64,000 bases of DNA from Leptolinea sp. HRD-7. GTDB lineage: Bacteria > Chloroflexota > Anaerolineae > Anaerolineales > Anaerolineaceae. The notes under the pieces are model-generated. The model was not told the origin of the DNA. It did not search any database and saw only the letters and a program-made list of their open reading frames with translations. The stretch is from contig AP024710.1 in the NCBI GenBank assembly GCA_024363285.1, forward strand, positions 310,001 to 374,000, written 5' to 3'. Positions 1 through 64,000 of this stretch are shown piece after piece. Numbering within the stretch: position 1 is the stretch's first letter; each line of letters opens with the position of its first letter. A program made the position numbers and the translations under genes.

Positions 1-509
1 CCAAATGTTTTAACATCATAAACCGGGTCTCCCAACGGTAGAAGAGAGACTACGTCACCCGCCTGCCCGGTTATTTCGGCCTCTGAAGCGATCAGAAACA
101 CTTCTTCCAGCCCATCATCCAGACGTATCGAAACAGACGGGTAAGCTGGCTGTTGGAGTAAAAATACATTTCCCAGCGTTTGGTCAAGCCGGCCGCCCAG
201 CGCACCCCCGATCACGATCTGAAGACAGCCTTCTCCTACAGCCTGATCAATGGCCAGTTGAAGATCAGTTTCATCTTTATCCACTGGAAACCGCACTATG
301 CGCACACCATGAGCACGTGCATCCTCAATATCTTCCGTCGTAACGGAATCCAGGTCGCCCAGCAGGATATGAGGTTGAAGGCCAATCGCCTTGAAGTGAC
401 GTAGTCCTCCGTCAGCGGCGATCAACAGGTCATCCGTTTGCAGGCAGGCTTTCAGGCGCGTGTAATCCATCACATCGCCGTTGGCCAGTATATATGCCCG
501 TTTTCCCAT
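1..509 (-). CDS. thiN: Thiamine pyrophosphokinase, C-terminus cut by window edge
   Basis: Transfers pyrophosphate from ATP to thiamine to make thiamine pyrophosphate in the cytosol. About 169 codons are visible. The N-terminal half has the family signatures: an AADGG stretch near residue 37, LLGDLDS near residue 57 and DKDETDLQ near residue 80, then IGGALGGRLDQTLGN, all typical of the TPK catalytic domain. The ATG at 507-509 is preceded on the minus strand by a GGAGGG inside a hairpin. A TPP riboswitch lies immediately upstream, which independently supports the assignment. The C-terminal TPK domain lies mostly outside the window. Confidence 0.93.
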   Translation of the reverse strand, partial: MGKRAYILANGDVMDYTRLKACLQTDDLLIAADGGLRHFKAIGLQPHILLGDLDSVTTEDIEDARAHGVRIVRFPVDKDETDLQLAIDQAVGEGCLQIVIGGALGGRLDQTLGNVFLLQQPAYPSVSIRLDDGLEEVFLIASEAEITGQAGDVVSLLPLGDPVYDVKTF

Positions 510-518
510 ATATGCAAA

Positions 519-545
519 ACACCCTCCGCCGGTTGGGGAGGGTGT
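519..545 (-). promoter_or_regulatory. Expression-platform hairpin of the TPP riboswitch
   Basis: A perfect 9-bp stem with a 9-nt loop (arms 537-545 and 519-527) lies between the TPP aptamer and the thiN start. On the minus strand the 3' arm contains GGAGGG, the only good Shine-Dalgarno candidate for the ATG at 509 (12 nt spacing). Only four T residues follow the stem, too few for a strong intrinsic terminator. Sequestration of the ribosome-binding site is therefore the simpler reading, although weak termination cannot be excluded. Confidence 0.7.
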
Positions 546-559
546 TGATGGCTTTCGCT

Positions 560-656
560 ACGTATACCTCCCTACGCCGGCATTATCCGGATCAGGTTCA
601 TCGGGTCGAGAACGTTGCGTTCTCCTCTCAGCCTGGAAACGTCAGGCTCCCCGTAC
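560..656 (-). promoter_or_regulatory. TPP (THI-box) riboswitch
   Basis: Read on the minus strand, the segment carries the two invariant parts of the thiamine pyrophosphate aptamer: CTGAGAGG following a P3-type stem, and GAACCTGATCCGGATAATGC followed by CGGCGTAGGGAGG. The pyrimidine-sensing (CTGAGA) and pyrophosphate-sensing (CCTGAT...GGATAAT) arms are in the right order and spacing. It precedes thiN, so TPP should repress the enzyme that makes TPP. The ends given are approximate because P1 is short. Confidence 0.95.
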
Positions 657-711
657 TGCAATTCAATGTTATATTACCGCACTTTAGACTTTAAGACAAA
701 TATCTAACGTA

Positions 712-1383
712 CTAAATTCGGGGTTTATACAATCCGGCATGATTTACGCCCAACATCCCGGCTTCATACGAAAGTGGATCCATGCGGTTCAGTTGACCGG
801 CTACGTCAGCCGGTACCAGGCGTATACGGCGGCGGTGTTTTAATAACTTCTCTATTTTGTCACACCCATGGTCGTCTGTCATCCAGTTGGATGTATCCAG
901 GCGGGTCAGGTCAAGTGGAATGGTGTAAAAGCGCAATGATTTGACACCATCAACATTGAAGTAATCCTCAAAGTACGACATGGCGAGCTCTCGAAGTGTG
1001 CGGAAAACCGGTTCACGCATCCGCAGGCCATTGAAATTTGATTTCGCCACAGCGCCCCATAGCCCGTTTTTCTGAAAAATGGCGAGTACATGATCATCAT
1101 CCAGCCCTTCGTCGGATTGTAGATCAACGATCAACGGGGGGTAACCCAGGAAACGAAGACCCAGCGCGCCAAAAAGACCGCCATCAAGGCAGTGCGCGAA
1201 ACGGTCTTTTACCACATTGACCGGACAGCGGTTGCGGTCTTCCGGGCTGTACGGCGTCGCGTCCAGGTAAGCCTGTACATCCGCGGGAGATTTAAAAACA
1301 TTAAAAACATCAGATAACTCTGCTGGAAGTGAAAATAGGGTTGTATTCAATGGTTCACCCGGGTGTCTATATATTGAATTCAA
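712..1383 (-). CDS. Transglutaminase-like superfamily protein
   Basis: About 223 residues, no signal peptide or membrane segment. A cysteine in a CLDGGLFGAL context (about residue 64) is followed by a DDDHVLAIF stretch (about residue 97) and by SNFNGLRMREPVFRTLRELA. This order, Cys then His then an acidic/aromatic C-terminal part, is that of transglutaminase-like cysteine proteins of a widespread uncharacterised bacterial subfamily. Substrate unknown. The longest reading starts at a TTG with no visible ribosome-binding site, and a TATAAT sits only 2 nt upstream of it, so the true start may be the TTG at codon 12. Confidence 0.65.
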   Translation of the reverse strand: MNSIYRHPGEPLNTTLFSLPAELSDVFNVFKSPADVQAYLDATPYSPEDRNRCPVNVVKDRFAHCLDGGLFGALGLRFLGYPPLIVDLQSDEGLDDDHVLAIFQKNGLWGAVAKSNFNGLRMREPVFRTLRELAMSYFEDYFNVDGVKSLRFYTIPLDLTRLDTSNWMTDDHGCDKIEKLLKHRRRIRLVPADVAGQLNRMDPLSYEAGMLGVNHAGLYKPRI

Positions 1384-1452
1384 GTATTATAACGTGAGAT
1401 ACAATATCATATTTGTTGTACATAATCATCTTTCAATCAGGATGACGCAGAC

Positions 1453-1998
1453 ATGATCGGCATGCTCTTTCAATTGATTACCGGCGGGCTCTTACTTGTG
1501 GCCGGAAAGAAACTGTACTGGTTCTTTGTCGGAACATTGGGCGCTCTCACCGGTTTATTTGTATCAGAGACGTTCTTTCATCCTCAGGGAATGGGAGACC
1601 GCGTTCTGGTGGCTGTTGGTATCGGTGCCGCGTTTGCGATTTTAGCCCTGATCCTTCAGCGCATAATGATCGGAGTCGCCGGGTTCATTGCCGGCGGGTA
1701 CCTGGGAGTGGCATTGGTTGACGCTCTGCAGCTACCGGTATCAGAATACCGATGGGTGGTATTCATTCTGGGTGGACTGATCGGGATCATGATCGTTAAA
1801 ATGCTATTCGATTTTTCACTGGTGATCATTTCAAGCGCGGCAGGCGCCATACTGATCACGCGTGCCATCCAGTTGGATGGCGCGAAAAGTCTGATCATCC
1901 TGCTCGTCCTGATCATAGCGGGAGTGGTCGTCCAATCGGTGCGTGGCAAACCTAAACCAGCCGCTCCCGCATCTAACCCACCTCAGATAACCAGATAA
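1453..1998 (+). CDS. DUF4203/TMEM198-like integral membrane protein
   Basis: 181 residues, almost entirely hydrophobic, with about six to seven predicted membrane segments separated by short glycine-rich turns. The repeated pattern GxLGALTG...GGYLG...AAGAILI resembles the DUF4203 (TM7S3/TM198-like) fold. No catalytic residues are visible. It starts the plus-strand group with the MscS channel only 2 nt downstream, so the two are probably cotranscribed. Function unknown; a membrane or envelope role is inferred from context only. Confidence 0.6.
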   Translation: MIGMLFQLITGGLLLVAGKKLYWFFVGTLGALTGLFVSETFFHPQGMGDRVLVAVGIGAAFAILALILQRIMIGVAGFIAGGYLGVALVDALQLPVSEYRWVVFILGGLIGIMIVKMLFDFSLVIISSAAGAILITRAIQLDGAKSLIILLVLIIAGVVVQSVRGKPKPAAPASNPPQITR

Positions 1999-2000
1999 AA

Positions 2001-2813
2001 ATGGATACCACCACACCTGTATTCCTGACGTCGTTTTCCAGCCAGACCTTGTTATTGATCGGATTGTTTTTTCTGGGCGCTGTGGTCATTTCTTTCTTCG
2101 GCGGCTTGCTCGCCCGGCGGATTGTTTCTCTTAGCCGGTTCGCGCCAGAAGCTCGCCGCCCTTCGGTAGAACGCACCCAAACGCTAAAATCCCTGCTTTC
2201 CAGCATGATCACTTTTCTGGCATTCTTTTTTGCTGTCTTGTTATCATTATCATTGTTCATACCGGTTTCCACGCTGATCTGGGTGCTCGGGTTATTCAGT
2301 GCGGCTTTTGGTCTGGGAGCCAAACCATTAATCAGCGATTTGTTGGCAGGTATGGGTTTCATTTTCAATGTCACCTTTGATATTGGTGAGAAAGTGGAAT
2401 TTTTACAGCCGGGCGGCAATATTCAAGGTGTGGTGGAAGAGATCAACCTGACAACAACGCTGGTCCGGTCGCATACCGGGGAAATGTATACACTGCCCAA
2501 TGGAGAAATTCGGATCGTACGAAATTTCAGCCGTGGGAAGTTCTCAAATGCCAACATCAGTATATTTGTGATGCCTCAGGATGTTGGCCGGGCAACAGAG
2601 GTTTTAAAAACCATGAGCATCGAGGACTTTTCACAGATGGATTACTTAATGGAACCATTTCAGGTTATCGGTTCAACAAACCTCTCCGGCAGTAAAGTGG
2701 AAATCATCGTAGCCGCGAAAGCAACCTACGGTAAAGCGGCAGATCTACGCCTGACCTTAATGAACCGGATTCAGGAAAAATTTAAGTCCGAGAAAATTGA
2801 CCTTGCCGGTTAG
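2001..2813 (+). CDS. Small mechanosensitive channel (MscS family)
   Basis: 270 residues. Three membrane segments (about residues 8-35, 65-90 and 92-125), the last glycine/alanine-rich and running into GLGAKPLISDLLAG, which is the conserved TM3/pore-to-beta-domain junction of MscS. A beta-rich cytosolic domain follows (VEEINLTTTLVRS, TLPNGEI, the usual MscS middle domain), then an alpha/beta C-terminal part. Role: release of osmolytes on hypo-osmotic shock. It is near the minimum size for the family. The preceding gene ends 2 nt upstream. Confidence 0.88.
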   Translation: MDTTTPVFLTSFSSQTLLLIGLFFLGAVVISFFGGLLARRIVSLSRFAPEARRPSVERTQTLKSLLSSMITFLAFFFAVLLSLSLFIPVSTLIWVLGLFSAAFGLGAKPLISDLLAGMGFIFNVTFDIGEKVEFLQPGGNIQGVVEEINLTTTLVRSHTGEMYTLPNGEIRIVRNFSRGKFSNANISIFVMPQDVGRATEVLKTMSIEDFSQMDYLMEPFQVIGSTNLSGSKVEIIVAAKATYGKAADLRLTLMNRIQEKFKSEKIDLAG

Positions 2814-2866
2814 GCAAATTCTCCCCTTTAGTAAAAGCGAAAAAAGAGCGCAACCCAAAAACCGGC

Positions 2867-4171
2867 ATGGAAAACTCATCCGAAAATCCACAGGAAAAAC
2901 TTCTGGATAAATACACGGTCCACGAGCGGATAGGGACGGGTGGAATGGCAGAAGTTTTTCGGGGTCATCATGAAAAGCTGAACCGTGATGTTGCCATAAA
3001 AGTGATGCGCACCAGCCTGGCTGGAGACGCTCAATTCACGGCGCGTTTTGAGCGTGAAGCCCGGTTAGCCGCGTCTCTTCGTCACCCGAATATCGTTCAG
3101 GTTTTTGATTTTGACAGACAGAACGATCGTCTCTTTCTGGTAATGGAATTCATTAACGGTGGAACGCTAAAGCAACGATTGGAAGACATCAAATCAGCCG
3201 GCAGTTATTTTTCACTCAGCGAGATTTATCGGATTATGCAACAGGTGGCCAACGCACTAGACTACGCGCATGGTCAGGGCATGCTTCACCGTGATCTTAA
3301 GCCCGCCAATATCCTGCTTGACCAAGCCGGCGACGTGTACATCACCGATTTTGGCATTGCCCGTCTGTTAGATAGCGATGAGATCACTCGCAGCGGCTCT
3401 ATTTTGGGGACTCCCGATTACATGTCGCCGGAACAATGTGAAGGCAAGCCGCTCACATTTTCCAGCGACATTTATTCACTTGGGGTCATACTTTTTGAAT
3501 TACTCACCGGCGAAACACCCTTTGATGCCGATTCCCCACTGGCTATTTTGCAGAAGCACATTCATGAACCTGTCCCTCCATTATCGTTATTTCGCAAAGG
3601 TCTTCCATCCGGGCTGGACTCTGTGCTACAAAAAGCGCTATCAAAATCTCCGGAGGATCGCTTTTCAACAGCCGCCGGATTAATAGATGCTTTTGCCCGA
3701 GAAATTTATCCATCAGCCAATCCTTCAACAACTGCGTCAACGGAAAAACCTGCTGCTCCGGCAACCAAACCCGAAAAACTCTGGGCTGGTTGGATACTAC
3801 CGGTTATTTTGATCATTCTGGTATTGTCTGCCGGCGGTTACTGGCTCTGGAAAGTCAGGCTAACCGGACAATCTGTGATATCGCGGTGCACGACCATTGA
3901 TAGTTGTGAACGAAATGCCAGCCTGCTGGCTACAGCCGATAGGCCTGTACTGGCGGTTGAAGCCTACAGGAACGCGATCGCTCGTGTTTCTGCCAGTGAA
4001 CAAACAGCCTACGCGAAATTGCCCTGCAATCTTGGTGACGCCTACTCGCGGCTAAATAAGAAAGTTGAAGCTAAAGGAGCTTACAGAGAGTGTATTGCCT
4101 GGACTCACAATAAAACAGAGTTGACCGACTTACGTCTGTATGCTTTACAAAGAATCAAAGAGTTGAAATAA
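2867..4171 (+). CDS. Membrane-anchored Ser/Thr protein kinase (PknB-type)
   Basis: 434 residues. The Hanks-type kinase domain occupies about residues 16-280: glycine loop GTGGMAEV at 23-30, ATP lysine K45, catalytic HRDLKPAN at 141-148 (D143), DFG at 161-163 and activation-segment GTPDYMSPEQ at 181-190. A Pro/Thr/Ala linker follows, then one membrane helix (about 306-328) and an extracytoplasmic tail of about 100 residues with two cysteines and a TPR-like helical pattern. This topology suits sensing outside and phosphorylation inside. There are no PASTA repeats. It follows the MscS gene by about 50 nt, so channel or envelope stress is a possible but unproven target. Confidence 0.92.
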   Translation: MENSSENPQEKLLDKYTVHERIGTGGMAEVFRGHHEKLNRDVAIKVMRTSLAGDAQFTARFEREARLAASLRHPNIVQVFDFDRQNDRLFLVMEFINGGTLKQRLEDIKSAGSYFSLSEIYRIMQQVANALDYAHGQGMLHRDLKPANILLDQAGDVYITDFGIARLLDSDEITRSGSILGTPDYMSPEQCEGKPLTFSSDIYSLGVILFELLTGETPFDADSPLAILQKHIHEPVPPLSLFRKGLPSGLDSVLQKALSKSPEDRFSTAAGLIDAFAREIYPSANPSTTASTEKPAAPATKPEKLWAGWILPVILIILVLSAGGYWLWKVRLTGQSVISRCTTIDSCERNASLLATADRPVLAVEAYRNAIARVSASEQTAYAKLPCNLGDAYSRLNKKVEAKGAYRECIAWTHNKTELTDLRLYALQRIKELK

Positions 4172-4217
4172 TTCTCACATGAGAATTTCATGTAGTAATT
4201 TTCGAATCTACTATAAT
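4170..4217 (+). promoter_or_regulatory. Palindromic site and putative promoter upstream of thioredoxin-DsbD fusion
   Basis: A perfect dyad with 8-bp arms and a 2-nt centre lies at 4170-4187 (AATTCTCA / TGAGAATT), directly at the kinase stop codon. A TATAAT is at 4212-4217 with no convincing -35 box. The dyad lies around -37 to -55 relative to the expected start site, a position used by activators or anti-repressors. It is not followed by a T-run, so it is not a terminator. Confidence 0.4.
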
Positions 4218-4253
4218 TCTTTGAAATAAAATCAACTGACCCGGAGAAACCAT
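4171..4253. other. No feature (spacer between kinase and next gene)
   Basis: The spacer between the kinase stop (4171) and the TTG start at 4253 contains only the dyad and promoter described separately; no additional gene is seen. Confidence 0.3.
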
Positions 4254-5689
4254 TGAACAACTTCTTTCCCCGACTCTGGAAGTCTATACCCATTCTGGCC
4301 ATCGTCTTCATTCTGGTCGTTTCAGCCTTTATCTCAACGCCTGTAACAGTCAGCGCAGAAGACAAAGACCCTGTAGTTATTACGCTATTCTGGGGGAATG
4401 GCTGCCCTCATTGCAAAGCGGAACGGCCATACCTGGCCAATCTCCAGAAGGCATACCCTGATGTGCAAATCCGCACATATGAGGTATGGTATGTGGAAAG
4501 TAATATTCCCATCATGGAGAAAGTGGTTAAATCGTTTGGCGAATCGGTCAGCGGCGTTCCAGTGACCATTATTGGCGACAAACACTGGGTAGGCTATGGC
4601 ACCGAGATGAAACCAGAAATAGAAGGTGCCATTCAAGCCTGCCTTAAGAACGGGTGTAAAGATCCCTTAAAAGAGACCCTTACAGCAGATGAATTAGCCG
4701 CGGGGCTTCCACTCACATTACTTCCAGAAGAAGTCGCGATCCAAATGGAGGAAGAGTCGCAGGTTATCCAATCAACACAACCAAACCAGGTATCTTCCTC
4801 AAATTCAATTACCGTTCCTTTTATTGGAACAGTAGATCTGGAAAAACAATCTCTGGCCATTGCCACATTACTGATTGGTTTTGTTGATGGTGTTAACCCC
4901 TGTTCCATCTGGGCTTTGACCATGCTTTTAGCCATCACACTGCATACCGGTTCGCGTAAGAAAGTGATGATCATCGGACTGGTTTTTATCACGGTGACCG
5001 CCAGCGTTTACGCTTTGTTCATTCTGGGCATCTTTAGCGCCTTAACTCTATTGAGTTCAATGGGTTGGATACAGGTGGTTGTCTCACTTGTCGCGCTTTT
5101 CTTTGCAGTGGTCAACATTAAAGACTACTTCTGGTATAAAGAGGGTATCTCGTTTACCATAGCTGACGATAAAAAGCCCGGTTTATTCCAAAAGATGCGC
5201 CGTGTTGTAGATGCCAGTAACTCCTTCTGGGGGCTTGTTGGTGCTACAGTGGTGCTGGCCGCCGGGGTATCGCTGGTTGAATTTGCCTGTACTGCCGGAT
5301 TTCCGGTTATTTGGACCAACCTGCTTTCGGCACAAAAGGTATCACCGCTTACATTCGGTCTTTTATTACTTCTTTACCTGGTTATCTACCAGTTAGACGA
5401 ACTGGGTATTTTTACTGTAGCTGTTGTAACCTTGAAATCGTCCAAAATTGAAGAAAAACACGGCCGCATTTTAAAACTGATTGGCGGTACTTTAATGTTG
5501 GCACTTTCAATCGCGATGCTGGTCGATCCATTCATTATGAATAATTTATCCAGCTCGTTAATTGTGTTTGGCGCAGCGTTGGCAGCCACCTTACTTATAC
5601 TGGTTATTCACCGACGCGTCCTTCCGGCGATGGGGATTTATATTGGAACTGAAATGAAACCGAAGACCAAAACCCACAGGAAGAAATAA
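4253..5689 (+). CDS. Thioredoxin-like domain fused to a CcdA/DsbD-like membrane electron carrier
   Basis: 478 residues, TTG start chosen because GGAG lies 6 nt upstream. An N-terminal signal/anchor (residues 12-35) leads to an extracytoplasmic thioredoxin/glutaredoxin-like domain with a CPHC active site (C51, C54) and a cis-Pro region GVPVT near 101. A second cysteine pair is C130/C135. After a linker, about six to eight membrane helices follow, with NPC (C217) in the first and FACTAGFP (C346) in a later one, the two membrane cysteines that shuttle electrons in CcdA/DsbD-type proteins. Likely role: moving reducing equivalents across the membrane to secreted thiol proteins. Fusion of donor and acceptor in one chain is notable. 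Confidence 0.82.
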   Translation: MNNFFPRLWKSIPILAIVFILVVSAFISTPVTVSAEDKDPVVITLFWGNGCPHCKAERPYLANLQKAYPDVQIRTYEVWYVESNIPIMEKVVKSFGESVSGVPVTIIGDKHWVGYGTEMKPEIEGAIQACLKNGCKDPLKETLTADELAAGLPLTLLPEEVAIQMEEESQVIQSTQPNQVSSSNSITVPFIGTVDLEKQSLAIATLLIGFVDGVNPCSIWALTMLLAITLHTGSRKKVMIIGLVFITVTASVYALFILGIFSALTLLSSMGWIQVVVSLVALFFAVVNIKDYFWYKEGISFTIADDKKPGLFQKMRRVVDASNSFWGLVGATVVLAAGVSLVEFACTAGFPVIWTNLLSAQKVSPLTFGLLLLLYLVIYQLDELGIFTVAVVTLKSSKIEEKHGRILKLIGGTLMLALSIAMLVDPFIMNNLSSSLIVFGAALAATLLILVIHRRVLPAMGIYIGTEMKPKTKTHRKK

Positions 5690-5696
5690 TGAGATG

Positions 5697-5729
5697 AGAA
5701 GGAGCTTCATTCGCTCCTTCTTTTTTTTT
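5697..5729 (+). terminator. Rho-independent terminator after the thioredoxin-DsbD fusion gene
   Basis: Perfect 8-bp stem GAAGGAGC/GCTCCTTC (5698-5705 and 5713-5720) with a 7-nt loop, followed by nine T residues. It starts 8 nt after the stop codon and closes the plus-strand group that begins at 1453. Confidence 0.93.
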
Positions 5730-5747
5730 CACATTTTGGGTCAATAA

Positions 5748-6005
5748 TATTCTGCGTTCACCCGTCAACTGCTGGCTTATAAGTCCTCTGCCCGTTATGT
5801 TTCCACAGGATGTGTCGACCACCTGATCGTCTATCAGGTTTACTTCTTTAAATTCGATCAATCGCTTAAAGCAGTCAACCCTTCATGGTTCGCGATCTCC
5901 CTGAACTCTGACTTCTACGGGGCAGTCCATTGGATGATTGGAGTTTTAGCCTCATTTATTCAAATTATTTTTAGTCTACGCAAATGGAACCAACTGAACC
6001 TTTGA
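5748..6005 (+). pseudogene. Possible remnant of a membrane-protein gene without a start codon
   Basis: An 85-codon open frame lies after the terminator and overlaps the 3' end of the minus-strand sugar kinase by 30 nt. It has no ATG/GTG/TTG start near its 5' end and no ribosome-binding site. Its translation has a plausible protein composition, with aromatic-rich FFKFDQSL and NPSWFAISL parts and a C-terminal hydrophobic helix ending in charged residues. It may be the decayed 3' end of a gene or chance. No family is recognised. Confidence 0.25.
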
Positions 6006-6908
6006 CGATAACGCCTCAATATCCGCTTTGCGGCAGTCCGCCGTGGCCAGCTGCATACACACCGCTCCGGCAATGGCAGAACCCAGGCGTAGACCTTCTT
6101 CCATTGGTCTGCCGGAGGAAAGAGCGGCTGCCATACCGGCCAGCATCCCGTCACCGGCACCTGCTGTAGAAACCACGTCCACCGGGAGCACGGGGATCAA
6201 CCAGTCCCGCTCTGGCAGAACCGCCAGAGTGCCATCCCCTCCGAGGGTGACAACCACTGAACAACCGTAAACCGCCTGGATTTCCTTTCCAGCCAGGTGA
6301 ATATCCGTCAGAGAATTGAGCCGCCGCCCGGTAAACTCTTCCAGTTCGTCTCGGTTCGGCTTGACCAGAGTCGGCTTGGCTTCTAACCCTTTACGCAACG
6401 CAGAACCGCTGGCATCGAATATCACGGGGATTTGCCTTTTTCGCGCCCGGGCAATCAATTTGAAAAACAATTCATCCGAGACCCCGGCAGGCAGCGTCCC
6501 GCCGATCACCACGCAATCCGCCTGTTCAAGAACCGATTCATACCGTGTTTCCAGGTCGTGAATATGTGTCGGTCTGACAATCAGAGACGATACAGAAAAA
6601 GTGGATTGCCCGCTTCCATCCTCCATCACAATGACGGTGTTCAGGCGGGTCTCACCATCAACTTCAGTAAAATCGGTTTGAACCCCGCGGGATTGAAGCA
6701 TTTGCTCCATTTGAAGACCGGTAATCCCTGCTTTGAATCCCAACGCGATACTGGGTAAACCATATTCACCCAGTATCCAGGAAGCATCAGCTGCTTTTCC
6801 GCCCATCCCGATAGCCCAATTACCAGCCCGGATGGTTTTGTTGATCGTAAACTCAGGAACCACCAGCGTGCGATCAAGGCAGGTGTTGGGGGTAACAGTT
6901 ACGATCAT
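5976..6908 (-). CDS. PfkB-family sugar kinase (1-phosphofructokinase / tagatose-6-phosphate kinase type)
   Basis: 310 residues. Begins with the VTPNxxLDRT motif characteristic of the FruK/LacC branch of the PfkB family; GMGGKAADASWILGEYG near 35-50 is the substrate glycine-rich motif, and TAGAGDGMLAGM near 250 carries the anion-hole GAGD with the catalytic aspartate. Expected reaction: ATP-dependent phosphorylation of a phosphorylated hexose. It is followed upstream on the same strand by rpiB, 36 nt away, so a sugar-phosphate operon is likely. No PTS genes are nearby, so the exact substrate is open. Confidence 0.88.
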   Translation of the reverse strand: MIVTVTPNTCLDRTLVVPEFTINKTIRAGNWAIGMGGKAADASWILGEYGLPSIALGFKAGITGLQMEQMLQSRGVQTDFTEVDGETRLNTVIVMEDGSGQSTFSVSSLIVRPTHIHDLETRYESVLEQADCVVIGGTLPAGVSDELFFKLIARARKRQIPVIFDASGSALRKGLEAKPTLVKPNRDELEEFTGRRLNSLTDIHLAGKEIQAVYGCSVVVTLGGDGTLAVLPERDWLIPVLPVDVVSTAGAGDGMLAGMAAALSSGRPMEEGLRLGSAIAGAVCMQLATADCRKADIEALSSKVQLVPFA

Positions 6909-6944
6909 AATGTTTTTGCCCTGTTCGGCTTGCCGAAAGACCGA

Positions 6945-7412
6945 TTATGAAAGAATAGTATCCACGGAATCCGGCGCCTGGTCCAGTTTTGCGATCAAAG
7001 CAATTCGGTCTGCGTGACGACCGCCCTCAAACTCTGCCGCCAGAAACTGGTCAACAATCATACAGGCCAATCCTTCACCCACCACACGCGCACCCATGGC
7101 TAACATATTGGCATCATTGTGCTGGCGTGAAAGCACCGCGGTGTATGGTTCACTCGCGAGAACACAGCGGATTCCGCGTACTTTATTGGCGGTAATGGAA
7201 ATCCCCGCGCCGGTTCCACAGATCACCACACCGTATTTAACTTCACCGCGAACAACGGCTTTTGCCACTTTCTCCCCATAAACCGGATAGTCCGCGCGTT
7301 CGGGGGTATACGTCCCCATATCGATAACATCATGGCCGGATTCGATTAAATGCTTACGAACAACCTCTTTCAGGGCAAACGCGGCGTGATCGCTGCCAAT
7401 GGCAATTTTCAT
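6945..7412 (-). CDS. rpiB: Ribose-5-phosphate isomerase B (RpiB/LacAB family)
   Basis: 155 residues, the usual family length. Starts with MKIAIGSDHAAFALKE, has DYP near 61, the catalytic-cysteine segment VVICGTGAGISITANK (about 84-98) and HNDANMLAMGAR (about 118-129), all diagnostic. Interconverts ribose-5-phosphate and ribulose-5-phosphate in the pentose phosphate pathway. It precedes the PfkB kinase on the minus strand; the spacer is 36 nt. A hairpin separates it from era. Confidence 0.95.
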   Translation of the reverse strand: MKIAIGSDHAAFALKEVVRKHLIESGHDVIDMGTYTPERADYPVYGEKVAKAVVRGEVKYGVVICGTGAGISITANKVRGIRCVLASEPYTAVLSRQHNDANMLAMGARVVGEGLACMIVDQFLAAEFEGGRHADRIALIAKLDQAPDSVDTILS

Positions 7413-7434
7413 TGAACTACTCCCGGAATAGAAT

Positions 7435-7463
7435 AAGCCGTTCCACAGGCAATGGAACGGCTT
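7435..7463 (-). terminator. Hairpin between era and rpiB
   Basis: Arms 7454-7463 and 7435-7444 form a perfect 10-bp stem with a 9-nt loop. On the minus strand it is followed by TTATTCTATT, an imperfect T-rich tail. It lies after the era stop and 23 nt before the rpiB start, so it probably terminates era transcripts or attenuates read-through into rpiB. Confidence 0.65.
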
Positions 7464-7498
7464 GAATTATACGCCAGGAATGACAGCCCCTTTTACCG

Positions 7499-8416
7499 TT
7501 ATTTTTTTTTGAACTCAAATCCCAACCGCCGCAGGAAGTCTGGATCATCACGCCAGCCTTTGGCTACCTTCACGCGCAGTTCCAAGAAGATCGAGCGATC
7601 TCCCATCTTTTCCATTTCCATTCGGGCACTTGTCCCAATGCGTTTCAGCATCTCAGCCCCCTGCCCGATGACAATCCCCTTTTGCGAATCCCGCTCCACG
7701 AACAGAGTGGCCGCCACATAGGTCTTGCCATCTTCGCGTTCTTTGAACTCGTCAATTCGAACAGCCATGGCGTGAGGCACTTCTTCACGCAGGTGTTTTA
7801 ATGCCGACTCACGGATAAGGTCCGCGGCGATCTCGCGTTCATACAGGTCGGTGATCTCATCTTCCGCGTAATACGATGGATGAACCGGAAGCAGTTCAAT
7901 AATTGCCTTTTGTAAATCTTCAATACCTTCACTGCTGACAGCAGAAACCATCACCGGGCGGGCTTCCGGTAGTAATTTGTTATATTGTTCCATTATTGCC
8001 TGCCGGCTCTCTTTTTGTACACGATCGATCTTGTTCAGTATCAGAAGCTTCTTTTTTCGCCGGCCGGCATTTTTTACCAGATCACGTGCCTGCAGGTCAT
8101 CCGCGGAAGGGTCAGCAGACGCATCTACCATCCAGGCGACGACATCCACATCAGAGATCACCTCTTCAGCCGTCTGGTTCAGGGCTTCACCCAGTTTATG
8201 GTGCTGTAAATGGATGCCCGGCGCGTCAACAAAGATCATCTGAGCCTCAGGTAAGGTTAGAATACCCAATTGACGCCGACGCGTGGTCTGCGGTTTGGCG
8301 GAGACAGCGGCAATTTTTTGCCCCATCAGGGTGTTTACCAGTGTTGATTTTCCTACATTTGGCCGGCCGGCGAGAGCGATATATCCGGCTTTGTATTCTG
8401 GAGTTTGTTGGTTCAT
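7499..8416 (-). CDS. era: GTPase Era
   Basis: 305 residues, normal Era length. G1 is GRPNVGKST (about 17-25), followed by the Era-specific PQTTRRRQLGI switch, G3 DAPGI (about 64-68) and G4 NKID (about 127-130). The C-terminal third has the KH domain (VERDSQKGIVIGQGAEMLKRIG...FLELRVKVAKGWR). Era binds the 3' end of 16S rRNA and supports 30S subunit maturation. The ATG has no strong Shine-Dalgarno but no better start exists. Confidence 0.97.
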   Translation of the reverse strand: MNQQTPEYKAGYIALAGRPNVGKSTLVNTLMGQKIAAVSAKPQTTRRRQLGILTLPEAQMIFVDAPGIHLQHHKLGEALNQTAEEVISDVDVVAWMVDASADPSADDLQARDLVKNAGRRKKKLLILNKIDRVQKESRQAIMEQYNKLLPEARPVMVSAVSSEGIEDLQKAIIELLPVHPSYYAEDEITDLYEREIAADLIRESALKHLREEVPHAMAVRIDEFKEREDGKTYVAATLFVERDSQKGIVIGQGAEMLKRIGTSARMEMEKMGDRSIFLELRVKVAKGWRDDPDFLRRLGFEFKKK

Positions 8417-8560
8417 TTTATCTTTATGAATCTTTCATTTTAAATTTATGAAATTGTTAGACCGGCGTAGGTTAATCGTAGGGTAATCGTCAAGCTTCGC
8501 CTGATCGGGTTGGATATATTAATACCAAAGGGCGACTTCTCTTCTTCTTCTCCTCCTTAT

Positions 8561-8593
8561 GTACGTGCCGGGGTCGGCGTCCCCGGCACGTAC
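8561..8593. repeat. Strong intergenic palindrome
   Basis: A perfect 13-bp inverted repeat (GTACGTGCCGGGG / CCCCGGCACGTAC) with a 7-nt loop lies between era and the phosphoribosyltransferase gene. There is no T-run on either side, so it is not a standard terminator. It is GC-rich unlike its pyrimidine-rich surroundings and looks like a dispersed palindromic element. Confidence 0.7.
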
Positions 8594-8689
8594 CGATTCT
8601 ATCACTCGTTACTGCCCATCCAATGCCGATTATGATACACTTTGAACGCTTTTTGGGTGTTTGAGAACATTTTTTGCTGGAGGATATCC

Positions 8690-9244
8690 ATGACAGACAA
8701 GCGTCCGGTTTTTCCTATTGACATTGCCGGTGTACACCGCGACCTCCCACTTTTTGAGGTCAAACCCGGTTTACGCATTGCCATTCTGAACATTCTGGGT
8801 GATACAGAACTTGTGCAAGCCTGCGCCAGAGAACTGGCTCAAAAACTGTCCAACACTGATTTTGACATTCTGGTTACGGCTGAATCGAAAAGCATTCCCC
8901 TCGCTTATTCACTTTCAATTGAGACAGGTAAAACATATGTAGTATTGCGCAAGAGTTATAAACCCTACATGGGCAAAGCTCTTTCGGCTGAAACCCTGTC
9001 CATCACCACCGGCCAGCCGCAGACCCTTTACCTGGATGAAAAAGACCTGCACTTGCTGGAAGGTAAATCAGTTGTACTGGTTGACGATGTGATCAGCACC
9101 GGCTCAACACTTCAGGGAATGCGCCTGTTGATGGACAAAGCAAACGCGAAGGTCAAGGCAGAAGCTGCTATTCTCACCGAAGGCGAACGCGCCAAATGGA
9201 ACCAGATCGTATCACTCGGTCACCTGCCGGTTTTCACGGACTGA
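8690..9244 (+). CDS. Phosphoribosyltransferase, adenine phosphoribosyltransferase-like
   Basis: 184 residues from the ATG at 8690, chosen because GGAGG lies 6 nt upstream; a longer frame upstream lacks a ribosome site. The PRPP-binding motif VVLVDDVISTGST is at about residues 125-137, and a flexible YKPYMGKAL loop is near 85. Layout and length match adenine/xanthine phosphoribosyltransferases, which salvage a purine base with PRPP to the mononucleotide. The hood residues that set base preference cannot be read with certainty. Confidence 0.8.
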   Translation: MTDKRPVFPIDIAGVHRDLPLFEVKPGLRIAILNILGDTELVQACARELAQKLSNTDFDILVTAESKSIPLAYSLSIETGKTYVVLRKSYKPYMGKALSAETLSITTGQPQTLYLDEKDLHLLEGKSVVLVDDVISTGSTLQGMRLLMDKANAKVKAEAAILTEGERAKWNQIVSLGHLPVFTD

Positions 9245-9276
9245 TTCCTCCCTCTCAATTAATAAATAAAGAACAA

Positions 9277-9318
9277 GATGCTTCTCTTTTGTCATGCTGA
9301 CTGAAGGGAAGCATCTCG
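9277..9318. repeat. Imperfect dispersed inverted repeat
   Basis: GATGCTTC (9277-9284) and GAAGCATC (9308-9315) flank GTCATGCTGACTGAAGG, a pattern like the widespread 'GTCATTCTGAGCGAAGCGAAGAATC' class of intergenic repeats. A further degenerate copy of the right arm is at about 9420-9432. No gene is seen in 9245-9447. Confidence 0.5.
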
Positions 9319-9447
9319 CGTAATTGTGCCGTTTCATTTCGGCCGTGTTGCAGATACTACGATTCGGGATTCTTCGCTATCGCTCGTGATAACAGGCAGT
9401 CCCCTCAGGCTACCCAGAGGAAAGCATCTCATCCGGTCCTTTTTTGA

Positions 9448-9729
9448 CTATTCCATTCTTGTTTCAGAAATTTCATTTGCTTCCGCGTAACGGTCAGCCA
9501 GTTTCTTTTTATGCGGATGATCCATCGCCTTCAGTGCCCGTTCACGTTTGAGGGCTGCCGAAACACTTTCCACTTCTTCAATATATATCAGTTTGACCGG
9601 CCGGCGCATGCTGGTATACCGCGCGCCTCGGCCGGCATTGTGAGTCTTTTCACGCCGCGCGGGATCCGTGCTCCAGCCGGTGTAATACGTGCCATCCGCG
9701 CATTCCACGATATAACAAAAATACGCCAT
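9448..9729 (-). CDS. GIY-YIG nuclease-family protein (UPF0213 type)
   Basis: 93 residues. Begins CYIVECADGTYYTGWSTD, the GIY-YIG beta-strand pair with the second tyrosine in YTGWS, then R26-region RREKTHNAG and a glutamate in ALKRERALK. Length and layout match the small YhbQ-like single-domain subfamily, thought to act on DNA but poorly characterised. Last gene of a minus-strand run with the TyrA-like and M50 genes; spacing to the TyrA-like stop is 9 nt. Confidence 0.88.
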   Translation of the reverse strand: MAYFCYIVECADGTYYTGWSTDPARREKTHNAGRGARYTSMRRPVKLIYIEEVESVSAALKRERALKAMDHPHKKKLADRYAEANEISETRME

Positions 9730-9738
9730 ACAGGCAGA

Positions 9739-10704
9739 TCACGCCTTCTTTTTGGGTAGATTCATTCCAAACATCTTTTTCCAAAGGCTGACTTTTTCTT
9801 TAACGTCGCGCATCTGGTCTGACGACCAATCTCCACTCGTCCGCCGATGAGACCATTTCTGTAAAGTCTCGAGAAATGTGTCGTGGTCTTTCTCAAGCTT
9901 GTTCGCGTCACCCGCACGCAGTTCATCCTGGAAATCTTCGATAGCAGTTTTCAGCAGATCAAGCTGCTGGATCAGGTTTTCTTTGTGAGCCAGTAACTCC
10001 CCGGCTGTCATTTTACCGGTAGGGAAATCGCCTGTGGATTGATAGACTTTCCAGAAAGCAGGCCCGGTTAACTTTTGGGCTTCTTTCCATCCCGCTCGTC
10101 CCAGCGCGTTTCGCAGGTAGATCAAATGAAGGGTACGTGGAAGTAGATCAACCTGAGTTAGCAGTCCATCAGCTTCCAACGGGTCAGCAAACATAACTGA
10201 CGCGCCCATGAAAGCGGCAAATTCTTCGACCTGCAAAATAGAACTTTCATCAGTTCCAGAGGGAGACGAGATGATCACCACACCATCTTTAAAAAGATCG
10301 GCATTGTCGTCGGATGATTCGAAGAAACTTCCGCTGATCGCGGGAGACGCATTGACCAAACCACACTTCTCCGGGAATCCGTTCTTTGCCCAATCGCAAA
10401 CCACCTGGTGAACCGGCGCTGTGTTGACGAGTAACGCGCCTTCCTTCAGGCTTCGAGTACATTCCTCCAACCAGTCAACTGTCACACCGGCCGGAAGGTT
10501 GAGAATCACAACGTCTGCTTTTTCGATAGCCGCATGCAGATTGGCATTGGATCTATCGATCGCGCCTTTTTTTTGCGCTTCTTCCACCCATGAGGTTTCC
10601 AGGTCAAAGCCAGTGATTTCCACAGGGTCTTTTGATCTCTTTAACGCCAGCCCAATAGAACGACCGATGCGATCAAGTCCGACTATCGTTATGGAAGTTT
10701 TCAT
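9739..10704 (-). CDS. tyrA: Prephenate/arogenate dehydrogenase-like protein
   Basis: 321 residues. N-terminal Rossmann domain with TIVGLDRIGRSIGLALK (residues 6-22) and FDLE acidic end of the second strand, then VVILNLPAG, and an all-helical C-terminal domain (about 170-300) with QVDLLPRTLHLIYLR. This is the architecture of TyrA enzymes, which convert prephenate or arogenate to the tyrosine precursor with NAD(P). The start overlaps the stop of the upstream M50 gene by one base (TAATG), so translation is coupled. Some residues diverge from classical TyrA (ASPAISGS instead of HPMAG), so a changed substrate is possible. Confidence 0.72.
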   Translation of the reverse strand: MKTSITIVGLDRIGRSIGLALKRSKDPVEITGFDLETSWVEEAQKKGAIDRSNANLHAAIEKADVVILNLPAGVTVDWLEECTRSLKEGALLVNTAPVHQVVCDWAKNGFPEKCGLVNASPAISGSFFESSDDNADLFKDGVVIISSPSGTDESSILQVEEFAAFMGASVMFADPLEADGLLTQVDLLPRTLHLIYLRNALGRAGWKEAQKLTGPAFWKVYQSTGDFPTGKMTAGELLAHKENLIQQLDLLKTAIEDFQDELRAGDANKLEKDHDTFLETLQKWSHRRTSGDWSSDQMRDVKEKVSLWKKMFGMNLPKKKA

Positions 10705-11351
10705 TAGCCCAATCCTGTAAACAGTTTAAATAATCCATTGACAGCCGGCGACATGATCCAACTGACAATGTCAATACCCAAGTAGGGAAGCGCAAATATG
10801 AGAATAAGGAGAATGGCCGGGCTGTATGGACGTATCCGGTCGTACATTGCCTGCGCCGATGGCGGCAAAAAGAAATCCAACACCTTCTCGCCATCCAGCG
10901 GTGCTACCGGTATCAAATTAAAGACCATCAAGGCAATATTGATCCAGATGAACTCTACCCAGAAAATGGCCAAAGGACGGAGTCCGCTGGCCTGCAAACC
11001 TGTGAGGGTTGCCAGCCCGAACTTTAGTGGAAGGGCAGCCAGAAATGCCATCAACAGATTTGAAAGCGGCCCTGCCAACGATACCCACATTATGGCAGAC
11101 CTGGAACGTTGTTTCAACCAATAAGGGTTGACAGGAACCGGTTTTGCCCAGCCAAAACCGGCGATCACCAGCATGAGTGAACCTATCACATCGAGATGAA
11201 CAAGGGGATTCAGCGTAAGCCGGCCGTTCACGCGTGGAGTATCGTCTCCATACGCATTGGCTATAAATGCATGTGAAAATTCGTGAATGGTGAAAGCGAT
11301 CACCAGAATGATCGCTCGAGAGATAAGGGTTAAAGGATCTAAATTTAGCAT
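10704..11351 (-). CDS. Site-2 protease family membrane metalloprotease (M50)
   Basis: 215 residues, about five membrane helices. The zinc motif HEFSH is at about 23-27 in the first helix pair, followed by the family's GDDTPRVNGRLTLNPLVHLD segment; the third ligand motif NLIPVAPLDGEKVL lies near 145. This matches the short rhomboid-like/S2P group (M50B) without PDZ domain. Cleaves substrates inside the membrane; target unknown. It overlaps the TyrA-like start by one base and is transcribed divergently from the DUF951 gene. Confidence 0.9.
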   Translation of the reverse strand: MLNLDPLTLISRAIILVIAFTIHEFSHAFIANAYGDDTPRVNGRLTLNPLVHLDVIGSLMLVIAGFGWAKPVPVNPYWLKQRSRSAIMWVSLAGPLSNLLMAFLAALPLKFGLATLTGLQASGLRPLAIFWVEFIWINIALMVFNLIPVAPLDGEKVLDFFLPPSAQAMYDRIRPYSPAILLILIFALPYLGIDIVSWIMSPAVNGLFKLFTGLG

Positions 11352-11385
11352 ATACGGTTGAAAAATTATAACATGCAGGGTAGAG

Positions 11386-11391
11386 TATAAT
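11386..11391 (+). promoter_or_regulatory. -10 box for a possibly leaderless DUF951 transcript
   Basis: A perfect TATAAT lies 7 nt before the GTG start at 11399, so the expected transcription start coincides with the start codon. There is no Shine-Dalgarno sequence. No good -35 box is at the standard distance (a TTGAAA is 22 nt upstream of the -10). Confidence 0.45.
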
Positions 11392-11398
11392 TTTCTGC

Positions 11399-11608
11399 GT
11401 GCTACCTGAGATAAATCTGGAAGATGTTGTCCGGCTGCGAAAACAGCACCCCTGCGGAAGTTATGAATGGAAAATCATTCGGTTGGGTGCTGATATCGGT
11501 CTGGAATGTTGTACTTGCAAACACAAAATCATTCTTCCCCGCCGTGAACTGGCTCGGCGTTTGAAGAAGCTGTTACCGAAAGATGCTAATGCAAACCTTA
11601 CAACCTGA
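11399..11608 (+). CDS. DUF951 domain protein
   Basis: 69 residues with GTG start. Short basic protein with DVVRLRKQHPCGSYEWKI, then LECCTCKHKIILPR, the conserved cysteines and charged residues of DUF951. It is common next to housekeeping genes in Firmicutes and Chloroflexota; a nucleic-acid-binding role is guessed from its basic beta-rich nature. Its end overlaps the following glycosyltransferase start by 26 nt, suggesting cotranscription. Confidence 0.85.
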   Translation: MLPEINLEDVVRLRKQHPCGSYEWKIIRLGADIGLECCTCKHKIILPRRELARRLKKLLPKDANANLTT

Positions 11609-12734
11609 TCAACCTCATATTGTCTTTCTGTTTTCAGATACCGGCGGCGGACATCGAAGCGCGGCAGAAGCCATTATAGAGGCGCTTGAACTCCAATTCC
11701 CGGGGCAGACGACGTACGAAATGGTCGATCTGTTTCGAGAATACGCTCCACCACCGCTGAATAAGACCCCTGAGATCTACCCACCGCTATCCCGCATGCC
11801 GGCTGCCTGGGGTTTTGGCTACCGGCAAACAAATACCCCCCGTCGATCTCGCAATATCAACAATATCGCCTGGCCTTACATTCGCCGGTCGATCTATCGG
11901 TTGATGGAGGAGCATCCCTGTGACCTGATGGTCAGTGTGCATCCCCTGATGAATACCCCCGTGTTGCGTACATTCCGCGACCGGCGAATTCCCTTCATCA
12001 CGGTGGTGACCGATATGGTCTCTACCCACGCTTTCTGGTTTGACAACCGCGCCGATCTTATCATCGTTCCAACCGAAGGCGCGCGTCAAAATGGCATTCA
12101 ATTTGGAATTTCGCCAGAAAAGATACAGGTGATCGGTCTTCCTGTAGCAGACAAATTCTGCCATGAACAGGAAGCGCCCAATGATATCCGAAAGAAAATG
12201 GGCTGGCCTCTGGATAAACCCGTCATTCTGATGGTTGGCGGCGGTGAAGGCATGGGCCCGCTGGAGAAAACCGCGCATGCCATTAATGATGCCAACCTGG
12301 ATGTCGCCCTGGTGATCATAGCCGGCCGCAACCGCGAGTTAAAGAACCGCCTGGAAAACCACCTGTGGAATATTCCCGTATCGGTATATGGTTTCGTGCG
12401 CACCATGCCAGAGTTCATGCAAGCTTCTAACGTACTGGTGACAAAAGCCGGGCCGGGAACCATCAGTGAAGCCTGTATCTGCGGTCTGCCCATTATTCTT
12501 TACAGCAAGATGCCCGGGCAAGAAGATGGTAATGTAGACTTTGTGGTCAACGAGGGAGCCGGTGTCTGGGCTCCCGAACCTGAACATGTAGTATCCACAC
12601 TCCAATCATGGCTGGCCGCGCCCGAACTGCGCTGGCAGGCGGCAGCTAATTGCCGCCGTATCGCCCGTCCACAGGCCGCGCGGGATATTGCCGCGGCGCT
12701 GGCTGCCCGGGTGGGGATCACCCGGCCTGAATAG
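11583..12734 (+). CDS. MGDG synthase / MurG-like glycosyltransferase (GT28)
   Basis: 383 residues. N-terminal FLFSDTGGGHRSAAEAI (about 12-28) is the acceptor-side signature of the monogalactosyldiacylglycerol synthase family; VSVHPLMNTP near 118 and VVTDMVSTHAFWF near 140 follow. The C-terminal nucleotide-sugar domain has GGGEGMGP (about 220) and VTKAGPGTISEA (about 285). Probably adds a sugar to a diacylglycerol at the inner membrane face. It belongs to the DUF951-tsaE-tsaB-rimI run; 10 nt separate it from tsaE. Confidence 0.85.
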   Translation: MLMQTLQPDQPHIVFLFSDTGGGHRSAAEAIIEALELQFPGQTTYEMVDLFREYAPPPLNKTPEIYPPLSRMPAAWGFGYRQTNTPRRSRNINNIAWPYIRRSIYRLMEEHPCDLMVSVHPLMNTPVLRTFRDRRIPFITVVTDMVSTHAFWFDNRADLIIVPTEGARQNGIQFGISPEKIQVIGLPVADKFCHEQEAPNDIRKKMGWPLDKPVILMVGGGEGMGPLEKTAHAINDANLDVALVIIAGRNRELKNRLENHLWNIPVSVYGFVRTMPEFMQASNVLVTKAGPGTISEACICGLPIILYSKMPGQEDGNVDFVVNEGAGVWAPEPEHVVSTLQSWLAAPELRWQAAANCRRIARPQAARDIAAALAARVGITRPE

Positions 12735-12744
12735 GATTGTTCAC

Positions 12745-13239
12745 ATGCCAATCATGGATGAGCATAACTTTGAATTCTTCAGCCGCAGCCCCGAGCAGAC
12801 TCGCCGCCTTGGCAGTCGAATTGGTTCACTCCTCAAACCGGGTGACCTGATCTGTTTGAGCGGTGATCTTGGCGCCGGTAAGACCACATTCGTGCAGGGC
12901 ATCGCCCATGGGTGGGAATCGGTGGACACCGTCTCAAGCCCGACCTTTGTTATTGTCAACGAGTATCATCGGAAAACCGGCGAGACGTTGTTCCACATGG
13001 ATGCCTACCGTCTTGAGAGTTCTATGGAAGCGTTTGATCTCGATCTGGACCGTATGCTTGAACAGGGCGCGCTGCTGGTGGAATGGGCGGAACGGATAAA
13101 AGATGCCCTGCCGGACAATGCCCTGTGGATCAAGATGAACTGGATGGCGGACGAACAACGCGGTTTATGGTTCACAGCGACCGGCCCTCGCAGCCAGGCT
13201 CTGATGGATGAATTCAAGAAGAAAGTGGTGGGTGCCTGA
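12745..13239 (+). CDS. tsaE: tRNA threonylcarbamoyladenosine biosynthesis ATPase TsaE
   Basis: 164 residues from the ATG at 12745, picked for the AGGA 8 nt upstream and because it follows the previous stop. Walker A GDLGAGKTTF is near residue 37, SPTFVIVNEY near 63 is the family switch segment, and HMDAYRLES and LLVEWAERI are the usual later motifs. TsaE resets the TsaB-TsaD complex during t6A37 formation on ANN-decoding tRNAs. tsaB starts 2 nt after its stop. Confidence 0.95.
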   Translation: MPIMDEHNFEFFSRSPEQTRRLGSRIGSLLKPGDLICLSGDLGAGKTTFVQGIAHGWESVDTVSSPTFVIVNEYHRKTGETLFHMDAYRLESSMEAFDLDLDRMLEQGALLVEWAERIKDALPDNALWIKMNWMADEQRGLWFTATGPRSQALMDEFKKKVVGA

Positions 13240-13240
13240 T

Positions 13241-13909
13241 ATGCTGCTGGCTGTGGATACCTCTACCCAGACACTGGGTATCGCTCTGTATGATGAAGAT
13301 CGTGTACTGGCGGAAAGCATCTGGATAAGCCGCGCCCGTCATACGGTTGAGCTCGCTCCTGCCGTTGACCGTTTACTCAAACAAAATGGACTGACGGCCG
13401 CCAACCTGACCGGGCTCGCCGTGGCTACCGGCCCCGGCAGCTTTACCAGTCTGCGCGTGGGACTGGCCTTCATTAAAGGAATATCCCTGGCGCTGAAGAT
13501 ACCTGTGGCTGGCATACCATCTCTTGATCCACTGGCAGCGGCCATGCCTCCTTCTGACCTGCCGCTGGCGGCCGTCTTACCGGCGGGGCGCACCCGGCTG
13601 GCTGTCTGCTGGTATACCTATGGTGATAAAGGCTGGCAGTTCACCGGCACCATGAAAGTTCAAACCGCGCAGGAACTATCCGATGAGATACACACACCTT
13701 CCATTATTATTGGCGAGTTGACGGCGGAAGAACGCCAGATTCTCTCACGAAAATGGAAGAACAGCCAGGTGGGGACAGCGGTTCAGGGCTCCCGCCGACC
13801 GGCCATGTTGGCCGAGCTGGGCTGGAAGAAACTGGCGGCCGGTATGGCTGACGACCCGGTGACTCTGGCTCCCGTTTACCTGCACATGAATGAGGTCATT
13901 CCGTCGTGA
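13241..13909 (+). CDS. tsaB: tRNA threonylcarbamoyladenosine biosynthesis protein TsaB
   Basis: 222 residues. Begins MLLAVDTSTQTLGIALY, the ASKHA-type first phosphate motif, followed by HTVELAPAVDRLL and AVATGPGSFTSLRVGLAFIKG, which is diagnostic of TsaB/YeaZ. It is the scaffold partner of TsaD (not in this window) for t6A synthesis. The C-terminal half is less conserved, as is usual. Its stop overlaps the rimI GTG start by 4 nt. Confidence 0.95.
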   Translation: MLLAVDTSTQTLGIALYDEDRVLAESIWISRARHTVELAPAVDRLLKQNGLTAANLTGLAVATGPGSFTSLRVGLAFIKGISLALKIPVAGIPSLDPLAAAMPPSDLPLAAVLPAGRTRLAVCWYTYGDKGWQFTGTMKVQTAQELSDEIHTPSIIIGELTAEERQILSRKWKNSQVGTAVQGSRRPAMLAELGWKKLAAGMADDPVTLAPVYLHMNEVIPS

Positions 13910-14463
13910 ACCCCGTGCCGGATTTCTTTCTTGTGCGTCCCATGACGCTGGATGATCTGCCGCAGGTATATCGGATCGAACTCGATTCGTTTACCCTGCC
14001 CTGGCCCTTCAATTCATACGTCTATGAGTTGACAAAAAGCCGGGTTTCGCGCTGCTATGTGGCCGCAACCAATGACGACAAAGACCGCAAGAAAATTCTG
14101 GGTATGATCGTGATCTACCTGATCGAAGATGAAGCTCACGTGGCCACATTTGCCGTTCATCCAGAATACCGGAGGAACGGTGTAGGCTGGCGGTTGTTGT
14201 TGCACGCCCTGAAGGATACCAGCCAGGAAGGCGCTACTCATGCTTTTCTGGAAGTCCGCGCGGGGAATGAATCTGCGATAAAATTGTACGAGAAATTCGG
14301 GTTTACTCGGGTGGGGGTGCGTAAGAATTACTATTCCGACAACCACGAAGACGCCATTTTAATGAACCTGGACAACATGACCAAAAGTCATCTGGCTTAC
14401 GTTGAATCGCTCTGCTCAGCCCCCAAAAATAACACTTCTTCCGGAGGCAGTCTTGATTCCTGA
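13906..14463 (+). CDS. rimI: Ribosomal protein S18-alanine N-acetyltransferase (GNAT)
   Basis: 185 residues from a GTG in a GTGA overlap with tsaB. GNAT core with FAVHPEYRRNGVGWRLLLHAL (acetyl-CoA motif A, about 84-104), FLEVRAGNESAIKLYEKFGF and VGVRKNYYSDNHEDAILM, the last typical of RimI. The tsaE-tsaB-rimI order is a well-known conserved cluster. A C-terminal extension of about 30 residues overlaps the next gene's start. Confidence 0.92.
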   Translation: MNPVPDFFLVRPMTLDDLPQVYRIELDSFTLPWPFNSYVYELTKSRVSRCYVAATNDDKDRKKILGMIVIYLIEDEAHVATFAVHPEYRRNGVGWRLLLHALKDTSQEGATHAFLEVRAGNESAIKLYEKFGFTRVGVRKNYYSDNHEDAILMNLDNMTKSHLAYVESLCSAPKNNTSSGGSLDS

Positions 14464-15091
14464 AGACACCCTGGCTCAACTCGCTCACAAAATTGCCGCG
14501 TGCCAGCTTTGCACCCTGTATGCTACGCGTAAGTTCGCGGTGCCGGGTGAAGGCCCGGCAGACGCGCAGGTAATGCTGATCGGCGAAGGCCCCGGATTTT
14601 ACGAAAACGAACAGGGCAAACCGTTTGTTGGCGCGGCCGGGAATTTTTTAAATGAATTACTGGCCAAAGCCGGACTGAACCGTGACGAGGTCTTTATAAC
14701 CAACGTGGTCAAATGCCGTCCGCCCGATAACCGTGACCCGCTGCCGGAAGAACTGGCCTCATGCCGTGACTACCTGGAAAACCAGATCGCCGCCATCAAC
14801 CCGAAACTTATCATTACTCTGGGGCGCTTCTCTTTAGCCGTGTTCTTCCCTATGGCGCGTATTGGCGCCGTTCACGGGCAGATCAAAAAGGTGAATAACC
14901 GGCTGGTGGTTCCCATGTACCATCCGGCTGCCGCTTTACATCAACCTGCGTTAAAATCAACGGTCGAGCGCGATTTCGCTCATCTGTCTGATACCATCAA
15001 ACAAAACATTGCCGCCCGACCGGCACAACCACACAAACCGGCTGAACCGGAAGATCCGGCCGAATCCGCGACACAATTAAGTCTTTTCTGA
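14453..15091 (+). CDS. Uracil-DNA glycosylase, family 4 (type IV, [4Fe-4S])
   Basis: 212 residues from a TTG at 14453, preferred because GGAGG lies 5 nt upstream. The C-x2-C pair CQLC is at about residues 17-20; GEGPGFYENEQGKPFVGAAG (about 45-64) is the active-site motif, TNVVKCRPPDNRDP holds a third cysteine, and MYHPAA near 163 is the leucine-loop motif. Removes uracil from DNA at the start of base excision repair. It overlaps rimI by 11 nt. The C-terminal tail is Pro/Glu-rich. Confidence 0.92.
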   Translation: MIPEDTLAQLAHKIAACQLCTLYATRKFAVPGEGPADAQVMLIGEGPGFYENEQGKPFVGAAGNFLNELLAKAGLNRDEVFITNVVKCRPPDNRDPLPEELASCRDYLENQIAAINPKLIITLGRFSLAVFFPMARIGAVHGQIKKVNNRLVVPMYHPAAALHQPALKSTVERDFAHLSDTIKQNIAARPAQPHKPAEPEDPAESATQLSLF

Positions 15092-15102
15092 TAGGACGTA
15101 AA

Positions 15103-16419
15103 ATGGACTACAAAAAACAACTGATAGAACGATTTGAGACGAAGACCGCCAGAATCGGTATCCTGGGTCTGGGGTATGTCGGACTGCCGCTGGCTGTGGT
15201 ATTCGCCGAAGCCGGCTATACCGTCACCGGGATCGAGCCTATGCAAAGTAAAGTGGACTCGCTTCTCAAGGGGGAAAGCTACGTTCTGGATGTACCCTCT
15301 GAAACCGTGGCCAAACTGATCAAATCGGGCAAATTGATCCCCACCAGTGACTTTTCGGCCATTAAAGAACTGGATGCCGTGAGCATCTGTGTGCCCACCC
15401 CGCTGCGCAAGACCGGTGACCCGGACCTTTCCTTTATTGTCAGCGCCACCGACGAACTCGCCCGGTATGTGCATGCCGGTATGGTGGTCGTGTTGGAATC
15501 CACCACCTACCCCGGCACCACCCGCGAACTTATTCTGCCGCGTCTCAACCAGGAAGCCGGATTGGAAGTGGGCAAAGACGTGTTCCTGGCCTTCTCGCCC
15601 GAACGCGTTGACCCCGGCCGCACCGACTTCACCACCATCAACACACCCAAGGTGATGGGCGGCATTACCCCCGATTGCAGCGCCGTGGCCACCGCCTGGT
15701 ATTCCGGCGCGCTGCAAAAGGTTGTCCCCGTTTCTTCCGCTGAAGTGGCCGAAATGGCCAAATTGCTGGAAAACACCTTCCGCATGATCAACATCGGTAT
15801 GGTGAACGAGCTCGCGCTGATCTGCGACCGCCTGGGTATAGACGTCTGGGAAGTGATCGACGCCGCCGCCACCAAGCCGTTCGGCTTCATGAAGTTCCAG
15901 CCCGGCCCCGGCCTTGGCGGTCACTGCATCCCGATCGACCCGCTGTACCTTTCGTGGAAACTGAAAGCCCTCAACTACACCGCGCGCTTCATCGAACTGG
16001 CTTCTGAGATCAACACCGGCATGCCGCGCTTCGTGGTCAGCAAGGCGCAGGACGCACTGAATGAGCACAAAAAAGCCATCAACGGCAGCAATGTTCTGGT
16101 GCTGGGCGCCGCTTACAAACCCGATATTGACGACCTGCGCGAATCCCCCGCCCTCGATGTGATCCACCTGCTGCAGCAGAAGGGCGCGAAGGTCAGCTAC
16201 CATGACCCGCGCATCACCACCATCGCGCATGACGGCTGGAGCCTGCAATCGGTGGGCGACCTGCAAAAAGCCGTGCGAGAGGCTGATATTGTGGTGATCG
16301 TCACCAACCACTCGACCTATGATTACAAAGCTATCCTGGCTGACGCGAAATTGATCCTCGATACCCGTAACGCGCTGGGTGAAGCCGGGAAGAACAACCC
16401 GAAAGTTGTGAGGCTGTAA
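15103..16419 (+). CDS. Nucleotide-sugar dehydrogenase (UDP-glucose / UDP-HexNAc 6-dehydrogenase)
   Basis: 438 residues. Rossmann start IGILGLGYVGLPLAVVFAEAG (the GLGYVGLP motif near 23), CVPTPL near 98, VLESTTYPGTT near 131, catalytic cysteine in PGPGLGGHCIPIDP (about 268-281) and GAAYKPDIDDLRESPAL in the C-terminal domain. GGHCIPIDP, as opposed to GGxCFPKD, is typical of the WbpA/WecC branch that oxidises UDP-N-acetylhexosamines. Makes uronic-acid sugar nucleotides for surface polysaccharide. First gene of the polysaccharide run; the next gene starts in a TAATG overlap. Confidence 0.92.
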   Translation: MDYKKQLIERFETKTARIGILGLGYVGLPLAVVFAEAGYTVTGIEPMQSKVDSLLKGESYVLDVPSETVAKLIKSGKLIPTSDFSAIKELDAVSICVPTPLRKTGDPDLSFIVSATDELARYVHAGMVVVLESTTYPGTTRELILPRLNQEAGLEVGKDVFLAFSPERVDPGRTDFTTINTPKVMGGITPDCSAVATAWYSGALQKVVPVSSAEVAEMAKLLENTFRMINIGMVNELALICDRLGIDVWEVIDAAATKPFGFMKFQPGPGLGGHCIPIDPLYLSWKLKALNYTARFIELASEINTGMPRFVVSKAQDALNEHKKAINGSNVLVLGAAYKPDIDDLRESPALDVIHLLQQKGAKVSYHDPRITTIAHDGWSLQSVGDLQKAVREADIVVIVTNHSTYDYKAILADAKLILDTRNALGEAGKNNPKVVRL

Positions 16420-17393
16420 TGGGACGCTATCTTGTAACGGGGGCTGCCGGTTTTATCGCGTCGCGTGTCAGCCAGATGTTGATGGATGACGGTCACAGCG
16501 TAGTGGGCGTTGACAACATGAACGACGCCTACGACCCGCGCATGAAGGAATACCGCCTTGCCCGGCTGGTCAAACAGGAACAGTTCGATTTTGTCAAAAT
16601 GGATATCGCGGACAAAGACGCGGCCTTCAAGTTGATCGACAAAGGCCCGTACGACGCCGTGATCAACCTTGCCGCGCGCGCCGGTGTGCGCCAGTCGGTG
16701 GAAAACCCCTGGGTGTACGTCGATACCAACGTCACCGGCACGCTTAACATGCTTGAGACAGCCATCCGTTCCGGCACGAAGAAATTCATCCTCGCGTCCA
16801 CGTCCAGCATTTACGGCTCCAACCCGCCCATCCCCACCCCGGAAACCGCTTCATCGGACCATCCGCTGCAGCCGTATTCCGCCACCAAAAAGGGCGCCGA
16901 GGCGCTGTGCCACAGCTACCATTACCTGCACAACCTTGATGTGACCGTATTCCGCTATTTCACGGTCTACGGCCCGGCCGCCCGGCCGGATATGGTCATG
17001 TTCCGTTTCGCCCAATGGATATCCGAAGGGCGTGAGGTGCGCGTCAACGGTGACGGCACCCAGTCCCGCGGCTTCACCTATGTGGACGACATCGCCCGCG
17101 GCACGATCCTCGGGCTCAAACCGGTGGGCTATGAGATCATCAACCTCGGCGGCCATCAGGTGATCACCATAAACGACCTGATCGCCAAAGTGGAAAAACT
17201 GGTGGGCAGGAAAGCCAACGTGGTCTATCAGGACCGCCACCCCGCCGATGTGATGGAGAACAGCGCCAACGTGGAGAAAGCCATGTCCATGCTGGGCTGG
17301 GCACCGAAGGTTTCGCTGGAAGAAGGCATCCCCAATCTGGTCAACTGGTACCTGGCGGAACGCAGCTGGGTGAGCCAGATCCTTACCCCATGA
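16419..17393 (+). CDS. NAD-dependent nucleotide-sugar epimerase (UDP-glucuronate 4-epimerase-like SDR)
   Basis: 324 residues. Extended SDR: VTGAAGFIASRV (residues 5-16), NLAARAGVRQSVENP, catalytic STSSIYG (about 128-134) and YSATKKGAE (Y and K about 149/153), then RYFTVYGPAARPDM. RAGVRQS and the TVYGP motif match GalE/UDP-glucuronate epimerases. Acting after the dehydrogenase, it would epimerise the uronic acid. It overlaps the neighbours by 1 nt upstream and 4 nt downstream. Confidence 0.92.
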   Translation: MGRYLVTGAAGFIASRVSQMLMDDGHSVVGVDNMNDAYDPRMKEYRLARLVKQEQFDFVKMDIADKDAAFKLIDKGPYDAVINLAARAGVRQSVENPWVYVDTNVTGTLNMLETAIRSGTKKFILASTSSIYGSNPPIPTPETASSDHPLQPYSATKKGAEALCHSYHYLHNLDVTVFRYFTVYGPAARPDMVMFRFAQWISEGREVRVNGDGTQSRGFTYVDDIARGTILGLKPVGYEIINLGGHQVITINDLIAKVEKLVGRKANVVYQDRHPADVMENSANVEKAMSMLGWAPKVSLEEGIPNLVNWYLAERSWVSQILTP

Positions 17394-18751
17394 CGAATGT
17401 AGCGCAGCGCTGGCGTCAGGACCGTGTTTTAGGCCGGGTGGTCAAAAACTCGGGGTACCTGTTCGCCAGCAATGTGATCAGCGCCATACTCAGCATCCTC
17501 ACCGCCAATTTACTCGGGGTGAGGGTGTTTGGTGTGCTGGGCATTGTGATCAGCACCGTGTCGAACGTCAACCGGCTGCTTTCGTTCCGCATGGGTGATG
17601 TGGTCGTCAAATACATGAGCGACCACCTCGCGAAGGACGAAAAACAGGCGGCCGCCGCCGTGGTCAAAGCCTCCGCGCTCGTGGAAGGAGTCACCTCGCT
17701 GGCCGCCTACGGCATCCTGGCCGCGCTGGCGCCGCTGGCCGCCGAACACCTGGCGGATGACCCCACCACCGCGCCGTTGTTCCTGCTCTACGGCCTGTCG
17801 ATCCTGGGTAATATCACCACGGAAACGGCCACCGGCGTACTGCAGGTGGGCGGGCATTACCGCAGCCAGGCATCGGTCAACCTGATGCAGAGCGTAGCCA
17901 CCGCGCTGATCATCGTCTACGCGTTCGTCTCAAAGACCGGCGTGATGACAGTGCTGATGGCCTACCTCGCCGGAAAGTTGATCCTCGGGCTGGCGCCCAT
18001 TTTGCTGGCGCTGTACTGGCTGCCCCGCATGCTGGGCGCTGACTGGTGGCGCGCGCCCATGAACCTGCTGCCGCCCAAATCTGAATTCATCAAATTCTCG
18101 CTCAGCACCAACTTCAGCACCACCATCAACATGGTGGCGCGAGACAGCGAAGTGCTCTGGGTGGGTTACTTCTTCTCCCCGCTGGAAGCCGGCTATTTCA
18201 AGACCGCCCTGGCCATCATTAACCTCGCGGTAATGCCCATCACCCCGTTCATCAGCACCACCTACCCCGAGATCACCAGATGCGTGGCGAAATTCCGCTG
18301 GAACCAGCTTAAAAAGCTGCTCCTGCGGGTTACGGTCATTGCCGGGGCGTGGACGGGCGCCGTGGCTCTCGGCCTGATCCTCTTCGGCAAACAGGTGCTC
18401 TTCACCGATTGGACCATTCTGGGAAAGACCTTCCACATCTACCATCCCGAATTCCTGCCCTCGCTGCCGGTGTTGATGGTGCTGCTGGTGGGCTTCGGTA
18501 CGGCCAATATCCTGTTCTGGAATCGGCCGTTACTGCTGGCACTGGGTAAAGCGGAAGTGCCCCTCGAGGTGAGTTTCTGGGGTATGATTTTAAAAGTTGC
18601 ACTGGCCTTCATCTTCCTGCCGTACGCCGGTTACCTCGTGGAAGCCTGGCTGTTGACCGGTTACTTTGTGGTCACCGTCGGGTTGATCATCTGGCAGGGC
18701 TTTCGCACCCTCAAACAGGTGGAAACCGCCCACCCGGAGGCGGTTGGATAG
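17390..18751 (+). CDS. Oligosaccharide flippase (Wzx/PST family)
   Basis: 453 residues with about twelve to fourteen membrane segments. The N-terminal NSGYLFASNVISAILSILTANLLG and the LGVRVFGVLGIVISTVS segment are typical of polysaccharide transporters in the MATE/MOP superfamily. It would flip a lipid-linked repeat unit to the outer face. ATGA overlap with the epimerase gene, and the GT4 gene follows after 9 nt. Confidence 0.88.
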   Translation: MTNVAQRWRQDRVLGRVVKNSGYLFASNVISAILSILTANLLGVRVFGVLGIVISTVSNVNRLLSFRMGDVVVKYMSDHLAKDEKQAAAAVVKASALVEGVTSLAAYGILAALAPLAAEHLADDPTTAPLFLLYGLSILGNITTETATGVLQVGGHYRSQASVNLMQSVATALIIVYAFVSKTGVMTVLMAYLAGKLILGLAPILLALYWLPRMLGADWWRAPMNLLPPKSEFIKFSLSTNFSTTINMVARDSEVLWVGYFFSPLEAGYFKTALAIINLAVMPITPFISTTYPEITRCVAKFRWNQLKKLLLRVTVIAGAWTGAVALGLILFGKQVLFTDWTILGKTFHIYHPEFLPSLPVLMVLLVGFGTANILFWNRPLLLALGKAEVPLEVSFWGMILKVALAFIFLPYAGYLVEAWLLTGYFVVTVGLIIWQGFRTLKQVETAHPEAVG

Positions 18752-18760
18752 GATCAAGCC

Positions 18761-19906
18761 ATGAAGATCGCCTGCATCACCCCCTCACGTATTCCTTCAA
18801 GTACCGCTAACAGCATCCAGGCCGTCAAGGCCAGCCATGCCCTGGCCAGGCTGGGGCATGATGTGCGGGTGTACTTTCCCGGTGACGGTCCGGTTGACTG
18901 GGATGACGTGGTGGACCACTACGAACTCTCCAGCCGGTTTGCGTTTATTCCCCTGAACGCCAACCCCAGGTATAAAAAATATGACTTTATCTGGAACAGC
19001 ATGGCTGACGCGCGCCGCTGGAAAGCGGACGTTATCTACACCTGGCTGCCGCAAACCGCCTGGCTGGCCGGTTTATATAAAATTCCGGCTGTGCTCGAAA
19101 TGCATGACCGGCTCACCGGCAAAGCCGGGCCGCTTTTCTTCCGCTGGTTCCTCGGTTCACGCACACCCCGCCGCCTGCTGGTGATCACCCGCGCGCTGCA
19201 AAAGCGGCTGGAAAAACAGCTCAAAGAGCCGATCAACCCCGAGATACTGCGCCTGGCCCCCAACGGGGTTGACATTGACCGCTACCGCGACCTTCCCGAC
19301 GCGCCCATCGCGCGCTCCCTGCTGAACCTGCCGCAGAAATTCACCGCTGTGTACACCGGCCATTTCTACCGCGGGCGCGGCATGGACCTGCTGTTCGAAC
19401 TGGCGCAGGACCTTCCCGGCGTGTCATTTGTATGGGTGGGCGGCAAGCCCGAGGATGTTGCCCTGTGGCAAATGCGGCTGGACCGAACGGGGGTTAACAA
19501 TGTGACCCTCACCGGGTTCATCCCCAAGATGCAGCTTCCGCTCTTCCAGGCCGCCGGTGACGTGCTGCTCATGCCGTATGAAACCACCATCGAAGGCAGC
19601 AGCGGCGGCAATTCCGCCGAGATCTGCAGCCCGATGAAAATGTTTGACTATCTCGCCACGGGGCGCGTCATTATGACCAGCGAACTCCCCGTGCTGCATG
19701 AAGTATTGAATGTTGGGAATGCCATTTTCTGCCCGCCGGTCAATGTGGACGCGTGGGCGATCGCCATTGATGAACTTCAGGCGGACCACGCTCGGGCAAA
19801 ATTTCTGGCCCGGAACGCCAAACAGGACGCTGAACAGTATTCCTGGGAGAACCGCGCCCGCCTGGCACTGGAAGGATTGGTAAAGAAATCTGATGAAAAG
19901 AAATGA
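18761..19906 (+). CDS. Glycosyltransferase family 4
   Basis: 381 residues, GT-B fold. N-terminal domain with PSRIPSSTANSIQAVKASHALARLGHDV, donor domain with APNGVDIDRY (about 168), YTGHFYRGRGMDL, and the retaining GT4 acidic motif replaced by a GSSGGNSAEICSPMKMFDYLATG segment near 285. Cytosolic transfer of one sugar onto the lipid-linked polysaccharide. Acceptor and donor unknown. Its 3' end overlaps the next gene by 14 nt. Confidence 0.9.
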   Translation: MKIACITPSRIPSSTANSIQAVKASHALARLGHDVRVYFPGDGPVDWDDVVDHYELSSRFAFIPLNANPRYKKYDFIWNSMADARRWKADVIYTWLPQTAWLAGLYKIPAVLEMHDRLTGKAGPLFFRWFLGSRTPRRLLVITRALQKRLEKQLKEPINPEILRLAPNGVDIDRYRDLPDAPIARSLLNLPQKFTAVYTGHFYRGRGMDLLFELAQDLPGVSFVWVGGKPEDVALWQMRLDRTGVNNVTLTGFIPKMQLPLFQAAGDVLLMPYETTIEGSSGGNSAEICSPMKMFDYLATGRVIMTSELPVLHEVLNVGNAIFCPPVNVDAWAIAIDELQADHARAKFLARNAKQDAEQYSWENRARLALEGLVKKSDEKK

Positions 19907-21422
19907 AACGCTGAAATTCGCCCTTATCGCCCTACTCGCCGGCGCGTTGACCGGCGCCGCCGCGGCATTCGTCTCGCCGGGGCCATACCTCAACGCCTTC
20001 TGGGGCGCCGCGCTGGTCGCGGCCGTCTCGGTATTTTTGCTGCTGGAACTCTGGCAGTGGTCTGGCAAGGCGCGCTGGATGGCGTGGCTGCTGGCCGTTG
20101 CCTACCTGCTGCGCCTGTTGACGGGCTTCGCGCTGTACACCCTGCTGCCCGCCTTCGGGTATGACGAACCCACCCAGAACGCCGGGTACGTGTTCTATGA
20201 CGCCGCCCAGCGCGACCGCCAGGCGTGGGAACTCTCACAATCGCACCAGGTGATGGAAGCCGCCACCGGCGCCGAATTTGTCACCGACCAGTACGGCGGA
20301 CTGCTGGCCTTCAGCGCCGCCGCCTATACCGTGTTCAGCCCGGACGCGCACCGCCCGCTGCTGATCGTGCTGTTTGCCGTATTCGCCGGCGCGTTCGGCG
20401 CGGCGTTCCTCTACCTCGCCCTGCGCCAACGATTCGGCGAGAATACCGCGAAGATCGCCGCGTGGGTATTCGCCCTCTATCCGCAGGCCATTGTGCTCAG
20501 CGCGTCACAGATGCGCGAACCTTTCCTGTTCGGGTTGACGGCCGTCGCCTTCTGGGCGGTGACACAGTGGAAATCCGCCCCCCGCAAAGTGACGATCCCC
20601 GCGCTGCTCGCCAGCCTGCTGGTGATGGCCTGGTTCTCCAGCCGCGTGGCTGTCCCCGTGGCCGGCGTGCTGGCCGTGTGGTTCTGGCTGGAACACTATG
20701 CTGATGCTTTACCTGCCAAATGGCAGAAGGTCACCTGGATCGTGCTCATCGGCGCGGCTTTAGTCTTTGCCGTGTACGGCTGGAAGTGGGTAGCCAGCAC
20801 CTCCGTGTTTGACACGCGCATGACCGAATACAACAGCGGCCGCATCCAGAAAGCCATTGAAGAACTGGGTGTTGACCTGCGCATCCCGTTCATAGTGGGC
20901 TACGGGCTCACCCAGCCGGTGCTGCCCGCCGCCCTCACCGACCCCGCGCTGGCCATCTGGCGCGTAACCAGCAGCCTGCTGGCCGCCGGGTGGTACGCCA
21001 TCGCGCCGTTCCTGATCTACGCGCTCATCGCGCTGTGGGGCGAGAAGGACCCGGTGAAACGCCGGCTGGTGGCCTGGTCCACTCTAGCCTGCGTGGTGTG
21101 GGTGCTGATATCTTCAGCACGCGCCGGCGGCGACCAGTGGGACAATCCGCGCTATCGCGCGCTGTTCATCCCCTGGCTGGCTTTGATCGCGGCCTGGGGC
21201 TGGGACTTCGCCCGCCGCGAGCATGACGGCTGGCTGTGGCGCATTCTGGGCGTGGAAGGCATCTTCCTGCTGTTCTTCATCTCGTGGTACATGAGTAGAT
21301 ATTACAACCTGCTCACCCGCCTTCCCTTCAACACCATGCTGGTGGTGATCATCATCCTGTCGCTGGTGGTGCTGGTGGGGGGCGCCGTGTGGGACTGGTC
21401 ACGGGAACGGAAGAAGGGGTAA
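19893..21422 (+). CDS. Polytopic GT-C-like membrane protein of polysaccharide operon
   Basis: 509 residues with about eleven membrane helices. A loop after the second helix pair contains GYDEPTQNAG, an acidic motif of the kind used by GT-C (GT39/ArnT-like) enzymes. SASQMREPFLFGLTAVAFW is typical of large membrane glycosyltransferase or polymerase-like proteins. Position after the GT4 gene makes a role in transfer or polymerisation of the repeat unit outside the membrane likely. Highly GC-rich, more than the accessory genes that follow. Confidence 0.65.
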   Translation: MKRNETLKFALIALLAGALTGAAAAFVSPGPYLNAFWGAALVAAVSVFLLLELWQWSGKARWMAWLLAVAYLLRLLTGFALYTLLPAFGYDEPTQNAGYVFYDAAQRDRQAWELSQSHQVMEAATGAEFVTDQYGGLLAFSAAAYTVFSPDAHRPLLIVLFAVFAGAFGAAFLYLALRQRFGENTAKIAAWVFALYPQAIVLSASQMREPFLFGLTAVAFWAVTQWKSAPRKVTIPALLASLLVMAWFSSRVAVPVAGVLAVWFWLEHYADALPAKWQKVTWIVLIGAALVFAVYGWKWVASTSVFDTRMTEYNSGRIQKAIEELGVDLRIPFIVGYGLTQPVLPAALTDPALAIWRVTSSLLAAGWYAIAPFLIYALIALWGEKDPVKRRLVAWSTLACVVWVLISSARAGGDQWDNPRYRALFIPWLALIAAWGWDFARREHDGWLWRILGVEGIFLLFFISWYMSRYYNLLTRLPFNTMLVVIIILSLVVLVGGAVWDWSRERKKG

Positions 21423-21424
21423 AA

Positions 21425-21724
21425 ATGGATATAGATACTTTACCGCCGGTTCACCCCGGGGAAATATTGAGGACGGAATTTCTTGAACCACTGGGTATCA
21501 GCCAGAACCGATTGGCGCAGGCGATTCATGTTTCACCGGGGCAGATCAGTGAGATCGTGAAGGGCAACCGCGGAATAACGGCAAGAACGGCCATTCGCCT
21601 GGGTGAAGCTTTGAAAACAGGGCCGGAATTCTGGTTAAGGATTCAGTCACGGTATGAGTTGGAAGTTACGCAAGATTTGAAGGGGAAGCATATCAAAATG
21701 GAAGTCACGCCACTGATGATCTAG
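21425..21724 (+). CDS. higA: HigA-type antitoxin (XRE family), no toxin partner seen
   Basis: 99 residues from the ATG at 21425, 2 nt after the preceding stop. The N-terminal PPVHPGEILRTEFLEPLGIS is diagnostic of the HigA/VapI branch of XRE regulators, followed by a helix-turn-helix (QNRLAQAIHVSPGQISEIVKG) and TARTAIRLGEALKTGPEFWL. HigA normally neutralises and represses HigB, encoded just upstream. Here the upstream gene is a polysaccharide membrane protein and no HigB is found on either side, so this copy is solitary. Confidence 0.88.
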   Translation: MDIDTLPPVHPGEILRTEFLEPLGISQNRLAQAIHVSPGQISEIVKGNRGITARTAIRLGEALKTGPEFWLRIQSRYELEVTQDLKGKHIKMEVTPLMI

Positions 21725-22019
21725 TTGATAGGTATGGGAATGAAGGAATTTGAAGATATTTACCTTAATTTCCCCAAAAAATGTAAAGGTGAATACAAAA
21801 ATAATGAAGATGCTTAGCAAACCCTTTGAATTGAGGTTTTTATGAATAAAATAATTACCATATGGATCAGCATTGGTAAACCCTGATACCGAGGAAACTG
21901 AAAAGTATTAATAAATGCTTCCTAAGAAAAAGACAATTTTGTGCAATTGTTCCAGTGAGTCATAACCAACTGAAAGTATATCAGTTGAGTTTACAAGGGT
22001 TTGCAATCTTTATCCTCCT
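21725..22019. other. AT-rich intergenic stretch with no supported gene
   Basis: Contains two short open frames only (27 codons from 21734 and 13 codons from 21842), both without convincing ribosome sites. The sharp fall in GC content after the antitoxin marks the start of the accessory block. It may hold remains of deleted genes. Confidence 0.4.
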
Positions 22020-23846
22020 TTAAGAAACTGATGATATTTCTCTTGATCTATTAAAAAGAGCAATAATTCGTTCTGGGATTCTTTCGGTTGGACAAATTTC
22101 AGCCAATTTTTTACCATAAACAGGTTTGGTGCTGGGTGTATCAGAAACACTATTTTGATAGATTAAGCTCATTAAGCGATCAGAAAATTTCTTAGCCGGC
22201 TCATTGCGTAAAACCGATATATGTTCTGTAGTCCACGGTCCATTATCATGCCTAGGATAATTTTTATTCAAACAGAGACAAATTTCCTCATCAGCGAATG
22301 CATCCTCGAATTCTTTTTGACCAATTAGTATTATTGAATTATCAATAAAATCTTGAGTAAATCCCGCACTTAAAAAATCCTGATTAGATTGAGTATCACT
22401 ATCTAGAAATGCTATGGTGAGTTTTTTTCTATTTCTTCCTAATAATTTTAGGAGACCTTTTCGCCCCCCGTTTCCTTCTATATTAATTAATCGAATACCA
22501 TCTTCAATCATACTATGTCCAAATAGACGACGATAAAAAATGGGTAGAGCGTTTTCTTCCGTTGGGCCTTCGATAATAATATAACAACGTTCATAAAATA
22601 ATAATGAGTTCGTAATTCCTAATTCTGCAGCAAGATTTGTGAGGAAATCTTCTACGTCAATGTCATCACAAGTTTCAAGATAATCTACACTAGATTTACC
22701 ACATTCACATAGGCGTAATAAATTAATACTAGCGGCGGGTGCACGATCGATCATAGTTAAACTATGTGTACACAAAATTGCCTGAATCCTTGAATTTTCT
22801 TGGCCAACAATATTTTGGATTGTTTGATACATATGCCTTTGGGCTTCATAATGTAAATTAACATCTGGCTCATCATATCCACGTAATAATGGTCTAGACT
22901 GTTGCTTTCTAACAATCTCTTTATCCCAATCAAAAAAAGCCATTAGCAATCTTCTTTTTGTACCATCCCCACATTTCGATAACCAATGTAACCCTCGACC
23001 ATCATCTATAGAAAAAAGACCTGATTTTAGTCCCCCTGAGAAATCTATTGTGGGTATAAATTCTACTCGTTGAATTCTTTGATTATAGCGTTGTACATAT
23101 CCAAGTAACTCAGACACCTTATTATTTAGTTCTGTTTCAATATCCGTTTTTAAGTCCCTAAGAGATCTTATAGGTTGACGTACCCCATTTATATCTGTTT
23201 CATATATTTTAGTTTCATATACAGTTCTTAATGTTTTCATAACAATATTGGTTGGATCTTGATAATCAAGTGATCTATAGCGCTCAAATCTCGGGAGATA
23301 TTCTCGTATAACCGATTGCTGGCAAGAAACCCAATCAATATTGTATTTGGAAGTTTTTTTATACTCTACAAGTAGGTTAATCTTCTCTTCTTTATTTTGA
23401 CGTCCATTAACTTCAATTCCTAAGTTACGAATAGCAGAATCTAAATCTGAAACTTTTAATGAGGTTAAATCTTTATTAAATATATCAAAGGTATAACTTC
23501 GTCCTTTATACCAAGTAAAAGATTCCTGTTTAGTGAATTTCTTCTTTAGGTAAAAAAGACAATCTGAAGATAAATAATCCTGGGGTATATATTGATCGTT
23601 ATATGGACGAAAAACTAGAATTACTTCAATTTCGTCGGCATGTTTTTCAGAATTTGCATTACCATCATTAAAGTAATAATAGTCACTTTCTTCAGGTTGT
23701 CCTTCATTCATGATAATATCAATAAGATCCAATACAGTACTTTTACCAGCATCATTCTCGCCGATTAACACTGAAAGCTCATGAAATGGTATTTTCACAT
23801 CCTGTAAGCACCGGAAATTTTTAATTTCAATTCCAAGTAGAAGCAT
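22020..23846 (-). CDS. OLD-family ATP-dependent nuclease (AAA ATPase + TOPRIM)
   Basis: 608 residues from the ATG at 23846, which has AGGAGGG 3 nt upstream; a longer frame lacks this. The N-terminal ABC/SMC-type ATPase has KNFRCL, Walker A GENDAGKST (29-37), a GDGTKRR signature-like part near 292, Walker B/acidic GYDEPDVNLHYE near 325 and a THSLTMIDRAP switch near 360. The C-terminal TOPRIM domain has IIIEGPTEEN (about 421) and AFLDSDT (about 480), the glutamate and DxD metal ligands. Solitary OLD proteins of this kind act in phage exclusion and DNA processing; no UvrD-type helicase partner is adjacent. AT-rich relative to neighbours, suggesting transfer. Confidence 0.9.
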   Translation of the reverse strand: MLLLGIEIKNFRCLQDVKIPFHELSVLIGENDAGKSTVLDLIDIIMNEGQPEESDYYYFNDGNANSEKHADEIEVILVFRPYNDQYIPQDYLSSDCLFYLKKKFTKQESFTWYKGRSYTFDIFNKDLTSLKVSDLDSAIRNLGIEVNGRQNKEEKINLLVEYKKTSKYNIDWVSCQQSVIREYLPRFERYRSLDYQDPTNIVMKTLRTVYETKIYETDINGVRQPIRSLRDLKTDIETELNNKVSELLGYVQRYNQRIQRVEFIPTIDFSGGLKSGLFSIDDGRGLHWLSKCGDGTKRRLLMAFFDWDKEIVRKQQSRPLLRGYDEPDVNLHYEAQRHMYQTIQNIVGQENSRIQAILCTHSLTMIDRAPAASINLLRLCECGKSSVDYLETCDDIDVEDFLTNLAAELGITNSLLFYERCYIIIEGPTEENALPIFYRRLFGHSMIEDGIRLINIEGNGGRKGLLKLLGRNRKKLTIAFLDSDTQSNQDFLSAGFTQDFIDNSIILIGQKEFEDAFADEEICLCLNKNYPRHDNGPWTTEHISVLRNEPAKKFSDRLMSLIYQNSVSDTPSTKPVYGKKLAEICPTERIPERIIALFNRSREISSVS

Positions 23847-23944
23847 TATCCCTCCTATGTATTGTAAAAATAAAACCATTTTTCATTTTTATTTGTACTA
23901 TTTCAAATATAAGCTTGTTGGTTGCACTCGAGTTTGAACACATC

Positions 23945-23985
23945 CTTGAATTCAATTTCCCACTGACATATCCATTATAGCCCCG
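23945..23985 (-). repeat. Promoter-like sequence shared with the GyrI-like gene
   Basis: Read on the minus strand: GCCGGGGCTATAATGG, then CAGTGGGAAATTGAATTC. The same arrangement (CCGGGCCTATAATT, then CAGTGGGAAATTGACTTC) lies upstream of the GyrI-like gene at about 25480-25515, and in a third, degenerate copy at 26281-26312. All three contain TATAAT as a probable -10 box and face minus-strand genes or gene fragments. Confidence 0.5.
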
Positions 23986-24113
23986 GCCGCTTTGTCAAAC
24001 AGGGTGACTCAAAAAAATGCTCAAATGTGTTTCATGATAAAATGATAATAGATACTAATGATATTGCCAATCTATGCACTCGAATAAGTGGTTGACAATT
24101 AATCAATTGGCTA

Positions 24114-24141
24114 TTGACAAATGGGTTTCAGTTGTTATAAT
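24114..24141 (+). promoter_or_regulatory. Sigma-70-type promoter of the NYN gene
   Basis: TTGACA at 24114-24119 and TATAAT at 24136-24141, separated by 16 bp. Transcription should start near 24148, leaving a leader of about 80 nt before the NYN start codon. This is one of the two best consensus promoters in the window. Confidence 0.85.
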
Positions 24142-24154
24142 GGTTTTAACATCC

Positions 24155-24204
24155 CCAGAGATAGTATCTCTGGACTGACGCCCACCTTTCTAGGTGGGTT
24201 GTCC
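24155..24204 (+). ncRNA. Two-hairpin structured 5' leader of the NYN RNase mRNA
   Basis: Hairpin 1: CCAGAGAT/ATCTCTGG arms (24155-24162, 24166-24173) with a 3-nt loop. Hairpin 2: CCCACC/GGTGGG arms (24181-24186, 24193-24198), extended outward by GAC/GTC (24177-24179, 24201-24203). Both fall between the promoter and the start codon and fill nearly the whole leader. No T-run follows, so neither is a terminator. A cis-acting RNA target of the encoded RNase, or a binding site, is inferred. Confidence 0.55.
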
Positions 24205-24228
24205 ATTTAATATAGGGCGGGAAATAAG

Positions 24229-24882
24229 ATGGATAGAGTCAATGCTTATATCGACGGATTCAATCTTTATCACAGTCTAAAAGATCAGGGATGGTCAAAA
24301 TATTACTGGCTGGATATCCCGTCATTGCTCCAAGGATTACTTAAGGATAATCAAGTAATCAACACTGTTTTTTATTTCACATCACCATCTGTTGAGCCTG
24401 CGAGTCTAAAACGTCAAACAACATATATTGAGGCATTAGAAAGAGTATCTCTAACAAAAAATCGTCATTTACAAGTTGTTCGAGGAAGATTTGAGAGTGA
24501 AGATGTGAAGTGCAGTGTATGTAATGATTACATAAGATGTCAAGAATGCGGCCAAATTGTGAGTTTTAATCACGAAAAAGAGACCGATGTTAATATAGCT
24601 GTTCAGATGCTTTCCGATGCCTATGAAGATGCATTCGATGTAGCTTTATTAATTACTGCTGATAGTGACCAAGTTGGAACAATAAGAACAATAAAGAAAT
24701 TCTTCTATGACACTAAGAAGGTCGGTGTAGTCTTTCCACCAAAAAGGGAATCAAAACACCTAATTAAAGTAGCAGATTTTGTTTTACATATTAGTCAAAA
24801 TGACCTTGGCAAAAATCAACTACCGGAAATCGTAGAAAAACACGATGGATACAAATTACAGCGTCCAAATACCTGGATTTAA
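24229..24882 (+). CDS. NYN-domain (PIN-like) RNase with zinc-ribbon insertion
   Basis: 217 residues. YIDGFNLYHS (D9, N12) opens the PIN-like fold; ETDVNIAVQML (D120) and LLITADSDQVG (D145, D147) supply the remaining acidic metal ligands of the LabA/DUF88 NYN family. Between them C95-x2-C98-x5-C104-x2-C107 forms a zinc-ribbon insertion, which suggests nucleic-acid contact. Probably a single-strand RNA endonuclease. It has its own strong promoter and structured leader and is divergent from the OLD nuclease gene. AT-rich like that gene. Confidence 0.85.
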   Translation: MDRVNAYIDGFNLYHSLKDQGWSKYYWLDIPSLLQGLLKDNQVINTVFYFTSPSVEPASLKRQTTYIEALERVSLTKNRHLQVVRGRFESEDVKCSVCNDYIRCQECGQIVSFNHEKETDVNIAVQMLSDAYEDAFDVALLITADSDQVGTIRTIKKFFYDTKKVGVVFPPKRESKHLIKVADFVLHISQNDLGKNQLPEIVEKHDGYKLQRPNTWI

Positions 24883-24973
24883 TGTGGGATCAAAAAGATC
24901 CAGATTCATTTCATTATTGACAAACCCAAAAATTAGTTCCCAACTACCAAAGCTGGCTTAACCTTAATATACG

Positions 24974-25459
24974 TCAATCCGGTTGATAAGCCATCACCGG
25001 AATCCAAATATCCTCCTCAGATTCCGGATCATTGTTCTTATACCGGCTCCCCAGCACCTCAAAATGCGGACGGTCATCCAGCCGGTACGTTGACCCCGGC
25101 AGCCACGTCCCGAATATATATTGAAAAATGCCAATATCTGCGCTGGAACCCTTGTAATGGAACACCGCGTGCAGCCCGCCGGGCAGGGTCAACGCTTCCA
25201 TGCCATCCGGGAGGGCGTCAAAATCCGTCACCTCAACCGCCGCCCATTTTTCAAACTCCTTGCGTGGGTCGGTGAAGTCAACCGGCCAGGGGTAAACGGC
25301 CAGCGAGTACAGGTCCGGCGTCACCGCGTTGGTGATCTCTTTGCGGCGCGGCATAAAACTCTGCCACAATTCGCCGGTGCGGTTGGCCGTCCGTGACATC
25401 GTCACGTGCATGCCGGCGAGCGTTTTGGGCGTCAACATTTTGATTTCGGGTTCGAGCAT
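24974..25459 (-). CDS. GyrI-like / AraC effector-binding domain protein
   Basis: 161 residues from the ATG at 25459 (GGAG 5 nt upstream). The start EPEIKMLTPKTLAGMHVTMS and the later FEKWAAVEVTDFDALPDGME, GGLHAVFHYKG and LDDRPHFEVLG are typical of stand-alone GyrI-like small-molecule-binding domains. Likely binds a hydrophobic cationic compound or a protein partner. No DNA-binding domain. Its 5' end and upstream region are partly duplicated about 0.8 kb away at 26248-26353. Confidence 0.82.
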   Translation of the reverse strand: MLEPEIKMLTPKTLAGMHVTMSRTANRTGELWQSFMPRRKEITNAVTPDLYSLAVYPWPVDFTDPRKEFEKWAAVEVTDFDALPDGMEALTLPGGLHAVFHYKGSSADIGIFQYIFGTWLPGSTYRLDDRPHFEVLGSRYKNNDPESEEDIWIPVMAYQPD

Positions 25460-25521
25460 GATGGCTCCTGCGGTTGAAGTCAATTTCCCACTGTTGGGTT
25501 AATTATAGGCCCGGCGTGAAA

Positions 25522-25551
25522 GATGCGCTTTGAAAAACAAGCGCATCCTAC
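25522..25551. repeat. REP-like palindrome 1
   Basis: GATGCGCTT (25522-25530) and AAGCGCATC (25539-25547) with an 8-nt loop, followed by CTAC. Same core as the other REP copies around the RAYT gene. Lies between the GyrI-like gene and the RAYT. Confidence 0.85.
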
Positions 25552-25561
25552 AATTTTCCGG

Positions 25562-25589
25562 GTAGGATGCGCTCGAATCTGAGCGCATC
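25562..25589. repeat. REP-like palindrome 2
   Basis: GTAGGATGCGCTC (25562-25574) and GAGCGCATC (25581-25589) with a 6-nt loop. Opposite orientation to copy 1 judged by the GTAG/CTAC flank, so copies 1 and 2 form the inverted REP pair (BIME-like) that RAYTs are known to use. Confidence 0.85.
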
Positions 25590-25634
25590 AAGGCAATATT
25601 CGTCCAACCACATTCCCAAAACATCGAAACTAGG

Positions 25635-26186
25635 TCATTCTCCCGCCTGTATATCCATAACCCTCGCATCCACACCCTCGCCCCAACCGGGCGGATACAT
25701 CCCCATCCCCACATACCGGTGATAGCTGGACCACGCCCAATCGTCAACGCGTTCGACCAACCCGTGTTTCACCGGATTGTAATGGATGTAATCGATATGG
25801 GTGTTCAGATCGTCTTCGTCAAATAATGTGTGCTCCCAATACCGCCTTTGCCAAACGGTCTGCTCCCGGCGTTTGACGCGTGATTCGTTCCGTTCATCCC
25901 CAACGTCAACCTGACGGAGGTATTCACGGGTGAAATGGCGCTTAATTTCATTCCACCTCATGGAATAATTGACGTCACCCTCCGGAAGCTGCCAGATGGT
26001 GTGGATATGGTCCGGCATCAGGCAGATTGCGACGGTTTCGAAGGGGTGCTTTAATTGCACGTTTTTCCACGCGGTACGTAGGATTTCGCGGCTGATCGGG
26101 GATGTGAGGATAGGTTTGCGGTTGAACGTCACCAATGTGAAGAAGTAGGTTCCACCGGGTTGTTTTAGTCTGCGATAGTTGGTCAA
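25635..26186 (-). CDS. REP-associated tyrosine transposase (RAYT, IS200-like Y1 family)
   Basis: 183 residues from a TTG start with GGGGAT upstream. RRLKQPGGTYFFTLVT at the N-terminus, the HUH-like LMPDHIHTIW (H60, H62) and the YIHYNPVKHGLV motif (133-144) with the candidate catalytic tyrosine, followed by WSSYHRY, identify a RAYT. These single-copy-type enzymes cut and rejoin REP hairpins. The gene has REP palindromes on both sides, and a truncated second copy is 0.5 kb away. All catalytic motifs are present, so it may be active. Confidence 0.93.
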   Translation of the reverse strand: MTNYRRLKQPGGTYFFTLVTFNRKPILTSPISREILRTAWKNVQLKHPFETVAICLMPDHIHTIWQLPEGDVNYSMRWNEIKRHFTREYLRQVDVGDERNESRVKRREQTVWQRRYWEHTLFDEDDLNTHIDYIHYNPVKHGLVERVDDWAWSSYHRYVGMGMYPPGWGEGVDARVMDIQAGE

Positions 26187-26210
26187 GATGTGCGATCCCC
26201 CTGTGTCATT

Positions 26211-26238
26211 GATGCGCTCAACCGCCAGCGCATCCTAC
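26211..26238. repeat. REP-like palindrome 3
   Basis: GATGCGCT (26211-26218) and AGCGCATC (26227-26234) followed by CTAC, 24 nt upstream of the RAYT start codon. The same arrangement, including the intervening bases, occurs next to the truncated RAYT copy (palindrome 5). Confidence 0.85.
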
Positions 26239-26247
26239 TGGAAGAAT

Positions 26248-26353
26248 TATTTGATTTCGGGTTCGAGCATAGTGGCTCCTGTGAATTTCCCTCCTGTCAA
26301 AATAATTATAGGCCCGGTGTGAAAGATGCGCTTTAGAAAACAAGCGCATCTAC
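26248..26353 (-). repeat. Duplicated 5' fragment of the GyrI-like gene with promoter and REP 4
   Basis: Near-copy of 25440-25551. On the minus strand it holds the -10 TATAAT region, CAGGAGCC, an ATG and the first seven codons (MLEPEIK) of the GyrI-like gene followed directly by TAA, so it cannot make protein. REP-like palindrome 4 (GATGCGCTT 26325-26333, AAGCGCATC 26342-26350) is included. Together with 25440-25551 it brackets the RAYT gene as a direct repeat of about 0.1 kb. Confidence 0.75.
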
Positions 26354-26532
26354 ATCAATTTCGAGAAACATTGAGTTCATCCAAATAATCGTGATATTTA
26401 TCTACCGGATTCAATGACGATACTTATCATGAATTTAATGGCTTACCTCATCCAATGGTGATACTATTCTCAAAGAGTGATGACGATAGAAAATTAACTC
26501 CCGTCATTACAACTACCAAAGGGGGATAACTC
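26354..26532. other. Spacer before the ferredoxin gene, no feature seen
   Basis: AT-rich sequence without an open frame of note between the duplicated GyrI-like fragment and the ferredoxin start. GGGGG at 26521-26525 is the probable ribosome site of the ferredoxin. Confidence 0.4.
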
Positions 26533-26706
26533 ATGGCTCACATAATAAATACCGATACCTGCTTCAACTGCGGCGCTTGCGAAAGTCAATGCCCCGAAAG
26601 CGCGATCTCCGATATCGATGGTATAACCTTCATCAACGCGGACAAATGCGTTGATTGCGCTGCCTGTGTTGGTGCCTGCCCCAGCGATTCAATCCACCCC
26701 GCGTAA
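26533..26706 (+). CDS. Small 2[4Fe-4S] ferredoxin
   Basis: 57 residues, ATG at 26533 with a GGGGG stretch 8 nt upstream. Two classical cluster motifs: CFNCGACESQCP (first C-x2-C-x2-C-x3-CP) and CVDCAACVGACP (second), separated by about 18 residues, the layout of clostridial-type bacterial ferredoxins. Low-potential electron carrier for cytosolic oxidoreductases; supports an anaerobic or facultative lifestyle. Lies between RAYT/REP debris on both sides. Confidence 0.95.
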   Translation: MAHIINTDTCFNCGACESQCPESAISDIDGITFINADKCVDCAACVGACPSDSIHPA

Positions 26707-26718
26707 TTAATTCTTCCG

Positions 26719-26885
26719 ATCAGGCAAATGGCAACCGCGCCAAAAGGATGTTTCACTTGCACATTCTTCCACGCGGTACGTAGGATTTCGCGGCTGATCG
26801 GGAACGGCAATAGTGGTTTGCGGTTGAATGTCACCAGGGTGAAGAAGTACGTTCCACCGGGTTGTTTGAGTCTGCGAAAATTGGT
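26719..26885 (-). pseudogene. Truncated RAYT copy
   Basis: About 56 codons closely similar to the N-terminus of the RAYT at 25635-26186, from the equivalent TTG start through VAICL, then homology stops just before the catalytic HIH motif and runs into the 3' side of the ferredoxin gene. The upstream bases, including the REP (palindrome 5), match those of the intact copy. A dead fragment created by deletion or by abortive transposition. Confidence 0.88.
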
Positions 26886-26912
26886 CAAGATGTGCGATCC
26901 CACTGTGCCATT

Positions 26913-26940
26913 GATGCGCTCGAAAGCGAGCGCATCCTAC
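26913..26940. repeat. REP-like palindrome 5
   Basis: GATGCGCTC (26913-26921) and GAGCGCATC (26928-26936) with a 6-nt loop and CTAC flank, upstream of the truncated RAYT at the same distance as palindrome 3 from the intact gene. Confidence 0.85.
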
Positions 26941-26957
26941 ATCGATGAAATCCCTGG

Positions 26958-27716
26958 CTAAAACACCATTTTTATCCCATACCCGATCAAGACGGCGAAA
27001 AGGGTGGAAAGCAGCGTTCCGATCAACACATACTCGGCAAACGGGCGTTGATCCAGCTCACGGAAGCGGGCGAAAGCCTTCGCCGCCAGCACGAACCCGA
27101 TCGAACCAATGGATCCACCCAGCACCAGCACCACCATGATGATCCGTTCCAGAATCCCGATCAACCGGCCTGCATTCAATTCCTGTGTATCTACCGGTTT
27201 CAGAAGGTATTTCTCATCCTTCGCCGGCTTTCCGGAAGGTATCAAACCGAATAGCCGGAAACATGACCGGATGAGTAAATTGACCTCGTTGGAAGCCAGC
27301 AATAACCCGAACAAAATAACAGACGCTTTTTCAACATCCGGCGGTGTGATCACAGCTAACAGGGATGAATAACCTGCCCAGCCATGCAATTGGGTTAAAA
27401 GCCGGGCGTTAAATTCCAGGCGGATCATGGGTGAAAAGAAGATGCTATATAAAATGACAAAGCACAACAGGATCACAAACCGGAACAGTTCCCTGTTTTT
27501 GATTCGCGAATCGCCGGCGATCGCCAGCAAATTAATCAGACCTATACCTCCGAGGAGCAGCCAGAAATTGGTTCCCGGTTCAAAAGCGCATGCCGCCGCA
27601 AGTGGAATGAGGAACATAATGACCCAACGATTTCGCGATATGGGCCCGTCATCCATCAGAAAGAGAAGGCGCGCCAACATCGTGACGTTCATCATATAGA
27701 CAAATGGAAGGGTCAT
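26958..27716 (-). CDS. DUF3307-type membrane protein paired with SatD
   Basis: 252 residues with about six to seven membrane helices and a cytosolic loop near 160-185. The C-terminal block RLIGILERIIMVVLVLGG, then IGFVLAAKAFARFRELDQR and AEYVLIGTLLS, matches the C-terminal part of DUF3307 proteins. Start codon overlaps the SatD stop by 4 nt (ATGA), so the two are coupled. DUF3307/SatD pairs are named after the Streptococcus sat locus; molecular function unknown. Confidence 0.75.
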   Translation of the reverse strand: MTLPFVYMMNVTMLARLLFLMDDGPISRNRWVIMFLIPLAAACAFEPGTNFWLLLGGIGLINLLAIAGDSRIKNRELFRFVILLCFVILYSIFFSPMIRLEFNARLLTQLHGWAGYSSLLAVITPPDVEKASVILFGLLLASNEVNLLIRSCFRLFGLIPSGKPAKDEKYLLKPVDTQELNAGRLIGILERIIMVVLVLGGSIGSIGFVLAAKAFARFRELDQRPFAEYVLIGTLLSTLFAVLIGYGIKMVF

Positions 27717-28342
27717 ATCAGTTCTTTATTTACCAGAATGGTTATTTCACTCAGCAAGCGGAAGATGTTCTGCAGATTCCCCTGTGAGATGGTTTTATAT
27801 ATTGCTTTATCTGTTACATGTAGCTCAGTGGCGATCGTATTAATATCCAATTGATTAAACAATGCCCGAAACGTGTGTAATCGGGTACGGTTCCAACTAT
27901 TGAATGAGTACGAAACCAGATGAAGGCTTTCCTGGATCAACGTTGAATACGGTGTATCAATACCCTCTAATGAAAACAGATAATTTGTACCTTTAAGTCG
28001 CTCAATACCATTGCGAGCGTGGTAAAAAGCCGGCCCATCCATCCCCAAAGCCTGTTCATGGTTTATTTGCGTCAGGATGCTTCCCACCCCAAACGAGAAG
28101 CGGATCTTTACAGGGTAAAGAACGGAAAGTAATTCCATGGCATCAGAAAACACATGATCGGCCCGGTTAAATACTGCCTGAAATTCGTCACCCAGGGTGA
28201 TTGTATACGGTGAGACAAGGTTCGGGTTAGTTTTTGATAATTTCTGGATAACTGACCGTAAATCCTCCTGAGTCTGCTCCCTCTGGAGAATTTGTCTCGA
28301 CGATACGATGTCTGCAATCAATACCAGATAGTTCATATTCAA
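27713..28342 (-). CDS. SatD family protein with cyclase-like palm motifs and C-terminal helix-turn-helix
   Basis: 209 residues. Recognised as SatD by YLVLIADIVSSRQ at the N-terminus and its pairing with DUF3307. The order of motifs, D11 at the end of a hydrophobic strand, GDEFQAVF (51-58) on a predicted beta hairpin, RFSFGVGS (81-88) and GPAFYHARNGIERL (103-116), parallels class III nucleotide cyclases (metal-binding D, GDxxxAxF, G.h.G and GpavnxAaR). A helix-turn-helix follows near 160-185 (IATELHVTDKAIYKTISQG). The cyclase resemblance is inference; SatD activity is not established. Followed by the membrane partner with a 4-nt overlap. Confidence 0.8.
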   Translation of the reverse strand: MNMNYLVLIADIVSSRQILQREQTQEDLRSVIQKLSKTNPNLVSPYTITLGDEFQAVFNRADHVFSDAMELLSVLYPVKIRFSFGVGSILTQINHEQALGMDGPAFYHARNGIERLKGTNYLFSLEGIDTPYSTLIQESLHLVSYSFNSWNRTRLHTFRALFNQLDINTIATELHVTDKAIYKTISQGNLQNIFRLLSEITILVNKELI

Positions 28343-28616
28343 CCAAATTGGTTTAAAACGTGATTTTCAACCATTATAGTAGAAAATCGAAATCAATGGA
28401 AATATCTCGCTGTTTTCGAAAACATTTTAGATGATCCGCCCGGGAGGCATCTTGTAGATCCATTACCCGCTTTTAAATTCATTATAGCAATATTCATGCA
28501 GTACCACAGCCGCTACTATCCCTTATCCAGGGTGAAAATGGCAGTGAAAAATTCAAACGTGGATTTTCGTTATAATCTACCCCTGAAGTCAAATAAATTA
28601 ATAAAAGGCAGGCGGC

Positions 28617-29075
28617 GTGGATATTCGAATCGAAGAATTAAAGGATGTGAACGTCATCCCAATGGATCTCCTGATGCTGGCGGATCCATCCGAAGAAATG
28701 ATCCGGGACTATCTGCCGTACAGTGTGGGGTTCGCGGCCTACGAGGCCGATACAATGGTGGGCGCCCTGCTCATGATGCGCACCCGCCCCAGAACCATGG
28801 AGATCATGAATATTTCGGTGCTTGAAACGCACCAGAACCAAGGCATTGGCCGTCAACTGATTGGCCGGGCGGTTGAAAAAGCCCGCCTACTGCGGGCCAG
28901 GGTGCTGGAGATCTACACCGGAAACCCGGGGGCGCTTCAGATGCTGCTGTATCAGAAATGCGGGTTCCGTATTGTGGGGGTTGACCTGGATTACTGCCGG
29001 ATCCACTACGACGAAACCCTGATGGATAACGGCATCGAATGCCGCGATATGATCCGCATGAAAATGGATTTATGA
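28617..29075 (+). CDS. GNAT family N-acetyltransferase
   Basis: 152 residues, GTG start preceded by AGGCAGGCG. Motif A is EIMNISVLETHQNQGIGRQLI (about 63-83, with QNQGIG binding acetyl-CoA), followed by EKARLLRARVLEIYTGN and QMLLYQKCGFRIVGVD. Single-domain enzyme of unknown substrate. It stands alone between the SatD region and a small hypothetical gene. A TATAAT is at 28571-28576. Confidence 0.88.
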   Translation: MDIRIEELKDVNVIPMDLLMLADPSEEMIRDYLPYSVGFAAYEADTMVGALLMMRTRPRTMEIMNISVLETHQNQGIGRQLIGRAVEKARLLRARVLEIYTGNPGALQMLLYQKCGFRIVGVDLDYCRIHYDETLMDNGIECRDMIRMKMDL

Positions 29076-29138
29076 GCGAATAGTACCGGTTATGAGCTCA
29101 GAGACGAGCATATCCTACTAAAACCATAAAGGAGAAAA

Positions 29139-29420
29139 ATGACAAATCCAAAGAACATGCGAACAATGGCATTTACACTCGAAAATGGTGGAGCGGTACA
29201 CGCATATAGCAATGAAAATGTCACCATTCTGCAGATCAGAAAGTCAAAACCAACAGAGGAAGATATCCTCGAGCCTTCGTTCAAAGTAGCCGTCAGCCTG
29301 ACGCCATCCGAAGCTTTGGCTATTGCTTCTGAACTGTTAATAGCCGCGTCACACCAGTTGAAAACCAGTCACAAACAACGGTCTTTAAACCCGATAATTG
29401 AAGAAAACCCAAAACTGTAA
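29139..29420 (+). CDS. Small conserved-looking hypothetical protein
   Basis: 93 residues with a good ribosome site (AAAGGAG 5 nt before the ATG). Predicted N-terminal beta strands (MAFTLENGGAVHAYS, VTILQIR) and a C-terminal helix (TPSEALAIASELLIAASHQL). No transmembrane segment and no recognised family. The strong start signal supports a real gene. Confidence 0.65.
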   Translation: MTNPKNMRTMAFTLENGGAVHAYSNENVTILQIRKSKPTEEDILEPSFKVAVSLTPSEALAIASELLIAASHQLKTSHKQRSLNPIIEENPKL

Positions 29421-29474
29421 TAATCCTCCACCCCTGTTAGCATTCAACCAAATCTTTCAAATTACCTTGCCCCC

Positions 29475-30152
29475 TCAAAACCCACGCTTCTGACCCACCC
29501 ACGGGGCGGGCTTGCCGGAAATATATTCCTCCACGCCCGGGCCGCCCAACGTGGATAGACGCCACAACCCGTAGATATAACTGATCACCAGAACGGCGAC
29601 CGTAACCGGCCAATCCAACAGAGTGTTCAACCAGCCCAGCGCGGTGGTGTCACCTGCCCGGTACAGCGCGATGAGGATGGCCAGGCGGGCGGCCATAAAG
29701 GCAGCCCAGATCCAGGTCACCTCGGTGTACGCCGGAAGGATGTTGTTCAACCAGTACCAGCTTATCGGCCAGGAACGCGTCAGATGGCTGCTCAATGCCG
29801 CGAGAGGTTTCTTGACGGCGATCGAGACCAGCGCAGCCAGCAGCAGAAGCGCGCCGGTAACAATGGATGGCAGGAAGAAACTCACCGCGTTTTGCGAAAA
29901 CCACGCCAACCCGGCGGAGATACCGGTCAACACCAACCCGGAGATGGCATACCCGAGGGATTCGGCGCGAACCAGCCTGACCACAGTCAGGACGGCTGCC
30001 AGTGCCAGAGCCGTCAACGCGGCAGGCAGCAACCCGGCGTAGGCATTGACCAGCGCGAACAGCAGCGGCGGGATGATGGTATCAATGGTTTTGTTCTTTC
30101 CCGAAAAAACGACCTTGAATTCGTGCAATAACTCCAAAAATTTATCTTTCAT
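29475..30152 (-). CDS. DUF3159 membrane protein
   Basis: 225 residues with about six membrane helices. TIIPPLLFALVNAYAGLLPA at the start, ALTALALAAVLTVVRLVRAE, and the later RSWPISWYWLNNILPAYTEVTW with ARLAILIALYR match DUF3159, a family related to intracellular septation/YciB-like proteins. The C-terminal tail is cytosolic with Gly/Pro. Function unknown. It is divergent from the next gene. Confidence 0.75.
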   Translation of the reverse strand: MKDKFLELLHEFKVVFSGKNKTIDTIIPPLLFALVNAYAGLLPAALTALALAAVLTVVRLVRAESLGYAISGLVLTGISAGLAWFSQNAVSFFLPSIVTGALLLLAALVSIAVKKPLAALSSHLTRSWPISWYWLNNILPAYTEVTWIWAAFMAARLAILIALYRAGDTTALGWLNTLLDWPVTVAVLVISYIYGLWRLSTLGGPGVEEYISGKPAPWVGQKRGF

Positions 30153-30232
30153 CGTCCGTTTCCACTTGAGTGCATGATGTATACAGAATAAGCCACTATG
30201 ACGGCTGCCGCATGAACGTGTATAAGGATTGT

Positions 30233-30796
30233 ATGAACTTGAATCAACATACTACAACCGGACAAAAATCATCCGCCGCGATGTATTATGGAAATAAATT
30301 TGCTGATCAGAATTTCCCCAAGGATGTGACCATGTCTTGTGTTGTTGATTTTACCCATGTATCCACTACCGGGCTGGAATCGTCACCTGTGGCTAACGCG
30401 CTGGCCGGCTTGCGCGCGAACGAAGCCCGTTATTTCAAGACCAAATACGATCATGATTTCACAACAACACCGGCCTCAGAAAGCAAAGATGTGCTGGATT
30501 ATGTCAACCGCATATTGCGTGAAGAACGCGGTATCGAGTTTGCCGCCCGGCCGCTGGAAACGTCACATTTCCAGGTTGAGAACATCAAGTGGACGTATAT
30601 CTTTTATGAGAGCGGCCTGTCGGTCAACGTGCTCTACAACCTCGATGACCCCAAAAAGCGGGCTGTGGGCTTCAAGCTCTCTGAAGGCATGGACGTGCCG
30701 GCGGAACTGGAAGGAAAATTCAAGTTCGCGCGCCAGAAGTCAAAACTGGCGGGGACGATCCGCGGCTCGTTCTTCGTGATCAAAGGTAATTACTGA
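30233..30796 (+). CDS. Hypothetical protein
   Basis: 187 residues from the ATG at 30233 (AAGGA 4 nt upstream); GTG at 30170 and ATG at 30212 are alternatives. Contains VVDFTHVSTTGLESSPVAN and YVNRILREERGIEFAARPLE; predicted soluble alpha/beta protein, no signal peptide. No family recognised. Its 3' end overlaps the convergent ABC gene by 7 nt. Confidence 0.6.
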   Translation: MNLNQHTTTGQKSSAAMYYGNKFADQNFPKDVTMSCVVDFTHVSTTGLESSPVANALAGLRANEARYFKTKYDHDFTTTPASESKDVLDYVNRILREERGIEFAARPLETSHFQVENIKWTYIFYESGLSVNVLYNLDDPKKRAVGFKLSEGMDVPAELEGKFKFARQKSKLAGTIRGSFFVIKGNY

Positions 30797-32400
30797 ATTG
30801 CCGACTGCCTGTATGCATTATTTTCCATCACCCGTATACGGCCCTTTTCCAATTGCAGGACATGCGTGATCGCTTCAGGCAGCTCGTCCCGGTGATGCGT
30901 CACATACAGCAGGCTGACGGGTGTTTGTTGACATAACGCGTCAATCACCCGGATGATGCGCGTGCGGTGGTAGCTGTCCAATCCCTGGCAGGGTTCATCG
31001 AGGATCAACAGCCGGGGCTGTTTGACCAGCGCCCGCGCCAGCAGGATCAAGCGCTGTTCCCCGATGGATACATCGTGAAATAATTCCTCCGCCAGGTTGT
31101 CAATACCGAGTACCCGCATCCAGCGGTCAGCGGTCTGTGATTGTTCCGCCGTCACATTCTGGTAGAGTCCCATGGAATCGTGGAACCCCGAGCAGACTAC
31201 GGTGCGGCAGTCGATCTGGCTGCTGTAATACATGTGGATTTCCGGTGAAACCCAGCCGATCTGCTGCTTGATCTCCCAGATGCTCTCCCCGGTACCGCGC
31301 GGCCGGCCGAAGATGGTCACATCGTTGGCGTAGGCCTGCGGGTTATCCGCCAGTATCAGGCTGAGCAATGTTGACTTGCCCGCCCCGTTCGGTCCGCGGA
31401 TCGCCCAGTGTTCCCCCTGCCGCATCGTCCATGTGATGTCGTGCAGTACCGTCACCCCTTTGTATGACACACTGGCGTTCCTGAATTCGATCAGCGGTGT
31501 ACCGGGCGGCAGAGTATCGTGTTCCAGCCAACCCGCCGAAGACAATTCAAGTTTGGCCGGTTCCACCTCCGGCAAAGTTTTGAATATTTTCCGCGCGAAA
31601 TCCGAAACCAGAACATCCGATTTTTCCCCCTGTACGGCGATCTTGTGGCCGGCTATCCCCAGAACATGCGTAATACCCTCCGGGATCTCATCTTCGCGCG
31701 AAGCCACAAGTATCAGCCGCTGCTGCCGGCTCTCCAAAACAGCCGTCAGGCTGTCCATCAGGGTTTTTCGGGAATCTGCATCCAGCCCGCTGAACGGGTC
31801 GTCGAGCACCAGTAGCTTCGGTGACTGTGTCAGCGCGCGGGCCAGCAGGGCTTTACGCCCCTCCCCGTTGGAAAGGTGCGTGACTTTGCGCTCCAGCAAA
31901 TGACGGATCCCCAGCAGGTCAACCGCCTGTTCGCGCCGGGCGGCAGCCGCCGCGGCATCCCACCCCGGAGGATTTATGCTATACGTCAAACGGTCATCCG
32001 CCTGTTCACCATCCAGAAATTCTGCCAGGGTGGGAACATCATCACCCTCCGTGCTCTGCCAGCGCGCCTGATGATATAAGGCATGGCGCTGCAGCACGTC
32101 CCGCTGCGTCTCGGCGGAGACCAGAACAATCTCTCCGCAGTTTGTGTATGGCCTGCCTTCCGGCGTGCCGTCAAAATAATTGACGATCCGCCCCTGTACC
32201 ACCGGCAGCTTTCCGCAGATGGCTTTCACCAGTATCGACTTTCCCGAACCGGTGCGCCCGATGAGCGCCCATTGCTGGTCGTCAAACAGTTGCCAGCTGG
32301 TTCCGGTAAAGCACAAACGGTTCCTGGAGCGGATGGCGATATTGTCAATATTTAGTAAAATTTTCGGTGTACCCATGGGATATTGATCGGGGGCTATCAT
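30790..32400 (-). CDS. ModF-like double ABC ATPase
   Basis: 536 residues from the ATG at 32400; ATG at 32376 is another possibility. Two ABC domains: the first with Walker A GRTGSGKS and LSNGEGRKALLARAL signature followed by LLVLDDPFSGLD, the second with GPNGAGKSTLL, a VSIGEQRLILLARAL signature and LLILDEPCQGLD. Both H-loops are seen (second: YVTHHRDELPEAITH). This domain pair without permease is the ModF/PhrA type, linked to molybdate transport and, historically, photorepair. No mod genes are near. Confidence 0.85.
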   Translation of the reverse strand: MIAPDQYPMGTPKILLNIDNIAIRSRNRLCFTGTSWQLFDDQQWALIGRTGSGKSILVKAICGKLPVVQGRIVNYFDGTPEGRPYTNCGEIVLVSAETQRDVLQRHALYHQARWQSTEGDDVPTLAEFLDGEQADDRLTYSINPPGWDAAAAAARREQAVDLLGIRHLLERKVTHLSNGEGRKALLARALTQSPKLLVLDDPFSGLDADSRKTLMDSLTAVLESRQQRLILVASREDEIPEGITHVLGIAGHKIAVQGEKSDVLVSDFARKIFKTLPEVEPAKLELSSAGWLEHDTLPPGTPLIEFRNASVSYKGVTVLHDITWTMRQGEHWAIRGPNGAGKSTLLSLILADNPQAYANDVTIFGRPRGTGESIWEIKQQIGWVSPEIHMYYSSQIDCRTVVCSGFHDSMGLYQNVTAEQSQTADRWMRVLGIDNLAEELFHDVSIGEQRLILLARALVKQPRLLILDEPCQGLDSYHRTRIIRVIDALCQQTPVSLLYVTHHRDELPEAITHVLQLEKGRIRVMENNAYRQSAIQ

Positions 32401-32679
32401 TATGAACTTTCTAAGAAAAGTACGTTTTCGGCCGGAATTTTTTCCAAAGAATAGCAAAAAATCATGTCCTGCATGGCATCTATTATATTTTTGTTTTTAC
32501 ATTCATTTAGAATGCCAGAGACAGGTTTTCTCCCGGGGCATCAAATTTGACATCTTTCAGGCCGGGAGATAATTTTTCAGGAACGCGGAATTTAAAAAGG
32601 TAAAATACGCAATATTGTGCTCGTTTTCCCATTCCCTTTATAACCAAAATCCAATCGTTGAAAGAAAGCCCGTTGAAGC

Positions 32680-34665
32680 ATGAAACTCAAGCGAACACTG
32701 TCATTTTTGATATTGGGTTCTGTCACCGGGTGGTTGACGAAAGCGCAATTGACGTCTTTTGTTCTCCCGGGGAAGGATTTTTTCAGTAGAAGTATTTTTA
32801 CCCAGGGCATCCTGGTTACCGCATACTCAGTAGTTTTCGCGGGGATATTCTATCTGCTTTTTAAACTTGCAGTCAAATATCAAATTCCAGCTTTGATATC
32901 AGTTAAATCGAGCCAGGGCTTCATCCAGGCAGGGATGATTCTCACAAAGCTGGCTTATTTGCGCTTCATCATCCCGGTTGTGATATGGGCGTTTGTTTTT
33001 TATTGTGTTCCCAGAGGTTTCGACATTACAGACAACGGGTACTATCTGTTAAATTCAGCCCGCTTCGAAGATGTATCGTATGAAATCAGGTTGTTCGGTA
33101 TCTTCACCCGTTTGCTTTATTTCGCGGCCGGGGGGTCTACTGGCATCATGCGAATTCTCGGAGCGGCTTTGCTCCTGAGCATGTCATTGTTGACCGGATG
33201 GCTTGCCGGAAGACATTTCGGCGCGAAGACATTGGATAAGAAATTATTTTTCCTGTTTACGCCTTCCATTCCCGCTGCCATGTTCTATTATGACTGGCTT
33301 TCAACACCCAATTACAACTGGCTCGCTCTGGTTGCCGGATTATGTCTGGCAATCGGGTTCTTTCTGTTTTACGGCGATTCCCGTCACAGCAACTTTATTG
33401 GCGGATTTACCATGTGCATCAGTTGTTTCATCGCTTTTTTTGCCAAACCGACCACATCCGCCCTTTTCTTTGTGGTCTCATTATTTGTCATTCTCATCGA
33501 ACGGAAAAAGAATAACCCGCTTGTACCGGTAATAAAGGGCGCACTCAGTGCTCTGGCAGTTGGATTTGTATTTGTTTACCTCAACGGGCAAACAATCCCT
33601 GGATTATTTGAAAAAATCGTCAGGGGAAATTATGCCATTTCACTGTTTGCCCATTCCATTTCATCCATTTTCGTGCCATTGATAAATTACGCAGCAAACG
33701 TGACCGTTGACCTGGCCGTTGAATGGGCCGTCATTCTGTCAATTTTTGCTTTTGTAATTATTTTTATTGATGTTAAACCAGAAATCAAAAACCGGATAAT
33801 AATTTCTCTATGGCTTTTTTTCCTGCTGTTACCCGGACTGTTGTTTAATGCCGGTATCTGGGTCGGATACAGTTTTTTATTAACCGTTCTGGTAATCCTC
33901 CTGACCACAGAGTTTTCCCCCCGGGATTCATCAGGCAATAAAACAGTAGCAGGAGTGAGTTTCCTCAAACCGCTCACTTTTCTTTTTATCGCCCTGGCGA
34001 TCGCGTTTGGAACGATTAATAACTATTCTTATTATTTCGCCCATATTTTATGCATATTTGTTCTTTCAGAACTATTTTTGATTGAATTTTTGCCGGAATA
34101 TACCAAAGCTCTCGCGAGAGGGGGGTTCCTTCTGGTTTTAGAAATCCTGGTGATATATGCCATATTTATTCTCCCGATCCAAAAATCAACCGTGACAGCC
34201 TACCGGCAGGATATCAATGTCTGGAAAATGAATACTGAAACAGCGATCCGGTCAGGTAAAGAAAAGATCATTGTCAGCGCGAAATACGCCGGTGTGTTTA
34301 ATGAGCTTCAATCTCGGGCAAAATCAGAGGGGTTTAAAGAGGGAACGCCTGTTATTGACCTGTCAGGTATGTCGCCCGGAATTGTGTATATTCTTGACGG
34401 CCGCGCGCCTGTATACCCATGGATGGCCGGAGGGTACGCCAATTCCACTCAATTTGCACGGAATATTTTAAATGATTGGAAAGACGATGAATTACAACAA
34501 GCCTGGGTGTTGACGTCTGAAATATTTACCTCACTTCCAGAATCGCTATTGGAAGAAAAAGGGTTGGATTTTCCAGAGGGTTACCAGAAGGTAACGACCA
34601 TTACAATCCCAATTGCCTCTTATCGAGAGCATCCGACGATCACTCTCTGGAAACCTGCACGTTAG
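32680..34665 (+). CDS. Large polytopic GT-C-like membrane protein
   Basis: 661 residues with about twelve membrane helices and a C-terminal extracytoplasmic domain of about 150 residues. After the third helix, FDITDNGYYLLNS provides the acidic loop motif expected in GT-C glycosyltransferases. YDWLSTPNYNWLAL near 205 is another conserved-type loop. Function inferred only as membrane sugar transfer from a lipid-linked donor. Stand-alone gene with a weak ribosome site. Confidence 0.55.
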   Translation: MKLKRTLSFLILGSVTGWLTKAQLTSFVLPGKDFFSRSIFTQGILVTAYSVVFAGIFYLLFKLAVKYQIPALISVKSSQGFIQAGMILTKLAYLRFIIPVVIWAFVFYCVPRGFDITDNGYYLLNSARFEDVSYEIRLFGIFTRLLYFAAGGSTGIMRILGAALLLSMSLLTGWLAGRHFGAKTLDKKLFFLFTPSIPAAMFYYDWLSTPNYNWLALVAGLCLAIGFFLFYGDSRHSNFIGGFTMCISCFIAFFAKPTTSALFFVVSLFVILIERKKNNPLVPVIKGALSALAVGFVFVYLNGQTIPGLFEKIVRGNYAISLFAHSISSIFVPLINYAANVTVDLAVEWAVILSIFAFVIIFIDVKPEIKNRIIISLWLFFLLLPGLLFNAGIWVGYSFLLTVLVILLTTEFSPRDSSGNKTVAGVSFLKPLTFLFIALAIAFGTINNYSYYFAHILCIFVLSELFLIEFLPEYTKALARGGFLLVLEILVIYAIFILPIQKSTVTAYRQDINVWKMNTETAIRSGKEKIIVSAKYAGVFNELQSRAKSEGFKEGTPVIDLSGMSPGIVYILDGRAPVYPWMAGGYANSTQFARNILNDWKDDELQQAWVLTSEIFTSLPESLLEEKGLDFPEGYQKVTTITIPIASYREHPTITLWKPAR

Positions 34666-34727
34666 AAGACAACCAGACACCTATTACGATTTCTCAAGAC
34701 GTAATTTTTTCTGTGCTTCAGCACGGA

Positions 34728-35285
34728 TTACATGAATGAGTATCGGGTAAAAATCACACCACCGTGAAATACCCGGGATTCCTGGTGATTTAACCGGCCG
34801 AAAATGCCGGAGAGGAATGCCGGCTTCCCTCCTCCCACAATCACCGGATGAAAAAACAGGTTGACCTCATCCACCAGCCGGTGTGACATCGCCACACCGG
34901 CCAATTCCGCACCGCCGATGCAGATATCCCCGTCGGTTTTATCTTTTAGCCGTTGAACTTCAGCCGGATCAAACTCATGCCGGAGGGCTGTATTTCCGGT
35001 GGTGACTGAAGTCAGCGTGCGGCTGTAAACGATCTTTTGCGTCTTCCGCCAGACCCGTCCAAAGTCCTGAATATACGCCGGAAGGTCTTTCAACCATTCC
35101 TCTGATTCCCATACAGCCATCGTTTCATACAGCTTCCGGCCGTAGAGCGTCAACGGGGTACGTTCTTCCATCGATTTGAAAAAATTGTGAAGTTCCTCCT
35201 GCGGCTCCGACCAGTCAAATGCCCCGTGTTCATCCTCAATATATCCATCCAATGATAAATTCGTGGTATATACCAATCTACCCAA
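34728..35285 (-). CDS. Dihydrofolate reductase-family / RibD C-terminal domain protein
   Basis: 185 residues from a TTG with AGGAGG 6 nt upstream. Starts GRLVYTTNLSLDGYIED, has TLYGRKLYETMAVWE near 46, and ends with GDICIGGAELAGVAM and FHPVIVGGGKPAF, a standard YyaP/YwjB-type RibD_C protein. NADPH-dependent reduction is likely, substrate unknown. Isolated gene. Confidence 0.88.
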   Translation of the reverse strand: MGRLVYTTNLSLDGYIEDEHGAFDWSEPQEELHNFFKSMEERTPLTLYGRKLYETMAVWESEEWLKDLPAYIQDFGRVWRKTQKIVYSRTLTSVTTGNTALRHEFDPAEVQRLKDKTDGDICIGGAELAGVAMSHRLVDEVNLFFHPVIVGGGKPAFLSGIFGRLNHQESRVFHGGVIFTRYSFM

Positions 35286-35510
35286 AATGAACCTCCTAAC
35301 TGGTAGAAAAATCAGGTATCCATTGTCTTAATATGAGTGGTGCCGAAGTTACCAACAACCTTATGTAGAACCTTATTTATCTTAAAGGATAAACATAATA
35401 AATCCATATCGCTAACCAGCCTTATTGTTTGACATCATTACCCGACTGGAAAACCGGTAGTGAACGTTTTACAATACGAAATAACCCAGGCAATAAATTT
35501 ATAGGACGCT

Positions 35511-36938
35511 ATGACAGACAAATTCGTATACCGGTCATTACTAAAAAAGACCGTAGAGCAATCTCTTGATTATCTGGAAACATTGGATACCAGCCCGGTA
35601 TCTGCCCCTGTTGATTATGCTGGACTGTACGCCCATCTGGATCACCCGTTGACCGGTGCCGGCACCGACTCCGAAACAATCCTGAATGATCTGGTGACCG
35701 ATTCGCGCGGCGCCATTACCGGCAGCGCCGGCGGCCGGTTCTTCGGCTGGGTGAGGGGCGGCAGCCTGCCGGCCGCGCTGGCCGCCGATTGGTTGACCGC
35801 CGCCTGGGATCAGAACGCTTCCATCTATGCCAGCGGGCCGGCGGTGGCCGTGATGGAAGAGATCGCCGGCAAATGGATCAAAGAGCTTCTTAATCTTCCC
35901 GTGGAAGCCAGCATCGGTTTCGTGACCGGCAGCCAGATGGCGCATGTCACCTGCCTGGCCGCCGCGCGCCATTATTTGCTGGCGCGTCACGGCCATGATG
36001 TGGAGGCGGATGGACTCTCCGGAGCGCCACAGATCCACATTCTTACAGGCTGCCACCGCCACGGTTCCATTGACCGGGCGGTCAGGCTGCTTGGTCTCGG
36101 ACGAAACAGCGTGGTCGACCTGCCAATAAATTCACAGGGGCAACTTACGGCTAAGAGTCTGGAAAAAGCGCTGAAAGATCACGCCGGCCAGCCAGTCATC
36201 GTGCTGCTGCAGGCGGGTGACCTGAACATCGGGGCGTTTGACCCGTTTGATGAACTTATCCCCCTCGCCCGCCGTTACGGAGCCTGGGTGCATGTTGACG
36301 GCGCGTTCGGCCTGTGGGTGGCCGCCAGCCCGAAATACCGCCATCTGGTCAAAGGATATGAACAGGCCGACTCGTGGGTGACCGACGGCCATAAGTGGTT
36401 GAATGTGCCCTACGATTGCGGATATGCGATCATTGCCCATCCTGAAGCGCATTTCGCGGCCATGGCGTATCAGGCGAGTTACATGGTCTATAACAAGGAG
36501 GCCCGGGACCCGTTAGACTGGAACCCGGAATGGTCGCGGCGGGCGCGCGGTGTGCCAACCTACGCGGCTATCCGGCAACTGGGGCGTGACGGGCTGGCCA
36601 ATCTGGTGGAACGCACCTGCGGTTACGCGCGTGAGATAGCTGTCCGCATTGGGGCACTACCGGGCGCGGAGTTGATCAGCGAGCCGCGGATCAATCAGGG
36701 GCTGGTGCGCTACCTTGACCCCTCCCCCGGCGCCACTGAAGCCGACCATAACCGGTGGACGGACAGGGTTATCGAAGAGATACAGCAGACAGGCGAGGCA
36801 TTCTTTGGCGGCACCACCTGGCAGGGCAAACGCTGCATGCGAATATCGGTGTGCAACTGGCAGACCACCCCTGAAGACGTCGACAGGGCTGTCAACGCAG
36901 TGAAGGATGCTCTGGAACGGCTTCAATCCGGTAGATAA
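35511..36938 (+). CDS. PLP-dependent decarboxylase (group II)
   Basis: 475 residues. FFGWVRGGSLPAALAADWL and QNASIYASGPAVAVMEE near the N-terminus, GSQMAHVTCLAAARHYLL near 143, HVDGAFGLW (D about 265 pairing with the PLP pyridine nitrogen) and the Schiff-base lysine K295 in TDGHKWLNVPYDCGYA. Fold type I group II decarboxylases act on aromatic or acidic amino acids; which one is not readable. Mostly GC-rich and isolated, with a terminator region on the opposite strand just after its stop. Confidence 0.9.
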   Translation: MTDKFVYRSLLKKTVEQSLDYLETLDTSPVSAPVDYAGLYAHLDHPLTGAGTDSETILNDLVTDSRGAITGSAGGRFFGWVRGGSLPAALAADWLTAAWDQNASIYASGPAVAVMEEIAGKWIKELLNLPVEASIGFVTGSQMAHVTCLAAARHYLLARHGHDVEADGLSGAPQIHILTGCHRHGSIDRAVRLLGLGRNSVVDLPINSQGQLTAKSLEKALKDHAGQPVIVLLQAGDLNIGAFDPFDELIPLARRYGAWVHVDGAFGLWVAASPKYRHLVKGYEQADSWVTDGHKWLNVPYDCGYAIIAHPEAHFAAMAYQASYMVYNKEARDPLDWNPEWSRRARGVPTYAAIRQLGRDGLANLVERTCGYAREIAVRIGALPGAELISEPRINQGLVRYLDPSPGATEADHNRWTDRVIEEIQQTGEAFFGGTTWQGKRCMRISVCNWQTTPEDVDRAVNAVKDALERLQSGR

Positions 36939-36968
36939 AAAAAAGACGTGCCCGTTATGGAGCACGTC
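36937..36968 (-). terminator. Rho-independent terminator of the VOC gene
   Basis: On the minus strand a perfect 7-bp stem GACGTGC/GCACGTC (36962-36968, 36945-36951) with a 10-nt loop is followed by eight T residues. It directly follows the VOC gene stop at 36980. The same hairpin is preceded by the PLP decarboxylase stop codon on the plus strand, where no T-run follows. Confidence 0.9.
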
Positions 36969-36979
36969 CTGTCTGGCGA

Positions 36980-37456
36980 TCATTGCTGTGATATAGCCTG
37001 TTCCACAAATTCGCGGGGCATACCGATCTTTTCCATGATCCATTCGGTGGTCTGTCCATCGCGATAAAACCGCCGAGCGGCCGCTTCCAGAGATTCGCCG
37101 ATCTCTAAAATGTGACCGTCAGGGTCGTACACACGGATTACCCGTTCGCCCCACGGTTGTTCGTGAATCGGGTGGATAACCTCCACTCCGGCCTCGCGAA
37201 GCCGCTGTTCCACAGCTTCGATCTCATCCGTCTCAAAATAAAACTCTCCCCAGTTGGCTTTGCGGGTGACCGGGAACGCGTTTTCTCCGCCCAGCAATCG
37301 CTGGAAATGGGGTCTAAAGTGGATGGAGAAATCACCTTCGAACTGAATATCTTCTCCAAAATCAAATTTGACCGTCTGTCCGAGTACCTGCTCATAGAAC
37401 TGACGTGACCGGGTGAGATCCTCTACAAGGATCAATGGCGCGATGAATTTCAACAT
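36980..37456 (-). CDS. VOC family (glyoxalase/bleomycin-resistance-like) protein
   Basis: 158 residues. Paired beta-alpha-beta-beta-beta modules: LILVEDLTRSRQFYEQVLGQ in the first and WGERVIRVYDPDGHILEIGE in the second, typical of VOC metalloenzymes. A C-terminal extra helix region (AARRFYRDGQTTEWIMEKIGMP) is present, also seen in a subgroup of glyoxalase-like proteins. Ligand unknown. It follows a small membrane protein gene by 9 nt on the same strand. Confidence 0.88.
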   Translation of the reverse strand: MLKFIAPLILVEDLTRSRQFYEQVLGQTVKFDFGEDIQFEGDFSIHFRPHFQRLLGGENAFPVTRKANWGEFYFETDEIEAVEQRLREAGVEVIHPIHEQPWGERVIRVYDPDGHILEIGESLEAAARRFYRDGQTTEWIMEKIGMPREFVEQAISQQ

Positions 37457-37465
37457 AGGTATTCC

Positions 37466-37831
37466 TTATATGAATATGATCATCAGATCAATTAAACCGG
37501 CTAGACCGGTAACAAGAATAATCAGCCACGAGAATCGTGAGTGAAACTCATTTTTCGGCATTCTATGACATAGTGCATGCAGAATGATATGTGCCAGGCA
37601 GAACACATCCAGCATGATACGGATAGCCGGTTGATATATTACTCCGCCCGCGAACCCGATCAGCAAGAGGAAAATTAGCGGGATATGAGCGGCTGTGAAT
37701 ACCAGGTAGCCGGTATTATCGGATAATTTAGACAGACCCGGAAAGATCGCCCACTCTTTACGGCGGATGGCATCCATCTCATGGATGAGAAGAAATGTAA
37801 CGGCAGTGAGAAAAAAGAATTCAGTGTTCAT
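37466..37831 (-). CDS. Small membrane protein (DUF6713-like)
   Basis: 121 residues with four predicted membrane helices. The motif LLIHEMDAIRRKEW at 14-27 and the histidine-rich CLAHIILHALCHR around 80-92 suggest conserved functional residues of the DUF6713-type proteins. Probably cotranscribed with the VOC gene 9 nt downstream. Function unknown. Confidence 0.65.
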   Translation of the reverse strand: MNTEFFFLTAVTFLLIHEMDAIRRKEWAIFPGLSKLSDNTGYLVFTAAHIPLIFLLLIGFAGGVIYQPAIRIMLDVFCLAHIILHALCHRMPKNEFHSRFSWLIILVTGLAGLIDLMIIFI

Positions 37832-37987
37832 GGTTTTTACTTTTTTAGTTTTTCCGACATGAAAACAAAATGATTATACGCCGGGTAAACTCGCCTGCAT
37901 AACACTTCAACCCCGGGGTATTTCGGAATGCCAATGGTAACGATACCATCCAGTCTGTCTTTCAGGTGATGATAAAATAGCCTTCTA

Positions 37988-39832
37988 TTGATCACAAAAA
38001 TCCGTCAAAACCGTTTTGCCCCATACGCCGCGTTGACTGCCAGCCTGCTGCTTTTTCTCGGGCAGGCACTGGTTTACATGCGCCAGCTACCTTCTACTCT
38101 GGATGAGGGCAATTACCTGTACAAGGGCTACCTTTTTGTTACCGGGGTTATCCGCCCCTTTGAACCATACGGTGTGTGGACAAACAAGATGCCCTTCGCC
38201 TTCCTGATTCCCGGCTCGGCTCAGGCTTTATTCGGCCCCGGCCTGTTGACCGGCCGCCTGTTCGCTATTTTCCTCGGGCTGCTTACGCTCTACGCGCTCT
38301 GGCATTTTGTTCGCCGTGAATCAGGCCCCTGGTGGGCAGCGGCTGCCGTGGCGGTGGTTGCCGTCAACCCGGGTGTGGTGCGCATGTACACACAGGCGCT
38401 TTCCGAGGGGCCTGTCGCCCTGCTGCTGATGGGCGCTGTGGCGGTGGGTGTGGGACGCGGCCGCAGATTGTGGCATCTGCTGGCTGCCAGTTTCATCTTT
38501 GCTGCCGCGGTTTTGACCCGTGAAAACATGCTGCCCGTCTTCGGGTTGTACCTTTTCTATATCATTTTTGAGCACGGATGGAAAAAGGCTCTGTTGGCAT
38601 CCATCCCCGGCCTGTTGCTGCTGGCTGCGGTGCATGCCATCTTCTGGCCGGATATCGTCACCAACATCTGGATGCCCTGGCTGCCGAAAGCCATTCAGGG
38701 GTTGTTTCCTCAGCTTCCGGCCGGCGAAGCCATCTGGGATCCGACGATCAGCCTTACCTCGCGCCTGTATTCCTTCTGGCAGGGGGTACGCTATCACTTT
38801 GCCATGCTCTTCGGGCTGGTTGTGCTGCTCCTGCTCTGGCCTGACCAGGCCGGCTGGCGCAAGACCTCAAGCTTCCGCACCGTCATTTTTCTAACGGTCA
38901 CCGTCGCGCTGATGACCGCCGCGCACGCCTGGGCTGCCCTCTGGAAGGATTACTGTGTTTTTTGCTTCGGGTTGTACTTGAATTTCTTCAGCGTGCTGGG
39001 TGTAGCCCTCACGGCCGTCGCCGCGCCGTTTTTTCGGGTGAAAACTTCCCGCTGGCATACCGGTATAGTCATTCCGGTCATCCTTATCACCGGCGCCGGT
39101 TTGGGCTTCGGCGGTCACCAGGAACTGGATGACACCCTGCTCAAACTGACCATCCCGCGCGTCAAGAACCTGCAATTGCAGCCGGGTTCCACCGAAATAT
39201 GGCGCGCCCTGTCAAACAAATTCGGGCTGACGTATGACCAGCTTTCACAGATCATCCCCACGGCAGCCGGCTTGCTGACCGCCGTACTGTTTCTGGCGGC
39301 GGTTGTCATTCTGTTCCGACTTCTTAAGAGACGCTTCCCTTCGGTATCCTGGGGGGCGTTTGCTCTGCTGGCATTTTTCGCTCTTGGACTGATTCTCAGC
39401 CCAACCGTGGTGTTTGGCAACGTGCCCGAACCGGATTGCGGCGGCGATGTGATCGCTACCACTGAGGCCGCCGGCAAACTGCTGGCGTCTTACATCCCTG
39501 AAGGCTCGCGGATCTTCTGGGAAGGCGGCCTGTCACCCGCGCCGCTGCTTTATGTGCCGGGAATAAAAATATACGGCGCGCAATTGAATGATGGCTACTC
39601 ATTCCGTAAGGGCGGCAACTCAGATGAGCTCTACCGTTACGGTTTTTGGAACGAGGAACTCTCCAATAAATGGATGAACGAAGCAGATTTCCTGTTGATC
39701 GTCGATTATGGCTATAAACAGGGATACAATACGGTTGTTGACCTGGACAGGTTTGAAGAATTACCTATGACAGATTACATCGCCACCTGCCGGGATAATT
39801 CCAGAATTCATACCTTCAAACGGATCAAATGA
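37988..39832 (+). CDS. Glycosyltransferase family 39 membrane protein
   Basis: 614 residues from a TTG; no ideal ribosome site. About eleven membrane helices. Between helices 1 and 2, LPSTLDEGNYLYKGYLF holds the acidic GT-C/PMT motif (DE) and TNKMPFAFLIPG the KxP part of ArnT/GT39 enzymes. A C-terminal periplasmic-type domain follows (SRIFWEGGLSPAPLLYVPG). Transfers a sugar from a polyprenyl-phosphate donor. First of a three-gene operon; ATGA overlap with the GT2 gene, which may make that donor. Confidence 0.85.
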   Translation: MITKIRQNRFAPYAALTASLLLFLGQALVYMRQLPSTLDEGNYLYKGYLFVTGVIRPFEPYGVWTNKMPFAFLIPGSAQALFGPGLLTGRLFAIFLGLLTLYALWHFVRRESGPWWAAAAVAVVAVNPGVVRMYTQALSEGPVALLLMGAVAVGVGRGRRLWHLLAASFIFAAAVLTRENMLPVFGLYLFYIIFEHGWKKALLASIPGLLLLAAVHAIFWPDIVTNIWMPWLPKAIQGLFPQLPAGEAIWDPTISLTSRLYSFWQGVRYHFAMLFGLVVLLLLWPDQAGWRKTSSFRTVIFLTVTVALMTAAHAWAALWKDYCVFCFGLYLNFFSVLGVALTAVAAPFFRVKTSRWHTGIVIPVILITGAGLGFGGHQELDDTLLKLTIPRVKNLQLQPGSTEIWRALSNKFGLTYDQLSQIIPTAAGLLTAVLFLAAVVILFRLLKRRFPSVSWGAFALLAFFALGLILSPTVVFGNVPEPDCGGDVIATTEAAGKLLASYIPEGSRIFWEGGLSPAPLLYVPGIKIYGAQLNDGYSFRKGGNSDELYRYGFWNEELSNKWMNEADFLLIVDYGYKQGYNTVVDLDRFEELPMTDYIATCRDNSRIHTFKRIK

Positions 39833-40803
39833 AAATTTCACTGATCGTCCCCGTATACAATGAGCAGGAAAACCTGCCGGAATTGAAAAAAGTGATCGAT
39901 GAGGTCATGCTGTCAAATCACTACGACTGGGAAGCCGTACTGGTAGATGACGGCAGCCGCGATGAGAGCGCGAAGATATTGCAGTCTTACGTAGAAGCCG
40001 ACCCGCAGCACTACCGCTGTGTGCTGCTGCGCCGCAACTTCGGTCAGACGGCCGCCATCGCCGCGGGTATTGACCATTCCGAAGGCGAGCTGATCGTTCT
40101 GTGCGACGCCGACATGCAGAACGACCCGCGTGACATCCCCGCGATGATCGCCAAAATTGACGAAGGCTACGACGTGGTCAGCGGATGGCGCAAAAACCGG
40201 AAAGATAATTATCTCACGCGCACCCTGCCATCCAATCTGGCCAATAGTCTGATCAGCAAGGTAACCGGCGTACCGCTGCACGATTACGGCTGCACCCTCA
40301 AAGCATATAAACGCGAGGTGATCACCGGGTTCCGCCTGTATGGTGAGATGCACCGTTTCATTCCTGTTTATGCCAATTCTGTGGGCGCGCGCATTGCCGA
40401 GATGGAAGTACACCACCACCCGCGTCTGCATGGTAAAGCCAATTATGGACTTGAACGCACTATCAAAGTGGTTCTCGACCTGATCACCGTTAAATTCCTG
40501 ACCAGCTATGCTAACAAGCCCATCTATTTGTTCGGCGGCTCAGGCATCACTTTGTTGGGGATGAGCATCCTGACCTTCCTGTATATTGGCTTCCGCAAGC
40601 TGGCATTTCATGAGTCACTGGTACGCTCCCCCTTATTGCTGTTGACGGTGATGTTGTTCATCCTCGGATTCCAGTCTATTCTGATGGGGTTGATCGCCGA
40701 ACTTCTGGCGCGCACCTATCACGAGTCACAGTCCAAACCAACCTACACGGTGCGCGCCTTTGAAGGCGGTACATCCAACAACCCGCATACCCGGGACAAT
40801 TAA
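39829..40803 (+). CDS. Glycosyltransferase family 2 (polyprenyl-phosphate sugar synthase type)
   Basis: 324 residues. GT-A domain with SLIVPVYNEQENLPEL at the start, VDDGSRDES near 40, and DADMQNDPRDIPAM near 95 carrying the metal-binding DxD. HHHPRLHGKANYGLERT near 200, then two C-terminal membrane helices (about 235-260 and 265-290). This matches dolichyl/undecaprenyl-phosphate glycosyltransferases of the ArnC/DPM type, which supply the GT39 enzyme encoded just upstream. TAATG overlap with the following GT4. Confidence 0.92.
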   Translation: MKISLIVPVYNEQENLPELKKVIDEVMLSNHYDWEAVLVDDGSRDESAKILQSYVEADPQHYRCVLLRRNFGQTAAIAAGIDHSEGELIVLCDADMQNDPRDIPAMIAKIDEGYDVVSGWRKNRKDNYLTRTLPSNLANSLISKVTGVPLHDYGCTLKAYKREVITGFRLYGEMHRFIPVYANSVGARIAEMEVHHHPRLHGKANYGLERTIKVVLDLITVKFLTSYANKPIYLFGGSGITLLGMSILTFLYIGFRKLAFHESLVRSPLLLLTVMLFILGFQSILMGLIAELLARTYHESQSKPTYTVRAFEGGTSNNPHTRDN

Positions 40804-41933
40804 TGCGCGTTCTGGTACTTTGCCATGAATATCCCCCCATCGGTGGGGGCGGCGGACGGGTGGCTCAGGATATCTGCGCCGGTCTTGCCGCGCGCGGGCA
40901 TGACGTCCACATGGTGACCGCCGCCTTTGGAGATCTGCCCCGTGAAGAGACGCAAACCGGCGTGACCATCCACCGCCTGAATTCCGGCCGCAGGCAGGAA
41001 TTCCGTGCCGGGTTGGGCGCCATGTCCGGGTACCTGCTGGCCGGTCTGCCCTTCTGTCTGAAGTTGATGCGCGGGTGGAAGCCCGATGTGGTACACGTGC
41101 ATTTTGCCGTTCCGGCCGGTGTGCTGGGGCTGGCTTTGAAATGGCTGACCGGCGTGCCGTACGTGGTCACCGCGCATCTGGGTGACGTGCCCGGCGGCGT
41201 GCCGGAAAAGACCGGCAAATGGTTCAAGGTCATCTATCCGTTCACCCCTCCCATCTGGCGTGGAGCGGCGGCCGTGTGCGCGGTAAGCCGTTTCACCGCG
41301 CAGCTGGCAGAGACCGCCTACCCCGGTGTGACGCCCATCGTCATCCCCAATGGCGTCAATACCACCGCGTATGACCCCGGAACCATAATTGTAAATAACC
41401 CGCCGCGCATCGCCTTTGCCGGGCGGTTCGTGCCGCAGAAAAATCCGGCCGGTGTGCTGTACGCGCTGGAGATGGTCAAAGATCTGCCGTGGACCTGCGT
41501 AATGGCGGGTGACGGCGCTCTTAAACCCGAGGTGGAAGCATTGGCAGAAAAACTCGGCCTGAAAGATCGCATCACCTTCCCCGGCTGGTTGACGCCCGCC
41601 GAAGTACAGGAATGGTTTGCCAAAAGTGACATCCTTTTCCTCCCGTCGCTTTCCGAGGGGCTGCCCGTGGTGGGTGTGCAGGGCATGGCCATGGGGCTGG
41701 CACTGCTGCTCAGCCGCGCCGGCGGCAACCCGGACCTGGTCAACGTGCCCCGCAACGGTTATCTTTTTGAGCCGGATGATGCCGCCGGTTTTGCCGGTGT
41801 TTTGCGAACCTGGCTGACCAACCCGGACGAGTTGCTTGCCGCTCGCCGAGCCAGCCGTGTGATGGCCGAAACCTTTTCACTCGAGCACATCGTGGCAAAG
41901 TATGAGGAAGTGCTCACTAACGCCGCGAAGTAA
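40803..41933 (+). CDS. Glycosyltransferase family 4
   Basis: 376 residues. N-terminal HEYPPIGGGGGRVAQDICAG is a standard GT4 acceptor-side opening; the C-terminal donor domain has IPNGVNTTAYD, FAGRFVPQKNP, and LPSLSEGLPVVGVQGMAMGL with the catalytic E-x7-E-like acidic motif (SEGLP). Likely retaining glycosyltransferase in lipid-linked glycan assembly. Third gene of the GT39-GT2-GT4 operon. Confidence 0.92.
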   Translation: MRVLVLCHEYPPIGGGGGRVAQDICAGLAARGHDVHMVTAAFGDLPREETQTGVTIHRLNSGRRQEFRAGLGAMSGYLLAGLPFCLKLMRGWKPDVVHVHFAVPAGVLGLALKWLTGVPYVVTAHLGDVPGGVPEKTGKWFKVIYPFTPPIWRGAAAVCAVSRFTAQLAETAYPGVTPIVIPNGVNTTAYDPGTIIVNNPPRIAFAGRFVPQKNPAGVLYALEMVKDLPWTCVMAGDGALKPEVEALAEKLGLKDRITFPGWLTPAEVQEWFAKSDILFLPSLSEGLPVVGVQGMAMGLALLLSRAGGNPDLVNVPRNGYLFEPDDAAGFAGVLRTWLTNPDELLAARRASRVMAETFSLEHIVAKYEEVLTNAAK

Positions 41934-41948
41934 TTTTTTTGCTCTGCC

Positions 41949-42192
41949 CGCTCCTCTCCCCTCCGGGGCGAGGAATTTCGTTATGCTTTGCTCTCTCCTT
42001 TCCCCTTCGGGGAGAGGAATTTGTTTATGCTCCGCGCGCTCCTCTCCCCACCGGGGAGAGGCCGGGGTGAGGGGCGAACTCTTCCATTAGACTTGCCGGT
42101 CTGCCAGACGCATTTGCCCGTTCCAATCCACAGCCGGCCATAACCCGGCTTTTTCCCCTCACCTGACCTCTCCCCTTCGGGGCGAGGAATTT
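41949..42192. repeat. Four-unit intergenic repeat, last unit terminator-like
   Basis: Variants of CCTCTCCCCTTCGGGGCGAGG followed by AATTT occur at about 41952-41978, 41993-42022, 42041-42062 and 42168-42192. Each unit is itself a hairpin (CTCTCCCC / GGGGAGAG). The last is followed by a T-run and could terminate the GT operon. This sequence class is common between bacterial genes. No gene is seen in 41934-42293. Confidence 0.75.
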
Positions 42193-42293
42193 TTTTATTC
42201 TTTTATTCTTCGCTCTGGAAGTTATAATATTCCTACTACCTTCTTTAATCGCCTCAATAATTTGAACAAATAGATCATTACAGGAGGGAAAAT

Positions 42294-42992
42294 ATGGAAA
42301 CAAAGAAAAACACGCTTCCGGTCGATGCCATAATTAAGATGATCGTGTTCATCCTGATCATGCCGTTCATCACCATCCTCATCTCATGGAAATGGGACTG
42401 GTGGGAAGCCTGGGCATACGGCATCCTCAGTGTGGTCGGTTTTGTGGTCAGCCGCCGGCTGGCCGTACAGCGCAACCCTGACATTTTGCAGGAGCGTGCC
42501 AGTTACGGCAAACAGGAAGATACCCAACCGTGGGATAAAATCCTCTCACCGTTGGTGGCGTTGGGCGGCATATTTATTCTTATCGTTGCCGGGCTCGATA
42601 TGCTCTTCGCCTGGCCGCCGTCTTTCAGCCTGCCGGTAAAGGTCATTGCCCTATTGATCATCCTCGCCGGGTACTCGCTGGGTGCCTGGGCGTTGGTTGA
42701 GAACCGGTATTTCTCCGGTGTGGTGCGCCTGCAAAGTGACCGCGGTCACAGTGTGGTATCCAGCGGGCCGTACCGCCTGGTGCGTCACCCCGGGTATGCC
42801 GGCACGGTGATCACCTACCTGGCCATCCCCTTCCTGCTTGATTCTGTGTGGGCATTGATCCCTGCCGTGAGCCTGGTGGGGCTGCTCTTCTGGCGCACCG
42901 CGCTGGAAGACCGCTTCCTGCAGGAGAACCTTGCCGGGTATAAAGACTTTACAAAAAAGACACGTTTCTGCCTGATACCGGGCATCTGGTAA
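42294..42992 (+). CDS. Isoprenylcysteine carboxyl methyltransferase-like membrane protein
   Basis: 232 residues with five to six membrane helices and a good ribosome site (AGGAGG). The C-terminal signature SGPYRLVRHPGYAGT followed by RTALEDRFLQENLAGYKDF is the SAM-binding motif of the ICMT/PEMT family. Bacterial members methylate small molecules or isoprenoids; substrate unknown. Confidence 0.85.
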   Translation: METKKNTLPVDAIIKMIVFILIMPFITILISWKWDWWEAWAYGILSVVGFVVSRRLAVQRNPDILQERASYGKQEDTQPWDKILSPLVALGGIFILIVAGLDMLFAWPPSFSLPVKVIALLIILAGYSLGAWALVENRYFSGVVRLQSDRGHSVVSSGPYRLVRHPGYAGTVITYLAIPFLLDSVWALIPAVSLVGLLFWRTALEDRFLQENLAGYKDFTKKTRFCLIPGIW

Positions 42993-43051
42993 TATTTTTC
43001 CGCGGAAGTGGTGACGAACAAGGAGAAGTAAATTATAATAACGGTAATCAC

Positions 43052-43123
43052 GGGCCCGTAGCTCAGTGGCAGAGCGCGGGGCTCATAACCTCTTGGTCGA
43101 TGGTTCGAATCCATCCGGGCCCA
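43052..43123 (+). tRNA. tRNA with CAT anticodon (Met, or Ile2)
   Basis: 72 nt cloverleaf: acceptor GGGCCCG/CGGGCCC plus A73, D-arm GCTC-AGTGGCA-GAGC, anticodon loop CTCATAA, T-arm GATGG-TTCGAAT-CCATC. The CCA end is not encoded. The first anticodon-stem pair (C27/U43) does not match and one pair is G-U. Elongator Met is favoured over initiator because the acceptor begins with a G-C pair, but an Ile tRNA modified by TilS cannot be excluded by reading alone. Confidence 0.95.
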
Positions 43124-43154
43124 CTGATTATTGACAAAATACATCATCAAACAC

Positions 43155-43182
43155 AGCGCGCTCACGGTGGGGCGCTTTTTTG
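43155..43182 (+). terminator. Rho-independent terminator after tRNA(CAT)
   Basis: AGCGC (43155-43159) pairs with GCGCT (43172-43176), loop of 12 nt that can pair further (CC/GG), followed by six T residues. It lies 32 nt after the tRNA 3' end. Confidence 0.75.
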
Positions 43183-43262
43183 TTATACGGGCTATTGCAG
43201 ACATGACGCCCTGATTTCATACTGTATCCATACTCTATCATTACCGGCAGGAACACTTATAC

Positions 43263-43913
43263 ATGGACAATTCCCCATCCCGCGTTAGCCGTATGTGGAA
43301 AGCCGCCCTCTGGCTGGCCATATTTACCATTCTGTATAACATCGCCGAAGGGCTGGTTTCGGTCTATTTCGGCGCGCAGGACGAAACCCTCACCCTATTC
43401 GGCTTTGGTGTTGACTCGTTCATCGAAGTGATGTCGGGCATCGGGATACTGGCCATGGTACAGCGTATCCGCCGCAACCCTGAGACGCAGCGTTCGCGCT
43501 TCGAGCAGACAGCCCTGCGGGTGACCGGCACCGCGTTCTACCTGCTGGCCGCCGGCCTGGGTGTGACCGCCGTCTACAACCTGCTCACCGGCCACAAACC
43601 TGAATCGACAATTCCCGGCCTGATCATCTCGGTGATCTCCATCGCGATGATGTGGGCACTGGTGTACGCCAAACGCCGCGTGGGCCGCGCGCTGAATTCG
43701 TCACCCATACTGGCGGATGCCAACTGCACCATGGTGTGCATCTATATGTCGGTGGTGCTGCTGGTCTCGAGCCTGGTGTACCAGGTGACCGGGTTCGCGT
43801 GGGTGGATACACTGGGAGCGCTCGGGTTGATCTACTTTTCGGTCAACGAAGGGAAGGAAGCGTTCGAGAAGGCCGCGAATCTGTCAATGAATTGTTGCTG
43901 CGGGGAGGATTAG
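43263..43913 (+). CDS. Cation diffusion facilitator-like transporter, membrane domain only
   Basis: 216 residues, about six membrane helices. WLAIFTILYNIAEGLVSVYFG followed by LFGFGVDSFIEVMSG resembles the first two CDF helices (D in VDSFIE is one metal ligand), and ILADANCTMVCIYMS the fifth helix, where the usual HxxxD appears as DxNxT-type. The C-terminal cytosolic domain is missing and the end has CCCGED. Metal specificity unknown. Confidence 0.75.
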   Translation: MDNSPSRVSRMWKAALWLAIFTILYNIAEGLVSVYFGAQDETLTLFGFGVDSFIEVMSGIGILAMVQRIRRNPETQRSRFEQTALRVTGTAFYLLAAGLGVTAVYNLLTGHKPESTIPGLIISVISIAMMWALVYAKRRVGRALNSSPILADANCTMVCIYMSVVLLVSSLVYQVTGFAWVDTLGALGLIYFSVNEGKEAFEKAANLSMNCCCGED

Positions 43914-43917
43914 GGGG

Positions 43918-43944
43918 TAGGATGCGGTCGATTTTGACCGCATC
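43918..43944. repeat. REP-like palindrome 6 (variant)
   Basis: TAGGATGCGGTC (up to 43929) and GACCGCATC (43936-43944), with a 6-nt loop. Same GATGCG...CGCATC core as the RAYT-linked palindromes but with GGTC/GACC in place of GCTC/GAGC. Confidence 0.75.
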
Positions 43945-44094
43945 ATTTTTGCCCTTCCAGCCTCATCCTGACGTCCTCCCGCGCAGCCCATACCTTTGCG
44001 TTGACCAATCCTTATTTATTTGCAATCAAATCCCTCAAAATTCGTATTATTTTATATACATCGATTATCCAATTTCTCATGAGGGACGAACACC

Positions 44095-44535
44095 ATGGAT
44101 CAAATTACACAGGATTTTCTGCAGGCCAAACGCCTGGCTGTGGTCGGCGTATCGCGCACACCCGCGAAATTCTGCAACACCATCTACACTGAGCTCAAAG
44201 CCCGCGGATTTGACGTGTACGGCGTCAACCCGCAAATGGACACCATCGCCGGTGACAAATGCTACGCCAGCCTGACCGAACTGGCCGGCAAGGTGGATGG
44301 CGCCGTCATCTGCGTGGCGCCGCAAAAAGCCGCTGAGGTCATCCGCGAGGCGGCCGCCGCCGGTATTACAAAGATATGGCTGCAGCAGGGGGCGCAATCA
44401 CTGGAGACGGCGAAAGCGGCGCGCGAAGCCGGCGTCACCCCGGTGGAGGGCAAGTGCATCCTCATGTATGCCGGCAAGGTGACCTCCTTCCACGCGTTCC
44501 ACAAATTCTTCGCCACCCTTCTGGGGCAATACTGA
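44095..44535 (+). CDS. CoA-binding protein (YccU/CoA_binding domain)
   Basis: 146 residues, Rossmann-like. KRLAVVGVSRTPAKF near 12, GVNPQMDTIAG near 43, VICVAPQKAAEVI near 71 and KIWLQQGAQS near 95 are diagnostic of small CoA-binding proteins. Probably a regulatory or acyl-CoA ligase-related subunit acting alone. The ATG follows a stretch of AT-rich sequence and precedes a flavodoxin gene by 20 nt. Confidence 0.88.
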   Translation: MDQITQDFLQAKRLAVVGVSRTPAKFCNTIYTELKARGFDVYGVNPQMDTIAGDKCYASLTELAGKVDGAVICVAPQKAAEVIREAAAAGITKIWLQQGAQSLETAKAAREAGVTPVEGKCILMYAGKVTSFHAFHKFFATLLGQY

Positions 44536-44555
44536 GGCGGGTTCTGAAGTAAACC

Positions 44556-45134
44556 ATGAGCAAAATTCTAGTCGCGTATTCAACGAACTCGGGGTCAACC
44601 GCCGAGGTGGCGCAGGCTGTGGCGGCTGAACTGAGCCAGGCCGGCCATGCGGTTGACGTCAAACCGATGAACGACGTGGCCGCCATAAACGGCTACGATG
44701 GCGTGGTGCTGGGCGCGCCGATGATCTTCGGCTGGCACGATCAGGCGCGCCGGTTTGTGAAGAAACACCGGGCGGAACTCGCTGCCGTAAAAACCGCGTA
44801 TTTTGCCTGCGCCATGCGCCTCACCCGCGTGGAGCGCGAAGCCCTGCCGCCGGTCAACCTGACGCTGGATGAAAACCTGGTCAAAGACCAGGCAAAGCCG
44901 GGGTCCTTGAACCTCAAAGAGCGCTTCACCACCATCGGGTATTACCTCAAGTCAATGCTGCCTTCAGACGCGCAGCCGGTCAGCGTGGCGTTCTTTAACG
45001 GCAAACTCGAGATGTTCCGGCTGAAATGGTGGCAGGCGGCCTTCGTCATGGTGGTGGTCAATGCCACCCCTGGCGATTACCGCGATTTTGACCTGATCAA
45101 ATCGTGGGGAAGGTCACTGAGCCAGCTATTATAG
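44556..45134 (+). CDS. Flavodoxin-domain protein (HemG-like)
   Basis: 192 residues. ILVAYSTNSGSTAEVAQAVA binds the FMN phosphate; VVLGAPMIFGWHDQARRFVKKH is the 50s-loop region; a long-chain insertion follows. It resembles flavodoxin-like quinone-linked dehydrogenases of the HemG type more than electron-carrier flavodoxins, because of the ARRFVKKHR segment. No haem genes adjacent, so role open. Confidence 0.78.
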   Translation: MSKILVAYSTNSGSTAEVAQAVAAELSQAGHAVDVKPMNDVAAINGYDGVVLGAPMIFGWHDQARRFVKKHRAELAAVKTAYFACAMRLTRVEREALPPVNLTLDENLVKDQAKPGSLNLKERFTTIGYYLKSMLPSDAQPVSVAFFNGKLEMFRLKWWQAAFVMVVVNATPGDYRDFDLIKSWGRSLSQLL

Positions 45135-45141
45135 AAACGGC

Positions 45142-45180
45142 AGGATGCGGTCACCCGGGAAAACATGGGTGGCCGCATCG
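45142..45180. repeat. REP-like palindrome 7 (variant with extended loop)
   Basis: GATGCGG (45144-45150) and CCGCATC (45173-45179) enclose an inner CACCC/GGGTG stem. Followed by GCTTTTATG. It ends the CoA-binding/flavodoxin group and may also act as a transcription terminator. Confidence 0.6.
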
Positions 45181-45183
45181 CTT

Positions 45184-45561
45184 TTATGACTTCAGCCATT
45201 TGACGGCTTCATCCCGATTAAGGAATATACTGAACGTCTGGCTGTTGTTCTTCATCATTGTTTCAAAGAAATATGAATCAGAATCGACCCTGTCGATCAG
45301 ATACGCCCGTTTCAATTTGAAGATATTCACGCCATACTTTTCGAATTCTTCCTTCAATTTATTGGGTGTGTCATAAATTTGCGTGGTTGAAAGGGCGATC
45401 TTCGCCTTACGCCAGTCCAGTAAAATATGGTGACAGTTCTTCTCATTAATTACCTTTGAAATCGCCGGTACCATCTTTTCCATCACTTGCCAGTTGAAAT
45501 CCTTTAGCAGGGTGGATTCAATAATTGCGTCATCATCAAGATAGGTAATAACAAAGCACAT
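45184..45561 (-). CDS. SpoIIAA/STAS-like protein 1
   Basis: 125 residues, no signal peptide. Predicted alternating strands and helices: hydrophobic strand ITYLDDDAIIES, then HHILLDWRKAKI near 44, KLKRAYLIDRVDSDSYFFETM and FSIFLNRDEAVKWLK at the end, the latter very typical of SpoIIAA-like (STAS fold) proteins. It shares length and C-terminal F-x-D/N-x-x-x-A-x-KW pattern with the protein at 57726-58133. Role unknown. Confidence 0.65.
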   Translation of the reverse strand: MCFVITYLDDDAIIESTLLKDFNWQVMEKMVPAISKVINEKNCHHILLDWRKAKIALSTTQIYDTPNKLKEEFEKYGVNIFKLKRAYLIDRVDSDSYFFETMMKNNSQTFSIFLNRDEAVKWLKS

Positions 45562-45688
45562 GGGTCCCTCCTGAATTTATTATTCGAAATATTGAATGTA
45601 GATTTAAGTAGAATTTTTCCCTTATATTGAAAACAATCATCACACCATTTCCTGACCCGCCCGGTATCATCATATAACTTTATCCGGT

Positions 45689-45716
45689 TTGACTTTTTCA
45701 AACCGCCCGCTATAAT
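45689..45716 (+). promoter_or_regulatory. Sigma-70-type promoter
   Basis: TTGACT at 45689-45694 and TATAAT at 45711-45716, 16 bp apart, upstream of the secreted Thr-rich protein gene that begins at 45787. Confidence 0.7.
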
Positions 45717-45786
45717 AAATCAGATAGATTTATCGGATTTATCCTCAAGATTTTCCCGGCATAGATAGCAATTTTCAAGGGGCGCC

Positions 45787-46440
45787 ATGAATTCAATAAT
45801 CACGAGGAGTTTCATCAGTTTTTTTGCCATTTTTTTTGCGCAGGCTCTCTGTTGTGAAGGAATTATGATAGATCCGTCCGGGTCTGCCACTGAAATCCCG
45901 TGGCCCACCTTTACATTGCAACCAACAACTACGGCAACACTGGAGGATAAGAAAATCCAAAAGTCAGAGCCCTCAACCCCTACCCTGACACAGACAGAAA
46001 CCATTACAGCAACGGCCTCTGCAACCAAAACAGCCACATCAACCACTACGGCCACCGCAACAACCACAACGACCGCGAAACCACCCTGCCTGATCCCCCT
46101 CACCCCACCCGAAGGCACCGGTTTTGATGCGTTTGGAAAGATCAGCTTCTCGTGGACCTCGAATATTGAAGCTGCTTCGTACGTGGTAGCCGTCACCGCG
46201 CCCAATGGAACTGTGATGACTTTCCCATCTAAATCAAATGAGTACTCGCGCTGGATCGAATCATTCGCCTGGGGCGGAGAATTCAGCTGGCAAGTGCTGG
46301 CACTGGATGCCGAAGGGAATGTGCTGTGCAGATCGGTACCAGTGACCTTCAAGAAACCGGTAACTGAACCATCTCTGACCGCCGTACCTCAAGGGAGGGA
46401 TCCAGAAAAGAGTAAATGTATTGGAACACTCTGCTCGTAG
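45787..46440 (+). CDS. Secreted protein with Thr-rich linker and a beta domain
   Basis: 217 residues. An N-terminal signal (residues 4-22, ending in a CCEG context that might be a lipoprotein site), then a Pro/Ser/Thr linker of about 60 residues made largely of TATxT repeats, then a small beta-rich domain (TPPEGTGFDAFGKISFSWT, ASYVVAVTAPNGT, WQVLALDAEGNV) like fibronectin-type III domains. Such linkers are frequent in Anaerolineae surface proteins. Possibly anchored or secreted; function unknown. Confidence 0.7.
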   Translation: MNSIITRSFISFFAIFFAQALCCEGIMIDPSGSATEIPWPTFTLQPTTTATLEDKKIQKSEPSTPTLTQTETITATASATKTATSTTTATATTTTTAKPPCLIPLTPPEGTGFDAFGKISFSWTSNIEAASYVVAVTAPNGTVMTFPSKSNEYSRWIESFAWGGEFSWQVLALDAEGNVLCRSVPVTFKKPVTEPSLTAVPQGRDPEKSKCIGTLCS

Positions 46441-46576
46441 ACCAGGCACAGGCTTGATTCAGGACAACACAGCAGATAGCTTAACAAGGAGTGTGGTCCT
46501 GTTGATTTCCGCCCGTACATTGGAATAAAATCGCCGGGGTTTTTATCCACCCGGAAGCTCATGGACTTCTTCACCC

Positions 46577-47542
46577 ATGAAAGAAGAAGACAAAATCGCC
46601 CCAAACCGCCGGAAAACCCTTTGGATTTTGGCGGGTTTCCTCATCATGGTAACTGCCCTGGCAACCGTGTATTTACCGGGTCAACTTAATGTCCATTCAT
46701 TTCCCACTATTCCGGTTCCCACAACAGACCGGGTCGTTCTGGACAATCAATTTTTAAAGGCGCTCGATGATGCTAAAAGTGGTGACTTGAAAAATGCCCG
46801 CACGCGGTTGGAGTACATCCTGTCACTGAGTACGGAGTACCCGGGGGCAGGTGTCGCCCTGACCAATATTCGCGCCACACTCGATGCCGCCGCGGCAGAA
46901 GAAACCAGTTCCAGAATAATCTCCACCTTGGCTCCTGTTCAGGAGATTGTCCCTCGAAGCATGATGGCAGTCACCGCACCACAATTAACCACAAATACTC
47001 CAGCCAGTCCACAAATTTCTACGCAAGAAGAATTGATCACATCCAGAGTAACCGCGACACCGCAGAATTTTGATCTTCAAAACGATGATGAGATCACAGA
47101 ATTTGTCCGGAAAAGCCATCCTGGTATGTGCCCCGCCATCAATCTAGTGGAAAACCCCGAACCAGATTTCATGCCACCCCCTCCTGCGGTTACAGTCAGT
47201 GAGGTAGCGGCTTTCCCCGATACCAGGTCATTTGATGTCAGTGAAATGGCTGATAACAGTGACGGCACTCTGCGTGCAGTCATCGCCTGCGAAGGGGAAC
47301 GTTGTGTTGATAACATCTATGTCAAAAATCAGAAGACAGGAAAAGTCTATATTGTCAATTTTGGCGCTGAGCAAGGCCGCCCGTTACAATGGCTGGTCTG
47401 GTTAAACCGCGATACCTTCCTGATAATCCAATCCTTAAGCCCGCATACCGGGTTGGTAGCGGCTATCGATTTCACCCAACGGAAATTCGTTCATTACGGT
47501 ATGGGTTTTGAATGTATGACCGATCAGACGGAAGCGCCCTGA
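46577..47542 (+). CDS. Single-pass membrane protein with helical repeat and extracytoplasmic domain
   Basis: 321 residues. One membrane segment near residues 12-31 (LWILAGFLIMVTALATVYLP), a TPR-like helical segment (FLKALDDAKSGDLKNARTRLE), a Thr/Ser/Pro-rich middle, and a C-terminal domain with CPAINLVENPEP and paired cysteines in IACEGERCVDNIYV. No family recognised. It follows the Thr-rich secreted protein, and both could be surface proteins. Confidence 0.6.
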   Translation: MKEEDKIAPNRRKTLWILAGFLIMVTALATVYLPGQLNVHSFPTIPVPTTDRVVLDNQFLKALDDAKSGDLKNARTRLEYILSLSTEYPGAGVALTNIRATLDAAAAEETSSRIISTLAPVQEIVPRSMMAVTAPQLTTNTPASPQISTQEELITSRVTATPQNFDLQNDDEITEFVRKSHPGMCPAINLVENPEPDFMPPPPAVTVSEVAAFPDTRSFDVSEMADNSDGTLRAVIACEGERCVDNIYVKNQKTGKVYIVNFGAEQGRPLQWLVWLNRDTFLIIQSLSPHTGLVAAIDFTQRKFVHYGMGFECMTDQTEAP

Positions 47543-47570
47543 TTTTTTGGGTATTTTTTCTGTTGATAAC

Positions 47571-48128
47571 CTATACGTATGTTTCGGCGATCCCCCGCAT
47601 CAACGTATCCACCGCGGTTGAAAGCCCCTTCTCCGCAGAAGCCCGGTCTTTCAATCCATTACCAAGCTGCAGCGTACCATAGCCGTGCAGGAACCCCGTC
47701 AGCAGATCGATGACCGCGCCGCTATCGGCTTCCTTCACCCCGCAAGAAAGCATGACCTTCTCCAACAGCGACCGGTATTCTCCGAAGATCTCCGCCGTTT
47801 CGGCATCGCCGTGCCACTGCGCCCACTGGATGACCTCATACACACCCGGGTGCGCGAGCAGGTAGTCAAAATACGCCAGGCTCACAGCCTGAACCGCCGC
47901 CTCACCTGCCGTGCCAATGGCTGCCTGGGTCATCCGCGCGTTCATCTCGCGCATTCCACGGTGGGCAATATCGCGCAGCAGGTCGTCGAGGCTGCCAATG
48001 TGGTTATACAGTGACGGCGTGCGGATGTTCAACTCTTCCGCCACCATTTTCAGGGTCACATAATCCAGCCCGTGTTTATCGGCGATCTCAGAAGCGGCCG
48101 TGATCACATCGTTTTTTGTCAATCGCAT
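47571..48128 (-). CDS. TetR-family transcriptional repressor (WHG-domain type)
   Basis: 185 residues, AAGGA 5 nt before the ATG. N-terminal helix-turn-helix: TKNDVITAASEIADKHGLDYVTLKMVAEELNIRTPSLYNHIGSLDDL has the TetR pattern (DNA helix TPSLYNH). The C-terminal part resembles the TetR WHG domain. The gene faces an alpha/beta hydrolase gene across two short palindromes, which suggests control of both. Confidence 0.92.
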   Translation of the reverse strand: MRLTKNDVITAASEIADKHGLDYVTLKMVAEELNIRTPSLYNHIGSLDDLLRDIAHRGMREMNARMTQAAIGTAGEAAVQAVSLAYFDYLLAHPGVYEVIQWAQWHGDAETAEIFGEYRSLLEKVMLSCGVKEADSGAVIDLLTGFLHGYGTLQLGNGLKDRASAEKGLSTAVDTLMRGIAETYV

Positions 48129-48166
48129 GGTTATCCTTATTTGTCCCAGGGGATATAACTAACACT

Positions 48167-48242
48167 ATTAATTTAATTAATAATCCAATTATCTTTACTT
48201 GACAAGCCGGGATGGCGAGGATATAATACTAATATCATTAGT
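48167..48242 (+). promoter_or_regulatory. TetR operators with consensus promoter of the hydrolase gene
   Basis: Promoter: TTGACA 48199-48204, 17-bp spacer, TATAAT 48222-48227. Operator candidate 1: ACTAAT-ATC-ATTAGT at 48228-48242, perfect, sitting on the start site. Operator candidate 2: ATTAAT-TTA-ATTAAT at 48167-48181, with the same 6-3-6 layout, nearer the repressor's own gene. Repression of the hydrolase by blocking initiation follows. Confidence 0.85.
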
Positions 48243-48275
48243 TTATTTACTATTTATATTATTAAAGGAATAACC

Positions 48276-48971
48276 ATGGAAACAAAGGCTTTATCCATCA
48301 ACGGGATCCCTGCCATTCTGTGGGGTGACCAATCCCGCAAGCTCTACCTGTATGTGCACGGCATGGGCGGCCGTAAAGAAGAAGCGGAGACGTTCGCCGC
48401 CCTGGCAGTGAGCCGCGGCTGGCAGGTTTTAAGCGTTGACCTGCCGGAGCACGGAGATCGAAAAAATGAAAGCGGCACATTCAACCCGTGGCATGCCGTG
48501 CCCGAACTGCGCCAGGTGATGGAGTACGCGTCCGCCGGTCGCGATTGCATCGCCCTGTTCGCCAACAGCATTGGCGCCTGGTTCAGCCTGCTGGCGTTCG
48601 CGTCCAGCCCATTGGACCACTGCCTCTTCGTCTCCCCCATTCTGAATATGGAAACATTGATCGGTAACCTGATGCGGTATGCCGGCGTGACCGAAGAGCG
48701 CCTGGAACGCGAGAAGGTCATCCCGATCGAATTCGGCCAGCCCCTATCATGGGAGTATCTCACCTATGTGCGCGCGAATCCCATCACCGTGTGGGATAAA
48801 CCAACAAATATCCTCTACGGGGGGCAGGACAATCTGACAGATCGCCCGACGGTGGAAGGGTTTATCAGCCGTTTCGGGTGCGAACTGAAAGTGATGGAAA
48901 ACGGAGAGCACTGGTTCCACACACCAGAACAGTTGGATGTGTTGAATGAATGGATAATGGAAGCGCTTTAG
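48276..48971 (+). CDS. Alpha/beta hydrolase controlled by the TetR repressor
   Basis: 231 residues, AAAGGA before the ATG. GMGGRKEEAETFAALA near the oxyanion region, SVDLPEHGDRKN, the nucleophile elbow AN-SIG-A (LFANSIGAWFSL, S about 92), GGQDNLTDRP for the acid and GEHWFHTPEQ for the histidine. The elbow is NSIGA, a variation of GxSxG. Substrate unknown; the repressor next to it should bind a related ligand. Confidence 0.85.
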   Translation: METKALSINGIPAILWGDQSRKLYLYVHGMGGRKEEAETFAALAVSRGWQVLSVDLPEHGDRKNESGTFNPWHAVPELRQVMEYASAGRDCIALFANSIGAWFSLLAFASSPLDHCLFVSPILNMETLIGNLMRYAGVTEERLEREKVIPIEFGQPLSWEYLTYVRANPITVWDKPTNILYGGQDNLTDRPTVEGFISRFGCELKVMENGEHWFHTPEQLDVLNEWIMEAL

Positions 48972-49036
48972 CAGGTTCACCATAGGCTCCTGAAAATTTG
49001 TATAATCAGAAGGTCATTATTCTTTTCAACTCCGTA

Positions 49037-49363
49037 ATGGTGTCAAAACATATGGGCACATATAACTATTTATATGCAGATATCAACTGCCCCAGGTGTG
49101 GAAAAACGTCTTCAACCGAAATTGACCTTCATTTCGGCGAAACAATCTTCATGAGAACATTCAACCTGGGTGACGAATACACCTGGGTACCGCGAAAGGC
49201 CCCACAAAACGGGGGACGTCCATTCGAAGGTAATTTGGATGGCGAAGGTTATGCTGAATGTCCGGTATGCCGCAAGGGTTTTTATGTAAAAGTAGCCATC
49301 CGGAATGATCGCATAGAATCCGTTTCAGCCGACGCGGGAAAGAACTCAAGTTTTCCCCAATAA
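49037..49363 (+). CDS. Hypothetical zinc-ribbon-like protein
   Basis: About 108 residues from an ATG at 49037; no good ribosome site, and the ATG at 49052 is an alternative. Two cysteine pairs, CPRC (near the start) and CPVC (about 75 residues further), could form one zinc site. The middle has a hydrophilic beta-rich part. No family recognised; a longer reading from a TTG at 48998 is less likely. Confidence 0.6.
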   Translation: MVSKHMGTYNYLYADINCPRCGKTSSTEIDLHFGETIFMRTFNLGDEYTWVPRKAPQNGGRPFEGNLDGEGYAECPVCRKGFYVKVAIRNDRIESVSADAGKNSSFPQ

Positions 49364-49452
49364 CATGTAACCTGAAATACCTGTACAAAACGGCGCGCGA
49401 GCGGTCAATAACGGGTATCCTGTGGCTAACACATTCACAGGATACCCGAACA

Positions 49453-49868
49453 ATGGTAGAGAATAAGACTGTACCCACCGGCACCAACGTCAGCGACTTT
49501 ATTGACCGGGTGGCTGACGACCAGAGGAAGAATGATTGCCGTGAAATCATCCGGCTGATGCAAGACGTCTCCGGTCAACCGCCGGTGATGTGGGGCAGCT
49601 CGATCGTCGGTTTTGGCAGTTATCACTGTAAATATGCCAGTGGCCGTGAGGGAGATATGCCCGTCATCGCGTTTTCGCCGCGTAAACAGGCCATCACCAT
49701 TTACGTCAAGAGTTATTTCGAGGCGTTCGTGGGGGAAATTTCAAGATTAGATTGGGGAAGCATAAAACGGGCAAGGGTTGCCTGTACATCCACGCGTTGA
49801 AAGATATTGATATGGAAGTGTTGAAGGATATCCTTATCAAGTCAAGTAATAGCGATCCGGCTGGATAG
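49453..49868 (+). pseudogene. DUF1801 protein gene interrupted by a frameshift
   Basis: The frame from the ATG at 49453 encodes the standard DUF1801 start (MVENKTVPTGTNVSDFID... RKNDCREIIRLM... PVMWGSSIVGFGSYHCKYASGREGDMPVIAFSPRK) but shifts near 49745-49755. The other frame continues LGKHKTGKGCLYIHALKDIDMEVLKDILIKSS to a TAG at 49866-49868, exactly the C-terminal end of the family. One frame alone ends at 49800 with an unrelated tail. Either a true frameshift or a sequencing error at the G-run near 49757. Confidence 0.85.
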
Positions 49869-49886
49869 TACGATCAGCGGGGACTG

Positions 49887-51221
49887 TCACATTTGTCCGG
49901 CATACAGCGCAATGATCTGGCGTAAAACCTCAGCATTGTTGGCCGCCGCGCAGATGATCAGCGCCACCAGGAACGCGTTCATAGATCTCCGCGGCAGACC
50001 GGATAGAACGGTAAACATCCCTATAACCAGCAGGGTGAAATTTCCGGAGTACAGGAAGTATTCTATGGTGCCATTCGGGTCCACCCCGTAAAAGCTGTGA
50101 AACACCAGATTGAACAACAAACACACTGAAAGTCCGGTAAGGAAAAACCTGTGTTCTAAAACCAGACGGGCATGCTTTGTGATTGTCCCACGGATGAACC
50201 CCGCGAGGCCTGTCAACCACAGACTGAACCAGAGAATAAGGCCGGCTAACCCAAAGACCGTGTATTGCGACGCCGAGGCAAATGATAGCGCCTGAAGTGA
50301 GCGGCCTTCCATCTCGAATGCCACCGGAACCGGAGCAAAAATGTTAACGGCAAAGATGTTTTGGAATAACTGCCGGAGGATATCCCCTGGAATTTGGAAA
50401 ATCAACAGACTGGCATAGTGAACATCTTCCGAATAGGCTTCCGGTAGGAAGAATAGAACCGATGTGGGATAGATCCATTTCTGGATCAGGGAGAGAGCCG
50501 CCGTAATCCCCAACACTGCTGCTATGAAAATAACAACGTTAGACCATTGGAAGCGTGGACTTTCACCGCGTGCGGCCAGGCTGGCCAACAAAAAACAGAT
50601 ACCCGTCTGCGCGACATTTGTGGTGGTGACGCCCAGCGAGAATACTCCGGCCAGTATCCAGGGGATCAGCGGAACGGTCTTACGCCGAAGCGAATACGCG
50701 AAGACGAGCAACGTGACCATCAAACTGCACACCGCCAGCGATGAGGTTCCGGGAATGATCGACAACAGTGATTGACTGGCTGTCACCCCGAAGAAGACTG
50801 CGAGCAAAAACGCGGTTGACAGGCTCGTGAGAAAGGTGGAAGCCAGGAGAAAAAACAGCGTAATGCCGGCCGCACCCAGGATGCTGCTTAATAACGTAGC
50901 CGCGAGTTCAGGGTCACCGGTGATGCGTTGAAACAGTTCGCCTACCGGATTCACCATCAGAACGAATATCGGGTGAACTTTCGTACGGTAGTGAAGCCCA
51001 CCGTAGTACGTTATATCGTTCACTGTCCGCTGGGTATCCAACTGGAAAAGAACGTCATTCTCTGAAAACGCCGGAGTTTCAGCAAGGGCAGAGCCGCCCG
51101 AATAAAACACCAAAGAAAAACCAACCAGTAGCAGCAGGGCAATCAGTAGCCGGATCTTTATACCGCTTTCTCCTGTAGAAAACCGCGGTGGTTCTGCGAT
51201 GGATTGTCGAGTGTAAGTCAC
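49887..51221 (-). CDS. GT-C-like membrane protein
   Basis: 444 residues with about ten membrane helices. The first extracytoplasmic loop contains VLFQLDTQRTVNDITYYGGLHYRTKVHPIF, with acidic residues as expected for a GT-C sugar transferase, and SLLSIIPGTSSLAVCS near 155 is the later glycine-rich part. Donor and acceptor unknown. It is transcribed away from the MBOAT gene. Confidence 0.55.
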   Translation of the reverse strand: MTYTRQSIAEPPRFSTGESGIKIRLLIALLLLVGFSLVFYSGGSALAETPAFSENDVLFQLDTQRTVNDITYYGGLHYRTKVHPIFVLMVNPVGELFQRITGDPELAATLLSSILGAAGITLFFLLASTFLTSLSTAFLLAVFFGVTASQSLLSIIPGTSSLAVCSLMVTLLVFAYSLRRKTVPLIPWILAGVFSLGVTTTNVAQTGICFLLASLAARGESPRFQWSNVVIFIAAVLGITAALSLIQKWIYPTSVLFFLPEAYSEDVHYASLLIFQIPGDILRQLFQNIFAVNIFAPVPVAFEMEGRSLQALSFASASQYTVFGLAGLILWFSLWLTGLAGFIRGTITKHARLVLEHRFFLTGLSVCLLFNLVFHSFYGVDPNGTIEYFLYSGNFTLLVIGMFTVLSGLPRRSMNAFLVALIICAAANNAEVLRQIIALYAGQM

Positions 51222-51500
51222 AGCGATCCCAAATTCCTTGTTACCGTAGTAATGGCTGCCCGGCGCGCCTGGTCAGATTTATCATTATTCCTATTCCATG
51301 TATCCATCAGGATATACAAAACATTATAAATGAAGGCAGCACATTGTCTGCCACATAGGACCCGTAAAAAGCTGATAAATTTTGACATCAATCGAGAAAC
51401 ACAATCCTGATTTGATTCTCCGTATGAACTGGAAGATAATTAATCCATCATTTCTGGCATCACATACGCCTCTCGGGGACTTGAATAACACCCTTTCATC
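51222..51500. other. Intergenic region without a recognised gene
   Basis: AT-rich divergent spacer between the GT-C-like and MBOAT genes. No open frame of note and no consensus promoter; a TTGACA at 51382-51387 has no matching -10. Confidence 0.4.
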
Positions 51501-52961
51501 ATGGAAATCATCTCCTGCAATTTTCTTGTCTTTTTGCTGACAACCATTCCGGTGTATTACACGCTGAACCGCCGCGCGCAGAACATCTGGCTGGTCGCGG
51601 CTTCAGCCGCGTTCATCGCCACGCATGGCTGGCAGAACTTGATCCCGTTGACAGTCATCGCGGGTATCACCTGGCTAGCCGGAGCGCGCCTGGCAGAAAC
51701 CGGCCGGCGCGGCTGGCTGGCGGCCGGAATCGCGGTCAATGTCACTGCCCTCGCGTTTTATCGCACGGCAACCAGCCCACTGGTTTTCCCCGCCGGCACG
51801 ATTGACCATCTCCTTGTCCCCGTGGGGATGTCTTTCTACACACTCCAGTCTATCGGATACCTGATCGATATCTCGCATAAAAAGATCGAAGCCGAAAAAG
51901 ATCCGGTCGACCTCACACTTTACCTGATGTATTTTCCCAAATTCCTTGCCGGTCCGATCGAACGCGCCGGACACTTCCTGCCGCAATTAAAAGAACCCCG
52001 CATTGTTGACAACGCGAAAGCCTCCCGCGGATTCTCCTTTATCCTTTTCGGGCTAATCCGCAAAGTGGCTGTTGCCGAAGTGCTGTTCACGCTCATTCCG
52101 AAGAATTTCCTCCTCATCCCTTTTGTTGATATGCCTCTGGCCGTAGGGCTGCCTCCGCTGCATGTTGCCACGTATATCGCGCCGGTGAGCAATATTGACC
52201 GTCTGATCGCGGTGATATGTTACGGCCTGTACCTGTATAACGATTTTGCCGGTTACACCCTGATCATGCGCGGCATCAGCCTGGTGATGGGTATAGAACT
52301 GCCGCCGAACTTTCGTGAACCGTATTTTGCCGCCACCCTGTCTGAATTCTGGAGCAAATGGCACATCAGCCTGTCATCCTGGCTGCGCGATTACATCTAC
52401 TTCCCGCTCACCCGCTGGCTGAAGAAAAAGTCACCCGGCGCCTTCCCGGTCATCCCGATTGCCGTCCCTCTGCTGGTCACCATGTTGACAGCAGGTGTGT
52501 GGCACGGCCTGACAATACCTTTTCTGTTCTGGGGTCTTCTGTATGGAATTATGTTGACCCTTGAACAACTGATATTCCAGCATTGGCCGTCACTTCGCCC
52601 CCAGCAGCGGCCGTTCGCCTACCGGTTATTCTCCGCGTTGCTTACATTCACCATTGTGTCATTTGCCTGGGTTCCCTTCGCGGCTCGCTCCTGGCGGGAA
52701 ATTGCCGCGTTCCCTGTGTATCTGTCACAACCCGTGCTGTGGACCAGATCACCGGAAATAAGCCCGTGGGCTATCATCGTGGCCGCGTTTTCTTTTCCAT
52801 TGGATGTGATTCAGTCCCTCTACCGTGACTGGCTGTCAGAAGCCGGTATATCGCTTCCTCTGCGCGCGGCTATCGTGGCGGCTTTTTTGATCCTGTTGTT
52901 CCTGGCTTTCACCTGGACTAAACCCTACACATCCAACGTTTTCATTTATCAGGCATTCTGA
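51501..52961 (+). CDS. MBOAT family O-acyltransferase (AlgI/DltB type)
   Basis: 486 residues, about eleven membrane helices. The family segment YNDFAGYTLIMRGISLVMG (about 248-266), the FREPYFAATLSEFWSKWHISLSSWLRDYIYFPL block (about 273-305) and the catalytic-histidine region MLTAGVWHGLTIPFLFWGLLYG (H about 338) are diagnostic. Transfers an acyl (often acetyl) group from the cytosol to an extracellular polysaccharide. The downstream gene is its likely periplasmic partner. Confidence 0.93.
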   Translation: MEIISCNFLVFLLTTIPVYYTLNRRAQNIWLVAASAAFIATHGWQNLIPLTVIAGITWLAGARLAETGRRGWLAAGIAVNVTALAFYRTATSPLVFPAGTIDHLLVPVGMSFYTLQSIGYLIDISHKKIEAEKDPVDLTLYLMYFPKFLAGPIERAGHFLPQLKEPRIVDNAKASRGFSFILFGLIRKVAVAEVLFTLIPKNFLLIPFVDMPLAVGLPPLHVATYIAPVSNIDRLIAVICYGLYLYNDFAGYTLIMRGISLVMGIELPPNFREPYFAATLSEFWSKWHISLSSWLRDYIYFPLTRWLKKKSPGAFPVIPIAVPLLVTMLTAGVWHGLTIPFLFWGLLYGIMLTLEQLIFQHWPSLRPQQRPFAYRLFSALLTFTIVSFAWVPFAARSWREIAAFPVYLSQPVLWTRSPEISPWAIIVAAFSFPLDVIQSLYRDWLSEAGISLPLRAAIVAAFLILLFLAFTWTKPYTSNVFIYQAF

Positions 52962-52969
52962 AACCGCCC

Positions 52970-53998
52970 ATGAAAAAGCTATTTTCCTTCGAAACCCTCA
53001 AAATCCATCTTCCCATTGGAAAGACGCTGACGGCGATACTGTTTTTCATTCTCCTGTATCTGGGGTTGCTTGAAGCTGGTCTACGGCTGATTCCACTTCC
53101 AGCGGCATTTTTCGTTCCCGGGATCGACCGGGAGCTGAACTACCCGGAGATCGATATCAAATTATCCCTTTTGACCGAACTGCAGCGCGGGGGGAACGTC
53201 AACTGCCTGCTGCTAGGCAGTTCCATGGTCGATTTCGGGCTAGACCCGATTTACATCAATCAAAAATCTGCTATTGCCAGCCTGGAAGATCCGGAATGCT
53301 TTAATATGGCCATGAAAGCCATGAAACCGGAAGCTGTGGCAAAGATCACCCCGATACTGGTGAAGAAAGTGAAGCCGTCTTTGCTTATCATGGGAATCAG
53401 CCCGGTAGATTTTACCGGAGGGCAATCCACCATCCGTAAGTTCATCCGCGCTCCATGGATACTGTATCATGACGGTCAGCCTTCATTTGAAGGATGGTGG
53501 ATCGAGAATTCACTGGTTTACCGGTACTGGATATCCTTTTTAAAATACCGTGACCCCGCCTACCGGGCTGACCTCAAGCGCCAGTTGACTATGATCGACC
53601 GGCATGGCACCCAAAAAGAAGGTCGCATGTCACGGATATATGAAGTGAAACGAAGTGTGGCTTTTCCAGACTATCAGATTTCGAAAAATGATATGGAAGG
53701 CTTCTTGAATATCATTGACCTGAATTCAGATACTATGAAAGTGATGGTGGTAGAAATGCCGGTCCATCCGGATTTCCTTTCGTATTACATCCCTGGCGGT
53801 TCGGCCGGTTACGAATATTCATTTCTTCGTCCCATTCAATCCATCCTGAATGCCAGAGGCATCACGTTTGTGCGAACCCAACCTTTTATCAAGGATATAG
53901 TTTCGGCGGATGGATGGAAAGACGAGCTGCACTTGAACGAAGCGGGAACCGCACAGTTCAGTCAGTGGTTGGCCGATGAATTGGCAAAACTCCCTTGA
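52970..53998 (+). CDS. AlgJ/AlgX/DltD-like SGNH hydrolase-fold protein
   Basis: 342 residues. One membrane anchor near residues 17-40, then an SGNH-like domain: LLLGSSMVDFGLDP (block I, GxSxxDFG) near 85, ILMGISPVDF later, and DELHLNEAGTAQF (block V, D-x-x-H) near the C-terminus. Together with MBOAT it forms a common two-gene polysaccharide acylation unit. Only 8 nt separate the genes. Confidence 0.8.
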   Translation: MKKLFSFETLKIHLPIGKTLTAILFFILLYLGLLEAGLRLIPLPAAFFVPGIDRELNYPEIDIKLSLLTELQRGGNVNCLLLGSSMVDFGLDPIYINQKSAIASLEDPECFNMAMKAMKPEAVAKITPILVKKVKPSLLIMGISPVDFTGGQSTIRKFIRAPWILYHDGQPSFEGWWIENSLVYRYWISFLKYRDPAYRADLKRQLTMIDRHGTQKEGRMSRIYEVKRSVAFPDYQISKNDMEGFLNIIDLNSDTMKVMVVEMPVHPDFLSYYIPGGSAGYEYSFLRPIQSILNARGITFVRTQPFIKDIVSADGWKDELHLNEAGTAQFSQWLADELAKLP

Positions 53999-54046
53999 TC
54001 GCGGCAACCTTTTTCAACGGAACACATAATCGGATTCCCCTGGCAT

Positions 54047-54625
54047 ATGATTGATATTGCGAACATCCTGCTGATTGTGCTGGCCGTCATAGTGTTGACG
54101 GTTTGCGTATTATGGTTCGTTGTTCCGTTGGCCACCGGGCTACCGTGGGTTCCGTCCCACGAAAAACGAATTCGAAAGGCGCTTCAAATGGCCGGCTTGC
54201 AGCCAGGCGAACGCTTATATGACCTGGGCGCGGGTGACGGCCGTGTACTTGTTATCGCGGCCCGCGAATTTGGAGCGTTTGCTGTGGGAATAGAGATCAG
54301 CCCGGTACATTGCCTGATTGCCTGGTTTCGCGCATTGTTTTGCGGAATGAATCGGCAGATCAGCATCCGGTGTAGCAGTTTCTTCTCAACCCGCATTGAA
54401 GAAGCGGATGTCGTTTTCGCGTATGTCACCCCGGGGTACGCTTCCCGGTTGAGGCCATTTCTGGAAAGGCAATTAAAAAACGGTGCACAGGTCGTCACCC
54501 TCTCAGCCGAGATAGAAGGCTGGCAGCCCGATGACATAGACAGCTCTGAGCTGGTTTTTCTGTATCATATGCCTCCCACATCCGGCAGTATAGCCACGTA
54601 TCTATCCGCAAAGGTAATAAAGTAA
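54047..54625 (+). CDS. Class I SAM-dependent methyltransferase, membrane-anchored
   Basis: 192 residues. One membrane helix at residues 4-25 then YDLGAGDGRVLVIAAREFG (SAM-binding motif I, near 60), GIEISPVHCLIAW, then VFAYVTPGYASRLRPFLERQL for motif II/III. The N-terminal anchor is uncommon for this class. Substrate unknown. Confidence 0.82.
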   Translation: MIDIANILLIVLAVIVLTVCVLWFVVPLATGLPWVPSHEKRIRKALQMAGLQPGERLYDLGAGDGRVLVIAAREFGAFAVGIEISPVHCLIAWFRALFCGMNRQISIRCSSFFSTRIEEADVVFAYVTPGYASRLRPFLERQLKNGAQVVTLSAEIEGWQPDDIDSSELVFLYHMPPTSGSIATYLSAKVIK

Positions 54626-54634
54626 CCAAAACCG

Positions 54635-55414
54635 TCAGATCTTAAACGCAGCCAACTGTTCTTTTGCCGCCAGGTATCCAGCTTGCGTCAACGCGGGGAT
54701 CTGGTCGGTATTCACCAGGTTGAACTCAGACAGGTCGGGAGTAATTAACACATCAGCAAATTTGTTGTAAGGCCGGGCGGCATACCGCATCGCGGCATAG
54801 TATGTGTTCATTAGCAAATCGATCAGGTTATCCGGCGTGCGGCGTGAATGGCTCGCGGTGAACAGGTCTACCGCAATGATCCGGTCAGCCCCCATTTCAT
54901 GCGCCAGCATGATCGGCACATTTTCCAGTAATCCGCCGTCAATCAGCATATTGCCGGCAATATTGACCGGTGTGAAAATCCCGGGAATACAGGAGCTGGC
55001 CATAACCGCTTCGCCCACTGATCCTTCGGTCAACCGCACCCGCTCTCCCGTCACCACATCAGAAGCCACCATACCCAGTGGGATGCGGGCTTCGTCAAAA
55101 CGTACATCACCAATAAAATCATGCATGATTTCGCCTAATTTGTGGTTCGAAAGCAGACCGTACTGCGAAAGCGCCAGGCTGGCCATATCTACCCATTCCA
55201 GATCTTGCGCGATCGACGCGATCACATCCCAGGGTTTTCCAAAAGCATATAACGCGGCGATAAAGGCGCCGATACTCGTCCCGGTGACGATATCGATATC
55301 AATTTCCATCTCCTGGATAGCCCGCAGCACTCCGATATGCGCCGCCCCAAGTACCACACCGCCGCCCAGAGCCAGTCCGATCTTCTTTTTCTTCTGTTTT
55401 TGCATAGAATTCAA
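54635..55414 (-). CDS. Patatin-like phospholipase
   Basis: 259 residues. GLALGGGVVLGAAHIGVL (oxyanion glycine-rich loop at about 13-30), GTSIGAFIAALYAFG with the nucleophile serine in GTSIG, and DGGLLENVP with the catalytic aspartate, in the correct order. Short patatin of the RssA/YlbK type, releasing fatty acids from membrane lipids. It ends convergent with the methyltransferase gene, with 9 nt between stops. Confidence 0.92.
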   Translation of the reverse strand: MNSMQKQKKKKIGLALGGGVVLGAAHIGVLRAIQEMEIDIDIVTGTSIGAFIAALYAFGKPWDVIASIAQDLEWVDMASLALSQYGLLSNHKLGEIMHDFIGDVRFDEARIPLGMVASDVVTGERVRLTEGSVGEAVMASSCIPGIFTPVNIAGNMLIDGGLLENVPIMLAHEMGADRIIAVDLFTASHSRRTPDNLIDLLMNTYYAAMRYAARPYNKFADVLITPDLSEFNLVNTDQIPALTQAGYLAAKEQLAAFKI

Positions 55415-55708
55415 CCGATCTGTCTATTAATCCAACCAACTCCCAAAATTATAGTAGGATTTATGCGGTTGCCTTAATGGATTAAAGATTGTATGAAAAA
55501 GATAATGATTGAATTTTCACATTTCAGGAACACATCCACAAAGGGGTAAATCCATTGTTCTTCATTACGGTCAAATGAGCATCTCCCGATCAAAGGATTT
55601 ATCAAAATTGTTGCAACTTTGTTCCAAAAAAGTGAATTATTAGAAGCCATCAAGGTATTTGATACTCAAAACAGGTTCTTGCGGCGGTAAAAACAGCTAC
55701 CTAAGAAA
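55415..55708. other. Intergenic region, nothing recognised
   Basis: AT-rich divergent spacer between the patatin and the following methyltransferase gene. A short A/T tract and no open frame. Confidence 0.4.
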
Positions 55709-56473
55709 GTGGAGCCAAAACCATTGAAGAACAGTCAAACTTTCACTTGCGAAACAGGTCACTATGCCCTGTACAGACCCGGTTATCCAGATGAACTCTT
55801 CGCGTTCTTATCCGGCCTATGCCATAACCGTAATAAAGCCTGGGATTGCGCGACAGGCAATGGACAGGCTGCCATTGCCATCGCTGAGTATTTCAACCAG
55901 GTGGAAGCAACAGATATAAGCCCGGAACAACTTCAAAATTGTTACCCGCATCCTCGCGTACATTACAGTCCCACCCCGGCTGAAAAGACGGATTTCAGTG
56001 ATTCCTCGTTTGACCTGATCACTGTGGCCCAGGCAGTTCACTGGTTTGACCTGCCCCGCTTTTTCGCGGAAGCAGGCAGGGTTTTAAAACCCGGAGGAAT
56101 TTTGGCACTTTTCGGTTACAAATTTCCGGAAGTTGACCCACAAATTGACGCGGTCATTAAAAGCGATCTGCTTGACCGCATTGATCCGTACTGGGCCAGT
56201 GGCAACCGGATGTTGATGAACGATTATGCTGAGATCCGATTACCGTTCTCTGAAGTTCCGGTTTCACAATTCTTTGTCATCAAAGTTAAATGGGATCTAT
56301 ACCACCTTACAGGCTACTTTAATACCTGGTCAGCCGTCAAACGGTATACTGACGATCATGGAACCGGCTTGATGGACACTCTGTTTAGCGCGTTGAAACC
56401 GGTTTGGTCTAATCCGCATGAACCACGAGAAATTTTCATGCCGGTGGTTCTTAAAGTGGGTAGAAAACCGTAA
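55709..56473 (+). CDS. Class I SAM-dependent methyltransferase
   Basis: 254 residues. The GTG at 55709 and a TTG at 55724 (GGAG 9 nt upstream) are both possible starts. ETGHYALYRPGYPDELFAFL, then AWDCATGNGQAAIAIAEYF (SAM motif I), ATDISPEQLQ, then DLITVAQAVHWFDLPRFFAEAGRVLKPGG (motifs II-III). Very typical of small-molecule methyltransferases. C-terminal domain with KWDLYHLTGYFNTWSAVKRY. Substrate unknown. Confidence 0.9.
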   Translation: MEPKPLKNSQTFTCETGHYALYRPGYPDELFAFLSGLCHNRNKAWDCATGNGQAAIAIAEYFNQVEATDISPEQLQNCYPHPRVHYSPTPAEKTDFSDSSFDLITVAQAVHWFDLPRFFAEAGRVLKPGGILALFGYKFPEVDPQIDAVIKSDLLDRIDPYWASGNRMLMNDYAEIRLPFSEVPVSQFFVIKVKWDLYHLTGYFNTWSAVKRYTDDHGTGLMDTLFSALKPVWSNPHEPREIFMPVVLKVGRKP

Positions 56474-56492
56474 AGTCTGCCTGAATTTACAG

Positions 56493-57425
56493 TCAGATTT
56501 CGGTTTTCATCTGAATACCCGGTGGCGGCTCCGGGCGGCGTTTGCTGGTCTTCCGGACCTTCATCTCTTCGTACAGGTCAATGGCAGAGCACAGGTGCGC
56601 CCCCAGCAAAATGATCAATGAAACCAGATAAATTAAAAGCAGAAACGTGATGATCGCGCCCAGTGACCCGTATACCAGCTGGTAATTGGCCAGACCGCTG
56701 CGGATATACCAGTTAAATCCCTCGGTGACTACTTTCCAGAGGACGGCGGCAAACAGACCGGCATAAAATGAGCCCCGGAAGGAGGAATTCGCTTTGGGCA
56801 CCCAGCGGTAGAGTGACAGGAAGAGCACAAAACTGGTAAAGAATGACATCAGGCCGGATATCACGCGAACCAGATCAATTTCATCCAAACCCGGAAACGC
56901 AAAAGAAGTAAGCGGGATCAGATTGGCGATCCAGTCAAAGATCATGGAAAATGCCATCAGACCGGTCAACGCAATCACCATGGCAACACCGATCAGGCGC
57001 TTCTCGATGTAATTCCTTTGCCTTACTTCAGGCCAGGCCAGATCGATGTTATATACCAGGTTGGTGAAAAAACCTGAAGCGGCCCAGAGCAGCATCATCA
57101 AGCTGAGCAACCCCGCCCGCCCGCGGATACGTAAAACCTGCTTTAATATTTCTTCGATCCAGTCCTGTGATACGGGAAACGCCTGATATAAAAACCGGAT
57201 CACATTGGTATACACCTGCTGACGATCAAGAAAATAACTCCCCCCGACAATGATCATGATCAATAAGGGAAATAATGATAGAAAGGCATAGTATGCCAAC
57301 CCGGCGGCTGCCTGTGAAGCACGAGCGTGTGTAAATGTGCTATACGTGGTGACAGGTATCATTGACCATCCCTTTACCGCGCTCTTTATTATCTGGGTTG
57401 TCGTCTTTTTCGTTTTGGTACCCAA
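56493..57425 (-). CDS. YihY/BrkB family inner membrane protein
   Basis: 310 residues, six membrane helices. RASQAAAGLAYYAFLSLFPLLIMIIVGGS near residues 32-60, the highly conserved AAxLAYYxxxSLFPLL block of the family, and PKANSSFRGSFYAGLFAAVLWKVVTEGFNWYI near 215. Wrongly called ribonuclease BN in old literature; actual role unknown, perhaps lipid or polyketide transport. It ends convergent with the SAM methyltransferase gene, with a 19-nt gap. Confidence 0.92.
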   Translation of the reverse strand: MGTKTKKTTTQIIKSAVKGWSMIPVTTYSTFTHARASQAAAGLAYYAFLSLFPLLIMIIVGGSYFLDRQQVYTNVIRFLYQAFPVSQDWIEEILKQVLRIRGRAGLLSLMMLLWAASGFFTNLVYNIDLAWPEVRQRNYIEKRLIGVAMVIALTGLMAFSMIFDWIANLIPLTSFAFPGLDEIDLVRVISGLMSFFTSFVLFLSLYRWVPKANSSFRGSFYAGLFAAVLWKVVTEGFNWYIRSGLANYQLVYGSLGAIITFLLLIYLVSLIILLGAHLCSAIDLYEEMKVRKTSKRRPEPPPGIQMKTEI

Positions 57426-57725
57426 GTATTCTCCAGCAGAATTGTTGCGTTTATAACCGACAGATCAAATATTGTCTATCGCTATAAAATGTTGATATCA
57501 ACCATGATACCTCATCCCTATTTTAATGAATAATCGGATTCCGGGAAAAAATTCATTCATAAAAACATTCAAATAATTGAAGATTTTTGCGCGATCAACC
57601 GATACTAATATAGTCATTGCATATATCAGTGGTTTCTCGTCAGGACAACCAGACAAACCTTATATATAGAATCCGCCAGTAGATGGTTAATGTTTATAAT
57701 AATATCATCACGTTGAGGCAGGTTT
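57426..57725. other. AT-rich intergenic region without a gene
   Basis: Divergent spacer between the BrkB and SpoIIAA-like genes. No open frame. A TATAAT at 57695-57700 may be the -10 of the following gene, with no clear -35. Confidence 0.35.
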
Positions 57726-58133
57726 ATGTTTTCTCTAACACTTGAAGAGTACGCGCCGGGCAAAGATTATTTATTATTGACATATATCGGGGAATTAAAT
57801 ATCCAGGCAATTTTCAAGCACGCACCGCGAATAATGATTGCCATTGAACATCATAAGTGCTATCGCATGGTAGAAGATTATCGCCAGGCTACAATGAAAA
57901 TGAATGCCAGCGATCTATTAAAAATTCAAAAATTCCAAATAAATACGCTTGACAAGATCGGTATCCGGTTCACCAGTATTAAGCGGGCTATGGTTATCAA
58001 CGAAAACAACATCTCCCCTGATGAGATAGAATTTTACAAAATGCTCAGCATTAACCAGGGACAGGACCTGATGGTTTTTACGGATATGTATCAGGCGATC
58101 AAATGGGCGGTAGCTGACACACCAGGTCGGTAA
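57726..58133 (+). CDS. SpoIIAA/STAS-like protein 2
   Basis: 135 residues, GAGG 7 nt before the ATG. Predicted STAS-like beta-alpha order: LLLTYIGELNIQAIFKHAPRI, CYRMVEDYRQATMKM (strand then short loop), FTSIKRAMVINENNISPDEIEF and DLMVFTDMYQAIKWAV at the end. Resembles the protein at 45184-45561 in length and C-terminal pattern. Likely role: regulatory or protein-interaction module; no kinase partner next to it. Confidence 0.65.
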   Translation: MFSLTLEEYAPGKDYLLLTYIGELNIQAIFKHAPRIMIAIEHHKCYRMVEDYRQATMKMNASDLLKIQKFQINTLDKIGIRFTSIKRAMVINENNISPDEIEFYKMLSINQGQDLMVFTDMYQAIKWAVADTPGR

Positions 58134-58256
58134 TCAACCACATCTGTTCCATCAGACATAATCGGTCTAACTGCGACACAATTTTATAAATGAAATATTA
58201 TCATCCGGATAGTCCTCCGGATTTCTTGATTCGTGAGGATTTATAGTAAAAACCAC

Positions 58257-58285
58257 TTGACATTATGTAATATATTTATTACACT
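58257..58285 (+). promoter_or_regulatory. Promoter with operator palindrome of the XRE operon
   Basis: TTGACA at 58257-58262 and TACACT at 58280-58285, 17 bp apart. TGTAAT-ATATTT-ATTACA, a perfect 6-6-6 dyad, fills the spacer and overlaps -10 (58266-58283). A related half-site (TTTACATTAAGT) lies downstream near 58300. Binding by the XRE protein encoded in the operon would block transcription. Confidence 0.7.
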
Positions 58286-58337
58286 ATGAATAACTTATTT
58301 TACATTAAGTAGGTTTTTCTTACAAAGTGAGGATTGC

Positions 58338-58838
58338 ATGGATTGTAAACAATTGGGACACCCCGAAAACGCCAACCCGGAAGAAGACAGCATGACCTTC
58401 CAGGAAAAACAAAGCCTGGTGGTACTGGGATGCGTGGTAATTATCCTTATCGGCTACATTATCTTTCTTGCCGGCATGGCCAAAGCCGGCACGTTGACTG
58501 CCGCCAATGATCTGGCCTTCTGGGCCGGGGTATTGCTGAAACTGATCGGAATTCAGATCGGTGTCAACATCGTGATCATGATCATTTTCAACATTGTGCT
58601 GACCATTATCGCCACCGACCGCATCCCGGAAAAAACCGATGAGCTTGACCGGCAGATCGAACAGCGCAGCACCGTGCTGGGCAGTTACGTTTTTTTTGTC
58701 GGGTTCCTGATCAGTATGGCATTGGCCGCATTCGGACTGCCTGTTTGGCTGGTGTTCAACGTGATCGTGGCCGCATTCTTTGCCATGCAGTTCACCTGGG
58801 TCATCACCCAGAACCGCATGTATCACCGGGGATTCTGA
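58338..58838 (+). CDS. Four-helix membrane protein, partner of the XRE regulator
   Basis: 166 residues, GAGG 5 nt before the ATG. Four membrane helices (about 29-50, 60-93, 118-135, 137-158) with [20 protein letters not shown] in the loop between helices 2 and 3. This loop, with the following XRE gene, resembles DUF2178-type proteins coupled to YozG-like regulators. Starts an operon with the XRE gene directly following (1-nt gap). Confidence 0.65.
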
Positions 58839-58839
58839 C

Positions 58840-59067
58840 ATGGAACAGAACCGTATCCGCAACAACATCCGCACCCTGCGGTTTATGCACGGTGAAATGA
58901 CGCAACAGGAACTGGCTGATAAGGTTGGCGTTACCCGCCAGACGATCATCTCGATGGAAAAAGACAAGTACTCCCCTTCCCTCGAACTGGCCTTCCGTAT
59001 CGCCCTTGTGTTTGGCGAACCCCTTGAAAAAGTCTTCTCGTACGAGCCTGAAGATAAAAAGAATTAG
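58840..59067 (+). CDS. XRE-family regulator (YozG-like)
   Basis: 75 residues from the ATG at 58840, 1 nt after the previous stop. [55 protein letters not shown] is a complete helix-turn-helix of the XRE type, and VFSYEPE ends the protein as in YozG/YgzD relatives. It is likely to bind the palindrome upstream of the operon. Confidence 0.92.
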
Positions 59068-59090
59068 GTAGTTCAAATCAGGAGAAAAAA

Positions 59091-59741
59091 ATGAATACAT
59101 TTCAAAAGGCAGGCGGCATGGCCGCCCTCGCCCATGCTTTCGCCTACCTTGTGGGTATCATACTGGCCGTTACCCTGATCTTCCCGGTCTTGAACGGCAA
59201 CCCGGATGGTTATTTCGAATATGTGCGTGACAACCCGGTTCTGATGCACACCTGGATCTTGATCACCTATTGGGGATCGGCCGTTTCAGTGGTTTTCATG
59301 GCATTGGCGCTGTACCACCGTCTGAACACCCGCTCCCCTTTGATAATGCAGGCAGCCACCGTGTTTGGCCTGATCTGGGCCGGGCTGATCATCGCCAGCG
59401 CGAACCTGATGTTGAATGACTTCCGTGTGATCACAGAGCTATTCACAAATGATCCATCACTCACCCCTACCGCCTGGACGATTCTGGAAGCCGTGGAAAA
59501 CGGGATCATCAGCGGCAATGAACTGGTGGGCAGCCTGTGGGTATCACTGGTCTGCCTCGCGGCACTCCGCCAAAACGGGCTTACTCGACCGCTGGCTACA
59601 CTGGGGGTCACACTCGGTGTTGTGGGGCTGGTCACCCTGGTATTCCCTGAAGCCTGCTTCGTGTTCGGTCTGTGTATGGTTATCTGGTCGATCTGGCTGG
59701 GGGTTGAATTTCTGCAAACAAAAGTGGAAGTCGCTGCTTAA
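59091..59741 (+). CDS. DUF4386-like membrane protein 1
   Basis: 216 residues, AGGAG 7 nt before the ATG. Six membrane helices. QKAGGMAALAHAFAYLVGIIL at the start and DPSLTPTAWTILEAVENGI in an outer loop are typical of DUF4386-like proteins, which have such start and a conserved acidic loop. Function unknown. It belongs to the XRE operon; 12 nt separate it from the next DUF4386 gene. Confidence 0.65.
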   Translation: MNTFQKAGGMAALAHAFAYLVGIILAVTLIFPVLNGNPDGYFEYVRDNPVLMHTWILITYWGSAVSVVFMALALYHRLNTRSPLIMQAATVFGLIWAGLIIASANLMLNDFRVITELFTNDPSLTPTAWTILEAVENGIISGNELVGSLWVSLVCLAALRQNGLTRPLATLGVTLGVVGLVTLVFPEACFVFGLCMVIWSIWLGVEFLQTKVEVAA

Positions 59742-59753
59742 GGAAAACAAACG

Positions 59754-60407
59754 ATGAAAATCACACGCACGGAATCAATATTTGTTGGGACGTTCTTTTT
59801 GCTCGCGATGGCAGGCAGCCTGGTGGGCGCCGGCTTGATTGAGCCGGTGATCGCCGCCTCCGACCCGTTATCCGCCGTGATGGGGAACCAGGGTACTCTT
59901 CTGGCCGGCATCTTCCTCGAGTTGACATGCGCCATATGCGTGGTGGGTATCGCCATGTTCATGTTCCAAATCATGAAAACGGCCACCCCGGCGTTGGCCG
60001 CCGGCTACCTCGGTTTTCGCACTGTGGAAGCGGTGTTCTGCGCGCTGATCACCATTGCGCCGGTATCCCTAATTGCGTTATCCCGCATGCCTGATTCAGC
60101 ATCCGCCGATACGGCTGTACAGGTAGTGCTCCTCATACGCTCGTTTTCCATCGGGCTGCCTCTGGCTTTGTTCTTCTGTCTGGGAGCTTTGTGCCTGTAC
60201 CCTGGTTTGTATTTCGGTGGTCTGCTTCCGCGGTTCATTCCGGTATGGGGGCTGATTGCGGTCGCGCTCGTGCTGGTGATGAATGTAGCCGGGCAGTACT
60301 TCCCGATTCAACTGGAAATCAAGCTAATGCTGGCCCTCCCCATGATCCTGAATGAGATCTTCATGGGCTTCTGGCTGATCGTCAAAGGGTTCAACCAAAA
60401 CGCGTAG
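59754..60407 (+). CDS. DUF4386 membrane protein 2
   Basis: 217 residues, six membrane helices. ESIFVGTFFLLAMAGSLVGAG at the N-terminus, AAGYLGFRTVEAVFCAL near 85 (the RTVEAV acidic/basic motif is diagnostic of DUF4386), and PRFIPVWGLIAVALVLV near 157. Function unknown. Together with the preceding gene it may form a heteromer. Confidence 0.82.
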   Translation: MKITRTESIFVGTFFLLAMAGSLVGAGLIEPVIAASDPLSAVMGNQGTLLAGIFLELTCAICVVGIAMFMFQIMKTATPALAAGYLGFRTVEAVFCALITIAPVSLIALSRMPDSASADTAVQVVLLIRSFSIGLPLALFFCLGALCLYPGLYFGGLLPRFIPVWGLIAVALVLVMNVAGQYFPIQLEIKLMLALPMILNEIFMGFWLIVKGFNQNA

Positions 60408-60454
60408 TTAAAACATGTTTCCACATAAGTGTAAGTAGATAAAGGCAGGAAAAA

Positions 60455-61447
60455 ATGAAAGCTGTATATTTTGATGAATTTGGTTCACCCGATGTTCTCT
60501 ATATAAAAGAAGTAGACAAACCCGTTCCGGCAATTAATGAGGTCCTGATAAAGGTAAAAGCAACATCGGTCAATTATGGTGACCTGGTAGCGCGGAATTT
60601 CAAGAATATCCCATCACGTGAATTTAATATGCCGGGAGTGTTGTGGTTGATAACCCGCTTCGCTTTTGGCTTGAACAAACCGAATATTCATATTTTAGGC
60701 AGCGAGTACTCCGGAATTGTAGAAAGTACAGGCAGTGCAGTGACTCGTTTCAAACCGGGTGACGAAGTCTTCGGGTATGTCGGTGAGAGTATGGGTGCCT
60801 GCGCGGAATACCTGCGGGTACGTGAAGACTCAACCATAGCCCTGAAGCCTTCCAACATGTCATTTGAAGAAGCCGCGGTAATTCCCTACGGCGCCATTAT
60901 GGCTCTTTACCTGCTGCGTAAAGTGAACGTGCGAGCCGGACAAAACGTGTTGATCATCGGCGCGTCCGGCGGGATCGGGTCAGCCGCCGTGCAGATCGCC
61001 CGCGCTACGGGCGCCAGGGTGACCGGTGTTTGCGGCACCAACCGGGTTGATTATGTCAAATCGCTGGGCGCCGAAAAAGTTATTGATTACACGCGTGAGG
61101 ATTACACTACAACCGGTGAGACCTACGACCTGATCTTTGACGTATTGGGCAGGGGCCCGGTCACCGCGTGCCGCGCTATTCTGAAGCCGGGCGGAATTCA
61201 CTTCTGCGCCAGTTTTAAAATGAAACAGTTGATCAACATGCTGCTGACGTCACGCTCAGACAAGAGAATGATATGCGGTATCGCTCCGGGTAGACTTCAG
61301 GAATTGCTCGACATTCGTGAAATGATCGAAGCGGGTATTTTCAAATCTTTTCCAGCCCGGCAATTCCCTATGAATCACGTGGCAGAAGCTCACCGATACG
61401 CCGAATCAAAAGTCCGGCAGGGGCATGTAGGAATACGCATTGCATAA
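60455..61447 (+). CDS. Zinc-independent MDR-family NAD(P) oxidoreductase (quinone reductase-like)
   Basis: 330 residues, with an AGGA ribosome site. MKAVYFDEFGSPDVLYIKEV is the usual start, VNYGDLVARN near 38, then the Rossmann AGQNVLIIGASGGIGSAAVQIAR at about 145-165 and GVCGTNRVDYVKSLGAEKVIDY. No structural-zinc cysteines. Reduces quinones or enals with NADPH. Last gene of the XRE group or separate; the gap is 47 nt. Confidence 0.9.
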   Translation: MKAVYFDEFGSPDVLYIKEVDKPVPAINEVLIKVKATSVNYGDLVARNFKNIPSREFNMPGVLWLITRFAFGLNKPNIHILGSEYSGIVESTGSAVTRFKPGDEVFGYVGESMGACAEYLRVREDSTIALKPSNMSFEEAAVIPYGAIMALYLLRKVNVRAGQNVLIIGASGGIGSAAVQIARATGARVTGVCGTNRVDYVKSLGAEKVIDYTREDYTTTGETYDLIFDVLGRGPVTACRAILKPGGIHFCASFKMKQLINMLLTSRSDKRMICGIAPGRLQELLDIREMIEAGIFKSFPARQFPMNHVAEAHRYAESKVRQGHVGIRIA

Positions 61448-61601
61448 AGCAGGTCATTTTACAACATCGATCAGCGAGATAAAGGCGATCAGTCGATAAA
61501 ATCCATGCGGCTGGTCGTCTTGTTTGTCCGGTTTTTCAATGATTTGCGGTTATATTTTCGAAGATGCATCTTCGCACATTCCAAGCAACAAAGGAGATTG
61601 A

Positions 61602-62174
61602 ATGTCAGAAACATTGTGGCTAGAACGGAACATGGATCGTTCTGCAGACGAGGATGCCCGTTTGGTTGCTGCCGCCCGGGATGACCCGGCCGCGCTCAGA
61701 CCGGTTTATGAAAAGTGGCTGCCGCGCGTTTACCGATATTTCTTTTTTCGTGTGGGTAACGAAAAAGATGCCGAAGACCTGACCTCACAAGTCTTTCTGC
61801 AGGTTTGTGAAACCCTGCCCCGCTACCGTACCTCCGCCCGGTTTTCCACCTGGCTGTTCACCATTGCCCATTCGCGCATGGTCGATTTCTACCGAAGGCA
61901 ACATCCGGAATTTGATCTGGAGAGTGTGGCCCAAATACCCGCGCCCGATACTGCATCACACCAGGTGGACAGGCATGAGGACATAGAGCGATTAATTGGC
62001 CTGTTGAAGATATGCACAAATGAAGAACAGGAATTGATCCGTCTGCGGTTCGCTGCTGACCTGAATTACGCGGAAATCGGGGTGATCCTGCACAAAAGGG
62101 AAGACGCCGTGCGTAAATCGATTTCACGGTTGATCCAACGGTTGAAGGCACAAACGGAGGTGAATAATGACTAA
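61602..62174 (+). CDS. ECF-type RNA polymerase sigma factor
   Basis: 190 residues, GGAG 5 nt before the ATG. Region 2: YRYFFFRVGNEKDAEDLTSQVFLQVCE and RFSTWLFTIAHSRMVDFYRR. Region 4: CTNEEQELIRLRFAADLNYAEIGVILHKREDAVRKSISRLI. A standard ECF without region 3. It overlaps the following membrane protein by 8 nt, which should be its anti-sigma factor. Confidence 0.95.
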   Translation: MSETLWLERNMDRSADEDARLVAAARDDPAALRPVYEKWLPRVYRYFFFRVGNEKDAEDLTSQVFLQVCETLPRYRTSARFSTWLFTIAHSRMVDFYRRQHPEFDLESVAQIPAPDTASHQVDRHEDIERLIGLLKICTNEEQELIRLRFAADLNYAEIGVILHKREDAVRKSISRLIQRLKAQTEVNND

Positions 62175-63558
62175 TATGACGAAAGATCCCATGGAAGATT
62201 TGATCCGAGAGACATCCCGAAAAGTGGAACCCCGCCGCGAATTTGCTGATTCGCTCTGGGCGGACATGCAATCTACCTGGAAAGAAAATAAGCCGGTACA
62301 TAGACAAATTCATTTTTCTCGGCCTGCCTGGGGGTTGACGTTTGCCGCGCTGGCGCTGGCCATAACCTGCGCCGCCTACGGTCCGCAAAATGTGCTGGCG
62401 GCTGTTAAAAACTTGATCGGTTATATACCGGGTATCGGCTTTGTTGAACAGGATGAATCGACACTGTACCTGGCCAGACCGGTATCTGTCACGCAAGATG
62501 GAGTGACACTTACGATAGAGCAGGCCGTGGCAGACGCCAAAGGGATCGTGGTCTCGTATCATATGGATGGACTTCCGGAACCCAAACCCGGTGAAACCTA
62601 CACCTGTGTGTATTCTGATAACAGGCTTCGCCTGCCAGATGGGAAATATCGTTTACCTACCGGCGGCGGGCTGACTGGCGCGCAGGCTCGTATTGAATTT
62701 GCCCCGCTGCCGGCCGGTGTGAAGCAGGTCACGCTGGTGAGTCACGGTGAGGAGGGTTGCCCGGCTCCCATTGATTGGACTGTTGATATCCCTCTGGGCA
62801 AGATCGCCCCGCAGCCCGCGCTGCCGGTACTAGACGTTTCACCTGTCAGTTCAGAGCCGTCAAAATCGACAGCCACTCAACAAACAATAAATACCGGGAA
62901 AACAACATTGTCTGTTGAAGCCCGGGTTGAAAAGACCGTAAAACTGGATAACGGCTGGTTGGTCACCGGCCGCATCACCTGGAATGATCCTGAGATAAAA
63001 GATATTTTTGTTTCACCAGAGACGATCACAATCACCGATGCGGCGGGAAAAACCATACCGGTCGAATCGACCGATGCCAGCTATAGCAACGGAGAATTTG
63101 GGTTCATTTTGAGGCAGAAAGAGATCCAATCACCGGTCACAATGACCTTCTCCGGGTTGCAGGCAAGCGCCTATTTAGAGAATGGACCTGAATTCGGTTT
63201 CTTTGCCGGGAATGATCCCCAGCCTGGAAAGGAATGGAAAATTAACAAGGAACTGGAGCTATTTGGTTTGCCTGTAGAAATTGTTAAAATTTCGGCGGTA
63301 ACCTTTGACGATGGCGTCAATGGTTATGCAGTAATCATGAAAAAACCAGAAATTATCAACAACATTGGCTTACGTTATGTATCTGCGGAAAATGGTGGTG
63401 GATGGTTTAGTGAAGGCCGCCTCCTTCCGGAAAACCATTATGAATTACGGATGGGTTTCCCGGAAGGCAGACCGGATGGATCTGTCACATTTGCCATCAG
63501 TGACATGCAATGGTTATTAACCTGGAACCACAAAATCTCATGGATGATGCCGGAATAA
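62167..63558 (+). CDS. Putative anti-sigma factor / DUF4179-like membrane protein
   Basis: 463 residues. Cytosolic N-terminal segment of about 50 residues, one membrane helix at about 57-77 (WGLTFAALALAITCAAYG), then a large extracytoplasmic domain with DUF4179-like beta sandwich pieces (SVTQDGVTLTIEQAVADAKGIVVSYHMDG). A CxxC/HxxxC zinc anti-sigma motif is not evident. Overlap with the sigma gene makes a regulatory pair likely; how the signal passes is unknown. Confidence 0.75.
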   Translation: MTNMTKDPMEDLIRETSRKVEPRREFADSLWADMQSTWKENKPVHRQIHFSRPAWGLTFAALALAITCAAYGPQNVLAAVKNLIGYIPGIGFVEQDESTLYLARPVSVTQDGVTLTIEQAVADAKGIVVSYHMDGLPEPKPGETYTCVYSDNRLRLPDGKYRLPTGGGLTGAQARIEFAPLPAGVKQVTLVSHGEEGCPAPIDWTVDIPLGKIAPQPALPVLDVSPVSSEPSKSTATQQTINTGKTTLSVEARVEKTVKLDNGWLVTGRITWNDPEIKDIFVSPETITITDAAGKTIPVESTDASYSNGEFGFILRQKEIQSPVTMTFSGLQASAYLENGPEFGFFAGNDPQPGKEWKINKELELFGLPVEIVKISAVTFDDGVNGYAVIMKKPEIINNIGLRYVSAENGGGWFSEGRLLPENHYELRMGFPEGRPDGSVTFAISDMQWLLTWNHKISWMMPE

Positions 63559-63576
63559 GCTGAACGGAACAACCAG

Positions 63577-63612
63577 AACGCCCGGTGAATATCATCGGGC
63601 GTTCGTTTTTTC
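63577..63612 (+). terminator. Rho-independent terminator of the sigma/anti-sigma operon
   Basis: Perfect 8-bp stem AACGCCCG/CGGGCGTT (63577-63584, 63596-63603) with an 11-nt loop, followed by CGTTTTTT. Lies 19 nt after the anti-sigma stop, and is close to the convergent partial gene's end. Confidence 0.9.
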
Positions 63613-63624
63613 CACTTTCCAGAT

Positions 63625-64000
63625 CTAAAGTTTTTCTGCGCCCAGTGTTTGCGGCTGATTAATCACCAGGCCTGCGTCTTTTTGCGGTTCTCCTGGATTC
63701 TGGTAAAGAGCAATTCCCAACAGAAAGCTTATGACTATTATTAATTCCTCAAGTGCAATGGGAATTATCCATTGCGCGTCTGAAACAACCAGTGAACCAA
63801 ACATCATGGAAGGATAAAATTTCATACCAAAATGCAGAAGAAACGCCAGCACTATGCTGTACTCAATGGCTTTCTTCTTCCCGGCCAGAGATACCGTTCG
63901 GCTCATCCAAACCGGCGCAATAAACGTGAGCAGGGCGCGATATAGCAACACAGCCATGCTGATCACGAGCAGCATTTGCGGATTGTCACCCAGATCCCAC
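63625..64000 (-). CDS. Membrane protein, N-terminus beyond the window edge
   Basis: The reading frame on the minus strand stays open to the right edge of the window, so the start may lie outside; an internal ATG at 63975 would give 116 residues. Three to four membrane helices are visible (MLLVISMAVLLYRALLTF, AIEYSIVLAFLLHF, ALEELIIVISFLLGIAL) and the tail is soluble. No family recognised. Confidence 0.6.
   Translation of the reverse strand, partial: WDLGDNPQMLLVISMAVLLYRALLTFIAPVWMSRTVSLAGKKKAIEYSIVLAFLLHFGMKFYPSMMFGSLVVSDAQWIIPIALEELIIVISFLLGIALYQNPGEPQKDAGLVINQPQTLGAEKL

Follow-up and report, generated by a model that had tools for sequence, protein, structure and literature searches.

SatD of Leptolinea sp. 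HRD-7, a predicted palm-domain protein that probably reads its own promoter, forms a near-obligate operon with a membrane protein

The window analyzed here is the whole 64,000-nucleotide stretch of Leptolinea sp. HRD-7 (positions 310,001 to 374,000 of contig AP024710.1). It holds a two-gene operon of satD and a membrane protein gene, with a putative operator array in front of it. The features around this operon, in window coordinates, are the following.

22020-23879, minus strand: OLD-family ATPase with TOPRIM, closest to the PADLOC models AriA and GajA
24229-24882, plus strand: NYN-domain protein, PADLOC candidate-defence model HEC-09 (E 1.6e-67)
25635-26186, minus strand: Y1/RAYT-type transposase ORF
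26586-26903, minus strand: shorter RAYT-like ORF with an N-terminus nearly identical to that of the ORF at 25635-26186
26913-26936: perfect 10-bp hairpin, between the apparently decayed RAYT copy and the satD partner
26958-27716, minus strand: satD partner, a 252-aa multi-helix membrane protein, second gene of the operon
27713-28342, minus strand: satD, encoding a palm domain (about residues 1-130), a linker helix and a C-terminal helix-turn-helix (HTH, about 152-187)
28341-28353, minus strand: putative operator site 2, AACCAATTTGGTT, 28 bp from site 1 and just upstream of the ATG at 28336
28369-28381, minus strand: core of putative operator site 1, TACTATAATGGTT; the full palindrome spans about 28362-28388 and overlaps the predicted -10
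28373-28402, minus strand: candidate satD promoter (-35 TTTCCA, -10 TATAAT), from a consensus scan only, in which such sites occur at about chance frequency
29475-30152, minus strand: DUF3159 membrane protein (E 2.8e-33), near the satD operon

The ORF at 27713-28342 encodes a SatD protein (Pfam PF16264, residues 5-120, E 1.1e-30, 107.3 bits against a cut-off of 29). Its TTG at 28342 falls within operator site 2, so the ATG at 28336 is probably the true start, and true residue numbers would then be two lower; we keep the numbering of the preliminary description of this DNA, which counts from the TTG. Being shorter, with a nearly identical N-terminus, the ORF at 26586-26903 is likely a decayed RAYT copy. 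The OLD ATPase apparently has neither an AriB nor a GajB partner beside it. A literature search returned nothing on SatD biochemistry or on SatD operators.

The AlphaFold (AF2) model of SatD, based on an 88-sequence alignment, has a mean pLDDT of 97.2 and the element order E4-12 H21-38 E42-48 E53-58 H64-75 E80-88 H104-117 E123-126, which is that of a ferredoxin-like palm (b1-a1-b2-b3-a2-b4-a3-b5). When this model was compared with the PDB by Foldseek, all 26 matches at E <= 0.001 were adenylyl or guanylyl cyclases, the best being 3et6 (E 6.9e-5); the cUMP synthase PycC (7r65) is found at E 1e-3 and GTP cyclohydrolase III (2qv6) at E 2e-3. VIA-align places GTP cyclohydrolase III as the best structural match (Z 12.6, 2.6 A over 113 aa), and gives Z 11.2 for the GGDEF protein SiaD, Z 11.1 for the mCpol OptS of Panoptes (2.5 A over 105 aa) and Z 10.9 for Cmr2. 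Profile-profile comparison by hhalign is weak, with probabilities of 12% for cyclases and 26% for GGDEF; a proof of homology from sequence was dropped for this reason, and the case for the fold rests on the structure model. The register that hhalign returned is correct (VLIADI/VLFADI and LGDEFQAVF/LGDAVMAWF). We conclude from the modelled fold that SatD is a member of the nucleotide-cyclase/palm superfamily.

The putative metal site was assessed in 111 SatD homologues from many phyla, including haloarchaeal, actinobacterial, fusobacterial and alphaproteobacterial members. Residues G51, D52, Q55 and G103 are invariant, and D11 (108/110), E53 (106/111) and R110 (108/111) nearly so. In the model, D11 is found at the end of strand 1 and D52 in the hairpin of strands 2 and 3, the two metal-binding places of the superfamily (PMC2904730 for a general statement), and KpOptS of Panoptes uses D6 and D57 at the equivalent positions (PMC12657218). 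The preliminary description had proposed a palm domain on the strength of D11 in LIADIVSSR, GDEFQAVF at 51-58, FGVGS at 84-88 and GPAFYHAR at 103-110, with an HTH behind it, and this part of it agrees well with our analysis: the motifs lie where they were placed, the palm is predicted by the model and its structural matches, the two aspartates are kept (D11 in 108 of 110 homologues, D52 in all 111), and the HTH is modelled at about 152-187 and matches those of the LuxR, resolvase and sigma-4 types. A PDB search with the sequence of SatD returned only HTHs, aligned to the C-terminus. By sequence register, SatD has I48 in place of the Lys that selects the base in class III cyclases and F106 in place of their transition-state Asn, while the Arg four residues after that Asn is kept as R110. 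The reaction could therefore be a different one, or activity could have been lost. There is no match to Pfam Guanylate_cyc (PF00211) at E<=1 and none to Pfam GGDEF (PF00990), whose signature here reads L50-G-D-E-F, with Leu for the first Gly. With these replacements, SatD falls within the superfamily and in none of its named families. An enzymatic activity is predicted and likely. The SatD-like ORF of locus L012 has Gly in place of D11; in L012 and L199 the region of the strand-1 aspartate is changed, and these may be decaying or repurposed copies.

SatD and its membrane partner form a near-obligate two-gene operon. In the window the partner gene begins inside the satD stop codon (a 4-bp ATGA overlap), and a partner profile search found the gene in 81 of 92 satD loci, often with the same 4-bp overlap. 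A survey of 145 genomes from a single class gave 52 partner matches, of which 46 adjoin SatD, and three partners in genomes with no called SatD are each preceded by a diverged SatD (GDGWQ). Conversely, of 14 seemingly lone SatDs that we inspected, 13 are followed directly by a minimal partner (104-112 aa) that the profile search had missed, and one, L199, is a highly divergent SatD-like ORF with no visible partner. The gene is rare on plasmids (8 plasmid records). Pairing also holds for four loci on plasmids, one each of an archaeon, Arthrobacter, Fusobacterium and Agrobacterium. No SatD relatives were found in viral contigs or in the phage collection.

Partners range from about 105 to 330 aa and have in common a C-terminal core with the motif GxxER...K...R...E. 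In the window this core comprises G183, G187, E190, R191, K213, R217, E228, G233 and S237; among 85 sequences, G187, E190, R191, K213, G233 and S237 are present in all, R217 in 83 and E/D228 in 84. It had been suggested that the protein beside SatD in the window is a DUF3307 protein. The pairing with a membrane protein proved stronger than claimed, and the family assignment did not hold for the window, since the protein at 26958-27716 has no Pfam family match, DUF3307 (PF11750) included. Other SatD partners do match DUF3307 (e.g., L004, E 4e-19); the Pfam model spans only the N-terminal half of some of these proteins, and the window partner has just the C-terminal core in common with them. Its structure model (pLDDT 92.6) matches no usable solved fold, the best Foldseek E being 0.77 and VIA giving Z 6.9 on partial helix bundles.

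Upstream of satD, in many phyla, lie tandem arrays of a palindrome, AACY-N5-RGTT. We counted 142 such sites in 34.7 kb of satD-upstream DNA, whereas 959 kb of control DNA from the flanks held 57, so that the sites are 69-fold enriched in front of satD. Successive sites are 28 bp apart in 31 cases and 29 bp apart in 37. The sequences of flanks and spacers show no relationship, which argues for functional conservation rather than common DNA ancestry. The strict pattern AACYANNNTRGTT, twice in tandem, has no match in the window's own genome because site 1 deviates from it, and we therefore used a profile (R1) built from 44 two-site arrays and run on 18 genomes. In all 18 the top match is at satD; the window's own genome has just one strong match, at the satD promoter (E 1.2e-8), and at E < 0.01 a single match away from satD occurs in the whole set. 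SatD is thus without a sizeable regulon. The match away from satD (L207, about 2567-2610; genome G009, contig C76; E 5e-6) is flanked by OsmC-like and RarA-like genes and consists of one intact site and one partial site. SatD subfamilies with minimal partners have different palindromes in the same place, with 41 exact 7-bp inverted repeats upstream of satD against 5 expected. The tandem palindromes upstream of L187-L206, such as TTTCAT...ATGAAA or TTGCAT...TGCATCAA, apparently keep the operator layout and use another recognition code.

The base just outside each operator half-site differs between loci, and this variation points to SatD as the protein that reads the array. When mutual information was computed between this flanking base and every SatD column, residue 179, which sits in the recognition helix of the HTH, scored z 13.8 and the next column 5.7. 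Arg at this position is paired with a flanking G in 12 of 12 loci; Lys mostly accompanies C, Gln A or C, and Val mostly T. Mapped onto a tree built from only the palm part, R179 changes at least five times, and close pairs switch together, as in two loci both titled Vreelandella utahensis, L030 (Q179, A) versus L037 (R179, G). This covariation is strong evidence, at the level of sequence, that SatD itself binds the operators at its own promoter, and almost only there. We infer that it represses rather than activates its operon, because site 1 overlaps the predicted -10 box. Together, the operator arrays and the residue-base covariation indicate that SatD is probably a dedicated autoregulator, and that its tail is more than the DNA-binding-like segment it was first taken for.

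The question of what the palm domain does is best approached through three loci in which a protein of the PycTM family (PADLOC, Pfam PF18967) adjoins satD. The distance is 14 bp in L036 and 19 bp in L003, both with PycTM on the upstream side, and 64 bp in L008, with PycTM downstream. In L008 PycTM takes the place of the usual partner, whose gene is broken in L036 and lacks its DUF3307 half in L003. A search of all ORFs of the satD loci with the PycTM profile matched only these three and L018, which is a duplicate of L008 (L006 of L041 and L007 of L035 are likewise duplicates). No PycC is visible near satD in L003 and L036, and the L008 locus ends upstream. PycTM disrupts membranes on binding cyclic pyrimidines made by a class-III-like cyclase (PMC11224242), and its adjacency in three loci is the best hint of a nucleotide signal made, or controlled, by SatD. 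The earlier proposal of a messenger synthase with a membrane effector is plausible in this light; its identification of the window partner as a DUF3307 protein is not borne out by Pfam. The whole genome G000 has 31 GGDEF-domain matches and no class III cyclase match. A hint at the phenotype comes from a transposon meta-analysis of Streptococcus pyogenes, whose SatD is a distant member relative to that of the window: satD, carried by 178 of 249 genomes, is the only accessory gene in the top essentiality quarter (PMC11323703). A gene that restrains a harmful partner would be expected to show this pattern, accessory yet essential where present.

We conclude that SatD is best explained as an autoregulated palm protein that converts an NTP and controls a membrane effector, a reading that we favor with modest confidence. 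D11 and D52 of SatD would hold NTP and Mg2+, and the protein would most likely turn the NTP into a small nucleotide product, while its HTH, seated on the tandem palindromic operators, would repress the operon. Output would pass through the conserved charged core of the partner, which SatD or its product would restrain or gate. A change in nucleotide state, through stress, acid or possibly infection, could then, in a single step, alter how far the operators are occupied and which state the membrane protein adopts. Catalysis by SatD, and action of its product on the partner, are the steps of this scheme that we infer. A more specific form of it, in which SatD is both a messenger synthase and the regulator of its own operon and the partner represents a new class of nucleotide-gated membrane effector, is a tentative proposal that we regard as possible rather than probable. 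If true, it would constitute a third palm-synthase/membrane-effector signaling system beside Pycsar and Panoptes, distributed over many bacterial phyla and the haloarchaea, with gene control and messenger synthesis on one chain. It would add to the prokaryotic nucleotide-signaling repertoire a palm enzyme able to recognize the promoter of its own gene. Both SatD and DUF3307 are common, functionally orphan families. With a predicted fold, a metal site, an operator whose specificity apparently switches by one residue and one base, and a near-obligate membrane partner, SatD becomes a signaling module that can be tested.

The SatD pair resembles Panoptes (OptS mCpol and the 2TM-beta protein OptE) in being a two-gene operon with the membrane protein second, and in having a small palm protein in which a first Asp closes beta1 and a second sits in the beta2-beta3 hairpin (D6/D57 in KpOptS, D11/D52 in SatD). 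The Panoptes effector is released when the nucleotide is lost, an arrangement that would fit the essentiality of satD. SatD differs from that system in its C-terminal HTH and its own operator array, in its partner, an unrelated protein of several helices that lacks the 2TM-beta fold, and in having here no link to CBASS or CRISPR. Likeness to Pycsar lies in the class-III-like palm fold and in the PycTM genes just described; the usual SatD partner, however, is a protein other than PycTM, SatD lacks the Lys for base selection and the catalytic Asn of class III, and the HTH with its autoregulation is new. PADLOC returned no match, to Pycsar, Panoptes or any other system, for either protein of the window pair. 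With GGDEF cyclases, SatD would have in common the hairpin signature (LGDEF versus GGDEF) and a GPAF[YH]xAR segment that appears to be in register with the GGDEF helix xxALYxAK; it differs from them in the Leu, in the lack of a Pfam GGDEF match and in carrying an HTH on the same chain.

A palm joined to an HTH can, by analogy, be a non-catalytic sensor, as in the fragment of the Rv2242 regulator that stands at rank 41 of the Foldseek list for SatD, and this would count against catalysis. SatD could be a non-enzymatic sensor-repressor, whose palm binds nucleotide and Mg2+ as a ligand that sets operator binding, with the partner being a toxin or transporter under dosage control. The apparent recognition of its own operators and almost nothing else, the absence of the class III base-selecting and transition-state residues and the overlap of satD with the partner gene all accord with such a role. 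The last of these, an overlapping two-gene operon whose first product recognizes operators almost only at its own promoter, recalls toxin-antitoxin operons, as does an accessory satD that scores as essential in S. pyogenes; SatD is unlike toxin-antitoxin regulators in having a cyclase fold with an intact metal site. We think a purely sensory SatD rather unlikely, since near-invariance of D11, D52 and R110 over 111 sequences is unusual for a ligand-only palm, and since PycTM, which is gated by cyclic nucleotides in Pycsar, fills the partner slot in L008.

SatD might otherwise be a metabolic or housekeeping enzyme, GTP-cyclohydrolase-III-like or modifying some other NTP, autoregulated and serving acid or envelope tolerance, with the partner as transporter or scaffold. 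GTP cyclohydrolase III (MJ0145) is the best structural match to SatD residues 1-130, at the Z of 12.6 given above; several clades have stable, ordinary neighborhoods (e.g., PdxJ and TIGR02757-like genes in Ignavibacteria); and a passage of PMC11323703 cites work that links the sat locus of Streptococcus mutans to acid tolerance. This role appears improbable, as SatD is patchy (8 of 101 relatives), no biosynthetic neighbor is conserved and PycTM substitutes for the partner. Unlike GTP cyclohydrolase III, SatD has a single palm domain with an HTH and no metabolic context.

A defence role for SatD as such is possible, and the preliminary description had argued for one from its neighbors. The OLD, NYN and RAYT genes are real in the window; in our neighborhood survey they did not recur beside SatD in other genomes. 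The genes around 80 satD loci differ by taxon and are for the most part ordinary; when 112 of these flanking genes were scanned with PADLOC, the defence matches were scattered and mostly generic, so that no conserved defence neighborhood was found at this scale. The three neighbors thus appear incidental, and the argument drawn from them is unsupported. A dedicated anti-phage system that includes OLD, NYN and RAYT is accordingly very improbable, notwithstanding the AriA/GajA-like ATPase and the candidate-defence NYN protein (HEC-09) 3-6 kb from satD, as these genes are not found beside SatD elsewhere and the 112 flanking genes give few defence matches.

One plasmid locus may be mentioned separately. 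On the pAt plasmid of Agrobacterium (L156), SatD and a minimal partner of 145 aa lie beside antitoxin, nucleotidyltransferase-HEPN and HipA-type genes.
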